Shown in pieces: positions 1-64,000 of a stretch of DNA of 64,000 bases. Every line of letters starts with the position of its first letter. The first letter of the stretch is position 1. Source of the DNA: Chryseobacterium sp. Leaf201 (GTDB taxonomy: Bacteria > Bacteroidota > Bacteroidia > Flavobacteriales > Weeksellaceae). Both the position numbers and the translations under genes were made by a program. The DNA lies in contig NZ_LMKA01000057.1 of NCBI RefSeq assembly GCF_001421435.1, positions 1 to 64,000 on the forward strand, given 5' to 3'. The notes below the pieces were generated by a model that was given only the letters and a program-made list of their open reading frames with translations, was not told the origin of the DNA and searched no databases.

Positions 1-120
1 TTATTAAAACTTGTTAATATATAGGCCTTTCTCTTGTGAAATAGTAAACAATTGTTTAATTTTGTTGGGTTATTTAAAATTTAAATTACTATACGGTAAT
101 GTTTAATTTTTTCATTATAT

Positions 121-690
121 TTGAAAAGAAAATTATTCGCTATTAAAACAAACTATTCGGAAGAGCAACTTATCGTTTTACTACAAGAAAAAAACGAAAA
201 TGGTTTTCATTACCTGTATGACCACTATTCCGGTGCACTATATGGTATCATCCTCCGAATCGTTCAGTCAAAAGATTATACCGAAGACATTATTCAGGAT
301 GTGTTTGTTAAAATCTGGAATTCTATCCATCAGTATGACTCATCAAAAGGAAGGTTCTATACCTGGATGATCAATATTGCAAGAAACACCGCTATAGATT
401 ATTTAAAATCAAAAGGTTTCCAGAACGAACTTAAAAACCAATCTCTTCCGGATTTCGTATATAACTCTGCAGAGCTTTCAACGACCAATGACGCATCAGA
501 TTTTATCGGTTTCAGTAAAGTGCTTGAAAGTCTGGATGTAGATAAAAAGGAACTTATCGACCTGGCGTACTATCAGGGATACACTCAAAATGAAATATCC
601 GAGAAACTGAAAATTCCGCTGGGGACCGTAAAAACCAAAATGCGGACTGCGCTGATGAAATTAAAGGATTTGTTAAAAGATTATCAATAA
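121..690 (+). CDS. ECF-type RNA polymerase sigma factor
   Basis: The 189-residue protein has the two-domain layout of group 4 (ECF) sigma factors. Region 2 spans about residues 24-95, with the typical acidic ED-I-QDVF-KIW helix and the RFYTWM-NIARN segment. Region 4 lies at about 132-186 and ends in a helix-turn-helix with the IPLGTVKTKM recognition helix. No region 3 is present. No in-frame ATG lies near the 5' end, so a TTG start at 121 is used. The anti-sigma gene begins one base after the stop, so the two form an operon. The target regulon is not visible. Confidence 0.93.
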   Translation: MKRKLFAIKTNYSEEQLIVLLQEKNENGFHYLYDHYSGALYGIILRIVQSKDYTEDIIQDVFVKIWNSIHQYDSSKGRFYTWMINIARNTAIDYLKSKGFQNELKNQSLPDFVYNSAELSTTNDASDFIGFSKVLESLDVDKKELIDLAYYQGYTQNEISEKLKIPLGTVKTKMRTALMKLKDLLKDYQ

Positions 691-691
691 A

Positions 692-1501
692 TTGAACACT
701 AAAGAATACATATCATCCGGAATTATAGAATCTTATATTCTAGGTCTTGCTTCTCCAGAAGAAGCAGGTATTTTGGAGTGTGTGATGAAAAATAATGCTG
801 AAGTAAAAGCTGCTTTTGAAGACGCTCAGAAGACGATGGAAGCCCTTGCTTCCGCCCAGGCAGTAGCTCCTCCGGCGGATCTGAAATCCAAAATCTGGGA
901 AAAGATTCAGAAGGAGCAGACTGCTGAAGAACATCCGCCTGTATTTTCAGTAGATATTCCTACCGCAAAACCGCAGGAAGAAATCAGGATACAGCGCACG
1001 GGCAACTGGAAAGCGTATGCCGTTGCTGCCACGGTTCTATTCCTGATCAGTGTGGCCGGAAATCTGTTCTGGATGAATGACCGGGCTGAAACCAAGGAGC
1101 AGCTGATTGCCATACAGAACGAAAAGCAGTCCCAGGACCTGGCCATGCAGAAAATGAACCGGAAAATGGAAATGTTTACCAACCCTGAAATGAAGGTTGT
1201 GATGCTGAAAGGCGTTGAAAAACACACAGACTCCAAAGCCATGGTGTTCTGGGATAAAAAAACAAAAGAAGTATATCTTAATGCAGAAAGCCTTCCTAAA
1301 GCTCCTGAAGGCATGCAGTACCAGCTTTGGGCTATTGCAGACGGAAAACCGGTGAATGCAGGGATGTACACCGAAGATAAAGACAGCAGGACAGCACTTG
1401 CCAGCATCCCCGATGCACAGGCGTTTGCCATTACCCTCGAAAAACAGGGCGGCAGCCCGGTTCCCACAATGGAGAACATGTATGTGATGGGAGAAATTTA
1501 A
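692..1501 (+). CDS. Anti-sigma factor, RskA-like C-terminal domain, single-pass membrane protein
   Basis: The 269-residue protein lies one base downstream of the ECF sigma gene and is probably its membrane-bound antagonist. Residues 1-100 form a cytoplasmic, sigma-binding-type region without the HxxxCxxC zinc motif. A hydrophobic helix at about 106-126 follows, then a charged, possibly coiled-coil stretch. The periplasmic C-terminal domain (about 170-269) contains the VFWD, YQLWAIADGKPV and AGMY motifs typical of the anti-sigma-K (RskA) family. TTG at 692 is used as start. A terminator follows, so the operon probably has only two genes. The inducing signal is unknown. Confidence 0.9.
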   Translation: MNTKEYISSGIIESYILGLASPEEAGILECVMKNNAEVKAAFEDAQKTMEALASAQAVAPPADLKSKIWEKIQKEQTAEEHPPVFSVDIPTAKPQEEIRIQRTGNWKAYAVAATVLFLISVAGNLFWMNDRAETKEQLIAIQNEKQSQDLAMQKMNRKMEMFTNPEMKVVMLKGVEKHTDSKAMVFWDKKTKEVYLNAESLPKAPEGMQYQLWAIADGKPVNAGMYTEDKDSRTALASIPDAQAFAITLEKQGGSPVPTMENMYVMGEI

Positions 1502-1529
1502 TCTGAAACTTAAAACTGAAATAAAGATA

Positions 1530-1562
1530 GAAAGACCAGCTGCAAAGCCGGTCTTTTTTTAT
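1530..1562 (+). terminator. Rho-independent terminator after the sigma/anti-sigma operon
   Basis: AAAGACC and GGTCTTT arms enclose a short loop and are followed by a T run, about 30 bases after the anti-sigma stop codon. It argues against starting the next gene at the upstream TTG near 1562. Confidence 0.8.
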
Positions 1563-1597
1563 TGTGGCAGGCCCTGATTTTACGGCAAAGTTCGGTA

Positions 1598-1624
1598 TTG
1601 AACAAAGTAAAATTCTTATCTTTA
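1598..1624 (+). promoter_or_regulatory. Bacteroidota-type promoter for the aldo/keto reductase
   Basis: A TTG (1598-1600) is followed after 16 bases by TATCTTTA (1617-1624), one mismatch from the TAnnTTTG -7 consensus. The ATG at 1646 lies about 20 bases downstream of the -7 box, which supports that start. Confidence 0.55.
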
Positions 1625-1645
1625 AGTTCACCAATCATTATTTTT

Positions 1646-2590
1646 ATGGAAAAAAGAACAATTAAAAACACGGATCTGTCAGTGGCACCAATTAATTTTG
1701 GAGGAAATGTTTTTGGATGGACACTGGACGAGAAACAGTCGTTTGATATTCTGGATCAGTTTACACAGGAAGGCTTCAACTTTATAGATACAGCAGATAC
1801 CTATTCCTGGTGGGTAAACGGAAAAGGCGGTCAATCTGAGGAAATCATCGGAAAATGGATGAAAAGCCGCGGCAACAGGAATGAACTGGTGATTGCAACC
1901 AAAGTAGGTTCCGAAACAAAGGAACACGGGTATGACATCAGCAGAAAGCATATCCTGAAATCTGTGGATGAGTCTTTACAGCGCCTGCAGACCGATCATA
2001 TTGATTTGTATTATACCCATTTTGATGATCATACAACACCAGTTGAAGAGACGTTGTCTGCCTACGACGAAATTATAAAAGCCGGAAAAGTACGTTATAT
2101 CGGCGCCTCAAACCTTTCACCCGAAAGGCTGAAGGAATCTTTTGAAGTTTCCCGAGAACATAACCTTCCGAAATACGTAGCCCTCCAGCCGCATTACAAT
2201 CTTGTGGAACGGGAAAAATTTGAAAGTCAGTATGCTTCCTTAGTACAGGAATTTGACCTGAGTGTTTTCACATACTGGTCGCTGGCTTCGGGATTTCTAA
2301 CCGGTAAATACCGCAATGAAGATGATTTATCCAAAAGCCAGAGAGGAGAAGGAGCCAGGAAATATTTAAACCCGAAAGGGCTTGGAGTTCTTGGAGCACT
2401 GGATCAGATCAGTTCTGCCCATAACTCAGATCCCGCAACCGTTGCACTGGCATGGTTACTGGCCAATCCGCTGGTTACGGCCCCGATTGTGAGTGCTACC
2501 AGTGCATCGCAGCTGAAAACATTATTTGCCTCACCCCAGCTGAAACTCAGCCATGAAGATATCGAGCTTCTGAATACAGTAAGCCAATAA
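1646..2590 (+). CDS. Aldo/keto reductase
   Basis: A 314-residue TIM-barrel NAD(P)H-dependent oxidoreductase that should reduce aldehydes or ketones. The catalytic tetrad is visible: Asp and Tyr in DTADTYSWW, Lys in ATKVG and His in YYTHFDD. The C-terminal APIVSATS segment fits the NADPH-binding loop. The open frame extends upstream to 1562, but that start overlaps a terminator, and the ATG at 1646 gives the usual N-terminus and sits behind a promoter. The gene is monocistronic, converging on the ClC gene through a shared terminator. The substrate cannot be predicted. Confidence 0.93.
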   Translation: MEKRTIKNTDLSVAPINFGGNVFGWTLDEKQSFDILDQFTQEGFNFIDTADTYSWWVNGKGGQSEEIIGKWMKSRGNRNELVIATKVGSETKEHGYDISRKHILKSVDESLQRLQTDHIDLYYTHFDDHTTPVEETLSAYDEIIKAGKVRYIGASNLSPERLKESFEVSREHNLPKYVALQPHYNLVEREKFESQYASLVQEFDLSVFTYWSLASGFLTGKYRNEDDLSKSQRGEGARKYLNPKGLGVLGALDQISSAHNSDPATVALAWLLANPLVTAPIVSATSASQLKTLFASPQLKLSHEDIELLNTVSQ

Positions 2591-2608
2591 ATAGTTGCTG
2601 AACATAAT

Positions 2609-2646
2609 AAAAAAACCGTTCAAATTAATTTTGAACGGTTTTTTTA
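2609..2646. terminator. Bidirectional terminator between aldo/keto reductase and ClC genes
   Basis: AAACCGTTCAAA and TTTGAACGGTTT arms are flanked by an A run on the left and a T run on the right, so it can end transcription from both converging genes. Confidence 0.9.
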
Positions 2647-2662
2647 TGGATAAATTTGAAAT

Positions 2663-4507
2663 TTAATCTGAATATTCCTTTAACAGCTGGCGGTAACTTG
2701 TCAGAATCGTAGATTTGGAAATAAATCCGATAAATATATTCCGGTCATTCACAACCGGTAAATTCCAGACTCCGGTATCATCAAACATCTGAAGGATTTC
2801 CAACGGCTTATTTTCCGGATGAACTACCGCCGGCGGGGCTTTCATAATCTGGATAATGGTGGCTGAAATTTTTTCGTTGCTGAACAGGTAAGGGCGGATA
2901 TCATCCAGGGTCAGAATACCGCGCAGTATTTTATCATCATCCACTACCGCAAAAATATTTTTACTGCCGTTCTTCACGAGTTCAAACAAATCTGTAATGG
3001 GCGCATTTTCATGGATGATCTGGGAATACCGGTCTATAAAATCTTCTGTTTTCAGTGAAAACAACAGGTTATTGTCATGCTTGTCTGTAAAGATTTTTCC
3101 TTGGTCTGCCAGTGATTTAAGCTCAGGGGAAATCGGGGAGAACCATTTTGCAATCAGGTATGAGATGATGGCGACAATCATTAGCGGAATAAAAAGATCA
3201 TACCCGAAGCTTGATTCCGCAATCAGGAAAATAGCGGTTAACGGTGCATACATGACGCCGCTCATGGCTCCGGCCATTCCCACCAGTACCAGATTGGTAA
3301 CGGGTACTTCCTCAAAACCGAGCTGTTGGCAGATAACCGCAAACAGATAGCCCACCGTTCCGCCTGCAAAAAGGGAAGGCGCAAAATTCCCGCCGTTTCC
3401 ACCACTGAAAATAGTGAAGGAGGTGGCAAATGCTTTCAGCAGAAGAACCAGGACGAGGAAAATAATAATGGTAAAATTCTTAATTTCAAAATACCTAAAA
3501 AAACTGTTCTCTATGATGGTATGCGTATTCCCGTTGGTAAAAGCCTTTACCGTATCATATCCCTCACCGAATAAGGGCGGAAACAGGACGCAGAGCATAG
3601 ATAAAACAGCACCTCCGAACATGGCTTTTCTCAGCGGAGACATTTTTAACCCGTTGATAAAGTGTTCGACTTTTTTAGAAACAATTACAAAATACCGCGC
3701 GTATATGCCTGTTACAATCCCTAAAGCAAAATAATAGGGAAGGTTCCTGTAATTAAAAGCCTCCCGCGTATAAAACCGGAAAAGCACATCTTCCTGAAGC
3801 AGGATCCTGGATAACAGACTTCCGCAGACCGCTGCTACTACCAGCGGGATAAAATCGGTAAACACCACGCCTGTAAGCAGGATTTCAAAAGCAAACATAA
3901 TCCCTGCAATCGGGGCATTGAATGCCGATGCAATCCCTGCCGTGGCACCTGCAGCCAGTAAAAGCGTACGTTCTTTATAGCTTAAACGGTAGGTCTGGGC
4001 ATAATTTGAGCCAATGGCTGCACCCGTCACGGCTATCGGGCTTTCAAGTCCGGCAGATCCTCCGAGTCCTACCGTAACGGCACTCTGTACAATCTGTGAA
4101 TACATTTTCACAGAAGAAACAACGCTTGAATTCTGTGCAATTTCATACAGGATAGCTCCGATTCCTTTCCGGTCCTGTCCTTTGAATATGGTCATAACGA
4201 TCATCACCGTTAATACAATTCCTAAAAAAGGAAAAATAATATAAAATAAAATCTGGTATTCAAAATGAACCTTGGTGGTAATAAAATGGTGGATGTTGTG
4301 AACCAGCGTTTTCAGCAGTACACCGGCAAGACCCGCCGTACAGCCTACGAGAATCCCGGAAAGCACCAGAAACTGATTTCTGCTGAGCCTGTTGTTCAGC
4401 CAGTGGAGAATCAGTTCATAACTGCGTGCCTTTTCAAGTCCGTATTTTTGAAAATCCCTTTTAAACTTTAGAAAACTGAGAAACTTTTTTTTGTGATGAA
4501 TATTCAC
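2663..4507 (-). CDS. ClC-family chloride channel/transporter with C-terminal CBS pair
   Basis: A 614-residue integral membrane protein with about ten or more hydrophobic helices (about residues 45-460) and a cytoplasmic tandem CBS module (about 480-610). Anion-pathway motifs are visible: GGSAG near residue 150, the gating Glu in GLESP, and GNFAP near 370. The second motif is usually GKEGP, so Leu and Ser replace the usual residues while the gating Glu is kept. The start is GTG at 4507; no in-frame ATG exists before the membrane domain. The CBS pair suggests nucleotide-responsive gating. Whether it is a channel or an H+/Cl- exchanger cannot be decided here. Confidence 0.94.
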   Translation of the reverse strand: MNIHHKKKFLSFLKFKRDFQKYGLEKARSYELILHWLNNRLSRNQFLVLSGILVGCTAGLAGVLLKTLVHNIHHFITTKVHFEYQILFYIIFPFLGIVLTVMIVMTIFKGQDRKGIGAILYEIAQNSSVVSSVKMYSQIVQSAVTVGLGGSAGLESPIAVTGAAIGSNYAQTYRLSYKERTLLLAAGATAGIASAFNAPIAGIMFAFEILLTGVVFTDFIPLVVAAVCGSLLSRILLQEDVLFRFYTREAFNYRNLPYYFALGIVTGIYARYFVIVSKKVEHFINGLKMSPLRKAMFGGAVLSMLCVLFPPLFGEGYDTVKAFTNGNTHTIIENSFFRYFEIKNFTIIIFLVLVLLLKAFATSFTIFSGGNGGNFAPSLFAGGTVGYLFAVICQQLGFEEVPVTNLVLVGMAGAMSGVMYAPLTAIFLIAESSFGYDLFIPLMIVAIISYLIAKWFSPISPELKSLADQGKIFTDKHDNNLLFSLKTEDFIDRYSQIIHENAPITDLFELVKNGSKNIFAVVDDDKILRGILTLDDIRPYLFSNEKISATIIQIMKAPPAVVHPENKPLEILQMFDDTGVWNLPVVNDRNIFIGFISKSTILTSYRQLLKEYSD

Positions 4508-4581
4508 CTTTATGAAAATTTAAACTGCAACCGAATTGCCGCAGTTCCGTAAATTTATGAAATATATCATAAATAATAAAA

Positions 4582-5853
4582 TTACCGGTGCTCGGTTGTC
4601 TCTCTTTTCGGTCTTAAAATTAAACGGATGGACGGATTGTTGGTGATAAACAGCCTCAGCCAGTTGAATGCAAGACGCGCTTTGCTCCTGAATGTAACCA
4701 GCGGAATTATATGGATAAAAAGCCAGGTAAGCCATGCTATAAATCCTTTATAGGAAAACTTCGGAAGGTCTACCACGGCATCGAACTTTGAAATGATGGC
4801 CATGCTTCCTTTGTTGTTATAGGTAAAAGGCTTCAGTACTTTTTCATTTTCAATCCGTTTAAAATTATCTGCTAAATTGATTGCCTGCTGAATGGCTACC
4901 TGTGCCAGCTGCTGATGGCCTTTCGGGTATTTTTCCTCCGTAAGCTGTAGGGCAATATCACCCAAAGCAAAAATATTGGCGGTTCCCTGTACCTTATTAT
5001 AGGCATCTACCAGCAATCTCCTGCCTCTTCCCACGCTCTCCTGCGGAATCCCCGGAACTTCACGCCCTATGACTCCGGAAGTCCAGATCAGGGTTTCCGT
5101 TTCAATGGTTTTCCCGTCCGCAAGAATCACTTTTTTATCGACATAATCTTTTACGGCAACATTCAGGAGGATTTTTACACCGAGTTTTCTAAGTCTTTCA
5201 TAAGCGGCTTCCTGTGCCATCTTACTCATCGGGGAAAGAAGTGTCGGGAGCGCATCAATCAGGTAAATATTGGAAAGCCCGAGCTTGATTTCAGGGTATT
5301 CCTTCTCAGCGATATAGGTTCCCATTTCGGCAATCATCCCGGCCAGTTCCACACCGGTGGGCCCGCCGCCGGCAATAACGATATTCTGGAGCTTCTGGGC
5401 TTCTTTTATATTTTTATTCCGTGCCGCTTCTTCAAGCGTAAGCAGCATGTGATTTCTCAGGTATAATGCTTCATCAATGGTTTTCATAGACAGGGCACAC
5501 CGCTGTACATTATCCATTCCGAAGAAATTGGTTTCGGTTCCCAGTGCCAGTATCAGGTAATCATATTTAAGTACGCCGGCGTCGGTTTCAATCGTATTAC
5601 TGTCATGATCAACTTTCACAAGGCTTCCCATATGAAAACTTACATTTTTATACTTTGAAATCATTTTCCGGAAAGGATAACTGATGTTGGATGCCTCAAT
5701 GAATGAAGTGGCCACCTGATAGATCAAAGGTGGAAAGAAATGGTAATTATTTTTGTCAACTAAAGTAATACGGAACCGGTTGTCATTAACCAGAGATTTA
5801 ATAAGGTTAATTCCTGCAAATCCTCCGCCTACGATAACGATGTGCTTTTTCAT
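4582..5853 (-). CDS. Type II NADH:quinone oxidoreductase (NDH-2), FAD-dependent
   Basis: This 423-residue flavoprotein has the two-dinucleotide-fold layout of NDH-2. The FAD-binding IVGGGFAGI motif is at residues 6-14, a second NADH-binding GGGPTGVELAG near 165, and the FALGDIA motif that closes the FAD site near 300. The C-terminal 60 residues are hydrophobic and basic, fitting the amphipathic membrane anchor. It should pass electrons from NADH to menaquinone at the inner membrane without pumping protons. It is transcribed in the same direction as the downstream ClC gene with a gap of about 75 bases. No strong promoter was identified. Confidence 0.92.
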   Translation of the reverse strand: MKKHIVIVGGGFAGINLIKSLVNDNRFRITLVDKNNYHFFPPLIYQVATSFIEASNISYPFRKMISKYKNVSFHMGSLVKVDHDSNTIETDAGVLKYDYLILALGTETNFFGMDNVQRCALSMKTIDEALYLRNHMLLTLEEAARNKNIKEAQKLQNIVIAGGGPTGVELAGMIAEMGTYIAEKEYPEIKLGLSNIYLIDALPTLLSPMSKMAQEAAYERLRKLGVKILLNVAVKDYVDKKVILADGKTIETETLIWTSGVIGREVPGIPQESVGRGRRLLVDAYNKVQGTANIFALGDIALQLTEEKYPKGHQQLAQVAIQQAINLADNFKRIENEKVLKPFTYNNKGSMAIISKFDAVVDLPKFSYKGFIAWLTWLFIHIIPLVTFRSKARLAFNWLRLFITNNPSIRLILRPKRETTEHR

Positions 5854-6135
5854 GTATTATAATATTGAAAGGTGTGCTACAATGGCTTCAAGAATAACGC
5901 CAAAGCCTTTTATGTGGTAGATTTACTGTATTAAGGTAGCAATTGATTTATAAGAGAGCAGAATTATCATATTATCGCAATTATTCCATTTAAATATGAT
6001 AAAAAGATCTGTATCTGGAAGGCCAACAGACGTATGCCAGTCTCATTTCAGTTTATAAAGGGCTTTACGCTGATCATTATTTTAACTGCACGATGTTTGT
6101 ACTTTGTATAGAACCAAAATCTTAAACAGCAGAAT

Positions 6136-7125
6136 ATGAAAACAGACATTTTAACGGAAAAACACAGACTCGGATTGGGTGGAGTAGCCATCGGAACTGC
6201 TTTTGAAGCATTAACGGACGGGGAATCTTATGAAGTTTTGCAGAAAGCCTGGGACCTGGGAATCAGGTATTATGATACATCGCCGTGGTACGGGCTGACT
6301 AAAAGCGAACGGAGATTCGGGAATTTCCTTCACGGGCAGAACTGTGACGAATTTGTTTTTTCAACAAAAGTAGGAAGGCTGTTTGCCGCAGTGCCCCAAG
6401 ATGAAGTACCGCCTACGATGTGGCAGGATCCGTTATCCTTTGATTTTGAACATAACTATACAGCTGATGCAATAAAAAGATCCATTGAAGAAAGCCTGGA
6501 AAGAACCCGGCTGGACCATATCGATATTGTTTATGTTCATGATTTATCGGAAGACCAGGTAGGCGACCGGTATCCTTATTTTTTAAAACAGGCCAGGGAA
6601 GGTGCATTCAAAGTACTTTCGGAATTGCGGGATCAGGGCGTGATCAAAGCCTGGGGACTGGGTGTGAATACCGTTGAACCCATTTTAGACTGCCTGGATT
6701 CAGCTGATCCTGACATCTGTCTTTCGGCAACCCAGTATTCAATTCTTGAACATGAAGACGCGGTTGACCGCCTGCTCCCGGCCGTGGAAAAAGCCGGGGT
6801 GAAGCTGGTTTCCGGAGCCGGATATAATTCAGGATTTATTAACGGGAGGCCGAGATACAACTATAAAGACGTTATCCCAAAAGGAATGACGGAAAAACGT
6901 GAGAAAATAAGTGTGATTGCAAAGAGATATGAAATCGGTATTGTAGATGCCGCCCTGCAGTTTGTGCTTGCTGCCGATGAATTTGCCTCTATTATTCCAG
7001 GAGCCAGCAAACCGGAGCAGGTGGAAAGCAATGTAAATGCCCTGAATAAAAATATTCCTTCGGATTTCTGGAAAGAACTGAAATCGGAAGGACTGATTTA
7101 TGAAAAGGCACAGACGCCGGATTAA
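6136..7125 (+). CDS. Aldo/keto reductase, aldose/L-fucose dehydrogenase-like
   Basis: A 329-residue aldo/keto reductase distinct from the one at 1646. It has the YYDTSPWYG segment with catalytic Asp and Tyr, Lys in STKVGRL and His in VYVHDLS. The STKVGR and SIIPGA segments resemble the D-threo-aldose/L-fucose dehydrogenase branch, which oxidises free sugars to lactones. The ATG at 6136 follows an AT-rich leader of 282 bases that otherwise holds no gene. The gene is monocistronic, with a strong terminator after it. The exact sugar substrate is inferred only from family resemblance. Confidence 0.9.
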   Translation: MKTDILTEKHRLGLGGVAIGTAFEALTDGESYEVLQKAWDLGIRYYDTSPWYGLTKSERRFGNFLHGQNCDEFVFSTKVGRLFAAVPQDEVPPTMWQDPLSFDFEHNYTADAIKRSIEESLERTRLDHIDIVYVHDLSEDQVGDRYPYFLKQAREGAFKVLSELRDQGVIKAWGLGVNTVEPILDCLDSADPDICLSATQYSILEHEDAVDRLLPAVEKAGVKLVSGAGYNSGFINGRPRYNYKDVIPKGMTEKREKISVIAKRYEIGIVDAALQFVLAADEFASIIPGASKPEQVESNVNALNKNIPSDFWKELKSEGLIYEKAQTPD

Positions 7126-7147
7126 ATCTGATTAGAATCAGTACATA

Positions 7148-7174
7148 AACCTTCCGGATCCGGAAGGTTTTTTA
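7148..7174 (+). terminator. Rho-independent terminator after aldo/keto reductase
   Basis: A perfect ACCTTCC-GGATCC-GGAAGGT palindrome is followed by a T run, starting 22 bases past the stop codon. Confidence 0.9.
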
Positions 7175-7259
7175 TTGCCATACAGCTTATAATATTCCTT
7201 CAATAGAGACGATGAGCTTATTTCCCTGCTTCTTTTTATAATATCACTACCTATGTAGT

Positions 7260-7276
7260 TATATTTGTTATATTTG
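7260..7276 (+). promoter_or_regulatory. Two tandem TATATTTG -7 elements upstream of the OmpH-like gene
   Basis: Exact TAnnTTTG matches lie at 7260-7267 and 7269-7276, nine bases apart and about 45-60 bases before the ATG at 7322. No clear -33 TTG was seen at ideal spacing for either. Confidence 0.5.
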
Positions 7277-7321
7277 TGCCTTGAAAAATCTTGATATTTA
7301 ATAACAGTTAATCAATACAAC

Positions 7322-7888
7322 ATGAAAAAATTAATTACCGCATGCAGTCTGGCAGCAGCCTTGTTTTTCACCTCAAACCTTGTGAATGCACAACAGAAAA
7401 TCGGTCACGTGAATTCTGACGATATTTATTTCAATCTTCCGGAAGCAAAAACAGCAGAAGCTTCTTTGGATACTTTCACAAAAACGAAGCAGACTGAGAT
7501 TGAAAAACTGATCACATCATATCAGACCAAGCTTAAGGCAGCACAGGATAAAGAGAAAACCATCAGTGAAGCCAATAAGGAAAGTGTCATCAAAGAATTA
7601 ACCGCTGCACAAACCGAACTGCAGGCATTAGGTAAAGATATAGAAGCGTCACGTACCAAAGCGGCTCAGGATGTTTCAAAAAAACAGTCTGAACTTTTTG
7701 TACCAATTCAGAAAAAAGTAAGCGGGATGATTTCTGCGGTGGCCAAGGAAAAAGGACTGGCTTATGTATTTGATGTTGCTTCATCACAGGGAAACAGCGG
7801 ACTTGCTTATATAGACGGCGGTGAAGATATTACTTCGGCTGTAAAATCAAAACTGGGAGCTACTGCCGCAAAACCGGCCGGTAAATAA
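7322..7888 (+). CDS. OmpH/Skp-like periplasmic chaperone
   Basis: A 188-residue secreted protein with a clear Sec signal peptide (cleavage after VNAQ, near residue 24). The mature part begins IGHVNSDDI, the usual first strand of the Skp/OmpH fold. A charged Lys/Glu/Ala-rich helical stretch at about 40-130 forms the coiled-coil arms, and the C-terminal strand segment YVFDVASSQ follows. Skp-type trimers hold unfolded outer-membrane proteins in the periplasm. The gene is alone here, not next to bamA or lpxD as in many genomes. It has its own promoter and a terminator. Confidence 0.9.
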   Translation: MKKLITACSLAAALFFTSNLVNAQQKIGHVNSDDIYFNLPEAKTAEASLDTFTKTKQTEIEKLITSYQTKLKAAQDKEKTISEANKESVIKELTAAQTELQALGKDIEASRTKAAQDVSKKQSELFVPIQKKVSGMISAVAKEKGLAYVFDVASSQGNSGLAYIDGGEDITSAVKSKLGATAAKPAGK

Positions 7889-7988
7889 TCCGGTATTCAG
7901 TCAGATTGCGATCGCTTCAGAATGAATCAGATAATATTTGATATTTAATAATAATCTGGTTATCTATTACAGCAATTATTATAAATGA

Positions 7989-8040
7989 AAAAGCTGGAAA
8001 CCAAGAATGTATGTCTTCCCGTTTCCAGCTTTATTTTTTT
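7989..8040. terminator. Terminator between convergent OmpH-like and small membrane protein genes
   Basis: AAAGCTGGAAAC (ending 8001) and GTTTCCAGCTTT (from 8021) form a 12-bp stem, followed by a T run on the plus strand and preceded by an A-rich stretch on the other side. Confidence 0.85.
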
Positions 8041-8061
8041 AAGTTTTACACTGATACTGAT

Positions 8062-8334
<273 letters not shown>

Positions 8335-8358
8335 TTACAGGAAGAAAATACATGGTAA

Positions 8359-9156
8359 TCAGAGCACTCCGAAATGAAATAAAGCCTTTTCAATACCGTG
8401 GTGATCTACATCTTCCGTAACATAATCGGCGATTTCCTTTACATGGTCATTTGCATTTCCCATCGCGACGCCTATTTTTGTACATTTTAACATGGAAATA
8501 TCATTTCCGCCGTCTCCGAAGGACATGGTTTCCGAAATATCAATCCCAAAATGCCTGCAGAAGTGTTCAATCCCGTTCTGCTTGGTAATTCCGCCCGGAT
8601 TGACATCTGCAAACAAGGGAGTCCATCTTGAGCTTACAGAATTCGGCATTATACTGTCCATAAAGCTCTGTTCATTTTCCGGCCCGAGAAATATATTGGC
8701 CTGAAGGACATTTTCCGTATCAATGTTTTCTTTATCGTGAACCGGCGGTACCGGAAGGTTGATATGTGAATACATCCCGACCAGTTCCGGCGTGGCATCA
8801 TTAATCTCCACTTTATCTTCATACATTAGGGAATAACTCAAAGGATGTTTCCGGGAATACATGATTAAACTGTTGATATCTTCCTTACTGATCGCTTTTC
8901 TGAACATTATCTCTCCGTCGGAAGTCATACAGTAACCTCCGTTGAAGGTTATAAATCCGTCAAAAGTAATTACTTTGATATGGTCAAGCGAATTGATGGA
9001 GCGCCCGGTTGCTACAATCACTTTGATGCCTTTCTCACGGAGCTGCCTGATGGCATTCTGTGTTGATTCGGGAATCGTATTGGTTTTGAAACTGATCAGG
9101 GTGCCGTCAACATCAAAAAACACGGCTTTTATCTTAAGATTTTGAATTGAATCCAT
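8359..9156 (-). CDS. HAD-superfamily hydrolase, Cof/YbjI type
   Basis: A 265-residue phosphatase of the HAD IIB (Cof) group. Motif I DVDGTL near residue 15 carries the nucleophile Asp. A Thr in VATGRS serves as motif II, and FGDGGNDISM near residue 215 is motif IV binding Mg2+. The C2 cap domain lies between about 80 and 185. Such enzymes dephosphorylate sugar phosphates or flavin/pyridoxal phosphates; the substrate cannot be read here. The divergent gap to the next gene is about 230 bases. Confidence 0.92.
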   Translation of the reverse strand: MDSIQNLKIKAVFFDVDGTLISFKTNTIPESTQNAIRQLREKGIKVIVATGRSINSLDHIKVITFDGFITFNGGYCMTSDGEIMFRKAISKEDINSLIMYSRKHPLSYSLMYEDKVEINDATPELVGMYSHINLPVPPVHDKENIDTENVLQANIFLGPENEQSFMDSIMPNSVSSRWTPLFADVNPGGITKQNGIEHFCRHFGIDISETMSFGDGGNDISMLKCTKIGVAMGNANDHVKEIADYVTEDVDHHGIEKALFHFGVL

Positions 9157-9386
9157 TGTTGAATTTTGTAATTTGATTTCTATTATATCAAAAGTACGGA
9201 CAAAGTTTCATTAAGCTGCCGGGCATCAGTTTAAATTAATCTTAAAATAAAGCTGAAATATAGGAACAGGCATCATCTCCAATTAAAGAAAACTTTTTTA
9301 AAATGATGAAATTCATCAGTATCATTACTGCTGTTCAGAGGTAGGTATAATTCTTGTACAATTACCGGTACACCAAAATATCTATT

Positions 9387-9842
9387 ATGAAAAATAAAGA
9401 AGAAGTATCTGTATTAAATGACCTGCTGCATATTATCAATGACAGGAATGAAGGATTCTCCAGAGTGGAAGGTAAAGTATGGGAGAACTACCCTGATGTA
9501 AAAGCAGAATATGCACGCATGAATTCCTTAGGAAGAATAATGAAGAATGAACTGATTAACCTTATTCAGGATGACGGCGGAACCCCGGAAGATACAACTA
9601 CGGCCGCAGGCGCGCTGCATAGGACCTGGATTGATATTAAAAATTCATTTACCATCGGCAACACGGAAGAATCTACTATAGAGAATGTCGTTTTCGGGGA
9701 AAAAGCAGCCATTGATGCTTACCAGAGTGCAATAGACAGCGGGAAACTATCTGAGGAAAGCCTTGATATTGTTTCTGAACACTTAAAACACATCAAAGAT
9801 TCTTACCACCAGTTCAAAAGAATGACTGAATACAGAGATTAA
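9387..9842 (+). CDS. PA2169-type four-helix-bundle protein (DUF2383)
   Basis: A 151-residue, all-helical soluble protein. The VSVLNDLLHIINDRNEGF opening, the GGTPEDTTTAAGALHRTW middle and the ESLDIVSEHLKHIKDSY end match the DUF2383 ferritin-like bundle. The open frame reaches back to 9354, but the ATG at 9387 gives the normal N-terminus. DUF2383 proteins are usually found in general stress operons and have no known catalytic role. It is followed by its own terminator and lies close to a DUF892 gene. Confidence 0.88.
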   Translation: MKNKEEVSVLNDLLHIINDRNEGFSRVEGKVWENYPDVKAEYARMNSLGRIMKNELINLIQDDGGTPEDTTTAAGALHRTWIDIKNSFTIGNTEESTIENVVFGEKAAIDAYQSAIDSGKLSEESLDIVSEHLKHIKDSYHQFKRMTEYRD

Positions 9843-9870
9843 TAAAGTATTCAAACTTTGAAATATAATG

Positions 9871-9902
9871 AAACCGTCCTTTTTAAGGGCGGTTTTTTCT
9901 TT
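9871..9902 (+). terminator. Terminator after DUF2383 gene
   Basis: AAACCGtCC and GGgCGGTTT arms around a TTTTTAA loop, followed by a T run. Confidence 0.85.
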
Positions 9903-9935
9903 TTACGGGAGTAAAAAAGATATGTTATAAAAACA

Positions 9936-9965
9936 AAAGTTGCCCCGCAAATTGCGGGACAACCT
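9936..9965 (-). terminator. Terminator after the ferritin-like DUF892 gene
   Basis: On the minus strand GTTGTCCCGCAA pairs with TTGCGGGGCAAC and is followed by a T-rich tract, about 30 bases past the DUF892 stop. Confidence 0.8.
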
Positions 9966-9995
9966 TCAATAAAATAACGTAAACAAATGAAAATA

Positions 9996-10580
9996 TTATT
10001 TTGCTTTACTGTTAAGGTTGGTATCGGCTACTTTTGTTAACAGCTCATCGCATTTTTTTTCTTCTGATAAAGTTTCTAAAAGGAGATTAAGGCATTCTTC
10101 TTCTTCTAAAACCTTTGCAAACGCAGCAAGTGTGCCGTAAGTGGCAATTTCATAATGCTCTACTTTTTGTGCTGCGGCAATAATTCCTGCATCTCTTACC
10201 GTTCCCGGCTCGGTTTCTTCCATAACGCTTTTTCCTTCATCCAGTAACCCCTGCATGGCATCACATTTTTTCGCCTGTGCTTTTTTACCTAATGCCTCGA
10301 AACATTCTTCCAGTCTTTCGATCTGGGTTTCCGTTTCGGTGATATGGTTTTCGATAGCGCTTTTAAGCTTTTCATCGGTCGCATTTTTCATCATGAGAGG
10401 CAATGCTTTTACCAATGCTTTTTCTGCCCAGTAAATGTCTTTTAACGAATCTTCAAAAAGATCTTTAAGTTCTTTGGCGGCCCCTTTTTTAGCAGGTGTT
10501 TTAGCCGTTGGTTTTGCTGCTCCTGTTTTGGCGGCACCGGATCCGGCGGTTGTTTTTTTAGCAGGTGTTTTAGCTTCCAT
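9996..10580 (-). CDS. Ferritin-like DUF892 (YciE/YciF) protein with Lys/Ala-rich N-terminal tail
   Basis: A 194-residue protein. Residues 38-185 form the DUF892 four-helix domain: LKDLFEDSLKDIYWAEKAL, followed by helices with HITETETQIERLE, KVEHYEIATYGTL and LLLETLSEEK. The Glu and His residues fit a diiron-type site. The first 35 residues are a low-complexity tail of repeated KKTxAGxxAAK/KTPAKK units, resembling histone H1-like DNA-binding tails. The tail may bring the bundle to DNA, as in Dps fusions; that is inference. YciF-type proteins are induced by stress. Confidence 0.88.
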   Translation of the reverse strand: MEAKTPAKKTTAGSGAAKTGAAKPTAKTPAKKGAAKELKDLFEDSLKDIYWAEKALVKALPLMMKNATDEKLKSAIENHITETETQIERLEECFEALGKKAQAKKCDAMQGLLDEGKSVMEETEPGTVRDAGIIAAAQKVEHYEIATYGTLAAFAKVLEEEECLNLLLETLSEEKKCDELLTKVADTNLNSKAK

Positions 10581-10793
10581 AATAATTATATTAAGTGATT
10601 GTTGATTAGTAGCTAAGTTGCAACTATAAGACCATCTTTGTCTGAAATCCCCAGATGTGGTATTAAAAGTTTATATTATCCGGAGGCTTTTAAAAAGAGG
10701 CTTCCCAAAAAGGTCAGCCCCCTTAAAAAAGAAAGCAAAAATGGAGTGTAAAACAATAAATATGAGGACTGTATGGTCTTTTGAACCATGCAT

Positions 10794-11396
10794 TTATTTA
10801 AAATCTAAAAATCCTTCGGCAAGCGTTTTCCACTGTATTTTTGAAAACCCAAAGATGCCTCCGAAACCTATTAAAAGGTTCCTGATCTTATCCGTAAAGG
10901 AAGCATCGAGATTGGGTTTTTCATTACGGCCGTAAACCCCGACTTTCAGTTTATTTCCTTCTTTGGAAATCATGATGTTTGATGTGGCTGCGCTGCTGTA
11001 AAAATGTGCGATATGGTTTTTCAGCTTGTTGGGCTCTTTAGAAGGCCTGCAGACCATCAGATAAGACTCGGAACCGACGGTAGTGTGCGACAGGTTTACA
11101 ATTTCCACCCAGTCGTAGCCGTTGGCTTCCTTGGTTCCCGGGCCCGGAATACCGATCCTTATAAAATCTCCTTTTTGGGGAATCCTTTCAATAGGCTGTC
11201 CGGAACGGTCAAAATGTTTGAATTCGGCAGAAGCATTCTTGTTATAACTTTTCCATTCATTGATCGAAAAAAAGCGTTTTTTCAATATCTCGAACTTTTC
11301 ATCGATCTCTGAAACACTGAATTCCTTTGTACTTTCACTGTCGTGAAATCCTCCGCTTTTCTGTAAAGAAACTCCCGGGACCTGTTTCGGTTTCAT
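10794..11396 (-). CDS. Hypothetical protein, 200 residues
   Basis: I do not recognise this family. ATG at 11396 is chosen; an upstream ATG at 11438 would add 14 residues with no visible function. There is no signal peptide or membrane helix. Residues 50-160 look like a compact beta-rich domain with the conserved-looking blocks IPQKGDFIRIGIPGPG, YDWVEIVNL and YLMVCRPS. The C-terminus contains a Gly/Phe-rich segment, FGGIFGF. It follows the stress-type genes but on its own. Confidence 0.7.
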   Translation of the reverse strand: MKPKQVPGVSLQKSGGFHDSESTKEFSVSEIDEKFEILKKRFFSINEWKSYNKNASAEFKHFDRSGQPIERIPQKGDFIRIGIPGPGTKEANGYDWVEIVNLSHTTVGSESYLMVCRPSKEPNKLKNHIAHFYSSAATSNIMISKEGNKLKVGVYGRNEKPNLDASFTDKIRNLLIGFGGIFGFSKIQWKTLAEGFLDFK

Positions 11397-11757
11397 ACGC
11401 TTATTTATTTTATGTAGGTGTGAAAACAAAGTTAACATCTACCGGCCATAATGGTTATGAGCAGGATCACATTTGCAGTATATTCAGAATCTTGTGCCGT
11501 TTGATTATGATCATATATTTTAAAAATTTTATTTACGAAATTCGGATAAAGCATTCATTTCAGTCCCGTGTTTATTCTGAAACCTGATTAACCGGACCAG
11601 TTATTTATCATGAAGGGGATTTGATAAAATGGATTAATGATTGCACTGCAGTGAGCTGTATATGCTGACACTGTTTATGTAATGTAAAATAAAAACTATT
11701 AAAAAATGTTTAACGGACTCTATAGGTTACGCTATAGAAATAAAATGATGACAGAAA
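11397..11757. other. Intergenic region without a gene
   Basis: These 361 bases separate divergent genes and are AT-rich. A CACTGCAGTG palindrome lies at 11644-11653, and two CTATAG hexamers six bases apart lie at 11720-11737, just before the amylase start. Either could be a regulator site, but no promoter match is convincing. Nothing else seen. Confidence 0.5.
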
Positions 11758-13263
11758 ATGAACGGAGTAATTATTCAGTACTTCCACTGGTACCATGCCG
11801 GGAACCTCTGGAATGAATTTGCAGAAAACGCAGAATATTTAAGTAAACTGGGAATCACCGCTGCATGGCTGCCGCCGGCTACAAAATGCGACCTAGGGAA
11901 AGAGGGAAGAGGCTATGATGTTTACGACCTTTATGATTTAGGGGAATTTGACCAGAAAGACGGCATCCCGACGCGGTATGGTACAAAAGAAGAATACCTT
12001 AACGCTATTGAAAAAGCCCATCAGGCAGGCATTTCCGTATACGCAGATATTGTCCTGAACCACAGGATGGGAGCAGATGAAGAAGAACTTGTTACGGTGC
12101 ATAAAGTAAATGATGAAGACCGCAATGAGATTATTTCCAAACCGATACAGGTTTCCGCATGCACAAAATTTACCTTTCCGGGCAGGCAGGGAAAATATTC
12201 GGATTTTATCTGGGATTACAGCTGCTTCAGCGGAATCGATATTGTAAGGAAAGAAGATGGCATAGCTAAAGGGATTTTCAAGATCCATAATGAATACGGT
12301 ACGGAATGGACAGATGACGTAAGCCACCAGTTCGGCAATTATGATTATCTGATGGGAGCAGATGTAGAATACAGGAACCCACAGGTGATCCGGGAAATGA
12401 AAAACTGGATCAAATGGTATATGGAAACCACGAAGGCAGACGGAATAAGGCTGGATGCCCTGAAGCATCTTTCTTCCGATTTCCTTAAAGAATGGATTGC
12501 CTATATTAAAACCGAACTGAACCCCGACTGTTTTGTATTAGGTGAGTTCTGGAAAGACGAAGCTGAAAAACTGGCGCTTTTTTCAGATAAAATGGAAGAC
12601 ATGATTTCCTGTTTCGATGTCCCTTTGCATTACAATTTATCCAGGGCATCAGAAGAGGGAAGTGCCTATGACCTTTCACAGATCTTAAAAGGAAGCTTTG
12701 TGGAAAAGAAACCTTTGTTCTCCGTTTCCTTTGTAGAAAACCATGATACCCAGCCGCTTCAGGCACTGGAATCTCCGGTACAGACATGGTTTAAACCTAT
12801 CGCATATGCCATTATCTTACTGTTGGAAGAAGGATATCCGTGCGTTTTTTATCCGGATCTCTTCGGCGCAGAATATACCGATACAAAAGACGGGGAATCA
12901 GTCAGGATTGTATTGCCTAAAATAGAAGTACTCCCGAAATTATTAAAAGCCAGGCAGCAGTTTGCCTTTGGGGAACAGATTACTTATTTTGATGAGCCCA
13001 ACTGTATTGCATGGGTACGGAATGGAAACGATGAAAAATCCGGCTGTGTAGTGGTTGTTTCCAATGATAAGGATGCCTCTAAGGAAATCAGTCTGGGGAA
13101 AGATAAAGCTCATCTGTCATTTAAAGATTTTCTGAATAACAGGAATGAAGTCATAACCACTGATGAAAACGGTAAGGCAAAATTCCCGGTAAATGCAAAA
13201 TCGGTAAGTGTCTGGGTAAGAGCAGACGCCATAGATGAATTTAACCGAGTTGAAGATAATTGA
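11758..13263 (+). CDS. Cytoplasmic alpha-amylase, GH13
   Basis: A 501-residue glycoside hydrolase with no signal peptide, so it should act on internal glycogen or maltodextrins. The catalytic residues of GH13 are visible: nucleophile Asp in GIRLDALKH (about residue 234), acid/base Glu in LGEFWKD (about 264) and the third acid in FVENHDTQ (about 330). VLNHRMGAD is conserved region I. Domain C occupies the last 90 residues. The MNGVIIQYFHWY start and overall length match the liquefying bacterial amylases of subfamily 5. ATG at 11758 is the only reasonable start. A strong terminator follows. Confidence 0.93.
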   Translation: MNGVIIQYFHWYHAGNLWNEFAENAEYLSKLGITAAWLPPATKCDLGKEGRGYDVYDLYDLGEFDQKDGIPTRYGTKEEYLNAIEKAHQAGISVYADIVLNHRMGADEEELVTVHKVNDEDRNEIISKPIQVSACTKFTFPGRQGKYSDFIWDYSCFSGIDIVRKEDGIAKGIFKIHNEYGTEWTDDVSHQFGNYDYLMGADVEYRNPQVIREMKNWIKWYMETTKADGIRLDALKHLSSDFLKEWIAYIKTELNPDCFVLGEFWKDEAEKLALFSDKMEDMISCFDVPLHYNLSRASEEGSAYDLSQILKGSFVEKKPLFSVSFVENHDTQPLQALESPVQTWFKPIAYAIILLLEEGYPCVFYPDLFGAEYTDTKDGESVRIVLPKIEVLPKLLKARQQFAFGEQITYFDEPNCIAWVRNGNDEKSGCVVVVSNDKDASKEISLGKDKAHLSFKDFLNNRNEVITTDENGKAKFPVNAKSVSVWVRADAIDEFNRVEDN

Positions 13264-13286
13264 TTTATATTATAACCTAAGTGAGA

Positions 13287-13331
13287 TTCCGGGAGGCTGA
13301 GAATCTTTGATTTTCAGCCTCCCGGATTTTT
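13287..13331 (+). terminator. Terminator after alpha-amylase
   Basis: A 13-bp stem TCCGGGAGGCTGA/TCAGCCTCCCGGA with a 12-base loop, followed by TTTTT. Confidence 0.92.
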
Positions 13332-13542
13332 ATCTCAAACGATTATGGTCTCTCTTATTCATCCAAGCTTTGATATAATCTAATTCTGATTAAAAATAAA
13401 TCAATAATTGACGTCATTTTAATGTCCTTAAATCTATCTGAAAACACCGGAAAGCCTGCTGATACTTCAGAGAAAACGAGTACGGCAGGGAATTTGCAGA
13501 GAATCCATCAATTACATACCACTTCACAAAATATTTTAAAAT

Positions 13543-14778
13543 ATGAAAATTAAACTTTCTCATCTGATGATTGCTTCATCCATGATGTTAGCCAGCTGTT
13601 CAGAAACCATTGACGAAAATCCTTCAGATCCGGAAAACGGGACAGGGCTTCCACCGGTGGAAACCAATCAGGCCAATACCAATTATGCACCTGCATTTGC
13701 CGGACAGACAAGAGTGAACGGCGTAAAAACAGCAACACCTTATAAAAATACGGTATTATCCTCTTCGTTATCTTCACCATGGGGAATTACAAGCCTGCCT
13801 GACGGAAGGCTGCTGATTACAGAAAAGGGTGGAAATATGCGTATTGCAACTGCTACCGGGACATTAAGCGGCCCGATTACAGGACTTCCTGCCGTTAATT
13901 CAACAGGGCAGGGCGGATTGCTTGGGGTATGCGTGGATCCGCAGTTTTCGTCCAACCGTATGATTTACTGGGTGTTTTCTGAAAATGTAGCAGGAGGGAA
14001 CCAGACTTCCGTTGCCAAAGGAAAATTATCAGCGTCAGAAACCACTGTTGAAAATGTAAGTGTTATTTATAGGGCAAATCCTGCCGCCAATGTAGGAAGC
14101 TTACATTACGGAGGCCGGATTTTATTCGATAATACCGGAAACCTGATGATCAGTACGGGTGAACGTTCAGATTTATCTACAAGACCGCTGGCACAGTCGG
14201 TTACCGCAGCATTGGGGAAAGTGGTGCGTATTACCACAAACGGACAACCTGCAGCCGGAAACCCCACATTCACACAATCAGGAGCTTTGCCTGAATTATA
14301 CAGTATAGGACACAGGAATCCGCAGGGACTTGCTATTCATCCGGTTACAGGGGAATTGTGGGAAAGCGAGCACGGACCGAGAGGCGGAGATGAAATTAAC
14401 CGCGTTCAGGGAGGTGCAAATTACGGATGGCCAACCATAACGTATGGAATTGAATACAGCGGCGGCGTAATCGGTAACGGAATTCAGCAGCAGACAGGAA
14501 TGCAACAGCCTGTATATTACTGGGATCCTGTAATTTCACCAAGCGGAATTACATTTTATAAAGGAAACAACATCCCGGAATGGCAAAATAACCTTTTTGT
14601 AGCGGCTTTAAGCGGTAAGCATATTGTAAGGCTGGTCATCAATAATAATGTAGTGACCGGGGAAGAAAGATTACTGGCAGACCAGAACCAGCGTTTCAGA
14701 GATATTACGCAAGGCACAGACAGCGCACTGTATGCTGTAACGGACGAAGGCAAACTGTTCCGTATTTCAAGACAGTAA
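13543..14778 (+). CDS. PQQ-dependent sugar dehydrogenase-like lipoprotein
   Basis: A 411-residue beta-propeller of the soluble glucose/sorbosone dehydrogenase family. The N-terminus is a type II signal peptide with lipobox LASC (Cys19), so it should be anchored to a membrane on the periplasmic or outer face. Propeller motifs include SPWGITSLPDGRLLITEKGG, GQGGLLGV, the H/R pair in GHRNPQGLA, and EHGPRGGDEIN with NYGWP. These form the PQQ/sugar site in the family. PQQ synthesis genes are not in the window, so the cofactor may be taken up. It is monocistronic with a terminator after it. Confidence 0.92.
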   Translation: MKIKLSHLMIASSMMLASCSETIDENPSDPENGTGLPPVETNQANTNYAPAFAGQTRVNGVKTATPYKNTVLSSSLSSPWGITSLPDGRLLITEKGGNMRIATATGTLSGPITGLPAVNSTGQGGLLGVCVDPQFSSNRMIYWVFSENVAGGNQTSVAKGKLSASETTVENVSVIYRANPAANVGSLHYGGRILFDNTGNLMISTGERSDLSTRPLAQSVTAALGKVVRITTNGQPAAGNPTFTQSGALPELYSIGHRNPQGLAIHPVTGELWESEHGPRGGDEINRVQGGANYGWPTITYGIEYSGGVIGNGIQQQTGMQQPVYYWDPVISPSGITFYKGNNIPEWQNNLFVAALSGKHIVRLVINNNVVTGEERLLADQNQRFRDITQGTDSALYAVTDEGKLFRISRQ

Positions 14779-14799
14779 TTATGGCAACATATAAAACAG

Positions 14800-14828
14800 A
14801 AGGCTTATCTCAGGATAGGCCTTTTTTA
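14800..14828 (+). terminator. Terminator after the sugar dehydrogenase
   Basis: AAGGCtTATC and GATAgGCCTT arms followed by a T run. Confidence 0.85.
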
Positions 14829-15139
14829 GTTTTGAAAATGAGGTAATTGTATAGAGACTGGAATCAATTCTGAATTCCTGAAATATATCCAATTTAACAT
14901 AATATAAATTATAAGACTTTTTATAATTTCAACTTACAGGCGAATGCGGGTGTTTAATATCATTATTAATCAATCCTTATTACTGTATATACGAAATTAT
15001 ATAGATATTTGTCTTTAAGCAGGTTATGTAAAATTATTAAGCATATAAGCCTGATGCTAAATAATTATTGCCTGGTTGAATAACTTCATTTAAATTTGAT
15101 TCCACAGAAAGCATCATTATCACTAAATAAATTTCAGCT
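14829..15139 (+). promoter_or_regulatory. AT-rich intergenic region with promoter for the DUF4256 gene
   Basis: No gene is seen in these 311 bases. TTG at 15068-15070 and TAAATTTG at 15091-15098 are separated by 20 bases, close to the Bacteroidota TTG/TAnnTTTG arrangement, and would start transcription about 35 bases before the ATG at 15140. Confidence 0.5.
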
Positions 15140-15697
15140 ATGAAAATAAATAAACTGAATACGGAACAATCTGAAAACCTGTTAGGCATCCTGAAAAAAC
15201 GTTTTGAAAAAAATATGAGCCGCCATGAAGGCCTTGACTGGAATAATATCCAGCTTAAGCTTGAAAAAAATCCGGAAAAATTATGGTCCCTGTACCAGAT
15301 GGAAATTACGGATGGTGAACCGGACGTTACAGATTACCACAAAGATACAGACGAATATATTTTCTCCGACTGTTCTCCGGAAAGCCCTAAACGGCGAAGT
15401 CTCTGCTATGATTATCCGGCCTGGGAATCCAGAAAGGCCAATAAACCCGAAAATAATGTTATAGATAACGCTTCAGAAATGGGCATTGAACTCTTAAATG
15501 AGCAACAATACCGCAGGCTTCAGGAACTGGGAAAGTTTGATCTGAAGACTTCGAGCTGGATCAGGACACCTGAACAGATTCGTGAACTCGGAGGTGCTCT
15601 CTTCTGTGACCGCAGGTATAATACGGTTTTCACGTATCATAACGGTGCTGATTCCTATTATGCAGCAAGAGGATTCCGGGGTTTCCTGAAGGTATAA
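15140..15697 (+). CDS. DUF4256 domain protein
   Basis: A 185-residue soluble protein filled by the DUF4256 domain. Characteristic blocks are LLGILKKRFEKNM and RHEGLDWNNIQ near the start, EPDVTDYH and FSDCSPESPKRR in the middle, and LGGALFCDRRYNTVFTYHNGADSYY at the end. The family has no known function. The many conserved Asp, His and Tyr residues hint at an enzyme, but that is inference. It has its own promoter and is not visibly in an operon. Confidence 0.85.
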   Translation: MKINKLNTEQSENLLGILKKRFEKNMSRHEGLDWNNIQLKLEKNPEKLWSLYQMEITDGEPDVTDYHKDTDEYIFSDCSPESPKRRSLCYDYPAWESRKANKPENNVIDNASEMGIELLNEQQYRRLQELGKFDLKTSSWIRTPEQIRELGGALFCDRRYNTVFTYHNGADSYYAARGFRGFLKV

Positions 15698-15850
15698 TTC
15701 TCATAATTAAAATATTTCCGATTATATTATGTTAAATCTGATAGTGGAATCACTCCGTTCTTATTTAAATTTACAGTAAATTTATCTTCTTATAGGAATA
15801 CAATTATTATTTTAGCATCATCGAATAATTGAATATAAATAACTAAGGAT

Positions 15851-16354
15851 ATGAAAAAAGTGATTTTATTAAGCTCATTTGCCGTTTTAATACTGAACTG
15901 CAATAAGAAAGCAGAAGCACCCGTACCCGAACCGGCTGCTGCAGATACTACAGCCATTGTAGAGAAGAGTGTTGATACGCTGGGCGCAAAATCTTCCTGC
16001 TATATGGGAGTAACAGGAAAGGACACCGTTTTTGCCAGCATTGATGATAACCTGGGAACTGTAACCGGGAAGATACGGTATAAAAACAATGAAAAGGACA
16101 GTTCAATGGGGAATATAACAGGTTTTAAATCAGGGGACACCTTAAAACTTACCTATGAATTTCAGTCTGAAGGAACCACCAGCAGAAGGGATATTTATTT
16201 TATTCAGAAAGATAATATGCTAACGGAAGGGACAGGTGAGCAGAAAGAAGACAACGGACAGATGAAATATGCAAATGAAAGCAAAATCAGCTATAAAACA
16301 GGGCAACAGCTCAAGCCGGCCGACTGTGTTCTCGTTACAAAAGCTCTGAAATAA
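15851..16354 (+). CDS. Hypothetical lipoprotein, 167 residues
   Basis: The N-terminus is a lipoprotein signal peptide with lipobox LILNC (Cys17), followed by an Ala/Pro/Glu-rich linker (about 22-40). The mature domain (45-167) appears beta-rich: CYMGVTGKDTVFASIDDNLGTVTGKIRY, then GFKSGDTLKLTYEFQSEG, then DIYFIQKDN. Similar short lipoproteins are common in Chryseobacterium with no assigned role. The Cys at about 50 and near 160 could form a disulfide. ATG at 15851 is clear. Confidence 0.8.
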   Translation: MKKVILLSSFAVLILNCNKKAEAPVPEPAAADTTAIVEKSVDTLGAKSSCYMGVTGKDTVFASIDDNLGTVTGKIRYKNNEKDSSMGNITGFKSGDTLKLTYEFQSEGTTSRRDIYFIQKDNMLTEGTGEQKEDNGQMKYANESKISYKTGQQLKPADCVLVTKALK

Positions 16355-16520
16355 TAAAAAGATAACCCCGGAAAAATTTTTGACTCCCCTACTTCCTGAT
16401 TATCAAATCTTTACATGAGGCGTTTGAGAAAAAAATCATAATAAACGTGATTATACGCCTTATCTCTGTTTAGCATTAACAATGCATTAAAATAAAAATA
16501 AGGCGGGATTTAAGCCGTAT

Positions 16521-16546
16521 AAAAAACAGTCCTTACGGCTGTTTTT
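16521..16546 (-). terminator. Terminator overlapping the threonine aldolase stop
   Basis: On the minus strand AAAAACAG and CTGTTTTT pair around a nine-base loop; the stem begins within the stop codon region and ends in a T run. Confidence 0.65.
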
Positions 16547-17585
16547 ATGCTTCCGGTATTTCACTTTGTATCATTTCTATGAAACTGCTCACCTCTTCGT
16601 CGCCGGTATTCCATGAAGTAATCAGCCGGATGGCCGAAAAATCAGTATCTGTTTTTTTCCAGATATAGAAATCAAATTTCTGGGAAAGCTTTTCAATTAA
16701 ATTATTGCTTAATATCGGGAAAATCTGGTTGGTATAGGTATCTGAGAGGAACTGTACTCCCCTTTCCCCCATTGCTTTTTTAATTTTCATGGCCTGCTGA
16801 TTGGCATGTCTCGCCAGGTCAAAATACAGGTCATTTTTCATCAGTTCCAGAAACTGAATGCCCAGTACCCTGCCCTTTGCCAGTAATGCGCCTTTCTGTT
16901 TGATATTAAAAGCAAAATCCTCTTGCAGGCTGCGGTTGTTAATCACCACTGCTTCTCCCAGCAATGCCCCGTTTTTAGTGCCTCCCAGATAAAAAATATC
17001 CGTAAGTTCAGCCACTTTCTCCAGTGTAAGATCACTGATTTCGGCAGTCAGACCGTGCCCTAACCTTGCCCCGTCCATAAACAGGTACAGGTTGTTTTCC
17101 CTGCAGAACGCAGAAAGTTTTTCCAGTTCATGTAAGGTATAAACGGTTCCCAGCTCGGTTGAATTCGAGATATAAACCAGCTTTGGCATTACCTGGTGCG
17201 GCACATTCCTGTGGCCTTCAAGAACAGGCATAACATCTTCCGGTGTCAGTTTCCCGTCCTCTTTTTCAATACTCAGGATTTTGTGTCCCGTTGCTTCAAT
17301 CGCTCCCGTTTCATTATTCAGGATATGCCCTGTGGATGCAGAAACCACACATTGGTAAGGTTTTAAAACAGAAGAAATAACAATTAAATTAGCCTGGGTA
17401 CCGCCGGAAACGAAATAGATGTCAGAATCCTGGTTATTAATCCTTTTTCTGATTAATTCTTTAGCCTGTAAAGAATATTCATCTTCTCCGTAACCTGCCT
17501 GCTGATTGAGATTATGATCTGAAAGCGCCTGTAAAATCTGAGGATGGCAGCCTTCGGAATAATCGTTTTTGAATGAAAATTTCAT
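16545..17585 (-). CDS. Low-specificity threonine aldolase-like PLP lyase
   Basis: A 346-residue fold-type I PLP enzyme of the beta-eliminating lyase family. It should cleave L-threonine or allo-threonine to glycine and acetaldehyde. The PLP Lys is in YLGGTKNG (about residue 203), the ring-binding Asp in DGARLGHG (about 172), and HILNNETGAIE (about 87) fits the substrate loop. The length is normal for the family. It is divergent from the DtxR-type regulator, and its start lies 54 bases from that gene's operator-like palindrome. Whether that regulator controls it is unknown. Confidence 0.9.
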   Translation of the reverse strand: MKFSFKNDYSEGCHPQILQALSDHNLNQQAGYGEDEYSLQAKELIRKRINNQDSDIYFVSGGTQANLIVISSVLKPYQCVVSASTGHILNNETGAIEATGHKILSIEKEDGKLTPEDVMPVLEGHRNVPHQVMPKLVYISNSTELGTVYTLHELEKLSAFCRENNLYLFMDGARLGHGLTAEISDLTLEKVAELTDIFYLGGTKNGALLGEAVVINNRSLQEDFAFNIKQKGALLAKGRVLGIQFLELMKNDLYFDLARHANQQAMKIKKAMGERGVQFLSDTYTNQIFPILSNNLIEKLSQKFDFYIWKKTDTDFSAIRLITSWNTGDEEVSSFIEMIQSEIPEA

Positions 17586-17639
17586 AACGTAAAATTAAAA
17601 AAAGTAAAATAAACAAGCATCTATAATTCATAATATTTT

Positions 17640-17667
17640 GTTAGATTTGTCATGAAAAACATCTAAC
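17640..17667 (+). promoter_or_regulatory. Operator-like inverted repeat over a -7 box, upstream of the DtxR-family gene
   Basis: GTTAGAT (17640-17646) and ATCTAAC (17661-17667) are perfect inverted repeats separated by 14 bases. The arms extend to about 11 bases with two mismatches. An exact -7 match TAGATTTG (17642-17649) lies inside the left arm, so bound repressor would block the promoter. The start codon is three bases past the right arm. Confidence 0.6.
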
Positions 17668-17669
17668 AT

Positions 17670-18323
17670 TTGAAAGCAACACTTACGGAAGAAAACTATC
17701 TGAAGGCTTTGTTTCACGTGGTTGACCAGGAAGGTAAGGTCACGATTAATGAACTCAGCAAATTTTTATCAGTAAAAATGCCGAGCGTCAACAATATGAT
17801 GAAAAAGTTCGCGGAAAAGAACTGGGTAATCTATGAGACCTATAAACCACTGATTGTTACCGAGAAAGGAAGACGTGAGGCAGCCCTGGTGGTAAGGAAG
17901 CACAGGCTTACCGAAATGTTCCTGGTTAAAAAAATGAATTTCGGCTGGGAAAATGTGCATGAGATTGCGGAACAGCTTGAGCACGTCCACTCCACTGTTT
18001 TCTTTGACAAGATGGATGAAATCCTTGATTATCCCAAATTTGACCCGCACGGAGAACCGATCCCGGATAAGGACGGAAACATTATCGCGCAGGATTTACA
18101 GAAATTAAGCGCCTGTAAGCTTGGTGAAACGGTTGTCTTTACTTCCGTTACGCTTTCTGATGACTCTTTCCTTAATTATCTGACAGAACGCAACTTATTT
18201 TTGAATAAAAAAATCAAAATTGTTAAGCTGGAAAGTTTTGATAAATCCATGACGGTTGAAGTAGACGGAAAGCAGGAAATTCTGAGCCGGAAAGCCACTG
18301 ATAAAATACTGGTTAAGAAATAA
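17670..18323 (+). CDS. DtxR/MntR-family metal-dependent transcriptional regulator
   Basis: A 217-residue protein with the full three-part DtxR layout. An N-terminal winged helix (about 1-70) contains the MPSVNNMMKKF recognition helix. The metal-binding dimerisation domain (about 75-140) has HRLTEMFL and the WENVHEIAEQLEHVHS cluster of Glu and His ligands. A C-terminal FeoA/SH3-like domain (about 148-217) follows. Such regulators sense Mn2+ or Fe2+ and repress uptake genes. The start is TTG at 17670: the ATG at 17652 runs into a stop after four codons. Autoregulation is likely given the overlapping palindrome. The target metal is not decidable here. Confidence 0.93.
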   Translation: MKATLTEENYLKALFHVVDQEGKVTINELSKFLSVKMPSVNNMMKKFAEKNWVIYETYKPLIVTEKGRREAALVVRKHRLTEMFLVKKMNFGWENVHEIAEQLEHVHSTVFFDKMDEILDYPKFDPHGEPIPDKDGNIIAQDLQKLSACKLGETVVFTSVTLSDDSFLNYLTERNLFLNKKIKIVKLESFDKSMTVEVDGKQEILSRKATDKILVKK

Positions 18324-18340
18324 AGCTGATCTTACCTGAA

Positions 18341-19519
18341 TTATAATAAACTGTTTTTAAGAACGTTAGAAACCTGTTCAATTTCTTCCGGCGTATTGAA
18401 ATAATGCGGTGACAGCCTCACAATCCCATTGATATTCTTATTGGTAAAATCAATCAAAGCGGAATTTTTATGCGTCACTGAAAAGAAGATGTTGTTTTCT
18501 TTCAATACCTTCTGAATATGCTCAAGATCGCCGTCAGGACCGGAAAATGTAATGATGCTGCTCAGGCGGGTTCCCCAATCCCAGACTTTAAAACCGGCAT
18601 TATAAAGATTTTGTCTTAGTTTCCCGGATAGTATTTTATTGTAATTTTCAATACTGTGTAGACCAATGCTGTTGGCATACTGTACTGCTTTGGTAAAACC
18701 CAACAGTGAAGCATAGGAAACCTCCCAGTGCTCGAATCTTTTGGCCGTCGGGAATAATTGGTAATCATTATATGCTGTCCAGTCGGCACCTCTCATATCC
18801 AGAAGCAGCGGTGCATAATCCTGTTCTAAAACCCTGTCTGAAACATACAGGAATCCGCTTCCACGCGGTCCGCGCATAAACTTCCGTCCCGTTGCCGTCA
18901 GGAAATCGCAGCCTGTTTTTTCAACGTCCACCACCATTTGGCCAATCGACTGACATGCATCCACCAGGTACAATACATTATACTGCCGGCAGATCTTCCC
19001 GATACCTTCTATATTCTGGATCAATCCTGAATTTGTGGGAATATGGGTGACGGCAACCAGTTTAGGGTGATGCTTTTTAACCAAATATTCAAAATCTTCC
19101 AGGTCCAGTTCATGATCCGGCAGATTCTTCATTCTGATGACGGTAACCTTTAATTTCTTCTGCAGTGAAATAAAAGTAATCTGGTTAGAAATATAATCAT
19201 CAATTGTAGTAATAATAACATCTCCTTCTTTAAATATGATACTTGACAGTGCTTTTGTAAAGGCTTCCGTTGCACTCGTTGCAAAGGCAATATTGGAAGG
19301 CCTGCAGTTGATCAGTGCAGCGGTTTCCGTATAAAACTGCTCCAGTAACGCTGAATTTCTGTTGGCCGTTTCATATCCTCCATACTGCTCTTCCTGATGA
19401 AGATAATCTGTCATAGCCTCTGTCACTGTACTTGGCATTAAAGAGGAACCCGCGTTATTCAGGAATATTTTACCGTCTGCCAATCCTCTGGTATCCTGTC
19501 TTATCTGGTTGATGTCCAT
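18341..19519 (-). CDS. Class V aminotransferase-fold PLP enzyme, cysteine desulfurase-like
   Basis: A 392-residue fold-type I PLP enzyme. FLNNAGSS near residue 20 is the substrate-binding start, VDACQSIG (about 187) carries the ring-binding Asp, and the PLP Lys sits in TGRKFMRGPRGSGF (about 213), with Arg where many cysteine desulfurases have His. No catalytic Cys loop of the IscS type was noticed, so it may act on another amino acid or on selenocysteine/cysteine derivatives. Its 3' end converges closely on the DtxR-family gene (17 bases). The gene is not in an operon. Confidence 0.88.
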   Translation of the reverse strand: MDINQIRQDTRGLADGKIFLNNAGSSLMPSTVTEAMTDYLHQEEQYGGYETANRNSALLEQFYTETAALINCRPSNIAFATSATEAFTKALSSIIFKEGDVIITTIDDYISNQITFISLQKKLKVTVIRMKNLPDHELDLEDFEYLVKKHHPKLVAVTHIPTNSGLIQNIEGIGKICRQYNVLYLVDACQSIGQMVVDVEKTGCDFLTATGRKFMRGPRGSGFLYVSDRVLEQDYAPLLLDMRGADWTAYNDYQLFPTAKRFEHWEVSYASLLGFTKAVQYANSIGLHSIENYNKILSGKLRQNLYNAGFKVWDWGTRLSSIITFSGPDGDLEHIQKVLKENNIFFSVTHKNSALIDFTNKNINGIVRLSPHYFNTPEEIEQVSNVLKNSLL

Positions 19520-19621
19520 TTTGATTGATATTTAATTCTGATAAAAAAGAGTGTATTATTTATGCTTTAATATTAACTGATGACCGAATGATGAAAACTT
19601 TTATCCCTAATCATTTTACAC

Positions 19622-19653
19622 AAAAAATCCCGAAATTACGGTTACGGGATTTA
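19622..19653 (-). terminator. Terminator of the tssG-tssN-tssK operon
   Basis: On the minus strand ATCCCG and CGGGAT arms pair and are followed by a T run, about 25 bases after the tssK stop. Confidence 0.8.
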
Positions 19654-19674
19654 TATTGTAAAGCTTGTTTCAAA

Positions 19675-20820
19675 TTAATCCAAAACGCTCCATCCTCTTT
19701 TCGGATTGTTGTTTGAAGAAACTTCCTGCTCATTAACAATGATGTTTTCTTTTCTTTGGCCGATGTAATCCAGTTCGCTCAGTTTAGCGAAAATAACTTC
19801 CAGACTTCTCAGCATCTGCTGGATGTAAAGCAGCGGCTCCCCGCAGTTATGATGGTCATAATTTGTTTCAGCCACCACAGAAAGCTGATTCAGCAATGTA
19901 TGCGGCGCAATTTCACTCCATTCTAAGCTGTAGTTCAGCATTTCTTCAAGCTCTGCCGGAACCAGTACCTGGGTGGCATTGTATAAACGGAGTGCCAGTT
20001 TCGCAAAAGATTCAATTAAAAATACCGGCGGCTGGTAAGGCGTAATGTTCCTGAACTGGAAATACATATCTCCGAATGTCGTCACCATGGTATTGCACAG
20101 GAACTTCACATTCTGGGCCAATGCGGTATTCTGGTTTTTATGTGATGCCTTCTGAATAATCTTAAAAGCATACTGCTGCAGGTTTCCTACGGATTTTGCA
20201 AAACTGTTGTAATAATCCAGCAATGCGGGATGGCTCTGTACCGAGGTGCATGGCGGGATAAAGTTGGTATCTACCTGGGCAATATTTCCTTTGAAATCCA
20301 CCTTTCCGATAATCAGGTAATTCCCTCCGGAATAGCTGCTGTTCAGGGAAGTTACTGGAAGCAGCTCAATATGGTGGTGAGGCTGTGTATTCGGGTGGCG
20401 CGGCGGAAGCTCCTCCGGATCAATATCACCGAACGGAACCTTGTTAAACGGGTTAACAGAGATTAAAATATAATACTCCCCGTCTGCCTGTTCTTCTTCC
20501 ATAGATTTGGCCAGTGATTTTACGCTGACTCGGCGGTCATTCAGTTCTATCCTGTATCCGGCCATGGTAACGGCACTGCAGTGTTTGATCACAAGCTGGA
20601 CGTCATTGGTAGCGGTATTATGGACATCAAAAATAGTTCTGTCCGTAAATTCCTTTGAAATAGGTAAAAGTCCGTAATTATACATGTTGATTCCCAATGA
20701 ACTGGAATCTCTGATGGTATCAATTAAAAAATTATCCTGGTCATTAAGATGTCTCTGGGAAACTTTCATCCCGTCAACCCAATTGATGGCAAAATGCTTG
20801 ATAGGCTGTATCATATTCAA
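19675..20820 (-). CDS. tssK: Type VI secretion baseplate subunit TssK, Bacteroidota type
   Basis: A 381-residue soluble protein whose N-terminus (NWVDGMKVSQRHLNDQDNF) matches the shell-domain start of TssK, usually W-eGm-l-p-HfQ. An unstructured proline-rich loop at about residue 145 carries PFGDIDPEELPPRHP, also typical. The helical middle and C-terminal head domain bind the membrane complex. TssK links the T6SS baseplate to the membrane core. The gene is last in an operon with tssN (five-base gap) and tssG. No Hcp, sheath, VgrG or ClpV gene is present in the window. Confidence 0.85.
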   Translation of the reverse strand: MNMIQPIKHFAINWVDGMKVSQRHLNDQDNFLIDTIRDSSSLGINMYNYGLLPISKEFTDRTIFDVHNTATNDVQLVIKHCSAVTMAGYRIELNDRRVSVKSLAKSMEEEQADGEYYILISVNPFNKVPFGDIDPEELPPRHPNTQPHHHIELLPVTSLNSSYSGGNYLIIGKVDFKGNIAQVDTNFIPPCTSVQSHPALLDYYNSFAKSVGNLQQYAFKIIQKASHKNQNTALAQNVKFLCNTMVTTFGDMYFQFRNITPYQPPVFLIESFAKLALRLYNATQVLVPAELEEMLNYSLEWSEIAPHTLLNQLSVVAETNYDHHNCGEPLLYIQQMLRSLEVIFAKLSELDYIGQRKENIIVNEQEVSSNNNPKRGWSVLD

Positions 20821-20825
20821 TATTT

Positions 20826-21740
20826 TTAAACGGTGGTTGATTGCTGTCTTCTGATTCCTTCCTCTTCATGCTGGATTACCCTCTTGCAGATGACCACATC
20901 ATTTTCTGAAATGCTGTTCTGGGTAATATCCTGATCGAAATCTATATACTTCCTGAAGCTGAAAAATGATTTCTTGGTATAAAAAATCCAGTAATAGGGC
21001 TCTCTTACTTGGTCTGAAAGATGGATAATGGAATTCGGGTTTTTATGGTTGTAATCATCCACAACGCGGTAGAACCAGTCCCCGAAAGTTATCCCCGTCG
21101 GTAACGTTTTGGCTTTAATCCTGAAACGGTTTGCATCTTCCAGGTTTTTGCTTAATTCTACGTTCAGTACCATCAGACGGTCAAAATCAGCGCCTTCGAA
21201 ATCAGGGAGCCTCTGTTCCGGAGAATATCTCCAGGTTTTATAAATGTCCACCGGGATGCTGATTAACTGGATATAGCAGTAATGGAAAACCAGAGGAACC
21301 GCAAAGATAAAAATGCTGGTTGCTGCCATAATGGGATATCCTGTCCCTTTGCTCATCAGGTTGAAAATCAGGTAAAAAAGGTAGCCTCCGAAACCGATGC
21401 AAGTAATTGTAAGGATCGATTCAAATAAAATACTTTTGGTAAGCGATGTAAAATGCTTCTTAAAATACATATCTGACAGGTTGACATGGATGATCCCGAG
21501 AATAAGATAGACAATCTGTGCGATCAGGTACCAGTACGGGTTGAAAAGATTGCCTGCAAAGCCGGAAATCCCCGGAATGGCCAGGCACAGGCTGCAGAGC
21601 AGAACATAAATGATAATGGTCCTGATCTTGATAGCGGGCTGACTCCTCCTGATGGCACTTAAAATAACCATCATGATTACCGCAAATAAAGGCATTAGAA
21701 TATACCTTAAAAAGATTCCTTTTACTGAAGAAATTTCCAT
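20826..21740 (-). CDS. tssN: T6SS(iii) membrane protein TssN
   Basis: A 304-residue protein with about five membrane helices in the first 165 residues and a soluble C-terminal domain (about 170-304) with GITFGDWFYRVVDDYNHKNP and WIFYTKKSFF motifs. This matches TssN, found in the Bacteroidota subtype iii system, where a set of phylum-specific proteins is thought to replace the TssJLM membrane complex. Its position between tssG and tssK in one operon supports the call. A gap of 53 bases separates it from tssG. Confidence 0.82.
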   Translation of the reverse strand: MEISSVKGIFLRYILMPLFAVIMMVILSAIRRSQPAIKIRTIIIYVLLCSLCLAIPGISGFAGNLFNPYWYLIAQIVYLILGIIHVNLSDMYFKKHFTSLTKSILFESILTITCIGFGGYLFYLIFNLMSKGTGYPIMAATSIFIFAVPLVFHYCYIQLISIPVDIYKTWRYSPEQRLPDFEGADFDRLMVLNVELSKNLEDANRFRIKAKTLPTGITFGDWFYRVVDDYNHKNPNSIIHLSDQVREPYYWIFYTKKSFFSFRKYIDFDQDITQNSISENDVVICKRVIQHEEEGIRRQQSTTV

Positions 21741-21793
21741 GTTTCTTTCGGGTTAATATTTTTTATTGGTGAATGTAAATATAGTTAAAATTT

Positions 21794-22735
21794 TTACAGG
21801 AATGTAGAGTAACCGAGCCGGCTTGCATTTCTTTCATCATTATCCAGGGCAAAAGAATATTCCTGCTTTTCGGTGATGAAATTTTCCTCCACTTCTACGT
21901 TCACGGGCAGAAAATAATCATACATCGCCTGCAGTACTTTCCGGAACACGTTTCCTTTAATGTATTTTTTCATTTCCATGTAAGGAATCGGGCCGATGTT
22001 CACCACCCAGTTTCTCTGTCCGTCCATATGGCTTCCGCTCGGGATGTAGGTTACACCCAGCCTGGAATTCCCCAGCAGCATAGAGTCATCATGCTCTTCC
22101 ACACGCTCTATGACATTCGGCGAAAACGTAACATTTACCGGAACTTGCAGGAATGCGCTCATGCACCGTTCAAACCATTTCTTGTCTCCCCGGATCTGAT
22201 GGAAAAAAGGGAGGATATAAATGAAGATATACGCATTCTTTTTATCCATCATCTTGATTAAAGGCCAGAGTTCACTCACGGTATTCAGCAGCGCATCCGT
22301 ATCGCTTGAGATATCAAAATCAGATTCTTTAAGCAGGGCACTGATCTCCGTAAAGAATATTTCCAGTTCAAAAGGCTTGAAAAATTTCCGGGCATCCTCT
22401 TCTACTCTTTTCTGCTTCCTGATTTCGCGGACTACCGTTTCTACATTCTTTCTTGAAGCGCCCAGTGACGGCGGATGGAAAATCCCTTCCGGCAGATAAT
22501 CATAGATTCCTTCCCGGTACGTTTCTATCGTAAAAACTTCCTCGTCAAAGCCCAGGTAATTGCTGGAGATACTTTTTATATCCTTTAAATACGCCCGGTC
22601 ATTGATCCCGATCCGGTCAATAAAAATATTGCTGACGGCTCTGTGGTATTTTAAAAGGTTAACCGCAACAGCTTCAGCCTTGAAGTCTGTCTGCAGCTTA
22701 TTGTAATGCATGTCTACAATATTATTCTCATACAT
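21794..22735 (-). CDS. tssG: T6SS baseplate TssG-like protein, Bacteroidota type
   Basis: A 313-residue soluble protein. The N-terminal region resembles TssG in its arrangement, and the last ten residues, with RLGYSTF, match the TssG C-terminal RLG-xTxLG signature. The region PVNVTFSPNVIERVE followed by LGNSRLGVTYIPSGSHMDG also fits the family, where a first wedge-binding motif precedes a conserved G-S-LG turn. It is the first gene of the tssG-tssN-tssK operon. Sequence divergence from proteobacterial TssG is large, so the assignment rests on the C-terminal motif and the neighbours. Confidence 0.72.
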   Translation of the reverse strand: MYENNIVDMHYNKLQTDFKAEAVAVNLLKYHRAVSNIFIDRIGINDRAYLKDIKSISSNYLGFDEEVFTIETYREGIYDYLPEGIFHPPSLGASRKNVETVVREIRKQKRVEEDARKFFKPFELEIFFTEISALLKESDFDISSDTDALLNTVSELWPLIKMMDKKNAYIFIYILPFFHQIRGDKKWFERCMSAFLQVPVNVTFSPNVIERVEEHDDSMLLGNSRLGVTYIPSGSHMDGQRNWVVNIGPIPYMEMKKYIKGNVFRKVLQAMYDYFLPVNVEVEENFITEKQEYSFALDNDERNASRLGYSTFL

Positions 22736-22992
22736 GGTGTTTGCAGTGATTTTGGCTTGTAAAAATAACAGATTCCGGTGACCTGAAAAATGTTTTACTA
22801 TTAATTTTCATTTTAAAAATACAAATTAATTACCAGTAAAAATAATATTATTCCGCAGAAATACTCAAAACCTGTTTTTCTGTAGTTAACGATAAGATTA
22901 ACAGCTGTAAATAGCGTTCGGGCATCACTTTAATAATGCGTTAAATTTGCAAATCAGACCCCTGTCCTTATTTATCAACCTGAAATTAACCG

Positions 22993-23000
22993 TATCTTTG
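22993..23000 (+). promoter_or_regulatory. TATCTTTG -7 element before the S1/P1 nuclease gene
   Basis: Exact TAnnTTTG match. Transcription should begin near 23007, which makes the ATG at 23011 almost leaderless and favours the ATG at 23023. The 275-base divergent region upstream holds no gene. Confidence 0.55.
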
Positions 23001-23022
23001 CGGCCTGAAAATGTTATTTACA

Positions 23023-23814
23023 ATGAAAAGTATGTATTCTAAAATTCTGGTGCTGGCATTTATGGCTTCTTCCCTGTATTCTTATGCATGGGGGCTTACC
23101 GGGCATAGAGTTATTGCGGAAATCGCTGAAAACCATCTTTCCGGAAAGGCAAGAAGGGAAATCAAAAAAATCATGGGACATGAGCGCCTTGCGTACTGGG
23201 CCAACTGGCCGGATTTTATTAAATCTGATACTACAGGAGCATGGAAACAGGCTTCAGCATGGCATTATGTGAACATCGATCCTCAGACTGATTTTAAAAT
23301 TTTTGAAGAAAAACTGAAAGCACAGGCCGGCCCGAGCTTATATACACAGGTAAATACCCTGTCCAGCCAGATCAAAGATGTAAAAACTTCTGAAAAAGAC
23401 AGAAAAATTGCTTTGATTTTCCTGATCCACATTATGGGAGACCTTTCCCAGCCGATGCACGTGGGAAGAGCGGAAGATTTAGGCGGAAATAAAATCAATG
23501 TTACCTATTTCGGGGAAAAGACAAATTTACACTCGGTTTGGGACGGTAAACTGGTAGACTCGCAAAAATACAGCTATACCGAATATGCTAAACTGCTGGA
23601 TATAAAATCTGATGATGAAGTAAAGCAGATCCAGAAAGGTACGCTGGAAGACTGGCTGTTTGATTCCCATAAAATTGCAAACAGGATCTATGCACAGACT
23701 CCGAATGATTCAAAACTGGCGTATGATTACCAATACAGATTCAATGAAACCATGGAAAGACAGCTTCTGTACGGAGGTTTGAGACTGGCGAAACTGCTGA
23801 ATGACCTGTATTAA
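23023..23814 (+). CDS. Secreted S1/P1-family nuclease
   Basis: A 263-residue protein with a signal peptide that ends just before WGLTGHR, so the mature protein starts with Trp, the first zinc ligand in this family. Further trinuclear zinc ligands are visible in WPDFIKSD, WHYVNID, HIMGDLSQPMHVG, DLGGN and NLHSVWDG. S1/P1 enzymes degrade single-stranded DNA and RNA and remove 3'-phosphates, here probably in the periplasm or outside the cell for phosphate and nucleoside supply. ATG codons at 23011, 23023 and 23032 are possible; 23023 is chosen from the promoter position. A terminator follows. Confidence 0.92.
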   Translation: MKSMYSKILVLAFMASSLYSYAWGLTGHRVIAEIAENHLSGKARREIKKIMGHERLAYWANWPDFIKSDTTGAWKQASAWHYVNIDPQTDFKIFEEKLKAQAGPSLYTQVNTLSSQIKDVKTSEKDRKIALIFLIHIMGDLSQPMHVGRAEDLGGNKINVTYFGEKTNLHSVWDGKLVDSQKYSYTEYAKLLDIKSDDEVKQIQKGTLEDWLFDSHKIANRIYAQTPNDSKLAYDYQYRFNETMERQLLYGGLRLAKLLNDLY

Positions 23815-23846
23815 TAATTTATTTAATCATTAATATGCTATACGAT

Positions 23847-23873
23847 AAGCGGAACTTCGGTTTCGCTTTTTTA
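23847..23873 (+). terminator. Terminator after the nuclease gene
   Basis: AAGCGgAAC-TTCG-GTTtCGCTT hairpin with a TTCG tetraloop and T run. The remaining 260 bases up to rpoD are AT-rich and show no gene. Confidence 0.85.
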
Positions 23874-24136
23874 TTTGTCAGTACAGAATAAAACAAGACG
23901 GAGAAATATATTGAAAATTTTTACGCTAAAATATGTTAAACAGGATTCCACGGTACGATTTTTTCAAATCTTTCAGAAACAGCGGAAGGTAATTCCGGGG
24001 TACATTGATGGGAGCGATAATTTACAACTAATTTTCTGATTTCAATTTAATTAAATGTAAATTATTCTGACACGTGTAACCTTTTTGTTTCTTCAGACGT
24101 ATAATATAGTAGAAACTCTTTTTGAGGATAAAATAG

Positions 24137-25003
24137 ATGAGACAATTAAAAATCACTAAGCAGGTAACCAACAGGGAAACTGCTTCATTAGACAAGTATT
24201 TGCAGGAAATTGGTAAAGTGGAACTGATTACTGCGGACGAAGAGGTAGATTTGGCACAGAGAATCCGTGCCGGGGACAGAGCAGCACTTGAAAAGCTGAT
24301 CAAAGCCAACCTCCGTTTCGTTGTATCCGTATCCAAGCAGTATCAAAATCAGGGTCTTTCTTTACCGGATTTAATTAATGAAGGTAATTTAGGACTGATG
24401 AAGGCGGCAAAAAGGTATGATGAAACTAGAGGTTTCAAATTTATCTCTTATGCGGTTTGGTGGATTCGTCAGTCGATTTTACAGGCTTTGGCAGAACAGT
24501 CGAGAATTGTAAGGTTGCCGTTGAACAAGATCGGTTCTATCAATAAGATCAATAAAGCGTATGCCCACCTTGAGCAGGAAAATGAAAGACCGCCTTCCCC
24601 GGAAGAGCTGGCTGAAGTTCTTGACATGAGTGAGGAAGACATCAAAGAATCTATGAAAAACTCCGGAAGACATTTGTCTATGGATGCGCCTTTGGTAGAA
24701 GGTGAAGATTCTAACCTTTATGATGTATTGCGTTCCGGAGAATCTCCGAGCCCGGATAAGGACCTGATGCTTGAATCTCTTCAGATTGAAATTGAAAGAG
24801 CATTAAATACTTTAACGCCGAGAGAAGCTGACCTGGTAAGATTGTATTTCGGACTGAACGGAAAACATCCGATGACACTGGAAGAAATCGGTGAAACTTT
24901 TGATCTTACAAGAGAGAGAGTCCGCCAGATTAAAGAAAAAGCAATTAAGAGATTGAAACACAATACCAGAAGTAAGATTTTAAAATCTTATTTAGGTAAG
25001 TAA
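24137..25003 (+). CDS. rpoD: Primary RNA polymerase sigma factor RpoD/SigA (short Bacteroidota form)
   Basis: A 288-residue housekeeping sigma factor lacking the long region 1.1 found in proteobacteria, as expected for Bacteroidota. Region 1.2 is at about 14-46 ([19 protein letters not shown]). Region 2 at about 55-125 has the [24 protein letters not shown] and [13 protein letters not shown] core motifs. Region 3 is at about 135-205. Region 4 ends with [19 protein letters not shown] and IKRLKH, the -35 recognition helix. ATG at 24137 is clear. It would direct transcription from the TTG/TAnnTTTG promoters seen elsewhere in the window. It is monocistronic with a strong terminator. Confidence 0.97.
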
Positions 25004-25025
25004 TTTTAACGAAATAATGTATAGG

Positions 25026-25057
25026 CGGAGCTTGATTTTTCAGGCTCCGTTTTTTTA
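25026..25057 (+). terminator. Terminator after rpoD
   Basis: CGGAGCtTGA and TCAgGCTCCG arms around TTTT, followed by a T run. Confidence 0.9.
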
Positions 25058-25070
25058 TATTTGTTATTAA

Positions 25071-25503
25071 ATGAATGAACTGTATTTTTTTACCGGAAGC
25101 TTACTCTTACTTTTTATTTCTGTACATCTTACTCTATACTTTTACTTAAAATATAAATGTAAATCTTTTTTCAATTCTATTAGAAACAGGCAATACACGT
25201 TGACTAAAAAGGTTGAAACAGAAGTAGAAGGATTCCCAGTTAGGATCAAAAATCAGGTATTCAAATTCTGATATTGTCTTTTTAGATAATGAAATTTTTA
25301 TTCTCACATTCAACAAAGCGGTTTTACAATTAACAAAAAGTAAAGAATTTTTTCCAGGTATCTTTTATAAATATTCATATGATTCAAAAATTAAGGTTAA
25401 TGACCGGCTTGAAATAAGAAATTCGGATGGAAGTATGAAAGTAAGTTTAAATTTTAAAAATAAAAATTTTGATTTGCAACATTATTTAAACGAATCAAGA
25501 TAA
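25071..25503 (+). pseudogene. Frameshifted small membrane protein gene
   Basis: The first frame (25071-25271) codes 66 residues: an N-terminal membrane helix (about 5-28) and a basic tail ending at EVEGFPVRIKNQ. It stops at TGA 25269. The +1 frame is open from 25228 to a TAA at 25501-25503 and reads on as NSDIVFLDNEIFILTF and NDRLEIRNSDGSMKV, with no start codon of its own. Removing one A from the AAAAA run at 25248-25252 would join both halves into a protein of about 143 residues. I do not recognise the family. A sequencing error in the homopolymer is possible. Confidence 0.7.
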
Positions 25504-25546
25504 ATTTTTAAACTATATTCCCATTTTAATAATTTGACGCAATACA

Positions 25547-26770
25547 ATGAATATTCTACCCAGTGAAAATAAGATTTCTAAAGATAAAAATGTCCTTATC
25601 GTTTTAAAAGACCAGCAGGAAATCAACTCAGAACTGCAGTATTTAATTGATAATTTCTGTGGATCTGTTTTTTATGATGCTGATAGTAACTTAAATAATA
25701 AAAATATTTATGTTTGCGGAAATATCAGCATACTTAGAGAATCTGCTCTTCTCATAAACATTATAAAAGAATTCTCGGTTAATTATGAAAATTACAGGTC
25801 CGGAAATCCAAAAATTGTAAGCCTGGGAGAAGTACCGATTATCGTCAGCAATGCCGGCGTTTATTACAGAAAACTGTTCGCTGATGAAGATAATTTCAAC
25901 ACCATCAAATCCGAGCATGATTTTCAGGAACTTACGGAGTCAAATAAAGCATCAAAGGCTTTAAGAAAAGGAATTTATCTGAGTGAGATCACAAAAGAAA
26001 CAGCTGAAAACGGAAATGAAAGCTTTCATTTTAATCTTTTGCGATGTTCGAGCAACCTTACAGGACCCACAGATAATTTCCGTACAGCAGATCTGAAAAT
26101 TATCAACCAGCTGAATGAATGTGCTGAAAGAACTTTTGAATATGAAACCAGGCTCAATCATGCGTTGGTACAGATTTACGAAAATAAGAAGAAGGGCACT
26201 GACTCGGAAAAAGAAGTAAAAGCTAAAATAAAAGCCCATTCGGACAAGACAAAGGATATGCCTAAAGAAGGGCTTATTGCATTCTGCACGTTCTATGATG
26301 ATTCCAATAAAGAGCTGTTAAAACCCTCAGAAACTGACAGGTTCGACCTATGCTACAAACAGACCGGTGCATTGGCAAGACTTTATTTTAAACTGAAAAA
26401 AACAGTGGACGATGATTCTCTGGAAAAAGACTTCAGTGTTACTTTATATCCGAATTCCGCATTTATTATCCCGCTTTCTACCAACAGATTGTATACACAT
26501 GAAATACGCCCTTCTGTTTTAGGTGTTGATCAAATTCCGGTCAGAATGGGATATGTAGTCCGTTGCTCAAACCTTGAAGCGATGTATACCGACAACCAGA
26601 CTTATATCAAAGACAACGGCAGTTATGTTAAACTTGAGGAAATGACCATTGAAATGCAGGAAGAACTGCGGAGTTCTTATTATGAAGAAAATATGACTGA
26701 AAAAATGATTGAATATAAAAAAACACATTTCAGTATGAATTCGGGAGATTACAAAAAACCTATTTTTTAA
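25547..26770 (+). CDS. Putative AlkB-like 2OG-Fe(II) dioxygenase, 407 residues
   Basis: The C-terminal half carries the double-stranded beta-helix signature of 2-oxoglutarate/Fe(II) enzymes. The HxD pair is in KAHSDKTKDM (His about 231, Asp 233), the distal His in YTHEIRP (about 318), and two Arg six residues apart in RMGYVVR (about 333 and 339), the same spacing as the 2OG-binding pair RYNLTFR of AlkB. The N-terminal 190 residues are not recognised. It starts a tight operon: the next gene, which shows the same signature, begins directly after its stop. The substrate is unknown; DNA, RNA or protein are all possible. Confidence 0.68.
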   Translation: MNILPSENKISKDKNVLIVLKDQQEINSELQYLIDNFCGSVFYDADSNLNNKNIYVCGNISILRESALLINIIKEFSVNYENYRSGNPKIVSLGEVPIIVSNAGVYYRKLFADEDNFNTIKSEHDFQELTESNKASKALRKGIYLSEITKETAENGNESFHFNLLRCSSNLTGPTDNFRTADLKIINQLNECAERTFEYETRLNHALVQIYENKKKGTDSEKEVKAKIKAHSDKTKDMPKEGLIAFCTFYDDSNKELLKPSETDRFDLCYKQTGALARLYFKLKKTVDDDSLEKDFSVTLYPNSAFIIPLSTNRLYTHEIRPSVLGVDQIPVRMGYVVRCSNLEAMYTDNQTYIKDNGSYVKLEEMTIEMQEELRSSYYEENMTEKMIEYKKTHFSMNSGDYKKPIF

Positions 26771-27574
26771 ATGAGCCATTCTGCATTTTATCAAATAAAG
26801 CTTCCTTTAGAAAAGAACATCTTCAATGATCTGTTAAACTCTGCAACGTTTGAACCTGCTGGAAAAGGGAGAATGGGGAATCATCTTGTAAAGATTGTTA
26901 ATGAGGAAATTCCCGTGGTCAGGACAACGACAAAATATTCTGTTCCGGCCAATGCATTTTCAGACATTCATAACCAGCTTGTTGCGATGATTAATACAAA
27001 GGTCTCAGCGGATCTTCCTGATATCCCTATACAAAATTTTAATAATGCTCTAATTGAAGTTTATCATTCTGCGTATTCTAAAATGAATTTTCATTCTGAC
27101 CAGGCGCTGGATTTGGATAATGATTCTTTTATCGCACTTTTTTCATGCTATGAAAACCCTGATGAAATCAAAGAATCGCATCTTAGAAAACTGGTTATCA
27201 AAGATAAAATTACAAATGAAGAATCTGAAATGATACTTGATCATAATTCCGTTATTCTGTTTTCAATTGAAACCAACAGGAAATTCCAGCATAAAATTAT
27301 TCTCAGTTCGGGTTGTGGTTCAAAAACAACCGAAGAAAACAGATGGTTGGGAATCACGTTCCGAACGTCAAAAACATTGATCAGGTTTAAAGATCATCTG
27401 CCTTATTTTTCTACCGGAGAATTATTTAAATTAGCTGATCAGGAACAGGAATCAGCATTTTTTCAACTCAGGGGTCAGGAAAACAGGACATTGGATTTTA
27501 TTTATCCTGATTTGCGTTATACCATAAGTCCGGGAGACCTGTTAACACCTTTAAACAATTATAATATTCAGTAA
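26771..27574 (+). CDS. Second putative AlkB-like 2OG-Fe(II) dioxygenase, 267 residues
   Basis: The start codon directly abuts the stop of the previous gene. Metal-binding HxD is in KMNFHSDQAL (His about 108, Asp 110), preceded by ALIEVYHSAYSKM, which fits the AlkB Y-x-dG-i-x-HsD strand. The distal His is in KFQHKI (about 174) and a 2OG-binding Arg in GITFRTSK (about 198). A C-terminal extension of about 60 residues with DFIYPDLRYTISPGD follows the catalytic core. No signal peptide. Two different dioxygenases in one operon suggest action on the same or sequential substrates, which is inference. Confidence 0.7.
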   Translation: MSHSAFYQIKLPLEKNIFNDLLNSATFEPAGKGRMGNHLVKIVNEEIPVVRTTTKYSVPANAFSDIHNQLVAMINTKVSADLPDIPIQNFNNALIEVYHSAYSKMNFHSDQALDLDNDSFIALFSCYENPDEIKESHLRKLVIKDKITNEESEMILDHNSVILFSIETNRKFQHKIILSSGCGSKTTEENRWLGITFRTSKTLIRFKDHLPYFSTGELFKLADQEQESAFFQLRGQENRTLDFIYPDLRYTISPGDLLTPLNNYNIQ

Positions 27575-27576
27575 CC

Positions 27577-28167
27577 ATGAAAAAAATATTCATCACCTCT
27601 ACGCTGTTCTTATTCATTATTTCATGTCAGGAAAATAAAACGGCTGATCATGATATGGTTGAACAGGCTGTTGAAAATACAGAATCAGGCTTTTCTATAA
27701 AACGGATGAGCAAATCCAAAGCCATAATTGATGCGATCTACATGGAAAAAATTAAAGATGATGAACGTCTTAAAGGTCTCCACAAAAGGTTTCTATCTTT
27801 GCGGAATGACAGTGAAGTAATGGAGGATCTGTATGATGATGTTATAAGATCATCTGAAAACTATTACGCTGATGCAGAGATAAGGACGAAAAACATCATG
27901 GATTCTGCTTTACAGAAAGAAGTTTTAAATCTTTTAAAAAACAGTTCAGAAAAATACGATGTTAAAATCAATAAACTGAATGCATTAAAAATTCAGGTAA
28001 ATTTCAATGCCATACAACTTAATTCTTTTTATGACATCTATAAAATTAAAAAAACGCTTCCTGAAATCGAAAAGTATCAGGAGACCCATCCTCTGGAAAC
28101 AGATAGTTTAGAAAATTTCATTAATAAGCAAAACCAGTTATTAAACGAATTGAAAAATTTAAAATAA
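27577..28167 (+). CDS. Hypothetical lipoprotein, 196 residues
   Basis: Lipoprotein signal peptide with lipobox FIISC (Cys17). The mature protein is charged and mainly helical, with probable coiled-coil stretches (about 45-195) rich in Lys, Glu and Leu. I do not recognise a domain. It begins two bases after the dioxygenase gene and overlaps the next start by one base, so it is translated with the operon. A membrane-anchored lipoprotein among cytosolic oxygenases is unexpected and may be only an operon passenger. Confidence 0.75.
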   Translation: MKKIFITSTLFLFIISCQENKTADHDMVEQAVENTESGFSIKRMSKSKAIIDAIYMEKIKDDERLKGLHKRFLSLRNDSEVMEDLYDDVIRSSENYYADAEIRTKNIMDSALQKEVLNLLKNSSEKYDVKINKLNALKIQVNFNAIQLNSFYDIYKIKKTLPEIEKYQETHPLETDSLENFINKQNQLLNELKNLK

Positions 28168-29285
28168 TGGATTCAATCTCAATTATCGGGGCGGGAATCG
28201 GCGGGCTTACGCTTGGGAATGTCCTCAAACAGCTGGATATTAATTTTACGGTCTATGAATCGGCACCGGAAATCAGGCCTGTAGGAGCCGGCATTATGAT
28301 GGCTGTAAACGCAATGCAGGTATTCGATAAACTGGGATTGAAAGAAAAAATTGAAAATGCAGGGAATAAAATTCACGCCATTTCGATAACAGATGAAAAT
28401 TTAAAGCTTATTTCCAAAACTGATGTCCTTGCCCTTGAAAAGAAATACAACTCCTGTAACGTGGCCATCCACAGGGCAGAACTGCAGAAAATCCTGGCAG
28501 AAGAAATTGGTTTTGAAAGGATAAAGCTGGGGCATGCTCTGCAGTCAATCGAACGGCAGGAACACTATACGCTGAATTTTAATAACGGAAACCGTGTGGT
28601 AAGTCCCGTTGTTTTTGGTGCCGACGGAATACATTCAAAAATCCGGCACCAGATCCTGAAAACCGGACAGATCAGGGATGCAAAGCAAAAATGCTGGCGC
28701 GGATGGGCAGATTTCACCCTGCCTGAACAATATGAACATGAAGCTTTTGAAATGTGGGAAAAAGGGAAACGCTTCGGTTTTGTGCAGATGTCGGGCCATA
28801 AAGTATACTGGTATGCGGTAGTCAATAACAGCATATATAAACATTCCCATACCGTAGCAGAACATTTTAACGGCTTCCATCCTTTGGTTTTACAGCTGAT
28901 TGAAGCTACTCTGCCGGAACACACCATTCTAACTGACCTTACTGATCTCGCTCCTATTCCGAAATGGTACGCGGATCACCTTTGTCTGATTGGCGATGCT
29001 GCCCATGCCACCACTCCGAATATGGGACAGGGAGCCTGTCAGGCCATTGAAGATGCCTATATCATCGGTAAACTTCTGGAAAACAACAAGGATTTCAATT
29101 CTGTTTTCAGGGAATTCCAAGAAATAAGGAGAAAAAAAGTGGATCAGGTCATCAGTACCAGCTGGCATATCGGCAAGTTTTCACAATGGGAAAAAGCCAC
29201 CTTTTTACGGAACTTCCTGATGAGATCTGTCCCTGAAAGCATCAATAAAAGACTGGTGGAGCAAGTGATAAAACTGGAACGGTAA
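28167..29285 (+). CDS. FAD-dependent monooxygenase, PHBH fold
   Basis: A 372-residue flavoprotein hydroxylase. The N-terminal FAD motif is IIGAGIGGLTLGN (residues 5-17), followed by the YESAPEIRPVGAGI strand. The DG motif lies in FGADGIHSKIR (about 152) and the FAD/GD motif in CLIGDAAHATTPNMGQGACQ (about 275). These are the three fingerprints of group A flavin monooxygenases, which hydroxylate aromatic or related compounds using NAD(P)H. The gene overlaps the lipoprotein stop by one base and ends the operon. Substrate unknown; it is not obviously TetX. Confidence 0.9.
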   Translation: MDSISIIGAGIGGLTLGNVLKQLDINFTVYESAPEIRPVGAGIMMAVNAMQVFDKLGLKEKIENAGNKIHAISITDENLKLISKTDVLALEKKYNSCNVAIHRAELQKILAEEIGFERIKLGHALQSIERQEHYTLNFNNGNRVVSPVVFGADGIHSKIRHQILKTGQIRDAKQKCWRGWADFTLPEQYEHEAFEMWEKGKRFGFVQMSGHKVYWYAVVNNSIYKHSHTVAEHFNGFHPLVLQLIEATLPEHTILTDLTDLAPIPKWYADHLCLIGDAAHATTPNMGQGACQAIEDAYIIGKLLENNKDFNSVFREFQEIRRKKVDQVISTSWHIGKFSQWEKATFLRNFLMRSVPESINKRLVEQVIKLER

Positions 29286-29324
29286 ACAGTCACAGCAAAC
29301 CCATCTAAAAAAACAGAAAAAATA

Positions 29325-29351
29325 AAAGGAACCCTAAGCTGAGTTCCTTTT
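29325..29351. terminator. Terminator between convergent monooxygenase and multicopper oxidase genes
   Basis: AAAGGAAC (29325-29332) and GTTCCTTT (29343-29350) form a stem with flanking A and T tracts, usable by both strands. Confidence 0.75.
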
Positions 29352-29354
29352 GAT

Positions 29355-31889
29355 TTAATACATTAAAGTAATTCCGGCTCCCCATCCCATTTCATTGTCA
29401 TAATTTCCGGAAACGGATAAATATTTCTGCACGATATACCGCAATCCGGTATTGAATTCTCCGTCAGAATTCACACTGAAATTCCCTCGCAGTCTCCTGG
29501 AAAGCGGAATATCTTCTCTGCTGAATTCCAATATCAACTTACCATTATGATCTACACTGGCATCGGCCGTAATCAGCATCGGTAAAAGATACTGCACCCC
29601 AACGGTAAAAGCCGCCTTTGTCGCAGAAGCCTTTTGCTGTCCGAACCATGTTTTCCTACCATGGAAATCCATGCCCTCCTTTTCCGCCATCTGCCTTTCC
29701 ATCATTTCATGATTTTTTTGAATCCTGAATCCCGCATAAGGCAAAGCCCACTGAAATTTTCCTAAAAACCTTCCGACCTTGAAATTTCCGTCGAAATGAT
29801 TGAAGTCCCAATTCGAGTGAAACTCATTTAAGCCGGCCCATCTCGGCCCGAACATCGTCATGGTTTCTGCATGGAGCTTATTGCTGTTGATATCCAGCAT
29901 TGCCATGGAGCTGACCATCCGGTTGTCTTTCAGGAAGCTTTTCCAGGCTAATTTCTTATCCGGAAGCTGTGGATTCGGTTTGGAATTTTCATAACTGAAA
30001 ACCCTTCCCATACCCGCCATCATGTGGTATAAAATATGGCAGTGGAAAAACCAGTCGCCGTCCTGGTTAGCCGCAAACTCAATGGTATCCGTTTCCATCG
30101 GCATGATGTCAACTACATTTTTCAGTGGCGAATATTCCCCTTTTGAATTGATTAGCCTGAAATCATGGCCGTGGAGATGCATCGGATGGCGCATCATCGA
30201 ATTATTATACATCGTAATCCTGAGGATTTCGCCTTTTTTAACCAGGATTTTATCGGTTTCCGTAACCGTTTTATTGTCTAAAGTCCACAGGTAATGGTTC
30301 ATGTTTCCTTCCAGCGTAAACTTTATTTCCCGGACATTTTCCGTAGGGAGAACTGTTTTTTCAGAAGACTTCAGCATATTGTAAGATAGTCTTTTCAGTG
30401 GCTTTTCTTCCTTCATATCCGTCCCCGAATGATCTGGGTGGTCTTCTTCTCCGGTTTCTTTCTTTTTGATGCCCATCATTTCATTCATGTGATCCATTGT
30501 CATCTTCCGCTGGCTTGCAGGAAGTTCAGGATACATTACTTCATTCATATCCATCATCTGGTTGCCCATTGTCATGTTCATCGGCTTCATATTTCCGCTC
30601 ATTTCCATCATTCCGTTCATCATTTTCATGCCTTCAAACAGCTTTAAGCTGGGCAGATCCGGAACTGTTATTTTTTCGCCTGAGCCTAGCCAGAGCGAAG
30701 CATGACCGATCCGGTCTTCAGAAGTAGCACGGAATTCAAAGCTTTTATCCTCAGGAATGGTAACTTCAATATCATAGGTTTCAGAAACGCCTACAATTAA
30801 ACGGTCAACTTCCACAGGAACCACATCATTTCCGTCATTGGCTACCACTTTGATTTTCCCGCCGCCGAAATTCAGCCAGAAATAGGTGGAAGAGCCGCCG
30901 TTTGCCACCCTTAACCGGACTTTATCTCCTGCCTTTAAATCAGCATAGACGGAACTCGGCTGTCCGTTGATGAGAAACTTGTCATAATACACATCGCTTA
31001 CATCCATGGCTTCCATCCTTTTCCACTCATTCAGCGTTTTTGTCCCGAAATTCCCTGATTTTATAGCTTCCCAGTAACTCTGAACTGCATTTTTCTTAAT
31101 CGCATACCAGTCCGTATTGGCCATGTGGAGCCTTCTTGCAATCTGCATCGGATCATCATCACTCCAGTCTCCCAGCAATACAGGGATTTCCCGGGCATAA
31201 TTTTCTTTTGGTTCTGCTTCTCTTTTATTGAACACCAGAATCCCGTTCATCCCGATCTGCTCCTGCAGGCTTTCATGGGAGTGGTACCAATAGGTTCCGT
31301 TTTGTGAAATTTTAAATGTATACAAATGTGTTTCCCCCGGCTTTACAGGTTTTGTTGTAAGATAGGGAACGCCATCCTGTTCATTCGGCAGCACCACGCC
31401 ATGCCAGTGGAATCCCGTGTTTTCTTTCAGCATGTTGTGAAGATAGATTTCCGCGGTATCGCCTTCCGTAAAATATAAAGTCGGGGCCTGTAATCTGCCG
31501 TTAACAGCAATTGCCCTGCGGTTTTTGCCCGTAAAATTCACAATCGTGTCTTTTACGTATAAATCATAGCGTACCTTTTTCCCGCCAAAAGTAATTTTCC
31601 CGTTTGCAGAACTTCTCTTTAGCACAGGACTTTGAGATTCAGCTTTAGGTTCTGGTTTATTTTTAATTTCCGGTTTTATTTCTGTTTTCTGTCCCGGGTT
31701 TATCTGCGCAGCAGCTTCCGGTTTGGTCACAACTGTTTTTTCCACCAGATCCATTCCGCATTTTGGGCAGTCTCCTGCTTTTGCGGAAACGATTTCAGAA
31801 TGCATCGGACAGGTAAATATTGTTTTTGTATTCTGGGAAAAGATGAAAACAGAGCATAAAAACATCAGAAATACTATTATTTTTTTCAT
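29355..31889 (-). CDS. Multicopper oxidase (CopA-like) with heavy-metal domain and C-terminal CopB-like barrel
   Basis: An 844-residue secreted protein in four parts. A signal peptide (1-19) is followed by a small metal-binding domain with CPMHSEI and CPKCGMD (27-52). A multicopper oxidase fold (about 90-640) has the copper-site motifs HWHG, WYHSHE, HPMHLHGH (about 573) and HCHILYHMMAGM (about 620). A Met-rich loop at about 420-475 is typical of copper-tolerance oxidases that oxidise Cu(I). The C-terminal region (about 655-844) has FGPRWAGLNEF, WALPYAGFRI and beta-strand repeats ending in LMY, resembling the outer-membrane protein CopB. It is the last gene of a copper-type cluster, downstream of HYC_CC_PP and DUF3347. 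Confidence 0.9.
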   Translation of the reverse strand: MKKIIVFLMFLCSVFIFSQNTKTIFTCPMHSEIVSAKAGDCPKCGMDLVEKTVVTKPEAAAQINPGQKTEIKPEIKNKPEPKAESQSPVLKRSSANGKITFGGKKVRYDLYVKDTIVNFTGKNRRAIAVNGRLQAPTLYFTEGDTAEIYLHNMLKENTGFHWHGVVLPNEQDGVPYLTTKPVKPGETHLYTFKISQNGTYWYHSHESLQEQIGMNGILVFNKREAEPKENYAREIPVLLGDWSDDDPMQIARRLHMANTDWYAIKKNAVQSYWEAIKSGNFGTKTLNEWKRMEAMDVSDVYYDKFLINGQPSSVYADLKAGDKVRLRVANGGSSTYFWLNFGGGKIKVVANDGNDVVPVEVDRLIVGVSETYDIEVTIPEDKSFEFRATSEDRIGHASLWLGSGEKITVPDLPSLKLFEGMKMMNGMMEMSGNMKPMNMTMGNQMMDMNEVMYPELPASQRKMTMDHMNEMMGIKKKETGEEDHPDHSGTDMKEEKPLKRLSYNMLKSSEKTVLPTENVREIKFTLEGNMNHYLWTLDNKTVTETDKILVKKGEILRITMYNNSMMRHPMHLHGHDFRLINSKGEYSPLKNVVDIMPMETDTIEFAANQDGDWFFHCHILYHMMAGMGRVFSYENSKPNPQLPDKKLAWKSFLKDNRMVSSMAMLDINSNKLHAETMTMFGPRWAGLNEFHSNWDFNHFDGNFKVGRFLGKFQWALPYAGFRIQKNHEMMERQMAEKEGMDFHGRKTWFGQQKASATKAAFTVGVQYLLPMLITADASVDHNGKLILEFSREDIPLSRRLRGNFSVNSDGEFNTGLRYIVQKYLSVSGNYDNEMGWGAGITLMY

Positions 31890-31965
31890 AATATTCCGAT
31901 TTTTTAAAACGGTACCGTCCGAATTGAAGTTAATTCAGACGATACAGCTTGTTATTTGAAGAAAA

Positions 31966-32439
31966 TTAATTAACCGTAGACTTTACATTGCCGCAGGTAA
32001 GCATAGATTTTCCGTAGTAAGGGTTTGCAATCTGTTTTTCACTGCTCAGCCAGCTTCCGTCTGCCATCGGGCAGTACTGGATATAAACAGGCTTTTCGGA
32101 CAGCTTAAATTCTTTTGTCAGCGCAATCATATGATCGGAAAGATTAAAGAATGTTTCCCTCTGCGCTGCGATGTTCCGGGCATCAGAAATCAGGGTGGCC
32201 TCTTTTTTAAGGGTTGTAAGATTACCTTCAGAAATTATTTTATAATCAACGGCAGAAGCTGTTTTGATAAACTCTGTGGCTGCTTTGGATGTTTTGTCTG
32301 CATCATCAGAAGCCAGTGCAGATTTTATGGCGATATAATTCTGATACAGTTTGGAAACCTGTGCGTCTTTTTTAGATTGTGCCACAACTGAAATAACAGA
32401 GAATAAAGAAAATGCTGCTGTAATGATATATTTTTTCAT
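31966..32439 (-). CDS. DUF3347 copper-associated periplasmic protein
   Basis: A 157-residue protein with Sec signal peptide (cleavage after VVAQ, about residue 20). The helical body (YQNYIAIKSALASDD...FFNLSDHM) and the C-terminal block YIQYCPMADGSWLSSE, NPYYGKSMLTCG are the DUF3347 hallmarks. The Cys and Met residues fit copper binding, and the same block occurs in CusB-like efflux proteins. It lies 76 bases upstream of the multicopper oxidase on the same strand and probably works with it in copper handling. Confidence 0.88.
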   Translation of the reverse strand: MKKYIITAAFSLFSVISVVAQSKKDAQVSKLYQNYIAIKSALASDDADKTSKAATEFIKTASAVDYKIISEGNLTTLKKEATLISDARNIAAQRETFFNLSDHMIALTKEFKLSEKPVYIQYCPMADGSWLSSEKQIANPYYGKSMLTCGNVKSTVN

Positions 32440-32550
32440 TGTTTTAAATTTTAGAATAAATAGAATTTTAATAAAGAGATTAAAAATTATCGCATAATGC
32501 GACAGGCTGTGTCGTCCGTAATGAGCATAAAATCAAACGGCTGATGAATT

Positions 32551-32931
32551 CTAAATTCTGAAATTACAATGATGGATGAAGATCGGGACCGGCCGGCGTT
32601 CCGGAGGCGCGTTGATCTGAATCCGGGTAAATTTTGTAGCTGAAAAAGACCGGTCAGTAAATAAGAATCCGTGATCCTCCTCGACTTTCTGAATCTGTTT
32701 TAAAAAGTCGATTTTAAGAAAGTCTGATTTCTGTGAATCATCTGTTTTTATGACCTTGATTACGGTTTTGCAGCAGTCTTCTTTGGTTTTAACTCCACAT
32801 TTACTGCAGAGATCATCCGTTTTCTGACTGACAGAGGCAATTTTGTCCATGCAATAATGAACGCTGAATACCGCTCCGGACGAAAATCCGAAGTAGAATA
32901 CAGAAAACAATATGGCAAGAATCTTTTTCAC
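32551..32931 (-). CDS. HYC_CC_PP family small secreted protein
   Basis: A 126-residue protein with an N-terminal signal peptide or anchor (1-23), then the three blocks that name the family: HYCMDK (about 25), DCCK (about 52) and PPERRPVP near the C-terminus, with additional LCSKCG Cys residues. His and Cys content suggests metal, probably copper, binding. It is the first gene of the cluster with DUF3347 and the multicopper oxidase. Exact function is unknown. Confidence 0.85.
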   Translation of the reverse strand: MKKILAILFSVFYFGFSSGAVFSVHYCMDKIASVSQKTDDLCSKCGVKTKEDCCKTVIKVIKTDDSQKSDFLKIDFLKQIQKVEEDHGFLFTDRSFSATKFTRIQINAPPERRPVPIFIHHCNFRI

Positions 32932-33005
32932 TCAGGCAAAGTTAAAAATATATGTGGTATATATCTTATAAAATTATGGATTCCTTTTATAGAATTCAGA
33001 AAAAA

Positions 33006-33038
33006 TAAAAACCTCGTGAACTTTTCACGAGGTTTTTA
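33006..33038. terminator. Terminator after the TonB-dependent receptor
   Basis: Perfect 14-bp arms AAAAACCTCGTGAA/TTCACGAGGTTTTT around a short loop with symmetric A and T tracts. Confidence 0.92.
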
Positions 33039-33119
33039 TCTTAATCTTATGTCCCACAGATTTCACAGATGGATATTGAGAATGTTCAGCTTTTCTAAAT
33101 CTATTGTGTGAAGTGGCTT

Positions 33120-35336
33120 TTATTTAATTTTAAATTCAAGCTTTACATTAAAAAACCTGCCAGTCAGACGTACCGGAACCGGATACATTAAATTTGTGTT
33201 TGCATCGGAAATCCATTGATTGGCCACTGTATTCCTGATATTGAAAGCATTGAAAACCTGAACTCCCAAAGTCAGCTCTTCAAAATTACCCCAGAAACCG
33301 TATGTTTTTGCATTTTCCTTTCGGTCAATAAATACTTTTGAAAGCCCGATATCAACTCTTTTATAAGAAGGCAGCGTTCTCTGGTACTGATACGGATCAG
33401 TAAGCACCGGAGCACCTGTAGGAAGCCCCATGGCATATACCAACGTCAGGTTTACCCTCATGGACGGGAACTTCGGCATATAATCCTGATAGAACATGGC
33501 AAATCTCAGCCTCTGGTCTGTCGGTCTCGGGATATCGCCTTTATTGTCAATATTTTCGAATACCCTTGCATAACTGGCCGATAACCAGGAGTCAACACCC
33601 GGTACAAATTCCCCGAACAGACGGGTATCAATTCCGTATGCATATCCTGAAGCATTGTTTTTCCCGGTGTAACGGATCCTTACATTATCCATGTAATACG
33701 GAATCAGGTCATTCATTTTCTTGTAGTAGAGTTCTGTTGTCAGCTTGAACGGCCTGTCATCGAAATAAAATTCATAGTCATTCGCCAGAATAGCCTGGAT
33801 GGAACGCTGTGATTTGATATCAGCATTAAAATTACCTTCTAAATCCTTGATTTCCTTATAAAAAGGAGCCTGGTAATAAACACCTCCCGAAAGCCTGAAC
33901 AGCATATCGGTATCCCAGTCGGGTTTGATGGCAAACTGGGCTCTTGGCGAGAAAATGGTTTCATTATTAAAGCTCCAGTGGGCAACCCTGGTGCCTGCGT
34001 TTAAAAATACTTTGTTGCTGCCCCAGAAAAACTTCTGGGAATACTGGGCATATGCAGAAAAACGCGTTGGCTGAATATGGTTTCTCCCTGCAATGTTATA
34101 CATCAGCTTCAGGTCTCCGGCATTCCGCGGATCAATAAATTCTTCGTGCGGAAGGCTGTATCCGGCAGAATCTACCAGCTTCCATTCATTGGTAAGGTCT
34201 TTAAGGTTTTCTTTTTCATATTTAAACCCTACTTCGATATCGGTATTGACGTTTGGCGAAAAACGGGTCCTGAACTGGGCACCGTATGTTTTTACGAACA
34301 GGTCGTTTCTTGCATGCTCAATCTGCCCGCCTGCATCGTATGAAGTTACAGGCTCGCCCGTAACAGGATCAAAAGTCTGTAAAACATAGGCTGATGCAAT
34401 AGAATAATACTCTCTTTCACGGTTCTGGTAGGAAAAAGCATCAAGGGTAAATCTCCATTTATCGGACGGTTTATAGTTCATGGAAACCGTTCCCATCATA
34501 TTTTTATACTTGTCGTCTTCCCTTCCTGCGTAGGCTACATTAAGCTTAAGCGGCTGCTGGAGGCTTCCGAAATCGACTTCCCTTTCTTTAGGGATCATTT
34601 CGTAATCATTCTTGGAATAATATCCGATGAATGAAATATTGAATTTCGGGCTGAAGTGGTAATTGAGATACGTCTGGAAATCCATGTATTTCGGATTAAA
34701 ATCGGTATCTTCTTTTAAAGTATTGAGAACAAGGTTTGTATTCCTGTATCTTCCTGAAAATAAAGCAGTAAATTTTTTATTGTCTTCACTGTCTTTTCCG
34801 GATGCGAATCCGGCAGTAAGCCTTCCGCCTATCAGACTTCCTTCCCCGGAAAGTTCAAATTTTTCAGGCTCACGGTAGTAAATATTTAAGGCTGAAGACA
34901 TTTTATCGCCGTATCTCGGTTCAAAACCTCCGGCTGAGAAATTTACGGTTGATACCATATCAGGATTAATGATGCTTAATCCTTCCTGCTGGGAATTCCT
35001 GATCAGGAAAGGCCTGTAAATTTCAATATCATTGATGTAGATCAGGTTTTCATCGTAGTTTCCGCCACGCACCATGTATTGCGAAGAAAGCTCGGTATTG
35101 GAGTTTACGGAAGGCAGTGTTTTAATAATTCCTTCAATACCTCCGGAAATACTCGCTACGTTCTGGGCATCTTTCGCCGAAATTTTTACGGTAGTAAGAT
35201 CGGTGGTCCTTCCGGTTACCTTTTTCTGGAAAACAACTTCTTCAATAGCAGAAGTTCTCATGGTATCCTTTTTTCTGTTCTGGGAAAATAATAAGGCAGG
35301 AACCAAAAGGCTCAGTGGTAAAACTAGTTTTTTCAA
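33120..35336 (-). CDS. TonB-dependent outer membrane receptor
   Basis: A 738-residue protein. A signal peptide (about 1-19) is followed directly by the plug domain (about 45-160) with LPSVNSNTELSSQYMVRGG and INDIEIYRPF, then a 22-strand barrel with alternating aromatic residues ending in ...FNVKLEFKIK. The usual Bacteroidota N-terminal carboxypeptidase-like CNA-B domain is missing, and no SusD partner is next to it, so it is not a SusC-type polysaccharide importer. It follows the copper cluster upstream on the same strand, but a terminator separates them; copper, siderophore or other ligands are possible. Confidence 0.92.
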   Translation of the reverse strand: MKKLVLPLSLLVPALLFSQNRKKDTMRTSAIEEVVFQKKVTGRTTDLTTVKISAKDAQNVASISGGIEGIIKTLPSVNSNTELSSQYMVRGGNYDENLIYINDIEIYRPFLIRNSQQEGLSIINPDMVSTVNFSAGGFEPRYGDKMSSALNIYYREPEKFELSGEGSLIGGRLTAGFASGKDSEDNKKFTALFSGRYRNTNLVLNTLKEDTDFNPKYMDFQTYLNYHFSPKFNISFIGYYSKNDYEMIPKEREVDFGSLQQPLKLNVAYAGREDDKYKNMMGTVSMNYKPSDKWRFTLDAFSYQNREREYYSIASAYVLQTFDPVTGEPVTSYDAGGQIEHARNDLFVKTYGAQFRTRFSPNVNTDIEVGFKYEKENLKDLTNEWKLVDSAGYSLPHEEFIDPRNAGDLKLMYNIAGRNHIQPTRFSAYAQYSQKFFWGSNKVFLNAGTRVAHWSFNNETIFSPRAQFAIKPDWDTDMLFRLSGGVYYQAPFYKEIKDLEGNFNADIKSQRSIQAILANDYEFYFDDRPFKLTTELYYKKMNDLIPYYMDNVRIRYTGKNNASGYAYGIDTRLFGEFVPGVDSWLSASYARVFENIDNKGDIPRPTDQRLRFAMFYQDYMPKFPSMRVNLTLVYAMGLPTGAPVLTDPYQYQRTLPSYKRVDIGLSKVFIDRKENAKTYGFWGNFEELTLGVQVFNAFNIRNTVANQWISDANTNLMYPVPVRLTGRFFNVKLEFKIK

Positions 35337-35496
35337 AAGAAATGTTTTAAAATTTCAAACGTGAATATATACAATTTATTTTAACTTATTTAAACTTTCT
35401 TTAACATTTAAAACCTGAATATCAAAATACATGAAATCCTTTGTGGAAAGGACTTCATATTTATTCAACTTAAATAAGTCTGAATTTAATAAAGAG

Positions 35497-36306
35497 TTAC
35501 AAAATGGCTTCCCTTACTCTTGTTAATTTCTGCAAGAGGTCTTCCAGGCGATCCAGTCTCAGCATATTGGCTCCGTCTGACAAAGCGGTTTCAGGGGTAG
35601 GATGCGTTTCAATGAAAATTCCGTCTGCCCCTACGGCAATACCAGCCTTGGCAACGGTTTCTATAAGCTCCGGCCTTCCTCCGGTTACCCCGGAACTCTG
35701 GTTAGGCTGCTGTAAAGAATGGGTTACGTCCAGAATGACAGGCGCATAGTCTCTCATGGTAGGAATTCCGCGGTAATCAACAATCAGATCGGTATAGCCA
35801 AAAGAGTTTCCCCTTTCAATAATCGCCACTTTCTGATTATCGGAATCCGTAATCTTCTGAACGGCAAATTTCATGGATTCCGGAGAAAGGAACTGTCCTT
35901 TTTTCAGAGAGACACATTTTCCTGTCTGTGCTGCGGCTACCAGAAGATCAGTCTGACGAACAAGGAATGCAGGGATCTGCAATACGTCTACATACTGCGC
36001 TGCCAGTGCTGCATGTTCATTTTCATGAATATCCGTAGTGGTCGGGATGTTAAAAGTCTCGCCCACTTTTTTAAGGATCTCCAGGGATTTTTCTTCACCA
36101 ATGGTTGTAAAGGAATCTACCCTGCTTCTGTTTGCCTTTTTAAAGCTTCCTTTGAAGATATACGGGATGTTGTATTTGTTGGTGAGTTCCACAACTTTTT
36201 CGGCAATTTTCAAGGCCATATCTTCGCCTTCTATGATGCATGGACCGGCAATGAGAAAAAAGTTTTTTGAGTCTTTGTGATGGATATTATCTAAATACTG
36301 AATCAT
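35497..36306 (-). CDS. kdsA: 3-deoxy-8-phosphooctulonate (KDO-8-P) synthase
   Basis: A 269-residue TIM-barrel aldolase that condenses phosphoenolpyruvate with arabinose-5-phosphate for lipid A core synthesis. The family motifs are present: FLIAGPCIIE, FKGSFKKANRSR, TDIHE, the ligand loop AFLVRQTDLL, ERGNSFGY and DVTHSLQQPN, and the metal-site segment GIFIETHP. The length is typical. The gene kdsB, for the activating step, lies 26 kb away at 62312, so the pathway is dispersed. Cytoplasmic. Confidence 0.97.
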   Translation of the reverse strand: MIQYLDNIHHKDSKNFFLIAGPCIIEGEDMALKIAEKVVELTNKYNIPYIFKGSFKKANRSRVDSFTTIGEEKSLEILKKVGETFNIPTTTDIHENEHAALAAQYVDVLQIPAFLVRQTDLLVAAAQTGKCVSLKKGQFLSPESMKFAVQKITDSDNQKVAIIERGNSFGYTDLIVDYRGIPTMRDYAPVILDVTHSLQQPNQSSGVTGGRPELIETVAKAGIAVGADGIFIETHPTPETALSDGANMLRLDRLEDLLQKLTRVREAIL

Positions 36307-36373
36307 TTTTATTTTTATTAAAAAAGTTCAGTAAAAGTAATGAGAAAACTTCAGAATCCGAAATTATTTATTG

Positions 36374-36718
36374 CTAACTGTAATTAAAGACATCCTGCAT
36401 CAGCGCAGTATAAAAAATGGTAATGATTATAAAAAATATAAAAAACAGAACCAGATAAAGGTAATAGTTTTCTACTTTAAATACTTTTATTAAAAGTAAA
36501 TGAGCGAAAAAATTGAACAGAAAATACCCTCCAACCGTTATGATCCCTTCCAAAATAGAATTGCCTCCTTCTGTTAAGCAATAAAATATTGTGAGAAGAA
36601 TTATGGAAACCACACTGACAGAAAGTCTTTTCACTAAGTTTGAATGTTCAGGGAAAACAAGATAAAAGAAATTACCCAGAGCAAACATGAACAGAATGAA
36701 AATTAAGCCCGTCAGCAT
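36374..36718 (-). CDS. Hypothetical membrane protein, 114 residues
   Basis: A small protein with four predicted membrane helices (about 2-20, 30-50, 57-77, 84-108) and no recognised motif. Its ATG overlaps the stop of the DUF1697 gene by one base (TAATG), so the two are translationally coupled. Function unknown. Confidence 0.7.
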   Translation of the reverse strand: MLTGLIFILFMFALGNFFYLVFPEHSNLVKRLSVSVVSIILLTIFYCLTEGGNSILEGIITVGGYFLFNFFAHLLLIKVFKVENYYLYLVLFFIFFIIITIFYTALMQDVFNYS

Positions 36719-37242
36719 TAAAATTTCTTTACAATCTTCTCAAACGTATTGATATTCCGGCTGGTGAACTGGTCTTTCAGGTTTTTCCTGCCTAAAATTT
36801 TCCCGAATGTCGAATCTAAAGTATTCCCTTTCGGGACCTGCCAGTAGAACGTGCCGTTTATAATTTTTGCCTCTTCATGCTCGGTTTTCAAGGCTTTCTG
36901 AAATTCTGACATCAGAATATCATCCACGCCTGCATTTCCGATGAACGCATACGAATGCAGATTTTCATTTTTTTCGAAGGGGTTGGCATTCCATATCGCT
37001 TCCGTCTCCGGTTGTGATTGTATGAATAAAAATGCTTCATAGGAAAAATGTTCAGAAACGGCTTTTTCAAGGATAATTTTCAGATCTGCTGCCTGTTGAT
37101 CAGATGAAAAAACAATATTTCCTGAAGCAAGTACAGAAACTGCGTCCTCCATTCCTGCATTTTTAAAAACCTCGCAGGCTTCCGCCATTTTCATATTGGT
37201 CCCTTTTACATTGATGCCACGAAGAAAAGCACAGTATTTCAT
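36718..37242 (-). CDS. DUF1697 domain protein
   Basis: A 174-residue soluble protein filled by DUF1697, with the diagnostic CAFLRGINVKGTNMKM start and VLASGNIVFSS block. The C-terminal QVPKGNTLDSTFGKILG is also family-typical. The biochemical role of DUF1697 is not established. The 5' leader carries four copies of a heptamer repeat immediately before the start codon, which may affect its expression. It is coupled to the small membrane protein downstream. Confidence 0.9.
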   Translation of the reverse strand: MKYCAFLRGINVKGTNMKMAEACEVFKNAGMEDAVSVLASGNIVFSSDQQAADLKIILEKAVSEHFSYEAFLFIQSQPETEAIWNANPFEKNENLHSYAFIGNAGVDDILMSEFQKALKTEHEEAKIINGTFYWQVPKGNTLDSTFGKILGRKNLKDQFTSRNINTFEKIVKKF

Positions 37243-37244
37243 AG

Positions 37245-37278
37245 TTAGGATTAGGGATTAGGGATTAGGGATTAGGGA
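37245..37278. repeat. Heptamer tandem repeat TTAGGGA
   Basis: Four perfect TTAGGGA units (37251-37278) and one imperfect unit (TTAGGA) lie directly upstream of the DUF1697 start codon (37242, minus strand). Confidence 0.9.
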
Positions 37279-37297
37279 AAATACATTTATTAATCTT

Positions 37298-38785
37298 TTA
37301 ATCAACTCTTTCGTATAAATTATAATCTGTTCCGGAAGGTTTTAAAATATAGATTTTCTCAAGGATTTTATTATTGCTTTTCAAGTGATCTTTCACACGG
37401 AACTCTTTTAATAATTTATAATGAAGCCTGAAATATTCAGCGTCTTTTCCTGTATACAAATCATCATAGGAAAGAAGGTATTTCGGCTGTCTCTTTTTAA
37501 TCGTATTGATCCGGAAATTCGGTTTGTCTTTAATTATTTCCTGCTGAACTTCTTTATCAACCAACCCTACTTCATCAATTGCTTTTAATCCGGAAAAATA
37601 AGGCACGTAACCGGCAGGCTCAAGAAAAATCCACTGGTTTTTATCCTTTTCATAGGTATTCAGGAACAATCCGATGGTTCTTCTGTAGTTCCATTCCCCG
37701 TTTCCGGTAGCTATGGAATGGACTGTCTGGAAGGCCAGCATAGGAATGATGTAAATTATAATCAGTGCCGCAAGCCAGAGGTTTCTTTTTACCTTCTGTT
37801 CCATTACGAAAATCAGAACCGGAACAAACAGAAGAATCTGCGGAACCCAGTAATACCAGTCGAAAAGGCTTTTCTGTGAAAGGAAAACAAGCTGTTTTAC
37901 CCATCCGAAAATAAAGATCATCCAAAGGAAGTAATTCCTCTTTTCTTTCTGGCGGATTAAATAGATGAAGCACAATACCTCGAAAATCAGCAGTACAATG
38001 GTCAGCGGATTAAAATCTCCCGGAAGCTTCAGCATTCCCCAGAAGTTCCCGAAATTTGATGTAAAATAGCCTACATTCTGTTCCCATGTAAAGGCTTTAT
38101 CGTAAGCAAGCTTCTTCGCAATAATGGTATTGTTGACCACTTCACCGAAATAAAACCAGTTGAAGGCCAGGGTAACGGAAATTCCAAGGATTCCTCCTAA
38201 AATATAATTCCATCTGATCTTTCTCGTCCATAAAAGATCCGTTAAGAACACAATTCCCAGGAAAATAACGGTATCGATGCGGGTAAATAAAATCAGTACC
38301 GGCAGAACAATAAATGCCCATTTTTTGCCTTTGTGAAAGCCGTAATACAGGAGTGCCATTTCCAGGAAGAAAAGGATTCCGTATTCCATTCCCAGGATAG
38401 AAATTTTAATGGCAGGCGGTAAAATCCCGATTAAAAATATGAACAGCGCTTTATGCCAGGCATTTTTGAGCAGCAGATGGGAAAGAAACAGGCTCCCGAT
38501 TGTGAAAAGGATAGAATTAAAAATAAGAAGCGGCGCAATGAAGTATTCTTTCCCGAAAGCCACAGTAAAAAACCACGAAACAAAAACATAGAAATGCGTT
38601 GTGGATGCGGAAATTTTTACCGGCCCGTTAAAACCGATAACTCCGTAATCCAAAAGGTTCTGGGCTACTCTCCAGGTGATGAATGCATCTTCCTGGATAT
38701 AGTGGGTGAGTAAAAATAAAAGCTTGAAAACAACTGTAAACAATACAGCATACCACGGGATTCTTTTACTTTTTATGTCTGTCAT
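37298..38785 (-). CDS. GT-C-like integral membrane glycosyltransferase, hypothetical
   Basis: A 495-residue protein with about ten or eleven membrane helices in the first 375 residues and a soluble C-terminal domain. The first periplasmic loop carries an EDAFITWRVAQNLL motif, similar to the (E/D)DAFI-R-A-NL sequence in GT-C transferases that use lipid-linked sugars. Start ATG 38785 (MTDIKSKRIP) is preferred to the TTG at 38806. It is close to the large DUF2723 protein, which is also GT-C-like, and is separated from it by a terminator. A sugar and acceptor cannot be predicted. Confidence 0.7.
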   Translation of the reverse strand: MTDIKSKRIPWYAVLFTVVFKLLFLLTHYIQEDAFITWRVAQNLLDYGVIGFNGPVKISASTTHFYVFVSWFFTVAFGKEYFIAPLLIFNSILFTIGSLFLSHLLLKNAWHKALFIFLIGILPPAIKISILGMEYGILFFLEMALLYYGFHKGKKWAFIVLPVLILFTRIDTVIFLGIVFLTDLLWTRKIRWNYILGGILGISVTLAFNWFYFGEVVNNTIIAKKLAYDKAFTWEQNVGYFTSNFGNFWGMLKLPGDFNPLTIVLLIFEVLCFIYLIRQKEKRNYFLWMIFIFGWVKQLVFLSQKSLFDWYYWVPQILLFVPVLIFVMEQKVKRNLWLAALIIIYIIPMLAFQTVHSIATGNGEWNYRRTIGLFLNTYEKDKNQWIFLEPAGYVPYFSGLKAIDEVGLVDKEVQQEIIKDKPNFRINTIKKRQPKYLLSYDDLYTGKDAEYFRLHYKLLKEFRVKDHLKSNNKILEKIYILKPSGTDYNLYERVD

Positions 38786-38840
38786 TGTGCTTCTTTGATT
38801 CAGCAAATATAACCTTAAAATTTCTGAGGCACAATAAATA

Positions 38841-38868
38841 AAAAAACGGAACCGAAGTTCCGTTTTAA
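38841..38868 (-). terminator. Terminator after DUF2723 gene
   Basis: On the minus strand AAAACGGAAC and GTTCCGTTTT pair around a TTCG loop, followed by a T run. Confidence 0.88.
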
Positions 38869-38877
38869 GTTTTGTTA

Positions 38878-41800
38878 TTATTGGGTTGCTTTGATAATGG
38901 AGGTGGTGATCTGATTTTCCTTTTCTTTCGAATAAGTAGAATCAAAAGGTTCCATAATATCAAACAGATACTGGTAGAACGGTGTGATCTTCTGAACCTG
39001 TTCAGATTCGTTCATCGCTTTTTCTTTGCCCATTTCTTTAAGGTTTTCAACGAATGTGTTGAATTTCTTATCGATCGGTTCTATGGATTTTACCAGATAA
39101 TCGTATGCTTTATCTTTCTTCCCGATTTTTGTGTATGCATCGGTAACGGCAGAAACCACCAGGGAATATTCCATCGGCTTGGTCCTGATCTGTCTTCTCA
39201 GATAACTTTGGTCTGCTTTGCTTAAGCTCATGTAATAATCATATTCCTCAAAAATTCCTTTTTTAAGAACTTCTGCAAGCTTCAGCCCTTTGGCTTCCTG
39301 TCCTGAAACAATATATCCATACGCCATTGAACTTAAGGAACGCGGATCATTGTATTTCTGTGCCGGGATTTCTTTTGAAGCGAGGTCCAGCATCTCAAGG
39401 GCTTTCCCTTTCTGGCCGATTGCCGATAAAGCTGCTGCAGCCCTGCTGGCCGATGCCCTGTAGCTCATAATGTTGGACGTTGCAGTCTCATCAAAATGAG
39501 TATCCAGATCCTTGAAGTTACCCCATCTGTAGTTTTTCACCACGTTGTATAAAGAATTGGCATCTACCCTTCCCATTTCTCCGTCCGGCGTCTGCGGCGT
39601 GTGGATCGGGATCAGCCTGTAGCTGAATCCGTCAAACTGAAGATATTCGTCAAGGTAGAAAATATTTTCACTGTCATAGATTCCTCCCGAAGAGAAGTTG
39701 ATCGGCTTTTTCCAGTCGAAATTGGCCAGGATATCCAGCATGATCAGGTTATTCTTGTATAAGGTATTGGATTTATACGTAATCATGATCTGGTTCACCG
39801 TATTGGCAAGATCTGCCTGATTGATGATGCCTGCCTGTAATGCATTTGCCTTGTTTACCGGTAAAATGAATTTATTCACAGGTAAAATATTGTATTTCTC
39901 ATATTTCTCTTCCCCGAAATACATTTTAAGAAGTTCGTTTTTCGCAGGAGAAGTATATTTAAGAAAGCTGATTGCTTCCTTCATAGTCATTGAATCCTGA
40001 GTAAGGTATTTCCTGAACTCGGCAAATTCCGTTTCCGGAGCTCCCTGTTCTTTCAGCATGGAGAACAGCCCTTCCCAGTCATCCTTTTTCATCATATAGA
40101 TCTGGTCGTTCACACCGTCCCTGTAATCTTCATGGGTCAGAACACCCGGAACCGGAGCTGCGTTGTAGGTCCTTCTCTTGATCTGATCAATATTCCAAGG
40201 TGTTGAAGCCAGTGTAAAGTTAACTACTTTTACATCATCTCTGAACTGTTCGGTTTCCTGGATTGCCCATACCGGATAGGTATCATTATCACCGTATACA
40301 AACAAAATGTCGTTTTTAGGCAGCGATTTCAATACGGAATACCCGTAATCGTAAGAAGTATACCGGTCATGCCTGTCGTGAACATTGTAATTCTGGAATC
40401 CCATTAAGAAAGGAACCCCCAGTAAAACCACACCGGCCACGATATTGGCAGCATTGGATTTTACTTTTGACTTTAACAGCCAGAGAATAGCACCCGCTCC
40501 CAATCCGATCCAGATGGCAAAAACGTAGAACGATCCTACCATGGCATAATCTCTTTCTCTCGGTTCAAAAGGTTTTACACCCGTGTAGAAAACAATTCCC
40601 ACACTCATCAGTATAAAGATAGAAAGCATGGCGTAGAATCTTCCGAAATCCCTGTTCAGCTGGAAAAAGAACCCGATTAATCCCAATAGCAATGGCAAGA
40701 AGAAGAATTTTACCGTACTTTCATTCTTGAATTTCGCAGGCATCTTGTCCTGATTTCCTACAATGCTATTATCAATAAAAGGAATTCCGGAAATCCAGTT
40801 CCCTCTTGTGCTTTCCATATTCCCTTCAAGGTCATTCTGGCGGCCTACGTAGTTCCACATCAGGTATCTTAAGAAGTAATACCCGTTCTGGAAAGTAATG
40901 AAATAGTCCAGGTTCTGTGCCAGGGAAGGCTTCTGGATGGTAATTAAATTATACGGTTTCACCTTTAAATAATCGGAAGCCGTAATGGTTTTGTTTTCAT
41001 ATTTCTGCCTTAGCTCGTCGAAAATCTGCTTGGCTTCAGGGCTGTTGGCAACATCTTCATTGGCATAGTTAAATGAAAAATCCGGTGCGCCGTACATTGA
41101 AATATAATTAGACATCACGTCTTTATCTTCATTGAACATCCTCGGCATAAAACCTACATGGTCTTTATTGAAAACATATTTAAAACGGTCGCCGGTTTTT
41201 CTATAGGTTCCCGTCTTTTCGTCTTTTTCGTATGTTTCCCCTGTTTTTATGGTATTGAAACTTCCGTCTTCTTTTTTCTCAATTCCGCCTGATGTAAGGA
41301 AAGCCGTATAGTTCTGCCCGTAAATGGTAGGCCAGTCGCCGTACTGCTCACGGTTATAATAATCCAGCATCCCGATGGCGTTATCCGGGTCATTAAGGTT
41401 CATCGGTGGATTGGCATTGGCCCTGATAGGGATTACCATCCAGCAGGAAAACCCGATCATCATGAACACGACAGATAAAGCAATCGTCTGATACAGGTTC
41501 TTCTTAAGCTTTTGTGAATAGTTGATCAGGAAATAACACAGCGCCACCATTAAAATAAACCCTACAATGGTTCCGGAATGGAAAGGCAGGCCTAATCCGT
41601 TCACAAAGAAAATCTCAAGCTTCCCGAACAACGTCATGATCAGAGGGAAAATCCCTTTGAAGACGATGGCCAGAATAGCCAGCGTGATGACATTGGCAAG
41701 AATAAAATTCTTCCACGTGAATTCATATTTTCTGGCGTAATATATAAAGCATACGGCAGGGATTGCCAGCATACACATCATGTGCACCCCTACAGAAAGT

Positions 41801-42363
41801 CCTAAAATAAAGAAAATCAAAATAATCCATCGCTCGCTGTCCGCAGCCTGGTGTTCATTTTCCCATTTGGTAATCAGCCATACCAGCAATGCAATGAACA
41901 TTGATGCCATTGAATACACTTCCCCTTCCACGGCGGAAAACCAGAAGGTGTCTGAAAAAGTGAAACATAGCGCTCCTACAACCCCTGCAAACAGGATAGA
42001 AATTTCCTGATGCTTTGTAACATCTTCAAAATCCTTATGAAGAAGCCTTCTTACAAGATGTGTAATCGTCCAGAACAGGAACAGGATGGTGAAAGCACTG
42101 AACAGCGCAGACATCCCGTTGATCACAATAGAATAATTTTCGCCTTTTCCTAAAGCAAAAATGGCTGCCACAGCACCCACAATCTGGAATAATGCAGCAC
42201 CGGGGGCGTGCGTTACTTCAAGTTTTACTGCTGAGGAAATATACTCGCCACAATCCCAAAAACTGAAATTGGGTTCTATGGTGGACAAGTATGTGATAAA
42301 TGCAATGGCGAAAATCACCCATCCGAGAACGGTGTTCCACTGCCTGAAAGTCCAATTTTTCAT
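38878..42363 (-). CDS. DUF2723 (TMEM260-like) membrane glycosyltransferase, 1161 residues
   Basis: A very large integral membrane protein. The DUF2723 domain occupies the N-terminus with PNFSFWDCGEYISSA, KLEVTHAPGAALFQ and repeated helices. Human TMEM260, an O-mannosyltransferase, belongs to this family, and Bacteroidota members are candidates for general protein O-glycosylation. A large periplasmic region with DILFVYGDNDTYPVWAIQ follows the central helices, and the last 200 residues look helical and TPR-like (MSYRASASRAAAAL, EYSLVVSAVTDAY). ATG at 42363 is clear. The terminal sugar is unknown. Confidence 0.88.
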   Translation of the reverse strand: MKNWTFRQWNTVLGWVIFAIAFITYLSTIEPNFSFWDCGEYISSAVKLEVTHAPGAALFQIVGAVAAIFALGKGENYSIVINGMSALFSAFTILFLFWTITHLVRRLLHKDFEDVTKHQEISILFAGVVGALCFTFSDTFWFSAVEGEVYSMASMFIALLVWLITKWENEHQAADSERWIILIFFILGLSVGVHMMCMLAIPAVCFIYYARKYEFTWKNFILANVITLAILAIVFKGIFPLIMTLFGKLEIFFVNGLGLPFHSGTIVGFILMVALCYFLINYSQKLKKNLYQTIALSVVFMMIGFSCWMVIPIRANANPPMNLNDPDNAIGMLDYYNREQYGDWPTIYGQNYTAFLTSGGIEKKEDGSFNTIKTGETYEKDEKTGTYRKTGDRFKYVFNKDHVGFMPRMFNEDKDVMSNYISMYGAPDFSFNYANEDVANSPEAKQIFDELRQKYENKTITASDYLKVKPYNLITIQKPSLAQNLDYFITFQNGYYFLRYLMWNYVGRQNDLEGNMESTRGNWISGIPFIDNSIVGNQDKMPAKFKNESTVKFFFLPLLLGLIGFFFQLNRDFGRFYAMLSIFILMSVGIVFYTGVKPFEPRERDYAMVGSFYVFAIWIGLGAGAILWLLKSKVKSNAANIVAGVVLLGVPFLMGFQNYNVHDRHDRYTSYDYGYSVLKSLPKNDILFVYGDNDTYPVWAIQETEQFRDDVKVVNFTLASTPWNIDQIKRRTYNAAPVPGVLTHEDYRDGVNDQIYMMKKDDWEGLFSMLKEQGAPETEFAEFRKYLTQDSMTMKEAISFLKYTSPAKNELLKMYFGEEKYEKYNILPVNKFILPVNKANALQAGIINQADLANTVNQIMITYKSNTLYKNNLIMLDILANFDWKKPINFSSGGIYDSENIFYLDEYLQFDGFSYRLIPIHTPQTPDGEMGRVDANSLYNVVKNYRWGNFKDLDTHFDETATSNIMSYRASASRAAAALSAIGQKGKALEMLDLASKEIPAQKYNDPRSLSSMAYGYIVSGQEAKGLKLAEVLKKGIFEEYDYYMSLSKADQSYLRRQIRTKPMEYSLVVSAVTDAYTKIGKKDKAYDYLVKSIEPIDKKFNTFVENLKEMGKEKAMNESEQVQKITPFYQYLFDIMEPFDSTYSKEKENQITTSIIKATQ

Positions 42364-42546
42364 AGTTTTAAATCAATTACGCGAAAATAAGGCTTTTATA
42401 TGATTTTACACGGGTTTTAACAAAATTTAAAGGTTTTGGCTCGTTTTTTGAGAAGTTTGATTTTTGGAGAGAAAGCTTGAAAAATAAATTTATTCTTTTA
42501 AACATCAGAAATCAAACAAAAGTTTAGAAATAAATTTATTTTTTTG

Positions 42547-42554
42547 TATTTTTG
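42547..42554 (+). promoter_or_regulatory. TATTTTTG -7 element before the PLP synthase gene
   Basis: Exact TAnnTTTG match 33 bases before the ATG at 42587. A -33 TTG was not obvious. Confidence 0.5.
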
Positions 42555-42586
42555 CCGACAGATTTTTATTGGAAAAATAACAAATA

Positions 42587-43624
42587 ATGAGTAATGTTTA
42601 CGATAATATACTTGGCCTAATAGGAAACACGCCTATGGTAAAGCTTAACACTGTGACGAAAGATATTCCTGCAACCGTTTATGCCAAGTTAGAATCATAT
42701 AATCCTGGACATTCCACTAAAGACAGAATCGCATTTCATATCATAGAAAACGCTGAGAGAAAAGGTTTATTAAAAGAAGATTCCGTAGTGGTAGAAACTA
42801 CTTCAGGAAACACAGGATTTTCAATTGCAATGGTCTGCATTATCAAAGGATATAAATGCATCCTTGCCGTAAGCGACAAAACGAAGCCTGAAAAAATTGC
42901 CTATCTTAAGGCTCTGGGAGCTACCGTCTATATCTGCCCCGCAAATGTTCCGGCCAATGATCCCAGATCATATTATGAGGTAGCCAAAAGAATAGCTCTG
43001 GAAACCCCGAACTCTATTTATATCAATCAGTATTTCAATGAACTGAATATTGATGCACATTACCAGACCACGGGTCCGGAGATCTGGGAACAGACACAAG
43101 GTAAGATTACTCATCTTTTCGCATGTACCGGAACCGGAGGAACATTATCCGGATCTGCCAAGTTCTTAAAGGAGAAAAATCCCGGTATTAAAATCATCGG
43201 TGTTGATGCAGACGGTTCTATCTTAAAAAGCTATCACGAGACCGGAGAAATTCATAAGGAAGATGTACACCCTTACCAGATTGAAGGCATGGGAAAAAAC
43301 CTGATCCCTTCTGCCCTTCTCTTCGATAAAGTAGATGAATTTGTGAGGGTAAATGATGAAATGTCAGCGTACAGAACCCGTGAAATTGCTTTGAAGGAGG
43401 CTATTATGGGCGGATATACAACAGGCGCTGTCACTCAGGGGCTGATCCAGTATGCACAGTCTCACGAGCTTACCGCAAATGACCTCGTGGTATTAATTTA
43501 TCCAGACCACGGATCCAGGTATATTACAAAGGTATACAGTGATAAATGGATGGCCGAGCAGGGATTCGTTAACAACTGCGTTCACAATTATGATGAAGTT
43601 TTTAAAACGGAATTCATCAAATAA
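42587..43624 (+). CDS. Cysteine synthase-family PLP enzyme, possible cysteate synthase
   Basis: A 345-residue fold-type II PLP enzyme. LIGNTPMV and KLESYNPGHSTKDRIA (PLP Lys about 45) start the fold, TTSGNTGFS (about 70) is the substrate loop, and GTGGTLSGSAK (about 187) binds phosphate. The usual GGS of cysteine synthase is replaced by GHS before the Lys, and no CBS domain is present. By family it could make cysteine, cystathionine or a related amino acid. The nearby AOS-family acyltransferase suggests L-cysteate as product for sulfonolipid synthesis. That role is inference. Confidence 0.82.
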   Translation: MSNVYDNILGLIGNTPMVKLNTVTKDIPATVYAKLESYNPGHSTKDRIAFHIIENAERKGLLKEDSVVVETTSGNTGFSIAMVCIIKGYKCILAVSDKTKPEKIAYLKALGATVYICPANVPANDPRSYYEVAKRIALETPNSIYINQYFNELNIDAHYQTTGPEIWEQTQGKITHLFACTGTGGTLSGSAKFLKEKNPGIKIIGVDADGSILKSYHETGEIHKEDVHPYQIEGMGKNLIPSALLFDKVDEFVRVNDEMSAYRTREIALKEAIMGGYTTGAVTQGLIQYAQSHELTANDLVVLIYPDHGSRYITKVYSDKWMAEQGFVNNCVHNYDEVFKTEFIK

Positions 43625-43650
43625 ATAAGGAATAAAGAATTTATACAAAT

Positions 43651-43683
43651 AAAGCCTTTTTTGTAATTACAAAAGGCTTTTTT
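43651..43683 (+). terminator. Terminator between the PLP synthase and acyltransferase genes
   Basis: AAAGCCTTTT (43651-43660) and AAAAGGCTTT (43671-43680) arms are followed by a T run. Co-transcription with the next gene would need readthrough. Confidence 0.88.
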
Positions 43684-43703
43684 ACTTAAAAAACAGTAAT
43701 ACA

Positions 43704-44966
43704 ATGTTGGATATTTTTGACAGAATAAAACAAAACCCGGGACCTCTTGGGCAATTTGCAGATTATGCTGAAGGATATTTTGTTTTTCCTAAACTGGAAG
43801 GGCCGATCGGTCCGAGAATGAAGTTTCAGGGGAAAGATGTAATTTTCTGGAGTGCAAACGATTATTTAGGACTTTGCAACCATCCGGAAGTACTGGAAGC
43901 TGATGCCAAAGCTGCCGCAGAATTCGGGATGTTTTACCCGATGGGTGCAAGAGCGATGTCAGGTGAAACCCAGCAGCACCAGCAACTGGAAAAAGAACTG
44001 GCAGAGTTTACCCAGAAAGAAGCGGCTTATCTGCTGAACTTCGGATATCAGGGAATGGTTTCTGCAATTGATGCTCTGGTAACAAGACATGATGTCATTG
44101 TTTATGATGCAGATTCCCATGCCTGTATTGTAGACGGCGTACGTCTTCACATGGGTAAAAGTTTTACATTCAAACATAACGATATTGCAAGCTTGGAGAA
44201 AAACCTCGCACGTGCCACCAAAGTAGCTGAAGAAAACGGAGGCGGAATCCTGGTTATTACGGAAGGTGTTTTCGGGATGCGCGGTATGCAGGGAAAACTG
44301 AAGGAGATCTGTGAGCTGAAGTCAAAATTTAACTTCAGGCTTTTAGTTGATGATGCACACGGTTTCGGAACTCTTGGAAAAACGGGAGCCGGAGCAGGTG
44401 AAGAACAGGGCTGCCAGGATCAGATTGATGTTTATTTTTCTACTTTCGCCAAATCAATGGCCGGTTTCGGAGCATTCCTTGCGGGAGATCAGACGATCAT
44501 CAGGTTCTTAAAATACAACCTGCGTTCTCAGATTTTTGCCAAATCTTTAACCATGCCAATGGTAATCGGAGGTTTAAAGAGGCTTGAACTTTTAAGAACA
44601 CGTCCGGAAATCAAAGATAAATTGTGGGAAAATGTAAACAAGCTTCAGAACGGACTGAAGGAAAGAGGCTTTAACCTTGGGAATACAAACACCTGTGTAA
44701 CGCCTGTTTTCATTGAAGGAACTACCATTGAAGCTACCCTTTTAGCAAAAGATTTAAGAGAGAATTACGGAGTCTTTACATCCGTTGTGGTCTATCCGGT
44801 AATTCCTAAGGGAATGATCCTGTTAAGATTAATTCCTACCGCTTCACATACCGATTCAGAAATTAACGAAACGCTGGAAGCCTTTGAAGGCATCCGTGAA
44901 AAGCTTATTTCCGGACAGTATAAGGAAATGGAAAAAGAAATGAACATCGAGTACAAGCAAATGTAA
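43704..44966 (+). CDS. Alpha-oxoamine synthase-family acyltransferase (cysteate or serine fatty acyltransferase)
   Basis: A 420-residue fold-type I PLP enzyme related to KBL, AONS and serine palmitoyltransferase. It has the WSANDYLGLCNHP substrate motif, DSHACIVDG, the ring-binding LLVDDAHGFGTLG (about 215) and the PLP Lys in STFAKSMAGFG (about 250). The GMFYPMGARAMSGET sequence differs from biotin-type AONS, where GSGGSR is expected. Flavobacteria use such an enzyme to condense cysteate with acyl-ACP for capnine and sulfobacins. It lies just after a cysteine synthase-like gene, which could supply the amino acid. Serine palmitoyltransferase remains an alternative. Confidence 0.84.
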   Translation: MLDIFDRIKQNPGPLGQFADYAEGYFVFPKLEGPIGPRMKFQGKDVIFWSANDYLGLCNHPEVLEADAKAAAEFGMFYPMGARAMSGETQQHQQLEKELAEFTQKEAAYLLNFGYQGMVSAIDALVTRHDVIVYDADSHACIVDGVRLHMGKSFTFKHNDIASLEKNLARATKVAEENGGGILVITEGVFGMRGMQGKLKEICELKSKFNFRLLVDDAHGFGTLGKTGAGAGEEQGCQDQIDVYFSTFAKSMAGFGAFLAGDQTIIRFLKYNLRSQIFAKSLTMPMVIGGLKRLELLRTRPEIKDKLWENVNKLQNGLKERGFNLGNTNTCVTPVFIEGTTIEATLLAKDLRENYGVFTSVVVYPVIPKGMILLRLIPTASHTDSEINETLEAFEGIREKLISGQYKEMEKEMNIEYKQM

Positions 44967-44986
44967 CCGATTATTAAAATAATAGT

Positions 44987-45023
44987 AAAAACAGCTGTAG
45001 GACCTTCTTACAGCTGTTTTTTT
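44987..45023 (+). terminator. Terminator after the acyltransferase gene
   Basis: AAAACAGCTGTA and TACAGCTGTTTT arms followed by a T run. Confidence 0.9.
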
Positions 45024-45153
45024 GTAACAAATATTTAAAATATAATTAATATGGCAATTCCAAATTTTTAACATATTTTAACTCATATATACTGTAATAC
45101 CTTCATATAGCGTTATATTGTGTTAAAAATTAGGCTCTTAAGTCAGGTAAGGG

Positions 45154-45161
45154 TAAATTTG
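45154..45161 (+). promoter_or_regulatory. TAAATTTG -7 element before the glucosaminidase gene
   Basis: Exact TAnnTTTG match. Transcription would begin near 45168, inside the upstream ATG at 45167, so the ATG at 45188 is the likely start. Confidence 0.55.
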
Positions 45162-45187
45162 CCCTCATGATTTCAGAACATACAATT

Positions 45188-45655
45188 ATGAAACACAATG
45201 TTAAGTACTTAAGAATTGTAATTTTGAGTTTAGTGTTTAGTTTAATTTCTATTGTCGGTAACGCACAAACCCATACCTACTTAGAAAGAAATAAAGCAAT
45301 CGCATCTGAGCTTTCCTTGAAATACGGTATTCCGGTTTCAATTATTCTTTCCATAGCATTCGTTGAGTCCGGCGGAGGTACCAGTAAAAACTCCGTAACC
45401 TATAATAACCATTTCGGTATTGTAGGCAAAAACAATCCTCAGTCACGATACAGAAGTTTTTCTTCGGTGAGAGAATGCTACGAGGCATTTTGTAAGTTAG
45501 TCGTAAAAAAAGACTATTATTCAGCTTTAAAAGGAAGCGGTGATTTCTCCAGATGGGTAAAGGCCATTGCATCCGCAGGCTACTCTACCCGCCCGAAGGA
45601 ATGGATGAGAAGAATTAATCTTATCATCACCAAATACAGCCTTTCAAGCCTGTAA
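45188..45655 (+). CDS. Secreted glucosaminidase-like (GH73) protein
   Basis: A 155-residue protein with a Sec signal peptide ending near residue 27 (VGNAQ). The catalytic-type Glu is in FVESGGG, followed by YNNHFGIVGK and the YEAFCKLV segment, which are the GH73/N-acetylglucosaminidase blocks. It should cleave peptidoglycan or act on GlcNAc-containing glycans. The domain is compact, with no SH3 or LysM anchor. It precedes an O-acetylation locus that would modify the same class of polymer; whether they cooperate is inference. Confidence 0.88.
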   Translation: MKHNVKYLRIVILSLVFSLISIVGNAQTHTYLERNKAIASELSLKYGIPVSIILSIAFVESGGGTSKNSVTYNNHFGIVGKNNPQSRYRSFSSVRECYEAFCKLVVKKDYYSALKGSGDFSRWVKAIASAGYSTRPKEWMRRINLIITKYSLSSL

Positions 45656-45678
45656 AATCAACAGAATTTATAATTTCC

Positions 45679-45709
45679 AAGCTCCGTAAAACGGAGCTTA
45701 TTTTTTTTC
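45679..45709 (+). terminator. Terminator after the glucosaminidase gene
   Basis: AAGCTCCG/CGGAGCTT hairpin followed by a run of T. Confidence 0.9.
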
Positions 45710-45772
45710 ACATTTATATTGTAAAGACTGATTTATCTGATTAAATTAGCCGGACAAATTTCCTTACGTTTT

Positions 45773-47125
45773 ATGAATCCAAACAGAAATTGGAGAGTAA
45801 TGGTTTTACTCTCCCTGTGCTTTGTCATTTACCTGTTTTCATCGGTCCTCATGTATGTTTTTAATGTTGAATGGAAACCTTTACAGAATGTAAATCTGCT
45901 ATCAGAAATCATACACCCTGAAAAATTAAATGACGGTGCACTGGCTAATGACAGTTTGGAAAACTCTTCCAAAAGGGGTAACCGTGCAAAAGATTTCGAA
46001 TTATATAAAAAGCCTGACCTCATTACCGACTTTACGAAAGGAGACAGCATTACCACACTGATGCACTTTTCAGAAAAACTGGCTGAACTGAAAAAAACAA
46101 AAAAAGGAAAGATAAGGATCGCTTATTTTGGAGACAGCATGATTGAAGGCGACCTTCTTACCCGTAAACTGCGGAAGCTGCTGCAGGGTGAATTCGGAGG
46201 AGCCGGTGTAGGCTACCTGCCTGTTCAGAGCAAAGTGGCGCCGGTACGGGAATCTGCAGAAATAAAAGCTGCCGGATGGAAAACCGTTAATTTCATGGAG
46301 AAAGGCGCTAAGAATATGTATGTTTCCGGCTTCAGCTTCAGCGGAACGGGAAACAGCCATTTTACAGATAAAACCCTGATCAGCGGTACCAAGACCAATA
46401 AATTTTTAATTTTCGGACAGTCACCGGGAAATGCTTCTGTAAATTATAACGGAGCCAACATTCTGCTTAATGCGACCCAGACTGTGAACAGGCAGCTGCT
46501 TGCGAATGACACGGTAAGGTCATATTCCCTGAAAAGCAATACGCCTTCAGTGCCTTACTACGGAGTGAGCTTTGAATCTGACAACGGGATTATTGTAGAT
46601 AATTTTTCTTTCCGCGGGATCACGGGGGTAGAATTTAAAAAAATAGATGAGCATTTTCTGAAAGCCGTCCAGGCACAGAACCATTATGACCTTATTGTGA
46701 TGCAGTATGGTGTGAACCTGCTGTTCCGGCCGGATGATACGGACTATTCTTATTATGTAAAAGTCATGACGCCTACCCTGGTGAAATTTAAAAATGCATT
46801 TCCTGAAACCGATATCCTTATGGTGAGCACGGCAGACCGGGCATTCCGGTACAACGGTGAATTTCAGAGTGCAAAAGGCGTTCGCAATCTCGTGGAAACC
46901 CAGGCAAAAATGGCTTACGACAATAACCTGTCATTCTTTAACCTGTTTGAAACCATGGGCGGCGAAAATTCTATTGTGGCATGGGCCCAGAAAGAGCCTC
47001 CCCTCGCCAATAAAGATTACGTACATCCCAACGGGAGAGGAACCGATATCCTTGCAGAAAAGCTGTACCACGCCATGATGAAAGATTATAAAATTTATAC
47101 TGCTAAAAAAAGATCTGCACAATGA
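45773..47125 (+). CDS. Membrane-anchored SGNH/GDSL-type protein
   Basis: A 450-residue protein with one N-terminal membrane helix (about 9-27) and a large periplasmic domain. Block I is IAYFGDSMIEGD (catalytic Ser about 125) and block V is DYVHPNGRGT near residue 425, giving the Ser-Asp-His set. A GVN-type block lies near 315. It resembles the acetyltransferase partners that pair with MBOAT proteins (AlgX/AlgJ, PatB). Its stop overlaps the MBOAT start by four bases, so the two are translationally coupled and probably act together. Confidence 0.85.
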   Translation: MNPNRNWRVMVLLSLCFVIYLFSSVLMYVFNVEWKPLQNVNLLSEIIHPEKLNDGALANDSLENSSKRGNRAKDFELYKKPDLITDFTKGDSITTLMHFSEKLAELKKTKKGKIRIAYFGDSMIEGDLLTRKLRKLLQGEFGGAGVGYLPVQSKVAPVRESAEIKAAGWKTVNFMEKGAKNMYVSGFSFSGTGNSHFTDKTLISGTKTNKFLIFGQSPGNASVNYNGANILLNATQTVNRQLLANDTVRSYSLKSNTPSVPYYGVSFESDNGIIVDNFSFRGITGVEFKKIDEHFLKAVQAQNHYDLIVMQYGVNLLFRPDDTDYSYYVKVMTPTLVKFKNAFPETDILMVSTADRAFRYNGEFQSAKGVRNLVETQAKMAYDNNLSFFNLFETMGGENSIVAWAQKEPPLANKDYVHPNGRGTDILAEKLYHAMMKDYKIYTAKKRSAQ

Positions 47126-48783
47126 ACCACGTAGAGGCATTATTTTCGACATTTGACTGGAAAGCATTTCTGCATCAGTTTGTCTATGACAGTAAAAATC
47201 CCCTGCTGTTCAATAACGGATTTTTTGTATACTTTTTTACGCTGTTTATTATTCTTTTCTATCTGCTAAGAAATAACTTCACGGCAAGAAGGTACGTTTT
47301 TACGTTTTTCTCGCTGTATTTTTTCTATAAAGCAAGCGGATGGTTTGTAGGGCTCGTCATTGTCTCTGCCATTGTTAATTATATAATTTCCAACGGCATA
47401 TATAAAAGTCCGCAGAAAGCAAGGAAAACAGCACTCCTGGTCCTGAGCATTATTTTTAATCTCGGCCTTTTATTCTATTATAAGTATACCAACTTTTTTA
47501 TTACGCTTTATAATGAGTTTTCCAGTGCGGAAATCCATCCGCTGAATATCCTTCTGCCTATCGGTATATCGTTCTTTACCTTTGAAAATTTAAGTTATAC
47601 CATTGATGTATACCGGGGAGATTTCAAGCCGGCAAAGAAATTTACGGATTACCTGCTGTTCCTTTCTTTTTTTCCGAAGCTGATGATGGGTCCGATTGTA
47701 CGGGCGCATGATTTCGTGCCGCAGATCAATCAGCCTTATTTCCTCTCGGAAAAAGATTTTGCCATGGGATTTTATCTGATTATTTCGGGACTGATTAAAA
47801 AGCTGATTATCTCCGATTATATTACGCTGAACCTTGTCAATTATATCTTTGATAACCCTTCCCTTCATGTGGGTCTGGAGAACCTGTTTGCCGTGTATGG
47901 TTATGCCATGGTGATCTATTGTGATTTCAGTGGGTACAGTGACATTGCCATTGGTATTGCGCTTTGGCTCGGGGTAAAAATCCCTGCGAATTTTATGTCG
48001 CCTTATCAGAGTAAAAACATCACGGAGTTCTGGAGGAGATGGCACATTTCCCTGTCTTCATGGCTTAAAGATTACCTGTATATTCCGTTGGGAGGAAACC
48101 GGAAATTTTCGCTGGCATCCGTTATTTTTGTGTTAGCATTCCTGTGCGGAACATACTTTACTTCCGTCGGATTATTCAAACTTGCTCCTTTGTATGCGGG
48201 ACTGATTACCCTGCTGATGCTGGTTATCTTTATACTTCCGGCCGTGATTACCAAAAACTCAAAAGGGATTGCCGCTAACTTCAATCTCCTTACCACCATG
48301 CTTTTAGGCGGATTCTGGCATGGAGCCAGCTGGAATTTTATTATCTGGGGAGCCATCCACGGAATCGGTCTGGGAATTCACAAGATCTGGATGCTTACCA
48401 CAGGAAAAGCATTTTCAGGCTTTAACAATAATATAGTCTATAAGATTGTTATGGGCGTGGTTACCTTTCATTTTGTATGCTTCGGATGGATTTTCTTCAG
48501 AGCAGAAAACTTTGATGTTGCGATTTCCATGCTGAAACAGATATTTTATAATTTTGACGCCAGCGCTTTTGCTCCGTTTTATGATAACTATAAAGAAGTA
48601 CTGGGCATGATCGTTTTAGCCATGGCCATCCACCTTATTCCTGAAAATGCAGCCGAAAAGTTTATTTCAAAGAGAGGGAGCATCCCTTTAATTGTATATA
48701 TCGTTATCTTTTTTGCATTCCTGCTGGTGTATGGTTATTTCAAGTCTGCAGAACAGGTGCTCCCTATTTACCTTCAGTTTTAA
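47122..48783 (+). CDS. MBOAT-family O-acyltransferase (AlgI/PatA-like)
   Basis: A 553-residue membrane protein with about eleven or twelve helices. The MBOAT signature is clear: FWRRWHISLSSWLKDYLYIP (about 307-326), then the catalytic-type His in GGFWHGASWNFIIWG (about 400) and HGIGLG. Such proteins move acetyl groups across the inner membrane to an SGNH partner that acetylates an extracellular polysaccharide or peptidoglycan. The coupled SGNH gene precedes it and a second SGNH gene converges 12 bases downstream. The acceptor glycan is unknown. Confidence 0.94.
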   Translation: MNHVEALFSTFDWKAFLHQFVYDSKNPLLFNNGFFVYFFTLFIILFYLLRNNFTARRYVFTFFSLYFFYKASGWFVGLVIVSAIVNYIISNGIYKSPQKARKTALLVLSIIFNLGLLFYYKYTNFFITLYNEFSSAEIHPLNILLPIGISFFTFENLSYTIDVYRGDFKPAKKFTDYLLFLSFFPKLMMGPIVRAHDFVPQINQPYFLSEKDFAMGFYLIISGLIKKLIISDYITLNLVNYIFDNPSLHVGLENLFAVYGYAMVIYCDFSGYSDIAIGIALWLGVKIPANFMSPYQSKNITEFWRRWHISLSSWLKDYLYIPLGGNRKFSLASVIFVLAFLCGTYFTSVGLFKLAPLYAGLITLLMLVIFILPAVITKNSKGIAANFNLLTTMLLGGFWHGASWNFIIWGAIHGIGLGIHKIWMLTTGKAFSGFNNNIVYKIVMGVVTFHFVCFGWIFFRAENFDVAISMLKQIFYNFDASAFAPFYDNYKEVLGMIVLAMAIHLIPENAAEKFISKRGSIPLIVYIVIFFAFLLVYGYFKSAEQVLPIYLQF

Positions 48784-48795
48784 TGGGTTTTTAAG

Positions 48796-50112
48796 TTATT
48801 GAGTAATTTCAGAAAATGCCTTCCAGATAAGTTCGGCTTGGTTTTCATAACCGGGCTTTACAAAATGTACGCCGTCTGAAGCAGCTTCTTTTTTCATCTG
48901 TGCCTTTTTAAAGGAGCCTTTTCCGCCGCTGGCCTGATAAAGATCAAAGAATGCAGCATTGTTCTGTACGGCACTTTCCCTGAGCCAGCTTACGATTTCC
49001 GGGACACGCGACTGTTTCGGTATATTGTCCGGCGGGGAAACCAGCAATACCGGAAGCGCAGCATTTTCTTTACGGAATTTCGTGATGAGTTCTGTAACGG
49101 CATATTGAAATTCTTCTTTGCTTACCGGAGCAAAAGCTTCATTGGTTCCCAGGGCAATAATCAGGATATCAGGCTGCAGGGTAACCAGCTGCTGTACCTG
49201 AAGCGGATACTTCAGAAAATCTGCATACGTGGCGCCGTTCACCCCTACTGTATTGAACACAACCCCTTTTTCAACATTTCTTAAAAACTGAAATCCGTAG
49301 AATATATTTCCGGCAGGATTATCGGAACGCATTAAAAATACCTGCTGCGGCTCTTTTACTTTAATCTCTGTTTTGAATCCTGTCAGTTTCTTACTGGCAA
49401 CCGGTTCAATCTGGTTTTCAAAATCAGCATTATAGACCAGGTAATTCCTTTCTGTTTTATAGCTTGCTCCTTCAACGGGATGTAAGATCCGGGCTCCGTT
49501 TAGCTGTCTCAGCCTGGTGGTGGTACTGTTGTATTTTGAAACAATCTCATGGAATGTTTCCCCGTAAGTAGCGGTATGATTCAGTGTTTCTTTCTTTTTA
49601 TCAATGAAATTTTTAAGAGGCTGTGTTTCCTTATATAACGTTATTTCGCTGCCGTTCATCTGTGCATCATGGTAAATGACCACCTTATCAAAAGCATCCT
49701 GAGGATTTTTAAAACTTATTTCCAGTAAAGAATTCTCTTTGTTCCCGATCACAAAACCACCGGCTCCGATCTGCGAAAACAGCTTCTGCTCATGAACCAG
49801 CCTGAAGGTTTCCCACGTGCGGTTACTGGCTGAAGTGAAATCATCTGACCCATTTGTATTGGCCACCGTATAAGGAAAAACCATTCCGCGGCCTGCATTT
49901 CCATACTGGTCCTGGAACTTTTTTCTCAGGTAAGAAGTAAGCCAGTCTGCCTGGATATGAGAATCTCCCATCAACAAAATCTGGGAAACTTTATTCTGCT
50001 TCAGCTTTTCCGTAAAAGGTTTTAAGGTTTCTGCATGTTCAATCTGCTGTGCCTGCATGCCTGCTGACAACAGCAACAACAGGATGCCTAAATTTCTGCC
50101 CGTAATTTTCAT
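48796..50112 (-). CDS. Secreted SGNH/GDSL-type esterase or transferase
   Basis: A 438-residue protein with signal peptide (cleavage near residue 22, after MQAQ). Block I is ILLMGDSHIQADWLT (Ser about 51), block III ALGTNEAF (about 314) and block V DGVHFVKPGYENQ (about 415). It is related in layout to the SGNH protein at 45773, but lacks a membrane anchor. It lies on the opposite strand, its stop 12 bases from the MBOAT stop, with no obvious terminator between. It may deacetylate or transfer acetyl groups on the same polymer. Confidence 0.87.
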   Translation of the reverse strand: MKITGRNLGILLLLLSAGMQAQQIEHAETLKPFTEKLKQNKVSQILLMGDSHIQADWLTSYLRKKFQDQYGNAGRGMVFPYTVANTNGSDDFTSASNRTWETFRLVHEQKLFSQIGAGGFVIGNKENSLLEISFKNPQDAFDKVVIYHDAQMNGSEITLYKETQPLKNFIDKKKETLNHTATYGETFHEIVSKYNSTTTRLRQLNGARILHPVEGASYKTERNYLVYNADFENQIEPVASKKLTGFKTEIKVKEPQQVFLMRSDNPAGNIFYGFQFLRNVEKGVVFNTVGVNGATYADFLKYPLQVQQLVTLQPDILIIALGTNEAFAPVSKEEFQYAVTELITKFRKENAALPVLLVSPPDNIPKQSRVPEIVSWLRESAVQNNAAFFDLYQASGGKGSFKKAQMKKEAASDGVHFVKPGYENQAELIWKAFSEITQ

Positions 50113-50184
50113 ACCGTGAATTTATAAATTTTTCTGATAGAGCCATCTCATAATCTAAAATAAGTCAGTCTGAATTTTAAATAT

Positions 50185-50192
50185 TAACTTTG
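50185..50192 (+). promoter_or_regulatory. TAACTTTG -7 element before the radical SAM gene
   Basis: Exact TAnnTTTG match; the predicted transcription start near 50199 is only a few bases before the TTG start codon at 50207, so the leader is very short. Confidence 0.5.
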
Positions 50193-50206
50193 CAAAAATT
50201 TTCCTT

Positions 50207-52402
50207 TTGAAAGACCTGCTTCTTATCACGCCTCCTTTTACCCAGCTTAACACGCCCTATCCTGCTACAGCTTATATCAAAGGGTTCCTTAATACCAAAA
50301 ATATCTCAAGCTTCCAGATGGATCTGGGGATAGAAGTTATTCTTAAATTATTTTCAAAAGAAGGCCTGGAGAAGATTTTCAGTAAAGAAATTGATGTTCA
50401 CAGCAGTTCAGAAAATTCCCAAAGGATTTTTACGTTAAGAGACGAATATGTAAAAACAATCGACCAGGTAATTGCTTTCCTTCAGGGCAAAACGCCTACA
50501 CTGGCAAGACAGATCTGTTCCATGAACTTTCTGCCTGAAGCTTCGCGGTTCAATCAGCTGGATGATATGGAATTTGCGTTCGGGAACATGGGGTTGCAGG
50601 ATAAGGCCAAACATCTGGCTACCTTATATTTAGAAGACCTATCTGATTATATTATTGAGCATACAGATGCTGATTTCGGGTTCAGCAGATATGCGGAACG
50701 GTTAGGGAAAAGTGCCAATTCTTTTGATGAATTATATGCTAAAATTTCCGGAGATACGACCTTTATTGATGGTGTTACGTTAAAAATCCTGCATGAAAAA
50801 CTGGAAGCTGTTCGGCCGAAACTGGTTTGTTTTTCAGTGCCGTTTCCCGGGAATTTATATTCAGCTTTCAGGTGTGCAAAATTAATCAAAGCGCATTTCC
50901 CCCACATCAAAACAGCAATGGGCGGTGGCTTTCCCAATACAGAATTGAGGGAAGTAAAGGATCAGAGGGTATTTGAATTTTTTGATTTTATTACGCTGGA
51001 TGATGGCGAACTTCCGCTGGAACTCCTATATGAATATGTTTTTCGTGCCAATGAAAGCGGAGAATCTGAGTTTAAAAGGACCTTTCTGGTTGAAAATCAA
51101 GAAGTCATTTATAAAAATAATTCCAAAAGACCGGATTATAAACAGGCGGATATCGGAACGCCGGATTATACAGATTTACAGCTGGACCAATATATTTCCG
51201 TTATTGAAATTGCCAACCCGATGCACAGTTTATGGAGCGACGGCCGATGGAATAAGCTGACCATGGCGCATGGATGCTATTGGGGGAAATGCACATTCTG
51301 TGATATTTCTCTGGATTATATTAAAGTTTATGAACCGATTTCTGCTAAAATCCTGGTAGACAGGATGGAAGAACTGATCAAAACAACCGGAGAAAACGGA
51401 TTCCATTTTGTGGATGAAGCAGCTCCGCCCGCTTTGATGAGAGAAGTGGCACTGGAAATTCTGAGGAGAAACCTTATCGTTACCTGGTGGACAAATATCC
51501 GTTTTGAAAAAAGTTTTACTAAAGATTTGTGCTTTCTGCTGAAACTTTCAGGTTGTGTAGCGGTTTCGGGAGGGCTTGAAGTGGCCAGTGACCGTCTATT
51601 GAATCTCATTGATAAAGGAATTTCTGTGGAACAAGTGGCGAAAGTAACCCGGAATTTTACAGAAGCCGGAATTATGATCCATGCTTATCTGATGTACGGT
51701 TACCCGACCCAGACGGTTCAGGAAACGGTTGATTCCTTGGAAATGGTGCGCCAGATGTTTGAAATGGGAATTTTGCAGAGCGGCTTCTGGCATCAGTTTG
51801 CTATGACTGCCCACTCTCCTGTTGGACTCAATCCGGAAGAATTTGGAGTGACTCCTTTGAAACAGGAAATTTTATTCGCAAATAACGATATTGATTTTAC
51901 CGATAAAACCGGGATTGACCACGGCAAATTCAGTTTCGGATTAAAAAAATCACTGTTTAATTATATGCACGGAATTAATTTTGAAATCCCGCTTCAGGAA
52001 TGGTTTGACTTTAAAATTCCGCGGACCAGCATCGATCCTGATTATATTCATGACTGTCTGCTGGAAGATGAGGATTTTAAGTTCAAAGGTAACGCAAAAG
52101 TCATTTTTATTACCAAAAACGTAATCGCTGAGAATCGCTTAAAAACAAAAAAGAAATATAATTACCCGTACACGAAAATTACAGTCCATTTAAAAACCAA
52201 TACGGTGAGCATAGAATTGGATCAGGAACAGGCAAAGTGGCTGGTAAAAATGTTTCAGGACCATTCTTCTGAAAATCAGAAAAAAGTTACCCTTCAGCAA
52301 CTTAAGTTAAATTTTGAAGAAAATTTTGAAAATTTTGAATTATTCTGGTTTTCAAAACCGATACAGCAGCTGAAAGATAACGGGGTAATTTTAAGTCTTT
52401 AA
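50207..52402 (+). CDS. B12-binding radical SAM protein, 731 residues
   Basis: An N-terminal cobalamin-binding-like domain (about 1-250) has ITPPFTQLNTPYPATAY and KTAMGGGFPN. The radical SAM domain (about 330-580) has the [4Fe-4S] cluster motif in HGCYWGKCTFCDI (CxxxCxxC with the first Cys near 356) and a downstream GLEVASDRLLNLIDKGIS segment. The last 130 residues have no recognised fold. TTG at 50207 is used because it directly follows a promoter and gives the family-typical start. The reaction (methylation or rearrangement) cannot be predicted. The gene has no apparent operon partner. Confidence 0.88.
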   Translation: MKDLLLITPPFTQLNTPYPATAYIKGFLNTKNISSFQMDLGIEVILKLFSKEGLEKIFSKEIDVHSSSENSQRIFTLRDEYVKTIDQVIAFLQGKTPTLARQICSMNFLPEASRFNQLDDMEFAFGNMGLQDKAKHLATLYLEDLSDYIIEHTDADFGFSRYAERLGKSANSFDELYAKISGDTTFIDGVTLKILHEKLEAVRPKLVCFSVPFPGNLYSAFRCAKLIKAHFPHIKTAMGGGFPNTELREVKDQRVFEFFDFITLDDGELPLELLYEYVFRANESGESEFKRTFLVENQEVIYKNNSKRPDYKQADIGTPDYTDLQLDQYISVIEIANPMHSLWSDGRWNKLTMAHGCYWGKCTFCDISLDYIKVYEPISAKILVDRMEELIKTTGENGFHFVDEAAPPALMREVALEILRRNLIVTWWTNIRFEKSFTKDLCFLLKLSGCVAVSGGLEVASDRLLNLIDKGISVEQVAKVTRNFTEAGIMIHAYLMYGYPTQTVQETVDSLEMVRQMFEMGILQSGFWHQFAMTAHSPVGLNPEEFGVTPLKQEILFANNDIDFTDKTGIDHGKFSFGLKKSLFNYMHGINFEIPLQEWFDFKIPRTSIDPDYIHDCLLEDEDFKFKGNAKVIFITKNVIAENRLKTKKKYNYPYTKITVHLKTNTVSIELDQEQAKWLVKMFQDHSSENQKKVTLQQLKLNFEENFENFELFWFSKPIQQLKDNGVILSL

Positions 52403-52479
52403 TTTTTAGATATTTTCAGTTAAAATTTAAAAACTGATCTGCAGAATGACAATTAAACGGAAATTTAATTAGAATACAT

Positions 52480-53301
52480 TTATTTTTCAACGCCGTCTTT
52501 GGTAACTTCACCAACAATTACTTTTTCCTGAATTTTAATAAAATTCGGATCCATCATAGCCATACGTTCTGCAAGGGCTTTATACGTTGGAAATTTTAAA
52601 AGTGCTGCGCGACCGGATATTTCCCTGTAAACGGTAAATGTTTTTCCGCCGGCGGATTTCAGCTGTTTGGTAGTCGTGATATATCTCCCGATGTATTTGC
52701 TTTTGGCATCGTAAATTTCAATATCAACAAAAGTTTTATCGGTAACGGTATCATCAGACCCGAAACTTACGGGTAGATTGGTGAAATATCCCACCGGCTT
52801 TCCGTTGCTCAGGATTTCGCCTACATTATTAACGGTGATATTCAGTTTGTCTATTTTACTTCTTGTGGTGTAAGCATCTTTGGTCTTGCTGTCCAGCTTC
52901 CGTTTCGGGTTATTTTTAAAGAGCTCATCCAGGTTTTTAATGTTGATCCCTCTTTCATCAATGATCTTAAATCCTTTTATTGACGTATATACTGCCGATT
53001 TCTCTTCACCCGAAAATGCAGACGGAGAAATATAATCCAACTCAAGTGTTTTTTCCTGATTATAGATCCTGTTTAATTTAATGTAGCTGTCCCGTACGGA
53101 ATCGACAATACTTTTGTCTATAAATTCCATCGTATACACCGGGTTTTCCTTAAGGTCCATAAAAGTATAGAGGCTGCCTTTATTGGTGATCTTGGCCACA
53201 TGTATTCCGTCAATCGTTACAATGCCTCTTTTGGTCCTGATATTCTGGGCGTTTAGGATCATACCCAAAACTGTAAATAAAATAATTAGACTCCTTTTCA
53301 T
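52480..53301 (-). CDS. Hypothetical secreted protein, 273 residues
   Basis: Signal peptide (MKRSLIILFTVLG..LNAQ, about 1-18); ATG 53301 is preferred over 53325 for that reason. The mature protein is mixed alpha/beta with no recognised domain. RGIVTIDGIHVAKI and GKPVGYFTNLPVSFGSDDT look like repeat-like strands around a central helical stretch. It converges on the radical SAM gene and is separated from the atpDC operon by a terminator. Function unknown. Confidence 0.72.
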   Translation of the reverse strand: MKRSLIILFTVLGMILNAQNIRTKRGIVTIDGIHVAKITNKGSLYTFMDLKENPVYTMEFIDKSIVDSVRDSYIKLNRIYNQEKTLELDYISPSAFSGEEKSAVYTSIKGFKIIDERGINIKNLDELFKNNPKRKLDSKTKDAYTTRSKIDKLNITVNNVGEILSNGKPVGYFTNLPVSFGSDDTVTDKTFVDIEIYDAKSKYIGRYITTTKQLKSAGGKTFTVYREISGRAALLKFPTYKALAERMAMMDPNFIKIQEKVIVGEVTKDGVEK

Positions 53302-53328
53302 AAACCGGTTGCTTCTTACATACATAAA

Positions 53329-53357
53329 AAAAAGTGTAACAAAGTTACACTTTCTTG
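53329..53357 (-). terminator. Terminator of the atpD-atpC operon
   Basis: On the minus strand AAAGTGTAAC and GTTACACTTT pair around a TTT loop and run into a T tract, about 25 bases after the atpC stop. Confidence 0.9.
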
Positions 53358-53382
53358 AAAATATATTTAGCTCTTCATTTAA

Positions 53383-53664
53383 TTATTCACAAAGGATAAT
53401 TCCTTTATTATGATTAAATTCTACAACACCGCTTGTGATAGGATAAGAAAAAACAGAGTCTTTCTCATTTTCTTTGGTAAAATATTTTACATACGTTTCG
53501 CTGATGGATTTCGTATATAATTTTACGTTACCTCCGACTAATGAAGAAACAATTCCTGCGTGGTTGGTCATGATGTGGAATTCACCATCCTTTCCCGGCA
53601 GTAATACAGAATCTACTTCTCCTTCAAAAACTACGTATTCTGGTGTTAAAATTTTTATATTCAT
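53383..53664 (-). CDS. atpC: ATP synthase F1 subunit epsilon
   Basis: A 93-residue protein containing only the N-terminal beta-sandwich domain of epsilon (LTPEYVVFEGEVDSVLLPGKDGEFHIMTNHAGIVS). The C-terminal helical hairpin that inhibits ATP hydrolysis in E. coli is missing, as is usual in this phylum. It follows atpD on the same strand, with an 86-base gap holding a heptamer repeat. Cytoplasmic, part of the F1 central stalk. Confidence 0.95.
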   Translation of the reverse strand: MNIKILTPEYVVFEGEVDSVLLPGKDGEFHIMTNHAGIVSSLVGGNVKLYTKSISETYVKYFTKENEKDSVFSYPITSGVVEFNHNKGIILCE

Positions 53665-53678
53665 TTCTTTAGATTTGA

Positions 53679-53699
53679 AGATTTCAGATTTCAGATTTC
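53679..53699. repeat. Heptamer tandem repeat AGATTTC
   Basis: Three perfect AGATTTC units (53679-53699), preceded by an imperfect AGATTTG (53671-53677), lie between atpD and atpC, just upstream of the atpC start. Confidence 0.85.
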
Positions 53700-53750
53700 A
53701 GACAACATTAAAGTCTCATGTCTTGAATCTGATCCCTTTTGTCTAATTTA

Positions 53751-55309
<1,559 letters not shown>

Positions 55310-55437
55310 TTGGTAAAAAAAAGATTTTTATCATACTTTTCACTAATTTTCATATGTTTTAATCTGAATGCAGAACAATGCCATATTGCCGGGAAATATT
55401 GATAAACGGTTATATCGATACATTGTTACATTATTTC

Positions 55438-55445
55438 TATATTTG
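55438..55445 (+). promoter_or_regulatory. TATATTTG -7 element before ribF
   Basis: Exact TAnnTTTG match 20 bases before the TTG start codon at 55465. It excludes the upstream ATG at 55378 as the true start. No FMN riboswitch was seen. Confidence 0.6.
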
Positions 55446-55464
55446 CAGTCAAATTTTTTCCGTT

Positions 55465-56385
55465 TTGAAAGTTTTCAGAAATTTCTCAGATTATTCTTCC
55501 CACAGGCCTTTAGCACTATCTTTAGGGATGTTTGACGGGGTCCATCTCGGGCACAAAAGCATTATTGATACGCTGATAAACGTAGGTAAAGAAAATAATC
55601 TGGAAACGGCAGTGCTTACTTTCTGGCCGCATCCGAGATTTGTTTTCAATCCGAATGAAGACCTGAAGCTGCTGAATACCGTGGAAGAAAAAAAATTCCT
55701 GATGGAAAAATACGGCATCGGCAATTTATTTCTGAAAGAGTTTGATGAAGAATTCCGGAATCTGACCGGTGAAGAGTTTGTCCGCCGGATTTTAATTGAA
55801 AAACTGCATGTGAAATATCTGATCATCGGATATGACCATTCTTTCGGAAAGAACAAAAGCGGGAATTTCGAACTGCTGCAAAAACTGTCACAGGAACTGG
55901 ATTTTGAAGTGGAACAGATGGAAGCCGTCAACATCCACGAAAATAATATCAGTTCTACCAAGATCAGGAATGCCCTTTCCGCCGGCGATATCAGAAAAGC
56001 CAATGAAATGCTGGGTTACTCCTACTCTGTTTCCGGAACTGTGGTTCACGGAAAGAAAATCGGAAGGACAATTGGCTACCCTACAGCCAACATCGATACA
56101 AATTCTATTAAACTTCTGCCTAAAAAAGGGGCTTACATTGTTGAAGTCTTTGTCAACGGCCTGCAGTATAAAGGAATGCTGAGTGTGGGGACAAATCCAA
56201 CGGTAAACGGTGAAAAACTAACGGTTGAAGTCTATATCATTAATTTTGACCAAGATATTTATGGTGAAAATATTACCGTAAAGTTCAGGGATTTCCTTCA
56301 TGATGAAATTAAATTTGAAGGACTGGAGAAGCTGATTGAAAGACTGGATGAAGATAAAAAATTGGCAGAGGAATTTGAATTTTAA
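55465..56385 (+). CDS. ribF: Bifunctional riboflavin kinase/FAD synthetase
   Basis: A 306-residue enzyme. The N-terminal FMN adenylyltransferase domain has GMFDGVHLGHK (about 22-32), TFWPHPRFVF, GYDHSFGKNKSGN and STKIRNAL. The C-terminal riboflavin kinase domain (about 180-300) has GRTIGYPTANI and the GAYIVEV strand. It makes FMN and FAD from riboflavin. TTG at 55465 is chosen because a -7 box precedes it and the extra 29 upstream residues are not family-like. The last 210 bases of this gene are present again, degraded, at 58131-58336. Confidence 0.94.
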   Translation: MKVFRNFSDYSSHRPLALSLGMFDGVHLGHKSIIDTLINVGKENNLETAVLTFWPHPRFVFNPNEDLKLLNTVEEKKFLMEKYGIGNLFLKEFDEEFRNLTGEEFVRRILIEKLHVKYLIIGYDHSFGKNKSGNFELLQKLSQELDFEVEQMEAVNIHENNISSTKIRNALSAGDIRKANEMLGYSYSVSGTVVHGKKIGRTIGYPTANIDTNSIKLLPKKGAYIVEVFVNGLQYKGMLSVGTNPTVNGEKLTVEVYIINFDQDIYGENITVKFRDFLHDEIKFEGLEKLIERLDEDKKLAEEFEF

Positions 56386-56462
56386 AGTATTGCTTGAAAG
56401 AACAATAAATTGGATTGAAAATTCAACTCAAATCCACATTTGCAAATACTTGTTGTACAATT

Positions 56463-57293
56463 TTAATCTTCTAATTCAATAGGATTTTGTGCTTTTTTTT
56501 GCGCTTCATTTATTTTTTGCCGCTCACGCAAATTATCTTTCGGATCCTGTGAAAATATCGTACCCATGCTTTCTAATTGGTATTTAGCATTTTCCCTGAA
56601 ATTTACCCTTGCCTGAACTAATTCTTTTTTTGTTACTACTTTTGCGCTTTGAAAATGCTCCATATTTATTGGTACCGTTTTTCCCTTCAAATTAGAACTT
56701 GATACAGACTTTACCAATTCAAAATCATAGTCTCCCGTTTTATCCGTTATTTTCACAATTAAGCCCGGAAGACCACTAAATTTATAGGGGCCATAAGGAA
56801 GAGGAATTTCGGTTGAATACCAGGCAATCCAATCTCTGCCTTTGTATCTTACCTCTGCTTTTTTACAGGCAATAGAATTAATTATCTTGGTTTCATTAAT
56901 CAGCTTCCAATTATCAATTACTGAACTGTTATAAGATAGCAACGTTATTCCTATTGACTCGTAAAATTGAGAATTATTATTTGTTTGGATAATTAGAAAA
57001 CTTGATCCTGCAGATATATTACTCAAATTAATATTGTCAGGACGCTTATTAAATTCGGCAATAAAAACGGAGTCAAACTTTAATTTATTTTCACTGATAA
57101 AAAAGGCCCGTTTATCACTTATTTGTAAGGAAAAAAGTTCCTTAGTAATATGTTCCCTATTTAAATTGTTAGGAATATATTGAAGTAAATAAGTGAATTT
57201 TCCTTTTAAGGAGTCACTCATAGTTGTTTGAGAAAACGATATAGAGTAAAAGAATAAAAATGTAACTGTTAAAAAAAATTTTATAAAATTCAT
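56463..57293 (-). CDS. GLPGLI family protein, copy 1
   Basis: A 276-residue secreted protein of the GLPGLI family, a Bacteroidota-restricted group with unknown function. Signal peptide at 1-21 (SISFSQ). The naming motif is in FSGLPGLIVKI (about 180), preceded by KKAEVRYKGRDWIAWYST and PLPYGPY. The last 40 residues are charged, with a RERQKINEAQKKAQNP block that is also conserved in copy 2. It lies downstream of the Cys-containing peptide gene at 57437 on the same strand, with a 13-bp-arm inverted repeat in between. By eye it is clearly related to copy 2 but far from identical. Confidence 0.93.
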   Translation of the reverse strand: MNFIKFFLTVTFLFFYSISFSQTTMSDSLKGKFTYLLQYIPNNLNREHITKELFSLQISDKRAFFISENKLKFDSVFIAEFNKRPDNINLSNISAGSSFLIIQTNNNSQFYESIGITLLSYNSSVIDNWKLINETKIINSIACKKAEVRYKGRDWIAWYSTEIPLPYGPYKFSGLPGLIVKITDKTGDYDFELVKSVSSSNLKGKTVPINMEHFQSAKVVTKKELVQARVNFRENAKYQLESMGTIFSQDPKDNLRERQKINEAQKKAQNPIELED

Positions 57294-57309
57294 AATCTTT
57301 TCTTTATAA

Positions 57310-57372
57310 AGAACCGCTCAAAGTTTTATAAAGGTTTTGTAAAGCAACTTAAATTGTTGTTTGAGCGGTTCT
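57310..57372. repeat. Inverted repeat between peptide and GLPGLI genes, copy 1
   Basis: Perfect 13-bp arms AGAACCGCTCAAA (57310-57322) and TTTGAGCGGTTCT (57360-57372) flank a 37-base loop that holds a small internal CAAC/GTTG stem. On the minus strand it could form in the transcript 64 bases after the peptide stop, as an attenuator or stabiliser. Confidence 0.8.
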
Positions 57373-57436
57373 ATGATTATTATTTCATGATAATTCCATT
57401 AATCAGGGTTGACCCTATGTTGGAAGTAAGCAGTAA

Positions 57437-57733
57437 TTAAGGCGTAAAAGGACTATTAATCATGCAATAATTATTTTGAATTTGCTGTCCCCACTCAGCC
57501 CATTGTTGAGCAGTCCAATCCTGACAGGTATATGCAGAGGTACAGGTTACTGTTACAGTTGCACACTGTCGTTTTTTCACAACTTTAGTTTCTAAGGTTG
57601 TTTTGTTTTTGTTTTTTGAAGTAACTTCTTTCTTACTGTTTGATTTTTTATCATTCTCATACTTTGGAGTAACCGTATTTGCACTTACGGCTACTGTTGC
57701 CAAAATTCCGGCTAGTAAAATTATTTTTTTCAT
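57437..57733 (-). CDS. Small secreted Cys-containing peptide, intact
   Basis: A 98-residue protein with a Sec signal peptide (cleavage near residue 18, VSA), a Lys/Asn/Ser-rich linker (about 25-55) and a core of about 40 residues with four Cys. The core signature is QDWTAQQWAEWGQQIQNNYC. The same signature ends the pseudogene at 59286-59498, which has a double-glycine leader instead. It sits directly upstream of a GLPGLI gene. I do not recognise a named family. A toxin, bacteriocin-like or signalling peptide is possible but unproven. Confidence 0.72.
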   Translation of the reverse strand: MKKIILLAGILATVAVSANTVTPKYENDKKSNSKKEVTSKNKNKTTLETKVVKKRQCATVTVTCTSAYTCQDWTAQQWAEWGQQIQNNYCMINSPFTP

Positions 57734-57817
57734 TGTAATAAATTTTAAAATTAAATTTAAGTTTTGTGTTTAAGCTTTTTGCGCAATTAGTTTCAACACC
57801 TCAAAGAAAAACAAAAA

Positions 57818-57847
57818 ATGTGGTATAACAAATATTTTTTATCACAT
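57818..57847 (-). promoter_or_regulatory. Palindrome upstream of peptide gene, copy 1
   Basis: ATGTGGTA (57818-57825) and TATCACAT (57840-57847) are near-perfect inverted arms (one mismatch) 14 bases apart. The arms and spacing are identical at 59578-59607 in the second copy, while part of the loop differs, as expected for a regulator site. Confidence 0.5.
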
Positions 57848-57933
57848 ATTATTGAAAAATTTATTATGTTAAACAACATTAATACAGCTAGTTATAATGC
57901 TTTATAATATAATAAGTAATAAAAATAAACTGT

Positions 57934-58130
57934 TTATATTACAAAAAACCATGTAGGAGAATTCTCAATTCCATCTTTTGCTTTTTTTGTCAATAAATTG
58001 ATCAGATTTCTTTTCAGACCATCTGTAAGAACAGAATTCCAGTGGGTTTTATTCATGTGAAAGACGCCTGTAATCTGCGGATACGGCTCACGGAGATCAG
58101 CACTCCAATCAGGACCGATTTCTATATTGA
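57934..58130 (-). pseudogene. Truncated MmcQ/YjbR gene fragment
   Basis: On the minus strand this codes the C-terminal half of the intact YjbR protein at 59709, with shared blocks DWSADLREPYPQITG, HMNKTHWNSVLTDGLKR and LTKKAKDGIENS. About eleven residues (around KLIDQSYELVF) are deleted and the original stop is lost, so the frame runs on to 57934. The 5' half is missing and is replaced by ribF-derived sequence at 58131, so the 90-codon open frame across it is chimeric and not a real gene. Confidence 0.9.
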
Positions 58131-58336
58131 AGGAATGCTGAGTGTGGGTACAAACCCAACGGTAAACGGTGAAAAAACTAACAGTTGAAGTCTGTATCAT
58201 CAATTTTGACGAAGATAGTTATGGTGAATATACTACTGTCAAGTTAAGGATTTCCTTTATGATGAAATTAAATTTGAAGGACTGGAGAAGCTGATTGAAA
58301 GACTGGATGAAAATAAAGATTAACCGAGAATTTTAT
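58131..58336 (+). pseudogene. Truncated ribF 3' fragment
   Basis: This segment repeats the ribF 3' end (56171-56385) with many substitutions. An extra A in the GAAAAAACTAA stretch and a missing G near 58240 shift the frame. It begins exactly where the YjbR fragment ends and marks the junction of the tandem units. Confidence 0.9.
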
Positions 58337-58354
58337 TTTTTAAGATTTGATTTA

Positions 58355-59224
58355 TTACTCAATAATCAGCTCCAGCGGATTTGCATATTTCTCGTTTTCC
58401 TCTCTTTGTTTTTCTCTCTGTCTTAACATTTCCTGTCCTTTTATAATGGTGGTTCCATAACTTGCCAATACTCCGGCTGCATTAGCCGCAGCATTTCTTA
58501 CCGCTTCTTTCAGTTTCAGTTGCGTCGTTTCTATGGCTCCGGTATATCTTGTTTTCTTAATATTGATTACTTTGCCCTTTAATTGAGAGTTAGGTACGGA
58601 GTTTACCAGTTCAAAATCAAAATCTCCTTTATCATCTGTTATTTTAATGATCAATCCGGGTAATCCGCTGAATTTCAACGGACCGTAAGGAAACGGAATT
58701 TCGGGGGAATACCATGCAATCCAGTTTCTTCCTTTAAAGGTAACTTCTGCTTTTTTACAAGTAATCGTATTGATTATTTTTGCTTCATCAACAAGTTTCC
58801 AGTTCTTGATTACCGGCTCTTTATAAGTAAGTAATGCCATTCCGGCATAGTCGAAATACTCAACCTTATCATTTGACTGGATAATGGTAAAATTAAAATT
58901 TGTTTTTGGAATCCCTACTCCTTTTTTCCAGCCAAGCGTTATGCTTCCATCAGGATTATGTGTTGTTGTCCCGGAAACCGCCATCACAGAATCACTTTTT
59001 AAGGACACTGTATTAGCAAAAAAGGCACGATTATCAGAAATTTGTAACAAAAATGAATCTTCGCTCCTGTGATCAGTGCGCTTATCAAATTTAGCTTTTA
59101 CAAAATATATAAATTCACCACGCAAAGAATCATGTTGGTTTGTTTGGGCAGAAGATAAGACAGTAATAAATAAGATTAATAGTTGAAGGAATTTTCCACA
59201 GAGATTCATAGACAGTATTTTCAT
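58355..59224 (-). CDS. GLPGLI family protein, copy 2
   Basis: A 289-residue secreted protein. Signal peptide spans about 1-27 (VLSSAQ), if translation starts at ATG 59224; ATG 59209 is an alternative, and the TTG at 59248 lies inside an inverted repeat and is unlikely. FSGLPGLIIKI, KKAEVTFKGRNWIAWYSP and PFPYGPL correspond to copy 1, with a KITDDKGDFDFEL block. The N-terminal third and the C-terminus differ much more from copy 1. Downstream is the ribF fragment; upstream is the peptide pseudogene. Family function unknown. Confidence 0.92.
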   Translation of the reverse strand: MKILSMNLCGKFLQLLILFITVLSSAQTNQHDSLRGEFIYFVKAKFDKRTDHRSEDSFLLQISDNRAFFANTVSLKSDSVMAVSGTTTHNPDGSITLGWKKGVGIPKTNFNFTIIQSNDKVEYFDYAGMALLTYKEPVIKNWKLVDEAKIINTITCKKAEVTFKGRNWIAWYSPEIPFPYGPLKFSGLPGLIIKITDDKGDFDFELVNSVPNSQLKGKVINIKKTRYTGAIETTQLKLKEAVRNAAANAAGVLASYGTTIIKGQEMLRQREKQREENEKYANPLELIIE

Positions 59225-59232
59225 GGTAAAAT

Positions 59233-59269
59233 TGCACTTATAGTGCAATAATTGTCCACTATAAGTGCA
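59233..59269. repeat. Inverted repeat between peptide pseudogene and GLPGLI gene, copy 2
   Basis: Perfect 13-bp arms TGCACTTATAGTG (59233-59245) and CACTATAAGTGCA (59257-59269) with an 11-base loop. The sequence differs from the copy 1 inverted repeat although the position is equivalent. Confidence 0.8.
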
Positions 59270-59285
59270 TAATTTAGATTACTTT

Positions 59286-59498
59286 TTATGCGTAATTTTG
59301 AGTAGGCCCACTGTAGGTTGGTTTAGGACAATAGTTTGCTTCAATTTTATCACGCCACTCACTCGCCTGTTGTGGAGTCCAATCCTGAGTAGTTGTAGCA
59401 GTAAAACCACAAGAAGTTTCTGCGAATCATTTTTGTGGTAATTTCCCACCATTTACTATTTTAAGTTCATTTCGTGATAATTTCTTTAAATTTTTTAT
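59286..59498 (-). pseudogene. Decayed double-glycine-leader peptide gene
   Basis: On the minus strand the frame reads KNLKKLSRNELKIVNGG, a bacteriocin-type double-glycine leader, then a core ending TQDWTPQQASEWRDKIEANYC and a short tail. The codon where MKNLKKLSR normally starts is ATA, not ATG, and a TGA stop interrupts the frame five codons after the GG. The core shares QDWT-QQ-EW-I-NYC with the intact peptide at 57437. Two defects make translation unlikely; readthrough or recoding cannot be excluded. Confidence 0.8.
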
Positions 59499-59577
59499 TG
59501 CGTTAAAATTCTTGATTAATAATAGGTTTATGTTAAGCTATTGCGCAATTAGTTTCACACTTCAAAGAAAAACAAAA

Positions 59578-59607
59578 ATGTGGTATGACCAATGTTTTTT
59601 ATCACAT
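59578..59607 (-). promoter_or_regulatory. Palindrome upstream of peptide pseudogene, copy 2
   Basis: ATGTGGTA (59578-59585) and TATCACAT (59600-59607), 14 bases apart, arms identical to those at 57818-57847. Confidence 0.5.
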
Positions 59608-59708
59608 ATTATTGAAAAATTTATTATGTTAAACAACATTAATACAGCTAGTTATAATGCTTTACAATACAATAGTAAATAGAAATAAACTGTTTATATT
59701 ACAAAAAG

Positions 59709-60068
59709 TTAGGTGTTAGAATTCTCAATTTCCTCTTTTGCTTTTTTGGTCAGTGAATTAAACACCAGTTCATATGACTGGTCAATGAGCTTCAGGATTA
59801 GATCCCTTTTCAGTCCATCTGTAAGGACAGAATTCCAATGGGTTTTATTCATATGAAAGGCACCTGTAATCTGCGGATACTGTTCACGGAGCTCAGCACT
59901 CCATTCAGGGTCTGTTTTTACATTGATTCCCAAAGGCTGTTTTTCAAGAGCCATCAGCAGGAACATCTTTGTCCCTACTTTCAGGACGAGGGTTTCATTG
60001 TCAAACGGAAAACTTTCCGTTACTCCTTTTTTAGCGAGGCAGTAGTCTAAAATTTCGTTGGCATCCAT
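59709..60068 (-). CDS. MmcQ/YjbR family protein
   Basis: A 119-residue intact member of the MmcQ/YjbR (CyaY-like fold) family. Signature elements are ESFPFDNETLVLKVG near residue 20, FLLMALEKQPLGINVKTDPE, and HMNKTHWNSVLTDG, where the His and Trp are conserved. The role is uncertain; some members are annotated as DNA-binding. It is divergent from the NAD(P)-binding protein gene. Its 3' half is present again as a fragment at 57934-58130. Confidence 0.9.
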   Translation of the reverse strand: MDANEILDYCLAKKGVTESFPFDNETLVLKVGTKMFLLMALEKQPLGINVKTDPEWSAELREQYPQITGAFHMNKTHWNSVLTDGLKRDLILKLIDQSYELVFNSLTKKAKEEIENSNT

Positions 60069-60157
60069 GAATTGATGATAAGTGATTAATGATGACTGAT
60101 ATTAATTTCAAATTTAGTAATTTTAAGAAACAAACATTACCACACAAACAGTATTAT

Positions 60158-60820
60158 ATGAAAGCTCTCGTCATCGGTGCTACAGGCGCTACAGGAAAAG
60201 ATCTGGTTAAACAGCTACTCAACGATCATGACTTTGAACAAGTCGATATTTTTGTAAGAAAACCTGTTGATATTCAGGATCCTAAACTGAATGTGCATGT
60301 GGTAAACTTTGACCAGCCTGAAAAATGGAAACATAAAGTAAAAGGTGATGTGGCATTTTCCTGCCTGGGAACCACTCTAAAAGCTGCAGGAGGCAAAGAA
60401 GCCCAGAGAAAAGTAGATTTTGATTACCAGTATGAATTTGCAAAAGCAGCCAGAGAGAACCATGTGGATGATTATATCCTGGTTTCGTCATACGGTGCAG
60501 ATCCGAAATCTAAAATCTTCTATTCTAAAATGAAAGGCGAGCTGGAAGAAGCGGTAAAGCAACTGCATTTTGAAAAAATCACGATTTTTAGGCCTGGGAT
60601 GCTGGACAGAAAGGATTCTGAACGGACCGGAGAAGTATTGGGAGGAAGAATTATAAAGTTTGCCAATACATTAGGTCTTCTGGAAAGTCAGAAACCGCTC
60701 CCGACGGATGTTTTAGCAAAAGCCATGATCAATTCTTCCAAGATTAAAAGCAACGGATATTCGAGTATTGAACTGGGAAATATTTTCGGTTTTGCAGAGA
60801 AAAGTAATGATCAACACTAA
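60158..60820 (+). CDS. NAD(P)H-binding Rossmann-fold oxidoreductase
   Basis: A 220-residue atypical SDR of the NmrA/NAD(P)-binding group. The dinucleotide motif GATGATGKDL lies at residues 7-16, SCLGTTLKAAGG fits the next strand, and YILVSSYGAD followed by YSKMKGELEE gives the Tyr-xxx-Lys-type active site, with YILVSS carrying the Ser. ATG at 60158 is preferred to 60089, because the upstream 23 residues are not family-like. Substrate unknown; sometimes related to quinone or nucleoside sensing. Monocistronic. Confidence 0.88.
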   Translation: MKALVIGATGATGKDLVKQLLNDHDFEQVDIFVRKPVDIQDPKLNVHVVNFDQPEKWKHKVKGDVAFSCLGTTLKAAGGKEAQRKVDFDYQYEFAKAARENHVDDYILVSSYGADPKSKIFYSKMKGELEEAVKQLHFEKITIFRPGMLDRKDSERTGEVLGGRIIKFANTLGLLESQKPLPTDVLAKAMINSSKIKSNGYSSIELGNIFGFAEKSNDQH

Positions 60821-60904
60821 TTTTTTGGCTATTACCACTGATTTTATATTTATCAATAAATGTCTGCAACAAGTAGTTCTATAAAATAAGTTTAAATATA
60901 CTCT

Positions 60905-60957
60905 AAAAAAGCAGCTCCACCCAACGTAATATTTTAATATCAAGTTGAGTGGAGCCG
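60905..60957. terminator. Terminator between NAD(P)-binding and glutathione peroxidase genes
   Basis: GCTCCACcCAAC and GTTGaGTGGAGC arms with T tracts on both sides. Confidence 0.85.
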
Positions 60958-60978
60958 TTAATTTTTTTTATGGAAAAT

Positions 60979-61557
60979 CTATTTCAGATACTTTGTTATT
61001 GCTTCATCAGTAGGCTTTGTTGTGCTTACGAAAGAATCAATCAGTTTTCCGTTTTCATCAACCAGGAATTTAGTAAAGTTCCACATGATGGTTGAATTTT
61101 TCACACCGTTCAGTTCTTTTTCGGTTAGATATTTAAAGATCGGAGCGGTATCACTTCCTTTAACAGAAACTTTTGCAGCCAAAGGAAATGTCACGCCAAA
61201 GTTTTTCTGGCAGAATGCACCGATTTCCTTATTGCTTCCCGGCTCCTGGCCTCCGAAATTGTTTGCCGGAAATCCTACCACTATCAGTTTGTCTTTGTAC
61301 TCCTGAGATACTTTTTCAAGATCAGCATACTGCGGCGTGAAGCCACATTCTGAAGCTGTATTGACGATAAGGATTTTCTTTCCTTTAAAATCTGCAAAAT
61401 TAATTTCCTTCCCTTCTTCCAGGGCCGGAACTTTATAATCATAGATTGATTTTCCCATTAGTTCTTTGGTTTTGGCTTTAGATGCCTCGCTTTTTTTCTG
61501 TGCACAGCTGTTAAAGAATGCAACAAAAGAAAGCAGCATGATGAATAATCTTTTCAT
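60979..61557 (-). CDS. Glutathione peroxidase-like lipoprotein
   Basis: A 192-residue thioredoxin-fold peroxidase. Lipobox FFNSC near residue 18 suggests membrane anchoring on the periplasmic side. The catalytic triad of the family is visible: Cys in TASECGFTPQY (about 69), Gln in FPANNFGGQEPG (about 104) and Trp in IMWNFTKF (about 158), with Asn in the last motif. As in other bacteria, the Cys form probably uses thioredoxin rather than glutathione. ATG at 61557 is preferred to the upstream 61617 because of the signal peptide. It is the last gene of a three-gene operon with kdsB and a LolA-like gene. Confidence 0.92.
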   Translation of the reverse strand: MKRLFIMLLSFVAFFNSCAQKKSEASKAKTKELMGKSIYDYKVPALEEGKEINFADFKGKKILIVNTASECGFTPQYADLEKVSQEYKDKLIVVGFPANNFGGQEPGSNKEIGAFCQKNFGVTFPLAAKVSVKGSDTAPIFKYLTEKELNGVKNSTIMWNFTKFLVDENGKLIDSFVSTTKPTDEAITKYLK

Positions 61558-61573
61558 AATATTTTTATTTAGT

Positions 61574-62236
61574 TTAGAATTTAAACGTATTGGAAGGAAA
61601 TACTTTGTTGATGTCAATCCTATTGATCATCATCACATAATCCCCGTCCTTTTTTGTGCTGGCAGATTCAATCCTGAAAGGCATCGACAGGTTTCCCACT
61701 TTTTTATATTCCGAATAATCCAGGGTTTCATCCTTTTTTATTTCCCTTAACAGCATATAGGTTCTGGTATCGAAATAATACATGTTTTTATTGACATTCT
61801 TTGTCAGTTCAACTTTATGGCAGTAGATATTCCCGATCTTTTCTTTTCCCAGATATTTTGCTTCAAATCCTTTCTTTTCCCAATCAATAAAATCATTGTC
61901 GAAACTTTCAGGTACATATCCTGCATATTCCTGGACTTTGTTATTGGCATAGTTCATCGCATACCCTTTGGATCCGTCATAGCCTTCGATAGCGGTGTCT
62001 TTTCCGCTGATGGTAATCACTGTTTTTGTAAGATTCGGACGCTGCTGGTAGATTTTTATCGGGTATTCATCCTTAACCCCTAAAATCACTTTCCCCTGGA
62101 GTAATACTGAATTTAATAACTTCCAATTTGTTAATCCTCCAGATAATTCTATATTTTTATCGATGATTTCCTTTGCAGTCTGGGCAAAAGACCATTGGGA
62201 AAATACCAGGACGAAAACTAACAGTAATTTCTTCAT
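61574..62236 (-). CDS. LolA/LolB-like outer-membrane lipoprotein-sorting family protein
   Basis: A 220-residue secreted protein with signal peptide ending near residue 19 (SFAQ). The rest resembles the half-open beta-barrel of outer-membrane lipoprotein-sorting proteins, with AKEIIDKNIELSGG, YQQRPNLTKTVIT, GYDGSKGYAMNY, YCHKVELTKNVNKNMYYFDTRTYMLLRE and FRIESASTKKDGDYVM. It could bind lipid or lipoprotein. It lies between kdsB and the glutathione peroxidase gene, 16 bases upstream of the latter. No cofactor residues are seen. Confidence 0.8.
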   Translation of the reverse strand: MKKLLLVFVLVFSQWSFAQTAKEIIDKNIELSGGLTNWKLLNSVLLQGKVILGVKDEYPIKIYQQRPNLTKTVITISGKDTAIEGYDGSKGYAMNYANNKVQEYAGYVPESFDNDFIDWEKKGFEAKYLGKEKIGNIYCHKVELTKNVNKNMYYFDTRTYMLLREIKKDETLDYSEYKKVGNLSMPFRIESASTKKDGDYVMMINRIDINKVFPSNTFKF

Positions 62237-62311
62237 TCAATTTATTTATAATTTCAAATATAAGCTTTTATTAATGTACCATGTACCTATTAACCGTTTT
62301 ATCATTGTCGA

Positions 62312-63040
62312 TTACTCGGAAAGTAATTTCCTTGCTTTCTCCAGATCTTCCGGCGTGTCGATCCCTACTCCGATAAAATTGGTTTCTATCATCTTGATTT
62401 TCATTCCGTATTCCAGGTAACGGATGCATTCTATTTTTTCTGAAATTTCCAGCGGCTTCATCTCCAGTTTTGAAAACTGAATCAATGCATGCTTTCTAAA
62501 AGCGTATACCCCGATGTGCTTAAAATAGCTTACCTCATAAGAAACTTCCCTATGAAAAGGAATCACTGATCGGCTAAAATATAGGGCAAAACCGTTGTTA
62601 TCCGTAATTACTTTTACATTATTCGGGTTTTCGATTTCTTCTTTTTCCGTGAGCCTGATTTTTAATGAAGCTAAAGAAATTTCCTGATTTTCATCATTAT
62701 GGAATACTTCGATCAGCTGTTTCAGCGGTTCTAATTTAAGAAACGGCTCATCTCCCTGAACATTGATCACAATATCACAGTCGATATGCTGCACAGCTTC
62801 TGCGATTCGGTCGCTTCCCGTTTCATGCTGACCCGTCATGACTGCTTTTCCGCCATTCTTTACAATTTCATTAAAAATAATCTCTGAATCTGTCGCCACA
62901 AAAACTTCATCAAATAAACCTGTCTCCAGAACATTCTTATAGGTTGTCGCGATAACGGTTTTTTCTCCAAGCATCTGCATCAACTTTGCCGGAAAACGGC
63001 TTGCTTCGTAGCGTGCGGGAATAACTGCGATGATTTTCAT
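62312..63040 (-). CDS. kdsB: CMP-KDO synthetase (3-deoxy-manno-octulosonate cytidylyltransferase)
   Basis: A 242-residue cytidylyltransferase that activates KDO for lipid A core assembly. It begins with [15 protein letters not shown] (CTP-binding), has [10 protein letters not shown], the GSDRIAEAV motif and the metal-site [11 protein letters not shown] (about 93). The [12 protein letters not shown] block and [10 protein letters not shown] end are typical. The length is normal. It is first in a likely operon with the LolA-like and peroxidase genes. The partner kdsA is at 35497. Confidence 0.97.
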
Positions 63041-63056
63041 ATGCTAAGTAGTTATG

Positions 63057-63293
63057 AGTTATTAATTATGAGTCTTATTATTTGGGTTGATTATTAATCT
63101 TTAATATTTCCAGAGCCTGACCTTTAAACTTTCAAATTCTTCCTTTGAAATATAAGAAGTTCCTGAGCATAAGATTTGTTTGGATAAAATGTATTCTCTT
63201 TTTCAACACTAAACTTCCTATAAAAACTGACAATATGTATTGCAAATTCAAAGCTCTTTTTCCCGACAATACTTTCACTCATAATTAATAACT
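63057..63293. repeat. 17-bp perfect inverted repeat flanking a relic four-helix-bundle gene
   Basis: AGTTATTAATTATGAGT (63057-63073) and ACTCATAATTAATAACT (63277-63293) are perfect inverted copies 203 bases apart. The right arm contains the former start codon of the relic gene. The layout recalls 23S rRNA intervening-sequence elements. Confidence 0.75.
63078..63282 (-). pseudogene. Decayed four-helix-bundle (S23/IVS-type) protein gene
   Basis: From ATG 63282 the frame reads MSESIVGKKSFEFAIHIV, the usual start of these proteins. A single-base loss after VEKE shifts the frame, after which EYILSKQILCSGTS continues the family pattern (normally RSGTS). The text then jumps to YISKEEFESLK, which is normally near the C-terminus, so the middle is deleted. 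A second shift leads to ALEILKINNQPK and a stop at 63078-63080. At least two frameshifts and one large deletion are needed to explain it. Confidence 0.8.
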
Positions 63294-63306
63294 TTTAACT
63301 TATCTG

Positions 63307-64000
63307 TTATTTTAAAGCGTTCAAAGCCTCTTCCAGTTTCGGCATCATTGCAGAAATCTCTTCAGTAGCTAAACCTCCGACAGAAGCCCTGAACCAAGGC
63401 TCCGACTTTTCTTCCCCAAAAGCGGAGAAAGGAACCAAAGCAACTCCGGCCTCATTAATTAAGTAGAATACCAGATCAGAAGAATTCTCAATCACAGAAC
63501 CGTCAGGTTTTGTCTTTCCGATATACTCTAATTTAATGGTAAGGTAAAGTGCACCCATGGGTTCAATACTGTCTACAGCAAGCCCTTTTCCTTTCAGATC
63601 CTGAATTCCGGCATGGAGAACTTTTAAGCTTTCTTCCAGTTTTCCTTTGAAATCTTCTACAAAAGCATTGACATCATCCGGGTTCTGGTAATATTTTGCG
63701 GTTGCCTCCTGTTCCGGTTTAGGCGCCCATGCTCCCACGTGTGTAAGAAGGGCTTTCATTTTATCCATGATGTGGGCCGGACCGAAGCCCCAGCCAACAC
63801 GCACACCCGTTGCAGCAAGGCATTTTGAAATCCCGTCGATATAAACTGTATACTCCTTCATTTCAGGGAAAAGGGAAACCGGATCCACGTGCTCAGCCCC
63901 GAAAGTAAGGTTGGAATAAATCTGGTCATACATCAGGTATAACGGTTTTTCATCTTCGCTTCTCTGTTTGTTCTCCGCTAAAACCAGTTCACAGATTTCT
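63307..64000 (-). CDS. Class I/II aminotransferase, N-terminus cut by the window edge
   Basis: The frame stays open to the last base of the window, so only the C-terminal part (about 231 residues) is visible. The PLP Lys lies in DGISKCLAATGVRVGW, and the C-terminal Arg for the substrate carboxylate is in PWFRASVGG. LYLMYDQIY carries the Tyr that touches the PLP ring. It fits the aspartate/aromatic aminotransferase class I fold. The amino donor cannot be identified from this part. Confidence 0.9.
   Translation of the reverse strand, partial: EICELVLAENKQRSEDEKPLYLMYDQIYSNLTFGAEHVDPVSLFPEMKEYTVYIDGISKCLAATGVRVGWGFGPAHIMDKMKALLTHVGAWAPKPEQEATAKYYQNPDDVNAFVEDFKGKLEESLKVLHAGIQDLKGKGLAVDSIEPMGALYLTIKLEYIGKTKPDGSVIENSSDLVFYLINEAGVALVPFSAFGEEKSEPWFRASVGGLATEEISAMMPKLEEALNALK

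What the first reader, a model, noticed from the sequence alone, without database searches (positions are those of the whole stretch)
56463..59498. Candidate system: small Cys peptide paired with a GLPGLI protein
Both units carry, in the same order and strand, a small exported peptide gene followed by a GLPGLI gene. The peptide cores share QDWT-QQ-EW-I-NYC. GLPGLI proteins have no known function. A stable pairing would suggest that the GLPGLI protein processes, exports, binds or gives immunity to the peptide.
Basis: partly seen in the sequence, partly recalled or inferred. Interest (0 to 1): 0.8.

Follow-up and report, generated by a model that had tools for sequence, protein, structure and literature searches.

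The report
Mobile Cys-peptide and GLPGLI gene pair
A small exported cysteine peptide and a periplasmic protein of unknown function (GLPGLI) travel together as a two-gene cassette through Chryseobacterium genomes, which gives an orphan protein family a testable role, most likely self-protection against the peptide or delivery of it.

Summary
The pairing is real. The core (QDWT..QQ..EW..I..NYC) was searched for without reference to GLPGLI in 296 genomes. All 61 hits outside the own genome with E<=1e-4 have a GLPGLI gene directly downstream; the 60 loci fetched lie at 31 chromosomal sites and share no other neighbour. A second four-Cys peptide family gives 15 of 15 in 9 genera (own genome included).

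The unit 2 peptide is a relic (ATA for ATG, in-frame TGA) with a double-glycine leader; unit 1 has a Sec leader. Relatives carry the same core under either leader, joined exactly at the core boundary. The converse fails: most GLPGLI genes have no peptide neighbour.

GLPGLI is predicted (pLDDT 90) to be a bowl-shaped exported protein, closest to the N-terminal domain of PNGase F-II (Z 16), then LolA/RseB. A stem-loop lies between the genes. The peptide is clearly broken beside an intact partner at 9 loci, the reverse at 2, as expected of a peptide and its immunity protein; carrier/chaperone is the main rival. Nothing was assayed. No paper found describes the pair.

The parts
57437..57733 (-). 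Unit 1 peptide precursor, 98 aa: Sec-type signal (by eye), K/R-rich pro-region, four-Cys core from Q56 (C57, C64, C70, C90)
   Evidence: ORF; core family in 57 of 296 genomes at E<=0.01, five of these by chance hits only; median dN/dS 0.367 for type A; core modelled as strands plus helix at pLDDT about 80, whole model 60
56463..57293 (-). Unit 1 GLPGLI protein, 276 aa, signal peptide (by eye), bowl fold, C-terminal NPIEL tail
   Evidence: TIGR01200 149.9 bits; AlphaFold2 pLDDT 90.5; PNGF-II N-terminal domain Z 16; tail conserved in at least 90% of A4
57312..57370 (-). Inverted repeat between peptide 1 and GLPGLI 1: 11-bp stem AACCGCTCAAA/TTTGAGCGGTT, 37-base loop
   Evidence: read from the sequence; the scan, limited to loops of 3-25 bases, could not see it and scored 10 for another repeat here, below its threshold of 11
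59286..59498 (-). Unit 2 peptide relic: double-glycine leader and two-Cys core; ATA for ATG, in-frame TGA at 59427-59429
   Evidence: NF047798 31.8 bits; core match with 1 TGA
58355..59224 (-). Unit 2 GLPGLI protein, 289 aa, intact
   Evidence: TIGR01200 152.8 bits; dN/dS 0.155 against the partner in L129
59233..59269 (-). Stem-loop between peptide 2 and GLPGLI 2: 13-bp perfect stem TGCACTTATAGTG/CACTATAAGTGCA, then a T-rich stretch
58130..58330 (+). ribF 3'-end fragment in the middle of the tandem
   Evidence: 91.5% to the own ribF; about 80% or less in the other slot loci printed
57808..58130 (-). yjbR 3'-end fragment in the middle of the tandem
   Evidence: repeats D2/D3; 79% to the own yjbR over the stretch, other slot loci about 67-68% over the same length, shorter pieces up to 83%
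55378..56385 (+). ribF, intact, one border of the slot
   Evidence: the name is recalled, not scanned; synteny in 12 slot loci
59709..60068 (-). yjbR/MmcQ gene, intact, other border of the slot
   Evidence: PF04237 105 bits

Best explanation
Each unit is a two-gene cassette: a small disulfide peptide exported out of the cytoplasm, and an exported GLPGLI protein that binds that peptide. Shown by sequence: the linkage, the leader swap at the core boundary, the spread over 31 sites, the stem-loop between the genes, selection on both genes. Shown by prediction only: the bowl fold. Inferred: the peptide is an antibacterial (bacteriocin-like) peptide that acts from the periplasmic side of close relatives, and GLPGLI is the cognate immunity protein, which captures it in its bowl. 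The stem-loop would keep the partner below the level of the peptide. The linkage I hold at about 0.95; the number given here is for the immunity mechanism.
For: Peptide hits with E<=1e-4 never lack GLPGLI: 61 of 61, against 3 of 29 for best-scoring double-glycine leaders taken without regard to core and 0 of 6 for weak chance hits of the same search. GLPGLI exists without peptide: 5 of 14 close partner genes with a readable upstream stretch have none in the 480 bases read by eye. Decay is lopsided: of 62 loci, peptide clearly broken and GLPGLI intact at 9 (two more, L112 and L122, have a damaged leader or start); GLPGLI broken and peptide intact at 2 (L108, L125); L103 has a frameshifted GLPGLI and a doubtful peptide start; L128 lost parts of both, although GLPGLI is roughly three to four times longer. 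GLPGLI beside broken peptides is still constrained (dN/dS 0.07-0.21, 9 pairs). Both leader types carry the core past the inner membrane and GLPGLI has a signal peptide, so they should meet outside the cytoplasm. In own contig C88 a GLPGLI follows its double-glycine peptide in a cluster with a VKOR/thioredoxin-fold protein, an ABC transporter and HlyD; GLPGLI lies within 1.5 kb of that VKOR gene in 7 of 30 loci, the own one included.
Against: Loci L108 and L125 (and L103) have a frameshifted GLPGLI beside a peptide gene that is intact (doubtful in L103), which strict immunity forbids; sequencing error or another GLPGLI in the genome could excuse them, not tested. No antibacterial activity is known. 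A carrier or chaperone would also be needed by every peptide. Most GLPGLI genes have no peptide: 7 of 20 in the own genome do, two of these degenerate or unclear, and several elsewhere sit beside large genes that look, by eye, like outer-membrane receptors. Recent peptide losses may not have had time to drag the partner down.
Confidence: 0.45

Rival explanations
1. GLPGLI is a dedicated periplasmic chaperone or carrier, LolA-like, that folds the peptide, protects it or hands it to the outer membrane; the peptide may be antibacterial or not.
For: Fold nearest, after PNGF-II, to LolA/RseB carriers and sensors (Z about 8-9). Sec-type peptides need a way past the outer membrane and the cassette holds no transporter. 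Some other GLPGLI genes lie beside large genes that look like outer-membrane receptors (by eye). GLPGLI near a VKOR gene in 7 of 30 loci.
Against: Double-glycine peptides would go out directly through an ABC exporter (general knowledge), so a periplasmic carrier seems superfluous for them, yet they have the same partner. GLPGLI is kept when the peptide is broken (9 loci).
Confidence: 0.3
2. The peptide is a signal and GLPGLI a periplasmic receptor, RseB-like, that passes it on to a regulator encoded elsewhere.
For: RseB and MucB are among the fold matches (Z 8.3 and 7.6); the core is conserved across alleles.
Against: No sensor or regulator gene is conserved among the two nearest genes on each side at 31 sites.
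Confidence: 0.1
3. Modified RiPP: GLPGLI is a maturation factor acting on the peptide outside the cytoplasm.
For: Chryseobacterium makes RiPPs (PMC10214503, listing only); a weak match of peptide 1 to the chryseobasin precursor (18 bits, cut-off 50); GLPGLI next to a double-glycine peptide and a putative ATP-grasp gene in own C116 (L015, not scanned); a TIGR04149 RiPP leader in frame with GLPGLI in L257.
Against: No modification enzyme is conserved among the nearest genes at the 31 sites; the chryseobasin match covers residues 4-64, mostly signal and pro-region.
Confidence: 0.08
4. Hitch-hiking: the two genes are merely co-inherited by descent or by chance.
For: Nearly all loci of the first family are from one genus, so they are not fully independent.
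Against: 31 sites, slots without the cassette in relatives, and a second peptide family in 9 genera with the same partner.
Confidence: 0.03

Closest known systems
GLPGLI family (TIGR01200; Pfam Porph_ging PF09697)
   Same: Both window proteins are members above the curated cut-offs
   Different: The family has no known function; only some sub-lineages are tied to peptides
N-terminal bowl-like domain of PNGase F-II (PF22252; PDB 4r4z, 4r4x, 7zgn)
   Same: Same predicted fold (Z 16.0, 171 residues); profile link at E 0.005; the own PNGase F-II-like protein passes TIGR01200 (67 bits) and the GLPGLI part of L257 passes PF22252 (30.6, cut-off 27.6)
   Different: Fused to a glycosidase there; function unknown in PMC9522356 (passages seen); window proteins stand alone and were not listed for PF22252 at E<=1
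LolA/LolB and RseB/MucB
   Same: Half-barrel fold (Z about 7-9)
   Different: About 4-14% identity; partner here is a small peptide gene
Bacteroidetocins (PMC6671954, passages seen)
   Same: Double-glycine leader, Cys-containing peptide of about 42 aa, Bacteroidota
   Different: Their four-gene region holds TM protein, thiol oxidoreductase and peptidase transporter, and no obvious immunity gene; the cassette has none of these and has GLPGLI
leader_Chryseo 'bacteriocin-like protein' (NF047798)
   Same: Leader of the unit 2 relic and of a type-B relative scanned (40.9 bits)
   Different: The model covers only the 18-residue leader; unit 1 has a Sec-type leader under the same core
Chryseobasin precursor ChrA (NF050124)
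   Same: Chryseobacterium precursor; weak similarity, mostly in the signal and pro-region
   Different: 18 bits against a cut-off of 50; no modification enzyme conserved beside the cassette

Membership tests
GLPGLI family | score above the TIGR01200 cut-off of 50 bits | tested here: met
   149.9 and 152.8 bits
leader_Chryseo double-glycine peptides | NF047798 leader above 23.5 bits, unit 2 relic | tested here: met
   31.8 bits
leader_Chryseo double-glycine peptides | NF047798 leader above 23.5 bits, unit 1 peptide | tested here: not met
   not listed at E<=1
leader_Chryseo double-glycine peptides | an intact, translatable precursor (unit 2) | tested here: not met
   ATA for ATG and in-frame TGA
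Class II bacteriocin with immunity | antibacterial activity and specific protection | not testable with these tools
   needs an assay; only the asymmetry of loss speaks to it
Class II bacteriocin with immunity | own peptidase-containing exporter beside the peptide | tested here: not met
   no exporter conserved among the nearest genes at the 31 sites; one cluster in own C88, with other peptides, has an ABC transporter
Bacteroidetocin | region with TM protein, thiol oxidoreductase and C39 transporter | tested here: not met
   against PMC6671954
LolA/LolB carriers | LolA-type fold | tested here: inconclusive
   Z 7-9, near the level of common arrangements
PNGase F-II N-terminal domain superfamily | same fold and sequence profile | tested here: inconclusive
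   fold Z 16; the sequence link passes cut-offs only for relatives, not for the window proteins
Chryseobasin RiPP precursor | NF050124 above 50 bits | tested here: not met
   18 bits

The most novel reading that the evidence does not exclude
GLPGLI proteins include a large, so far unrecognised class of periplasmic bowl-fold immunity (or peptide-capture) proteins for a superfamily of small four-Cys peptides of Bacteroidota, C-x6-C-x5/6-C-x18-22-C. The precursors swap between Sec and double-glycine export leaders and move as two-gene cassettes; orphan GLPGLI genes would be cross-protection against neighbours.
Probability: 0.35. Interest if true: 0.88.

Novelty: new variant of a known kind. Interest (0 to 1): 0.75.

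Why it matters
GLPGLI proteins are widespread in Bacteroidota (89 of 119 sampled genomes of the class at E<=0.001, 42 of 119 above the cut-off; 21 hits in this one genome) and have no function in print as far as the library shows (3 papers hold the word; passages of two seen, both list the proteins among regulated genes; the third seen as a listing only). A fixed genetic partner turns an orphan family into a testable pair: a peptide short enough to synthesise and a soluble protein. The same core under Sec and double-glycine leaders is a natural export-swap experiment. The link to the bowl-like domain of PNGase F-II offers a lead on another domain of unknown function.

Tried and rejected
Two window units as independent evidence: rejected, tandem of one slot. 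Simple recent duplication of one unit: rejected, because the two GLPGLI genes fall in different deep clades, each nearest to other species' alleles of the same slot. GLPGLI as a general peptide partner: rejected. In the named sample 13 of 100 GLPGLI genes had a qualifying small ORF upstream, against 8 of 471 other genes and 5 of 87 other genes with a Sec-type start (the method missed broken or mis-started peptides). A second version of that control, with a looser pattern for double-glycine leaders, was spoilt by iron-sulfur assembly genes that fit the pattern (named from recall); as run it gave 13 of 100 against 38 of 475 (p 0.08) and, for the class sample, 4 of 51 against 1 of 84 (p 0.07), and against Sec-type genes 5 of 85 (p 0.08) and 1 of 34 (p 0.33). 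Two further peptides from other families found no relatives beyond their own genomes (f38: 3 genomes searched; f39: 101 genomes), so pairing there rests on one or two genomes a family. First dN/dS run had the wrong frame for unit 1 of the window; redone for the peptides, while the GLPGLI medians quoted are. The first tally of broken genes counted L103, L112 and L122 as having intact peptides; a recheck shows a lost or moved start in L103 and L122 and a shortened leader in L112, and the report is mended. Covariation of the stem-loop was counted on 29 stems chosen for pairing, so it leans towards pairing. Peptide model pLDDT 60 overall, so no fold search was made with it. No phage record matched GLPGLI 1; plasmids gave 15 records, all under 60% identity. 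Literature: searches; none of the titles or abstract starts listed describes the pair. In one search families not listed are not excluded.
Full report
What is there. Read along the minus strand, the window holds yjbR (60068-59709), a broken peptide frame (59498-59286), GLPGLI 2 (59224-58355), 3'-end fragments of ribF and yjbR (58330-57808), an intact peptide gene (57733-57437), GLPGLI 1 (57293-56463) and the 3' end of ribF, which is on the other strand. Both GLPGLI proteins pass TIGR01200 and Porph_ging. The unit 1 peptide has a Sec-type signal (by eye), a K/R-rich pro-region and a four-Cys core. The unit 2 frame reads a double-glycine leader (NF047798, 31.8 bits) and a two-Cys core, with ATA in place of ATG and an in-frame TGA at 59427-59429.

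The two units are one locus. Repeats of the ribF and yjbR 3' ends show a tandem. The ribF fragment is 91.5% identical to the own ribF and about 80% or less to the other slot loci printed, so the tandem arose in or near this lineage. The two GLPGLI genes belong to two deep clades, each closest to another species' allele of the same slot (L129 82%, L091 80%). The simplest reading is two alleles of one slot brought side by side by recombination.

Co-occurrence, tested from the peptide side. A profile of the two cores, with no GLPGLI in it, was run over 296 genomes of the family: 57 have a match at E<=0.01, five of these by chance hits only. Of 61 matches outside the own genome with E<=1e-4, 60 were fetched with up to 4 kb on each side and one lies inside L107. 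All 60 loci have a GLPGLI gene downstream on the same strand (truncated in L128), and so has the 61st. The nine weaker matches were fetched too: 3 have GLPGLI adjacent (genus g9), and 6 are chance hits, five of them inside longer frames, with no GLPGLI in the stretch, which serve as negative controls. With about 20 GLPGLI genes in 4.34 Mb, a GLPGLI start within 300 bp downstream on the same strand is expected about 0.07% of the time (my arithmetic). Looking at the two nearest genes of at least 110 aa on each side, and merging loci that share any flanking family, leaves 31 sites, the largest with 12 and 9 loci. No other neighbour is constant.

A second peptide family. The 78-aa four-Cys peptide before another own GLPGLI gene (C58) was searched in 197 genomes: 15 matches in 15 genomes of 9 genera, and 15 of 15 have GLPGLI downstream; the own row is so by construction. 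Some of these peptides are not intact frames (L350 has a stop). The two families share the scaffold C-x6-C-x5/6-C-x18-22-C; profile comparison links only the first 18 columns, probability 58%. In the first family C1 and C3 are present together or absent together in the 17 rows aligned, which suggests bridges C1-C3 and C2-C4 (inference).

From the GLPGLI side the pairing is partial. In the own genome 5 of 20 GLPGLI genes have an intact small Cys peptide directly upstream, one has the relic, and one (L014) has an unclear frame. In the named sample it is 13 of 100, against 8 of 471 control genes and 5 of 87 with a Sec-type start. Outside the family, small exported Cys peptides precede GLPGLI in Flavobacterium croceum and Sinomicrobium oceani and in one or two genomes each of the unnamed families f2, f38 and f39. 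Of the best-scoring double-glycine leader loci attached, the 29 new ones (L307-L335) were examined and 3 have GLPGLI next, two of them QDWT peptides.

Leader swap. Type A cores (SAYTCQDW) have Sec-type leaders in every locus where the leader can be read (it is cut off in L091). Type B cores (SCG-TTTQDW) have mostly double-glycine leaders, but Sec-type leaders in L133, L138, L142, L143, L144, in the second hit of L107 and, more divergent, in L146 and L147. The junction is exact..VKAG|QVWIAETSCG in double-glycine relatives..LLKR|QVWIAETSCG in L133. On the partner tree of 58 rows the double-glycine label needs 2 changes, of which well-supported branches force 1. Both leader types occupy the ribF/yjbR slot in different species. 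Among the 30 best-matching genomes of 60 searched in the genus, the slot holds a cassette in 6 (the own one included), none of this kind in 22, and could not be read in 2; in 12 of the 22 the gap between the two matches is 3 bases, in the other 10 it is 36 to 722.

Selection and decay. Peptide dN/dS medians are 0.367 (type A, 19 sequences, 117 pairs) and 0.332 (type B, 32 sequences, 359 pairs); GLPGLI medians are 0.165 and 0.194 (whose type-B set held the window's unit 1 by mistake). Of 62 loci (60 plus the two window units) the peptide is clearly broken and GLPGLI intact in 9 (L091, L110, L127, L131, L134, L136, L139, L142, window unit 2); L112 (short leader) and L122 (start changed) are doubtful further cases. 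GLPGLI is frameshifted and the peptide frame intact in 2 (L108, L125, the latter short of one core codon); in L103 GLPGLI is frameshifted and the peptide has lost its usual start. L128 lost parts of both (the script also flagged L147, where two GLPGLI genes were merged, and I count it as intact). Among the 15 named loci closest to GLPGLI 1 (L148-L162), L152 is cut by a contig end; of the other 14, 8 have a peptide, one (L150) has the broken one also seen as L142, and 5 have none that I recognise in 480 bases upstream (L154, L156, L158, L159, L162). At least seven of these named loci are the same contigs as loci among the 60 (equal contig lengths), so the two samples overlap.

Stem-loop. Between the peptide and GLPGLI a stem-loop scores at least 11 in 45 of 61 loci (L141 could not be placed), against 8% of 100 shuffles. 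Type B reads TGCACTTATAG/CTATAAGTGCA, several type A loci AATCGTTCAAA/TTTGAACGATT, usually with a T-rich stretch after it; outer and inner pairs vary with compensation (biased as said). It looks like an attenuator or weak terminator (inference).

The partner protein. The AlphaFold2 model from 70 sequences has pLDDT 90.5 and pTM 0.84. Best matches are the N-terminal domain of PNGF-II (Z 16.0, 171 residues) and its Bacteroides counterpart 7zgn (Z 15.6), well above LolA 9.2, RseB 8.3 and MucB 7.6. Sequence agrees: profile to PNGF-II E 0.005; the own PNGase F-II-like protein passes TIGR01200, and a GLPGLI protein of L257 passes PF22252. The function of that domain is given as unknown in PMC9522356, and its absence did not change the enzyme's activity or specificity (passages).

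Context of export. Own contig C88 holds a double-glycine peptide, GLPGLI, a 503-aa VKOR/thioredoxin-fold protein, a second peptide, an ABC transporter, a third peptide and HlyD. Relatives of the VKOR protein are in 36 of 148 genomes; in 7 of the 30 loci examined GLPGLI lies within 1.5 kb, and in L280 and L297 the order is peptide, GLPGLI, VKOR, peptide. In L257 a TIGR04149-type leader peptide runs in frame into GLPGLI as one 326-aa frame, either a fusion or a lost stop.

Judgement. The unit is a mobile two-gene cassette. That GLPGLI binds the peptide outside the cytoplasm is the natural reading. Immunity is favoured over a carrier because the peptide was never found without the gene, while the gene outlives the peptide. 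The frameshifted GLPGLI genes beside peptides and the lack of any assay keep this at 0.45. The recount on checking moved the decay tally from 9 against 3 to 9 against 2 clear cases with three doubtful ones; I left the odds as they were.

Noticed in passing
L257:7181-8161 (-), genome G325: Double-glycine RiPP-type leader peptide in one open frame with GLPGLI, inside an array of eight GLPGLI frames (two of them halves of one gene).
   Followed up: partly
L041:3224-10146 (own contig C88): Export cluster: three double-glycine peptides, GLPGLI, VKOR/thioredoxin protein, ABC transporter, HlyD.
   Followed up: partly
L021 (own contig C91): A PNGase F-II-like protein whose N-terminal domain passes the GLPGLI model, tying the two families by sequence.
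   Followed up: partly
L015 (own contig C116): GLPGLI followed by a double-glycine peptide and what looks like an ATP-grasp ligase gene (recalled, not scanned).
   Followed up: no
L042:6948-8878 and L043 (own contigs C79, C113): Double-glycine peptide, an unknown protein of about 300 aa (C79 copy: no Pfam match at E<=0.01) and GLPGLI in a row, twice.
   Followed up: no
L136; window 59496-59498; L039; L103; L122: Start codons of peptides replaced: ATA in the window relic, Ile in L136 and L103, Thr in L122, a stop codon in L039; chance decay or unusual starts.
   Followed up: no
L258, L259 (genomes G369, G331): Arrays with several Sec-type four-Cys peptides, with similar signals and different cores, interspersed with GLPGLI genes.
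   Followed up: partly
genus sample: Double-glycine leader matches number 6 to 45 per genome in 38 of 40 genomes of the genus.
   Followed up: no
plasmid records: GLPGLI genes on plasmids of Riemerella, Prevotella, Flavobacterium, Chryseobacterium and others.
   Followed up: no
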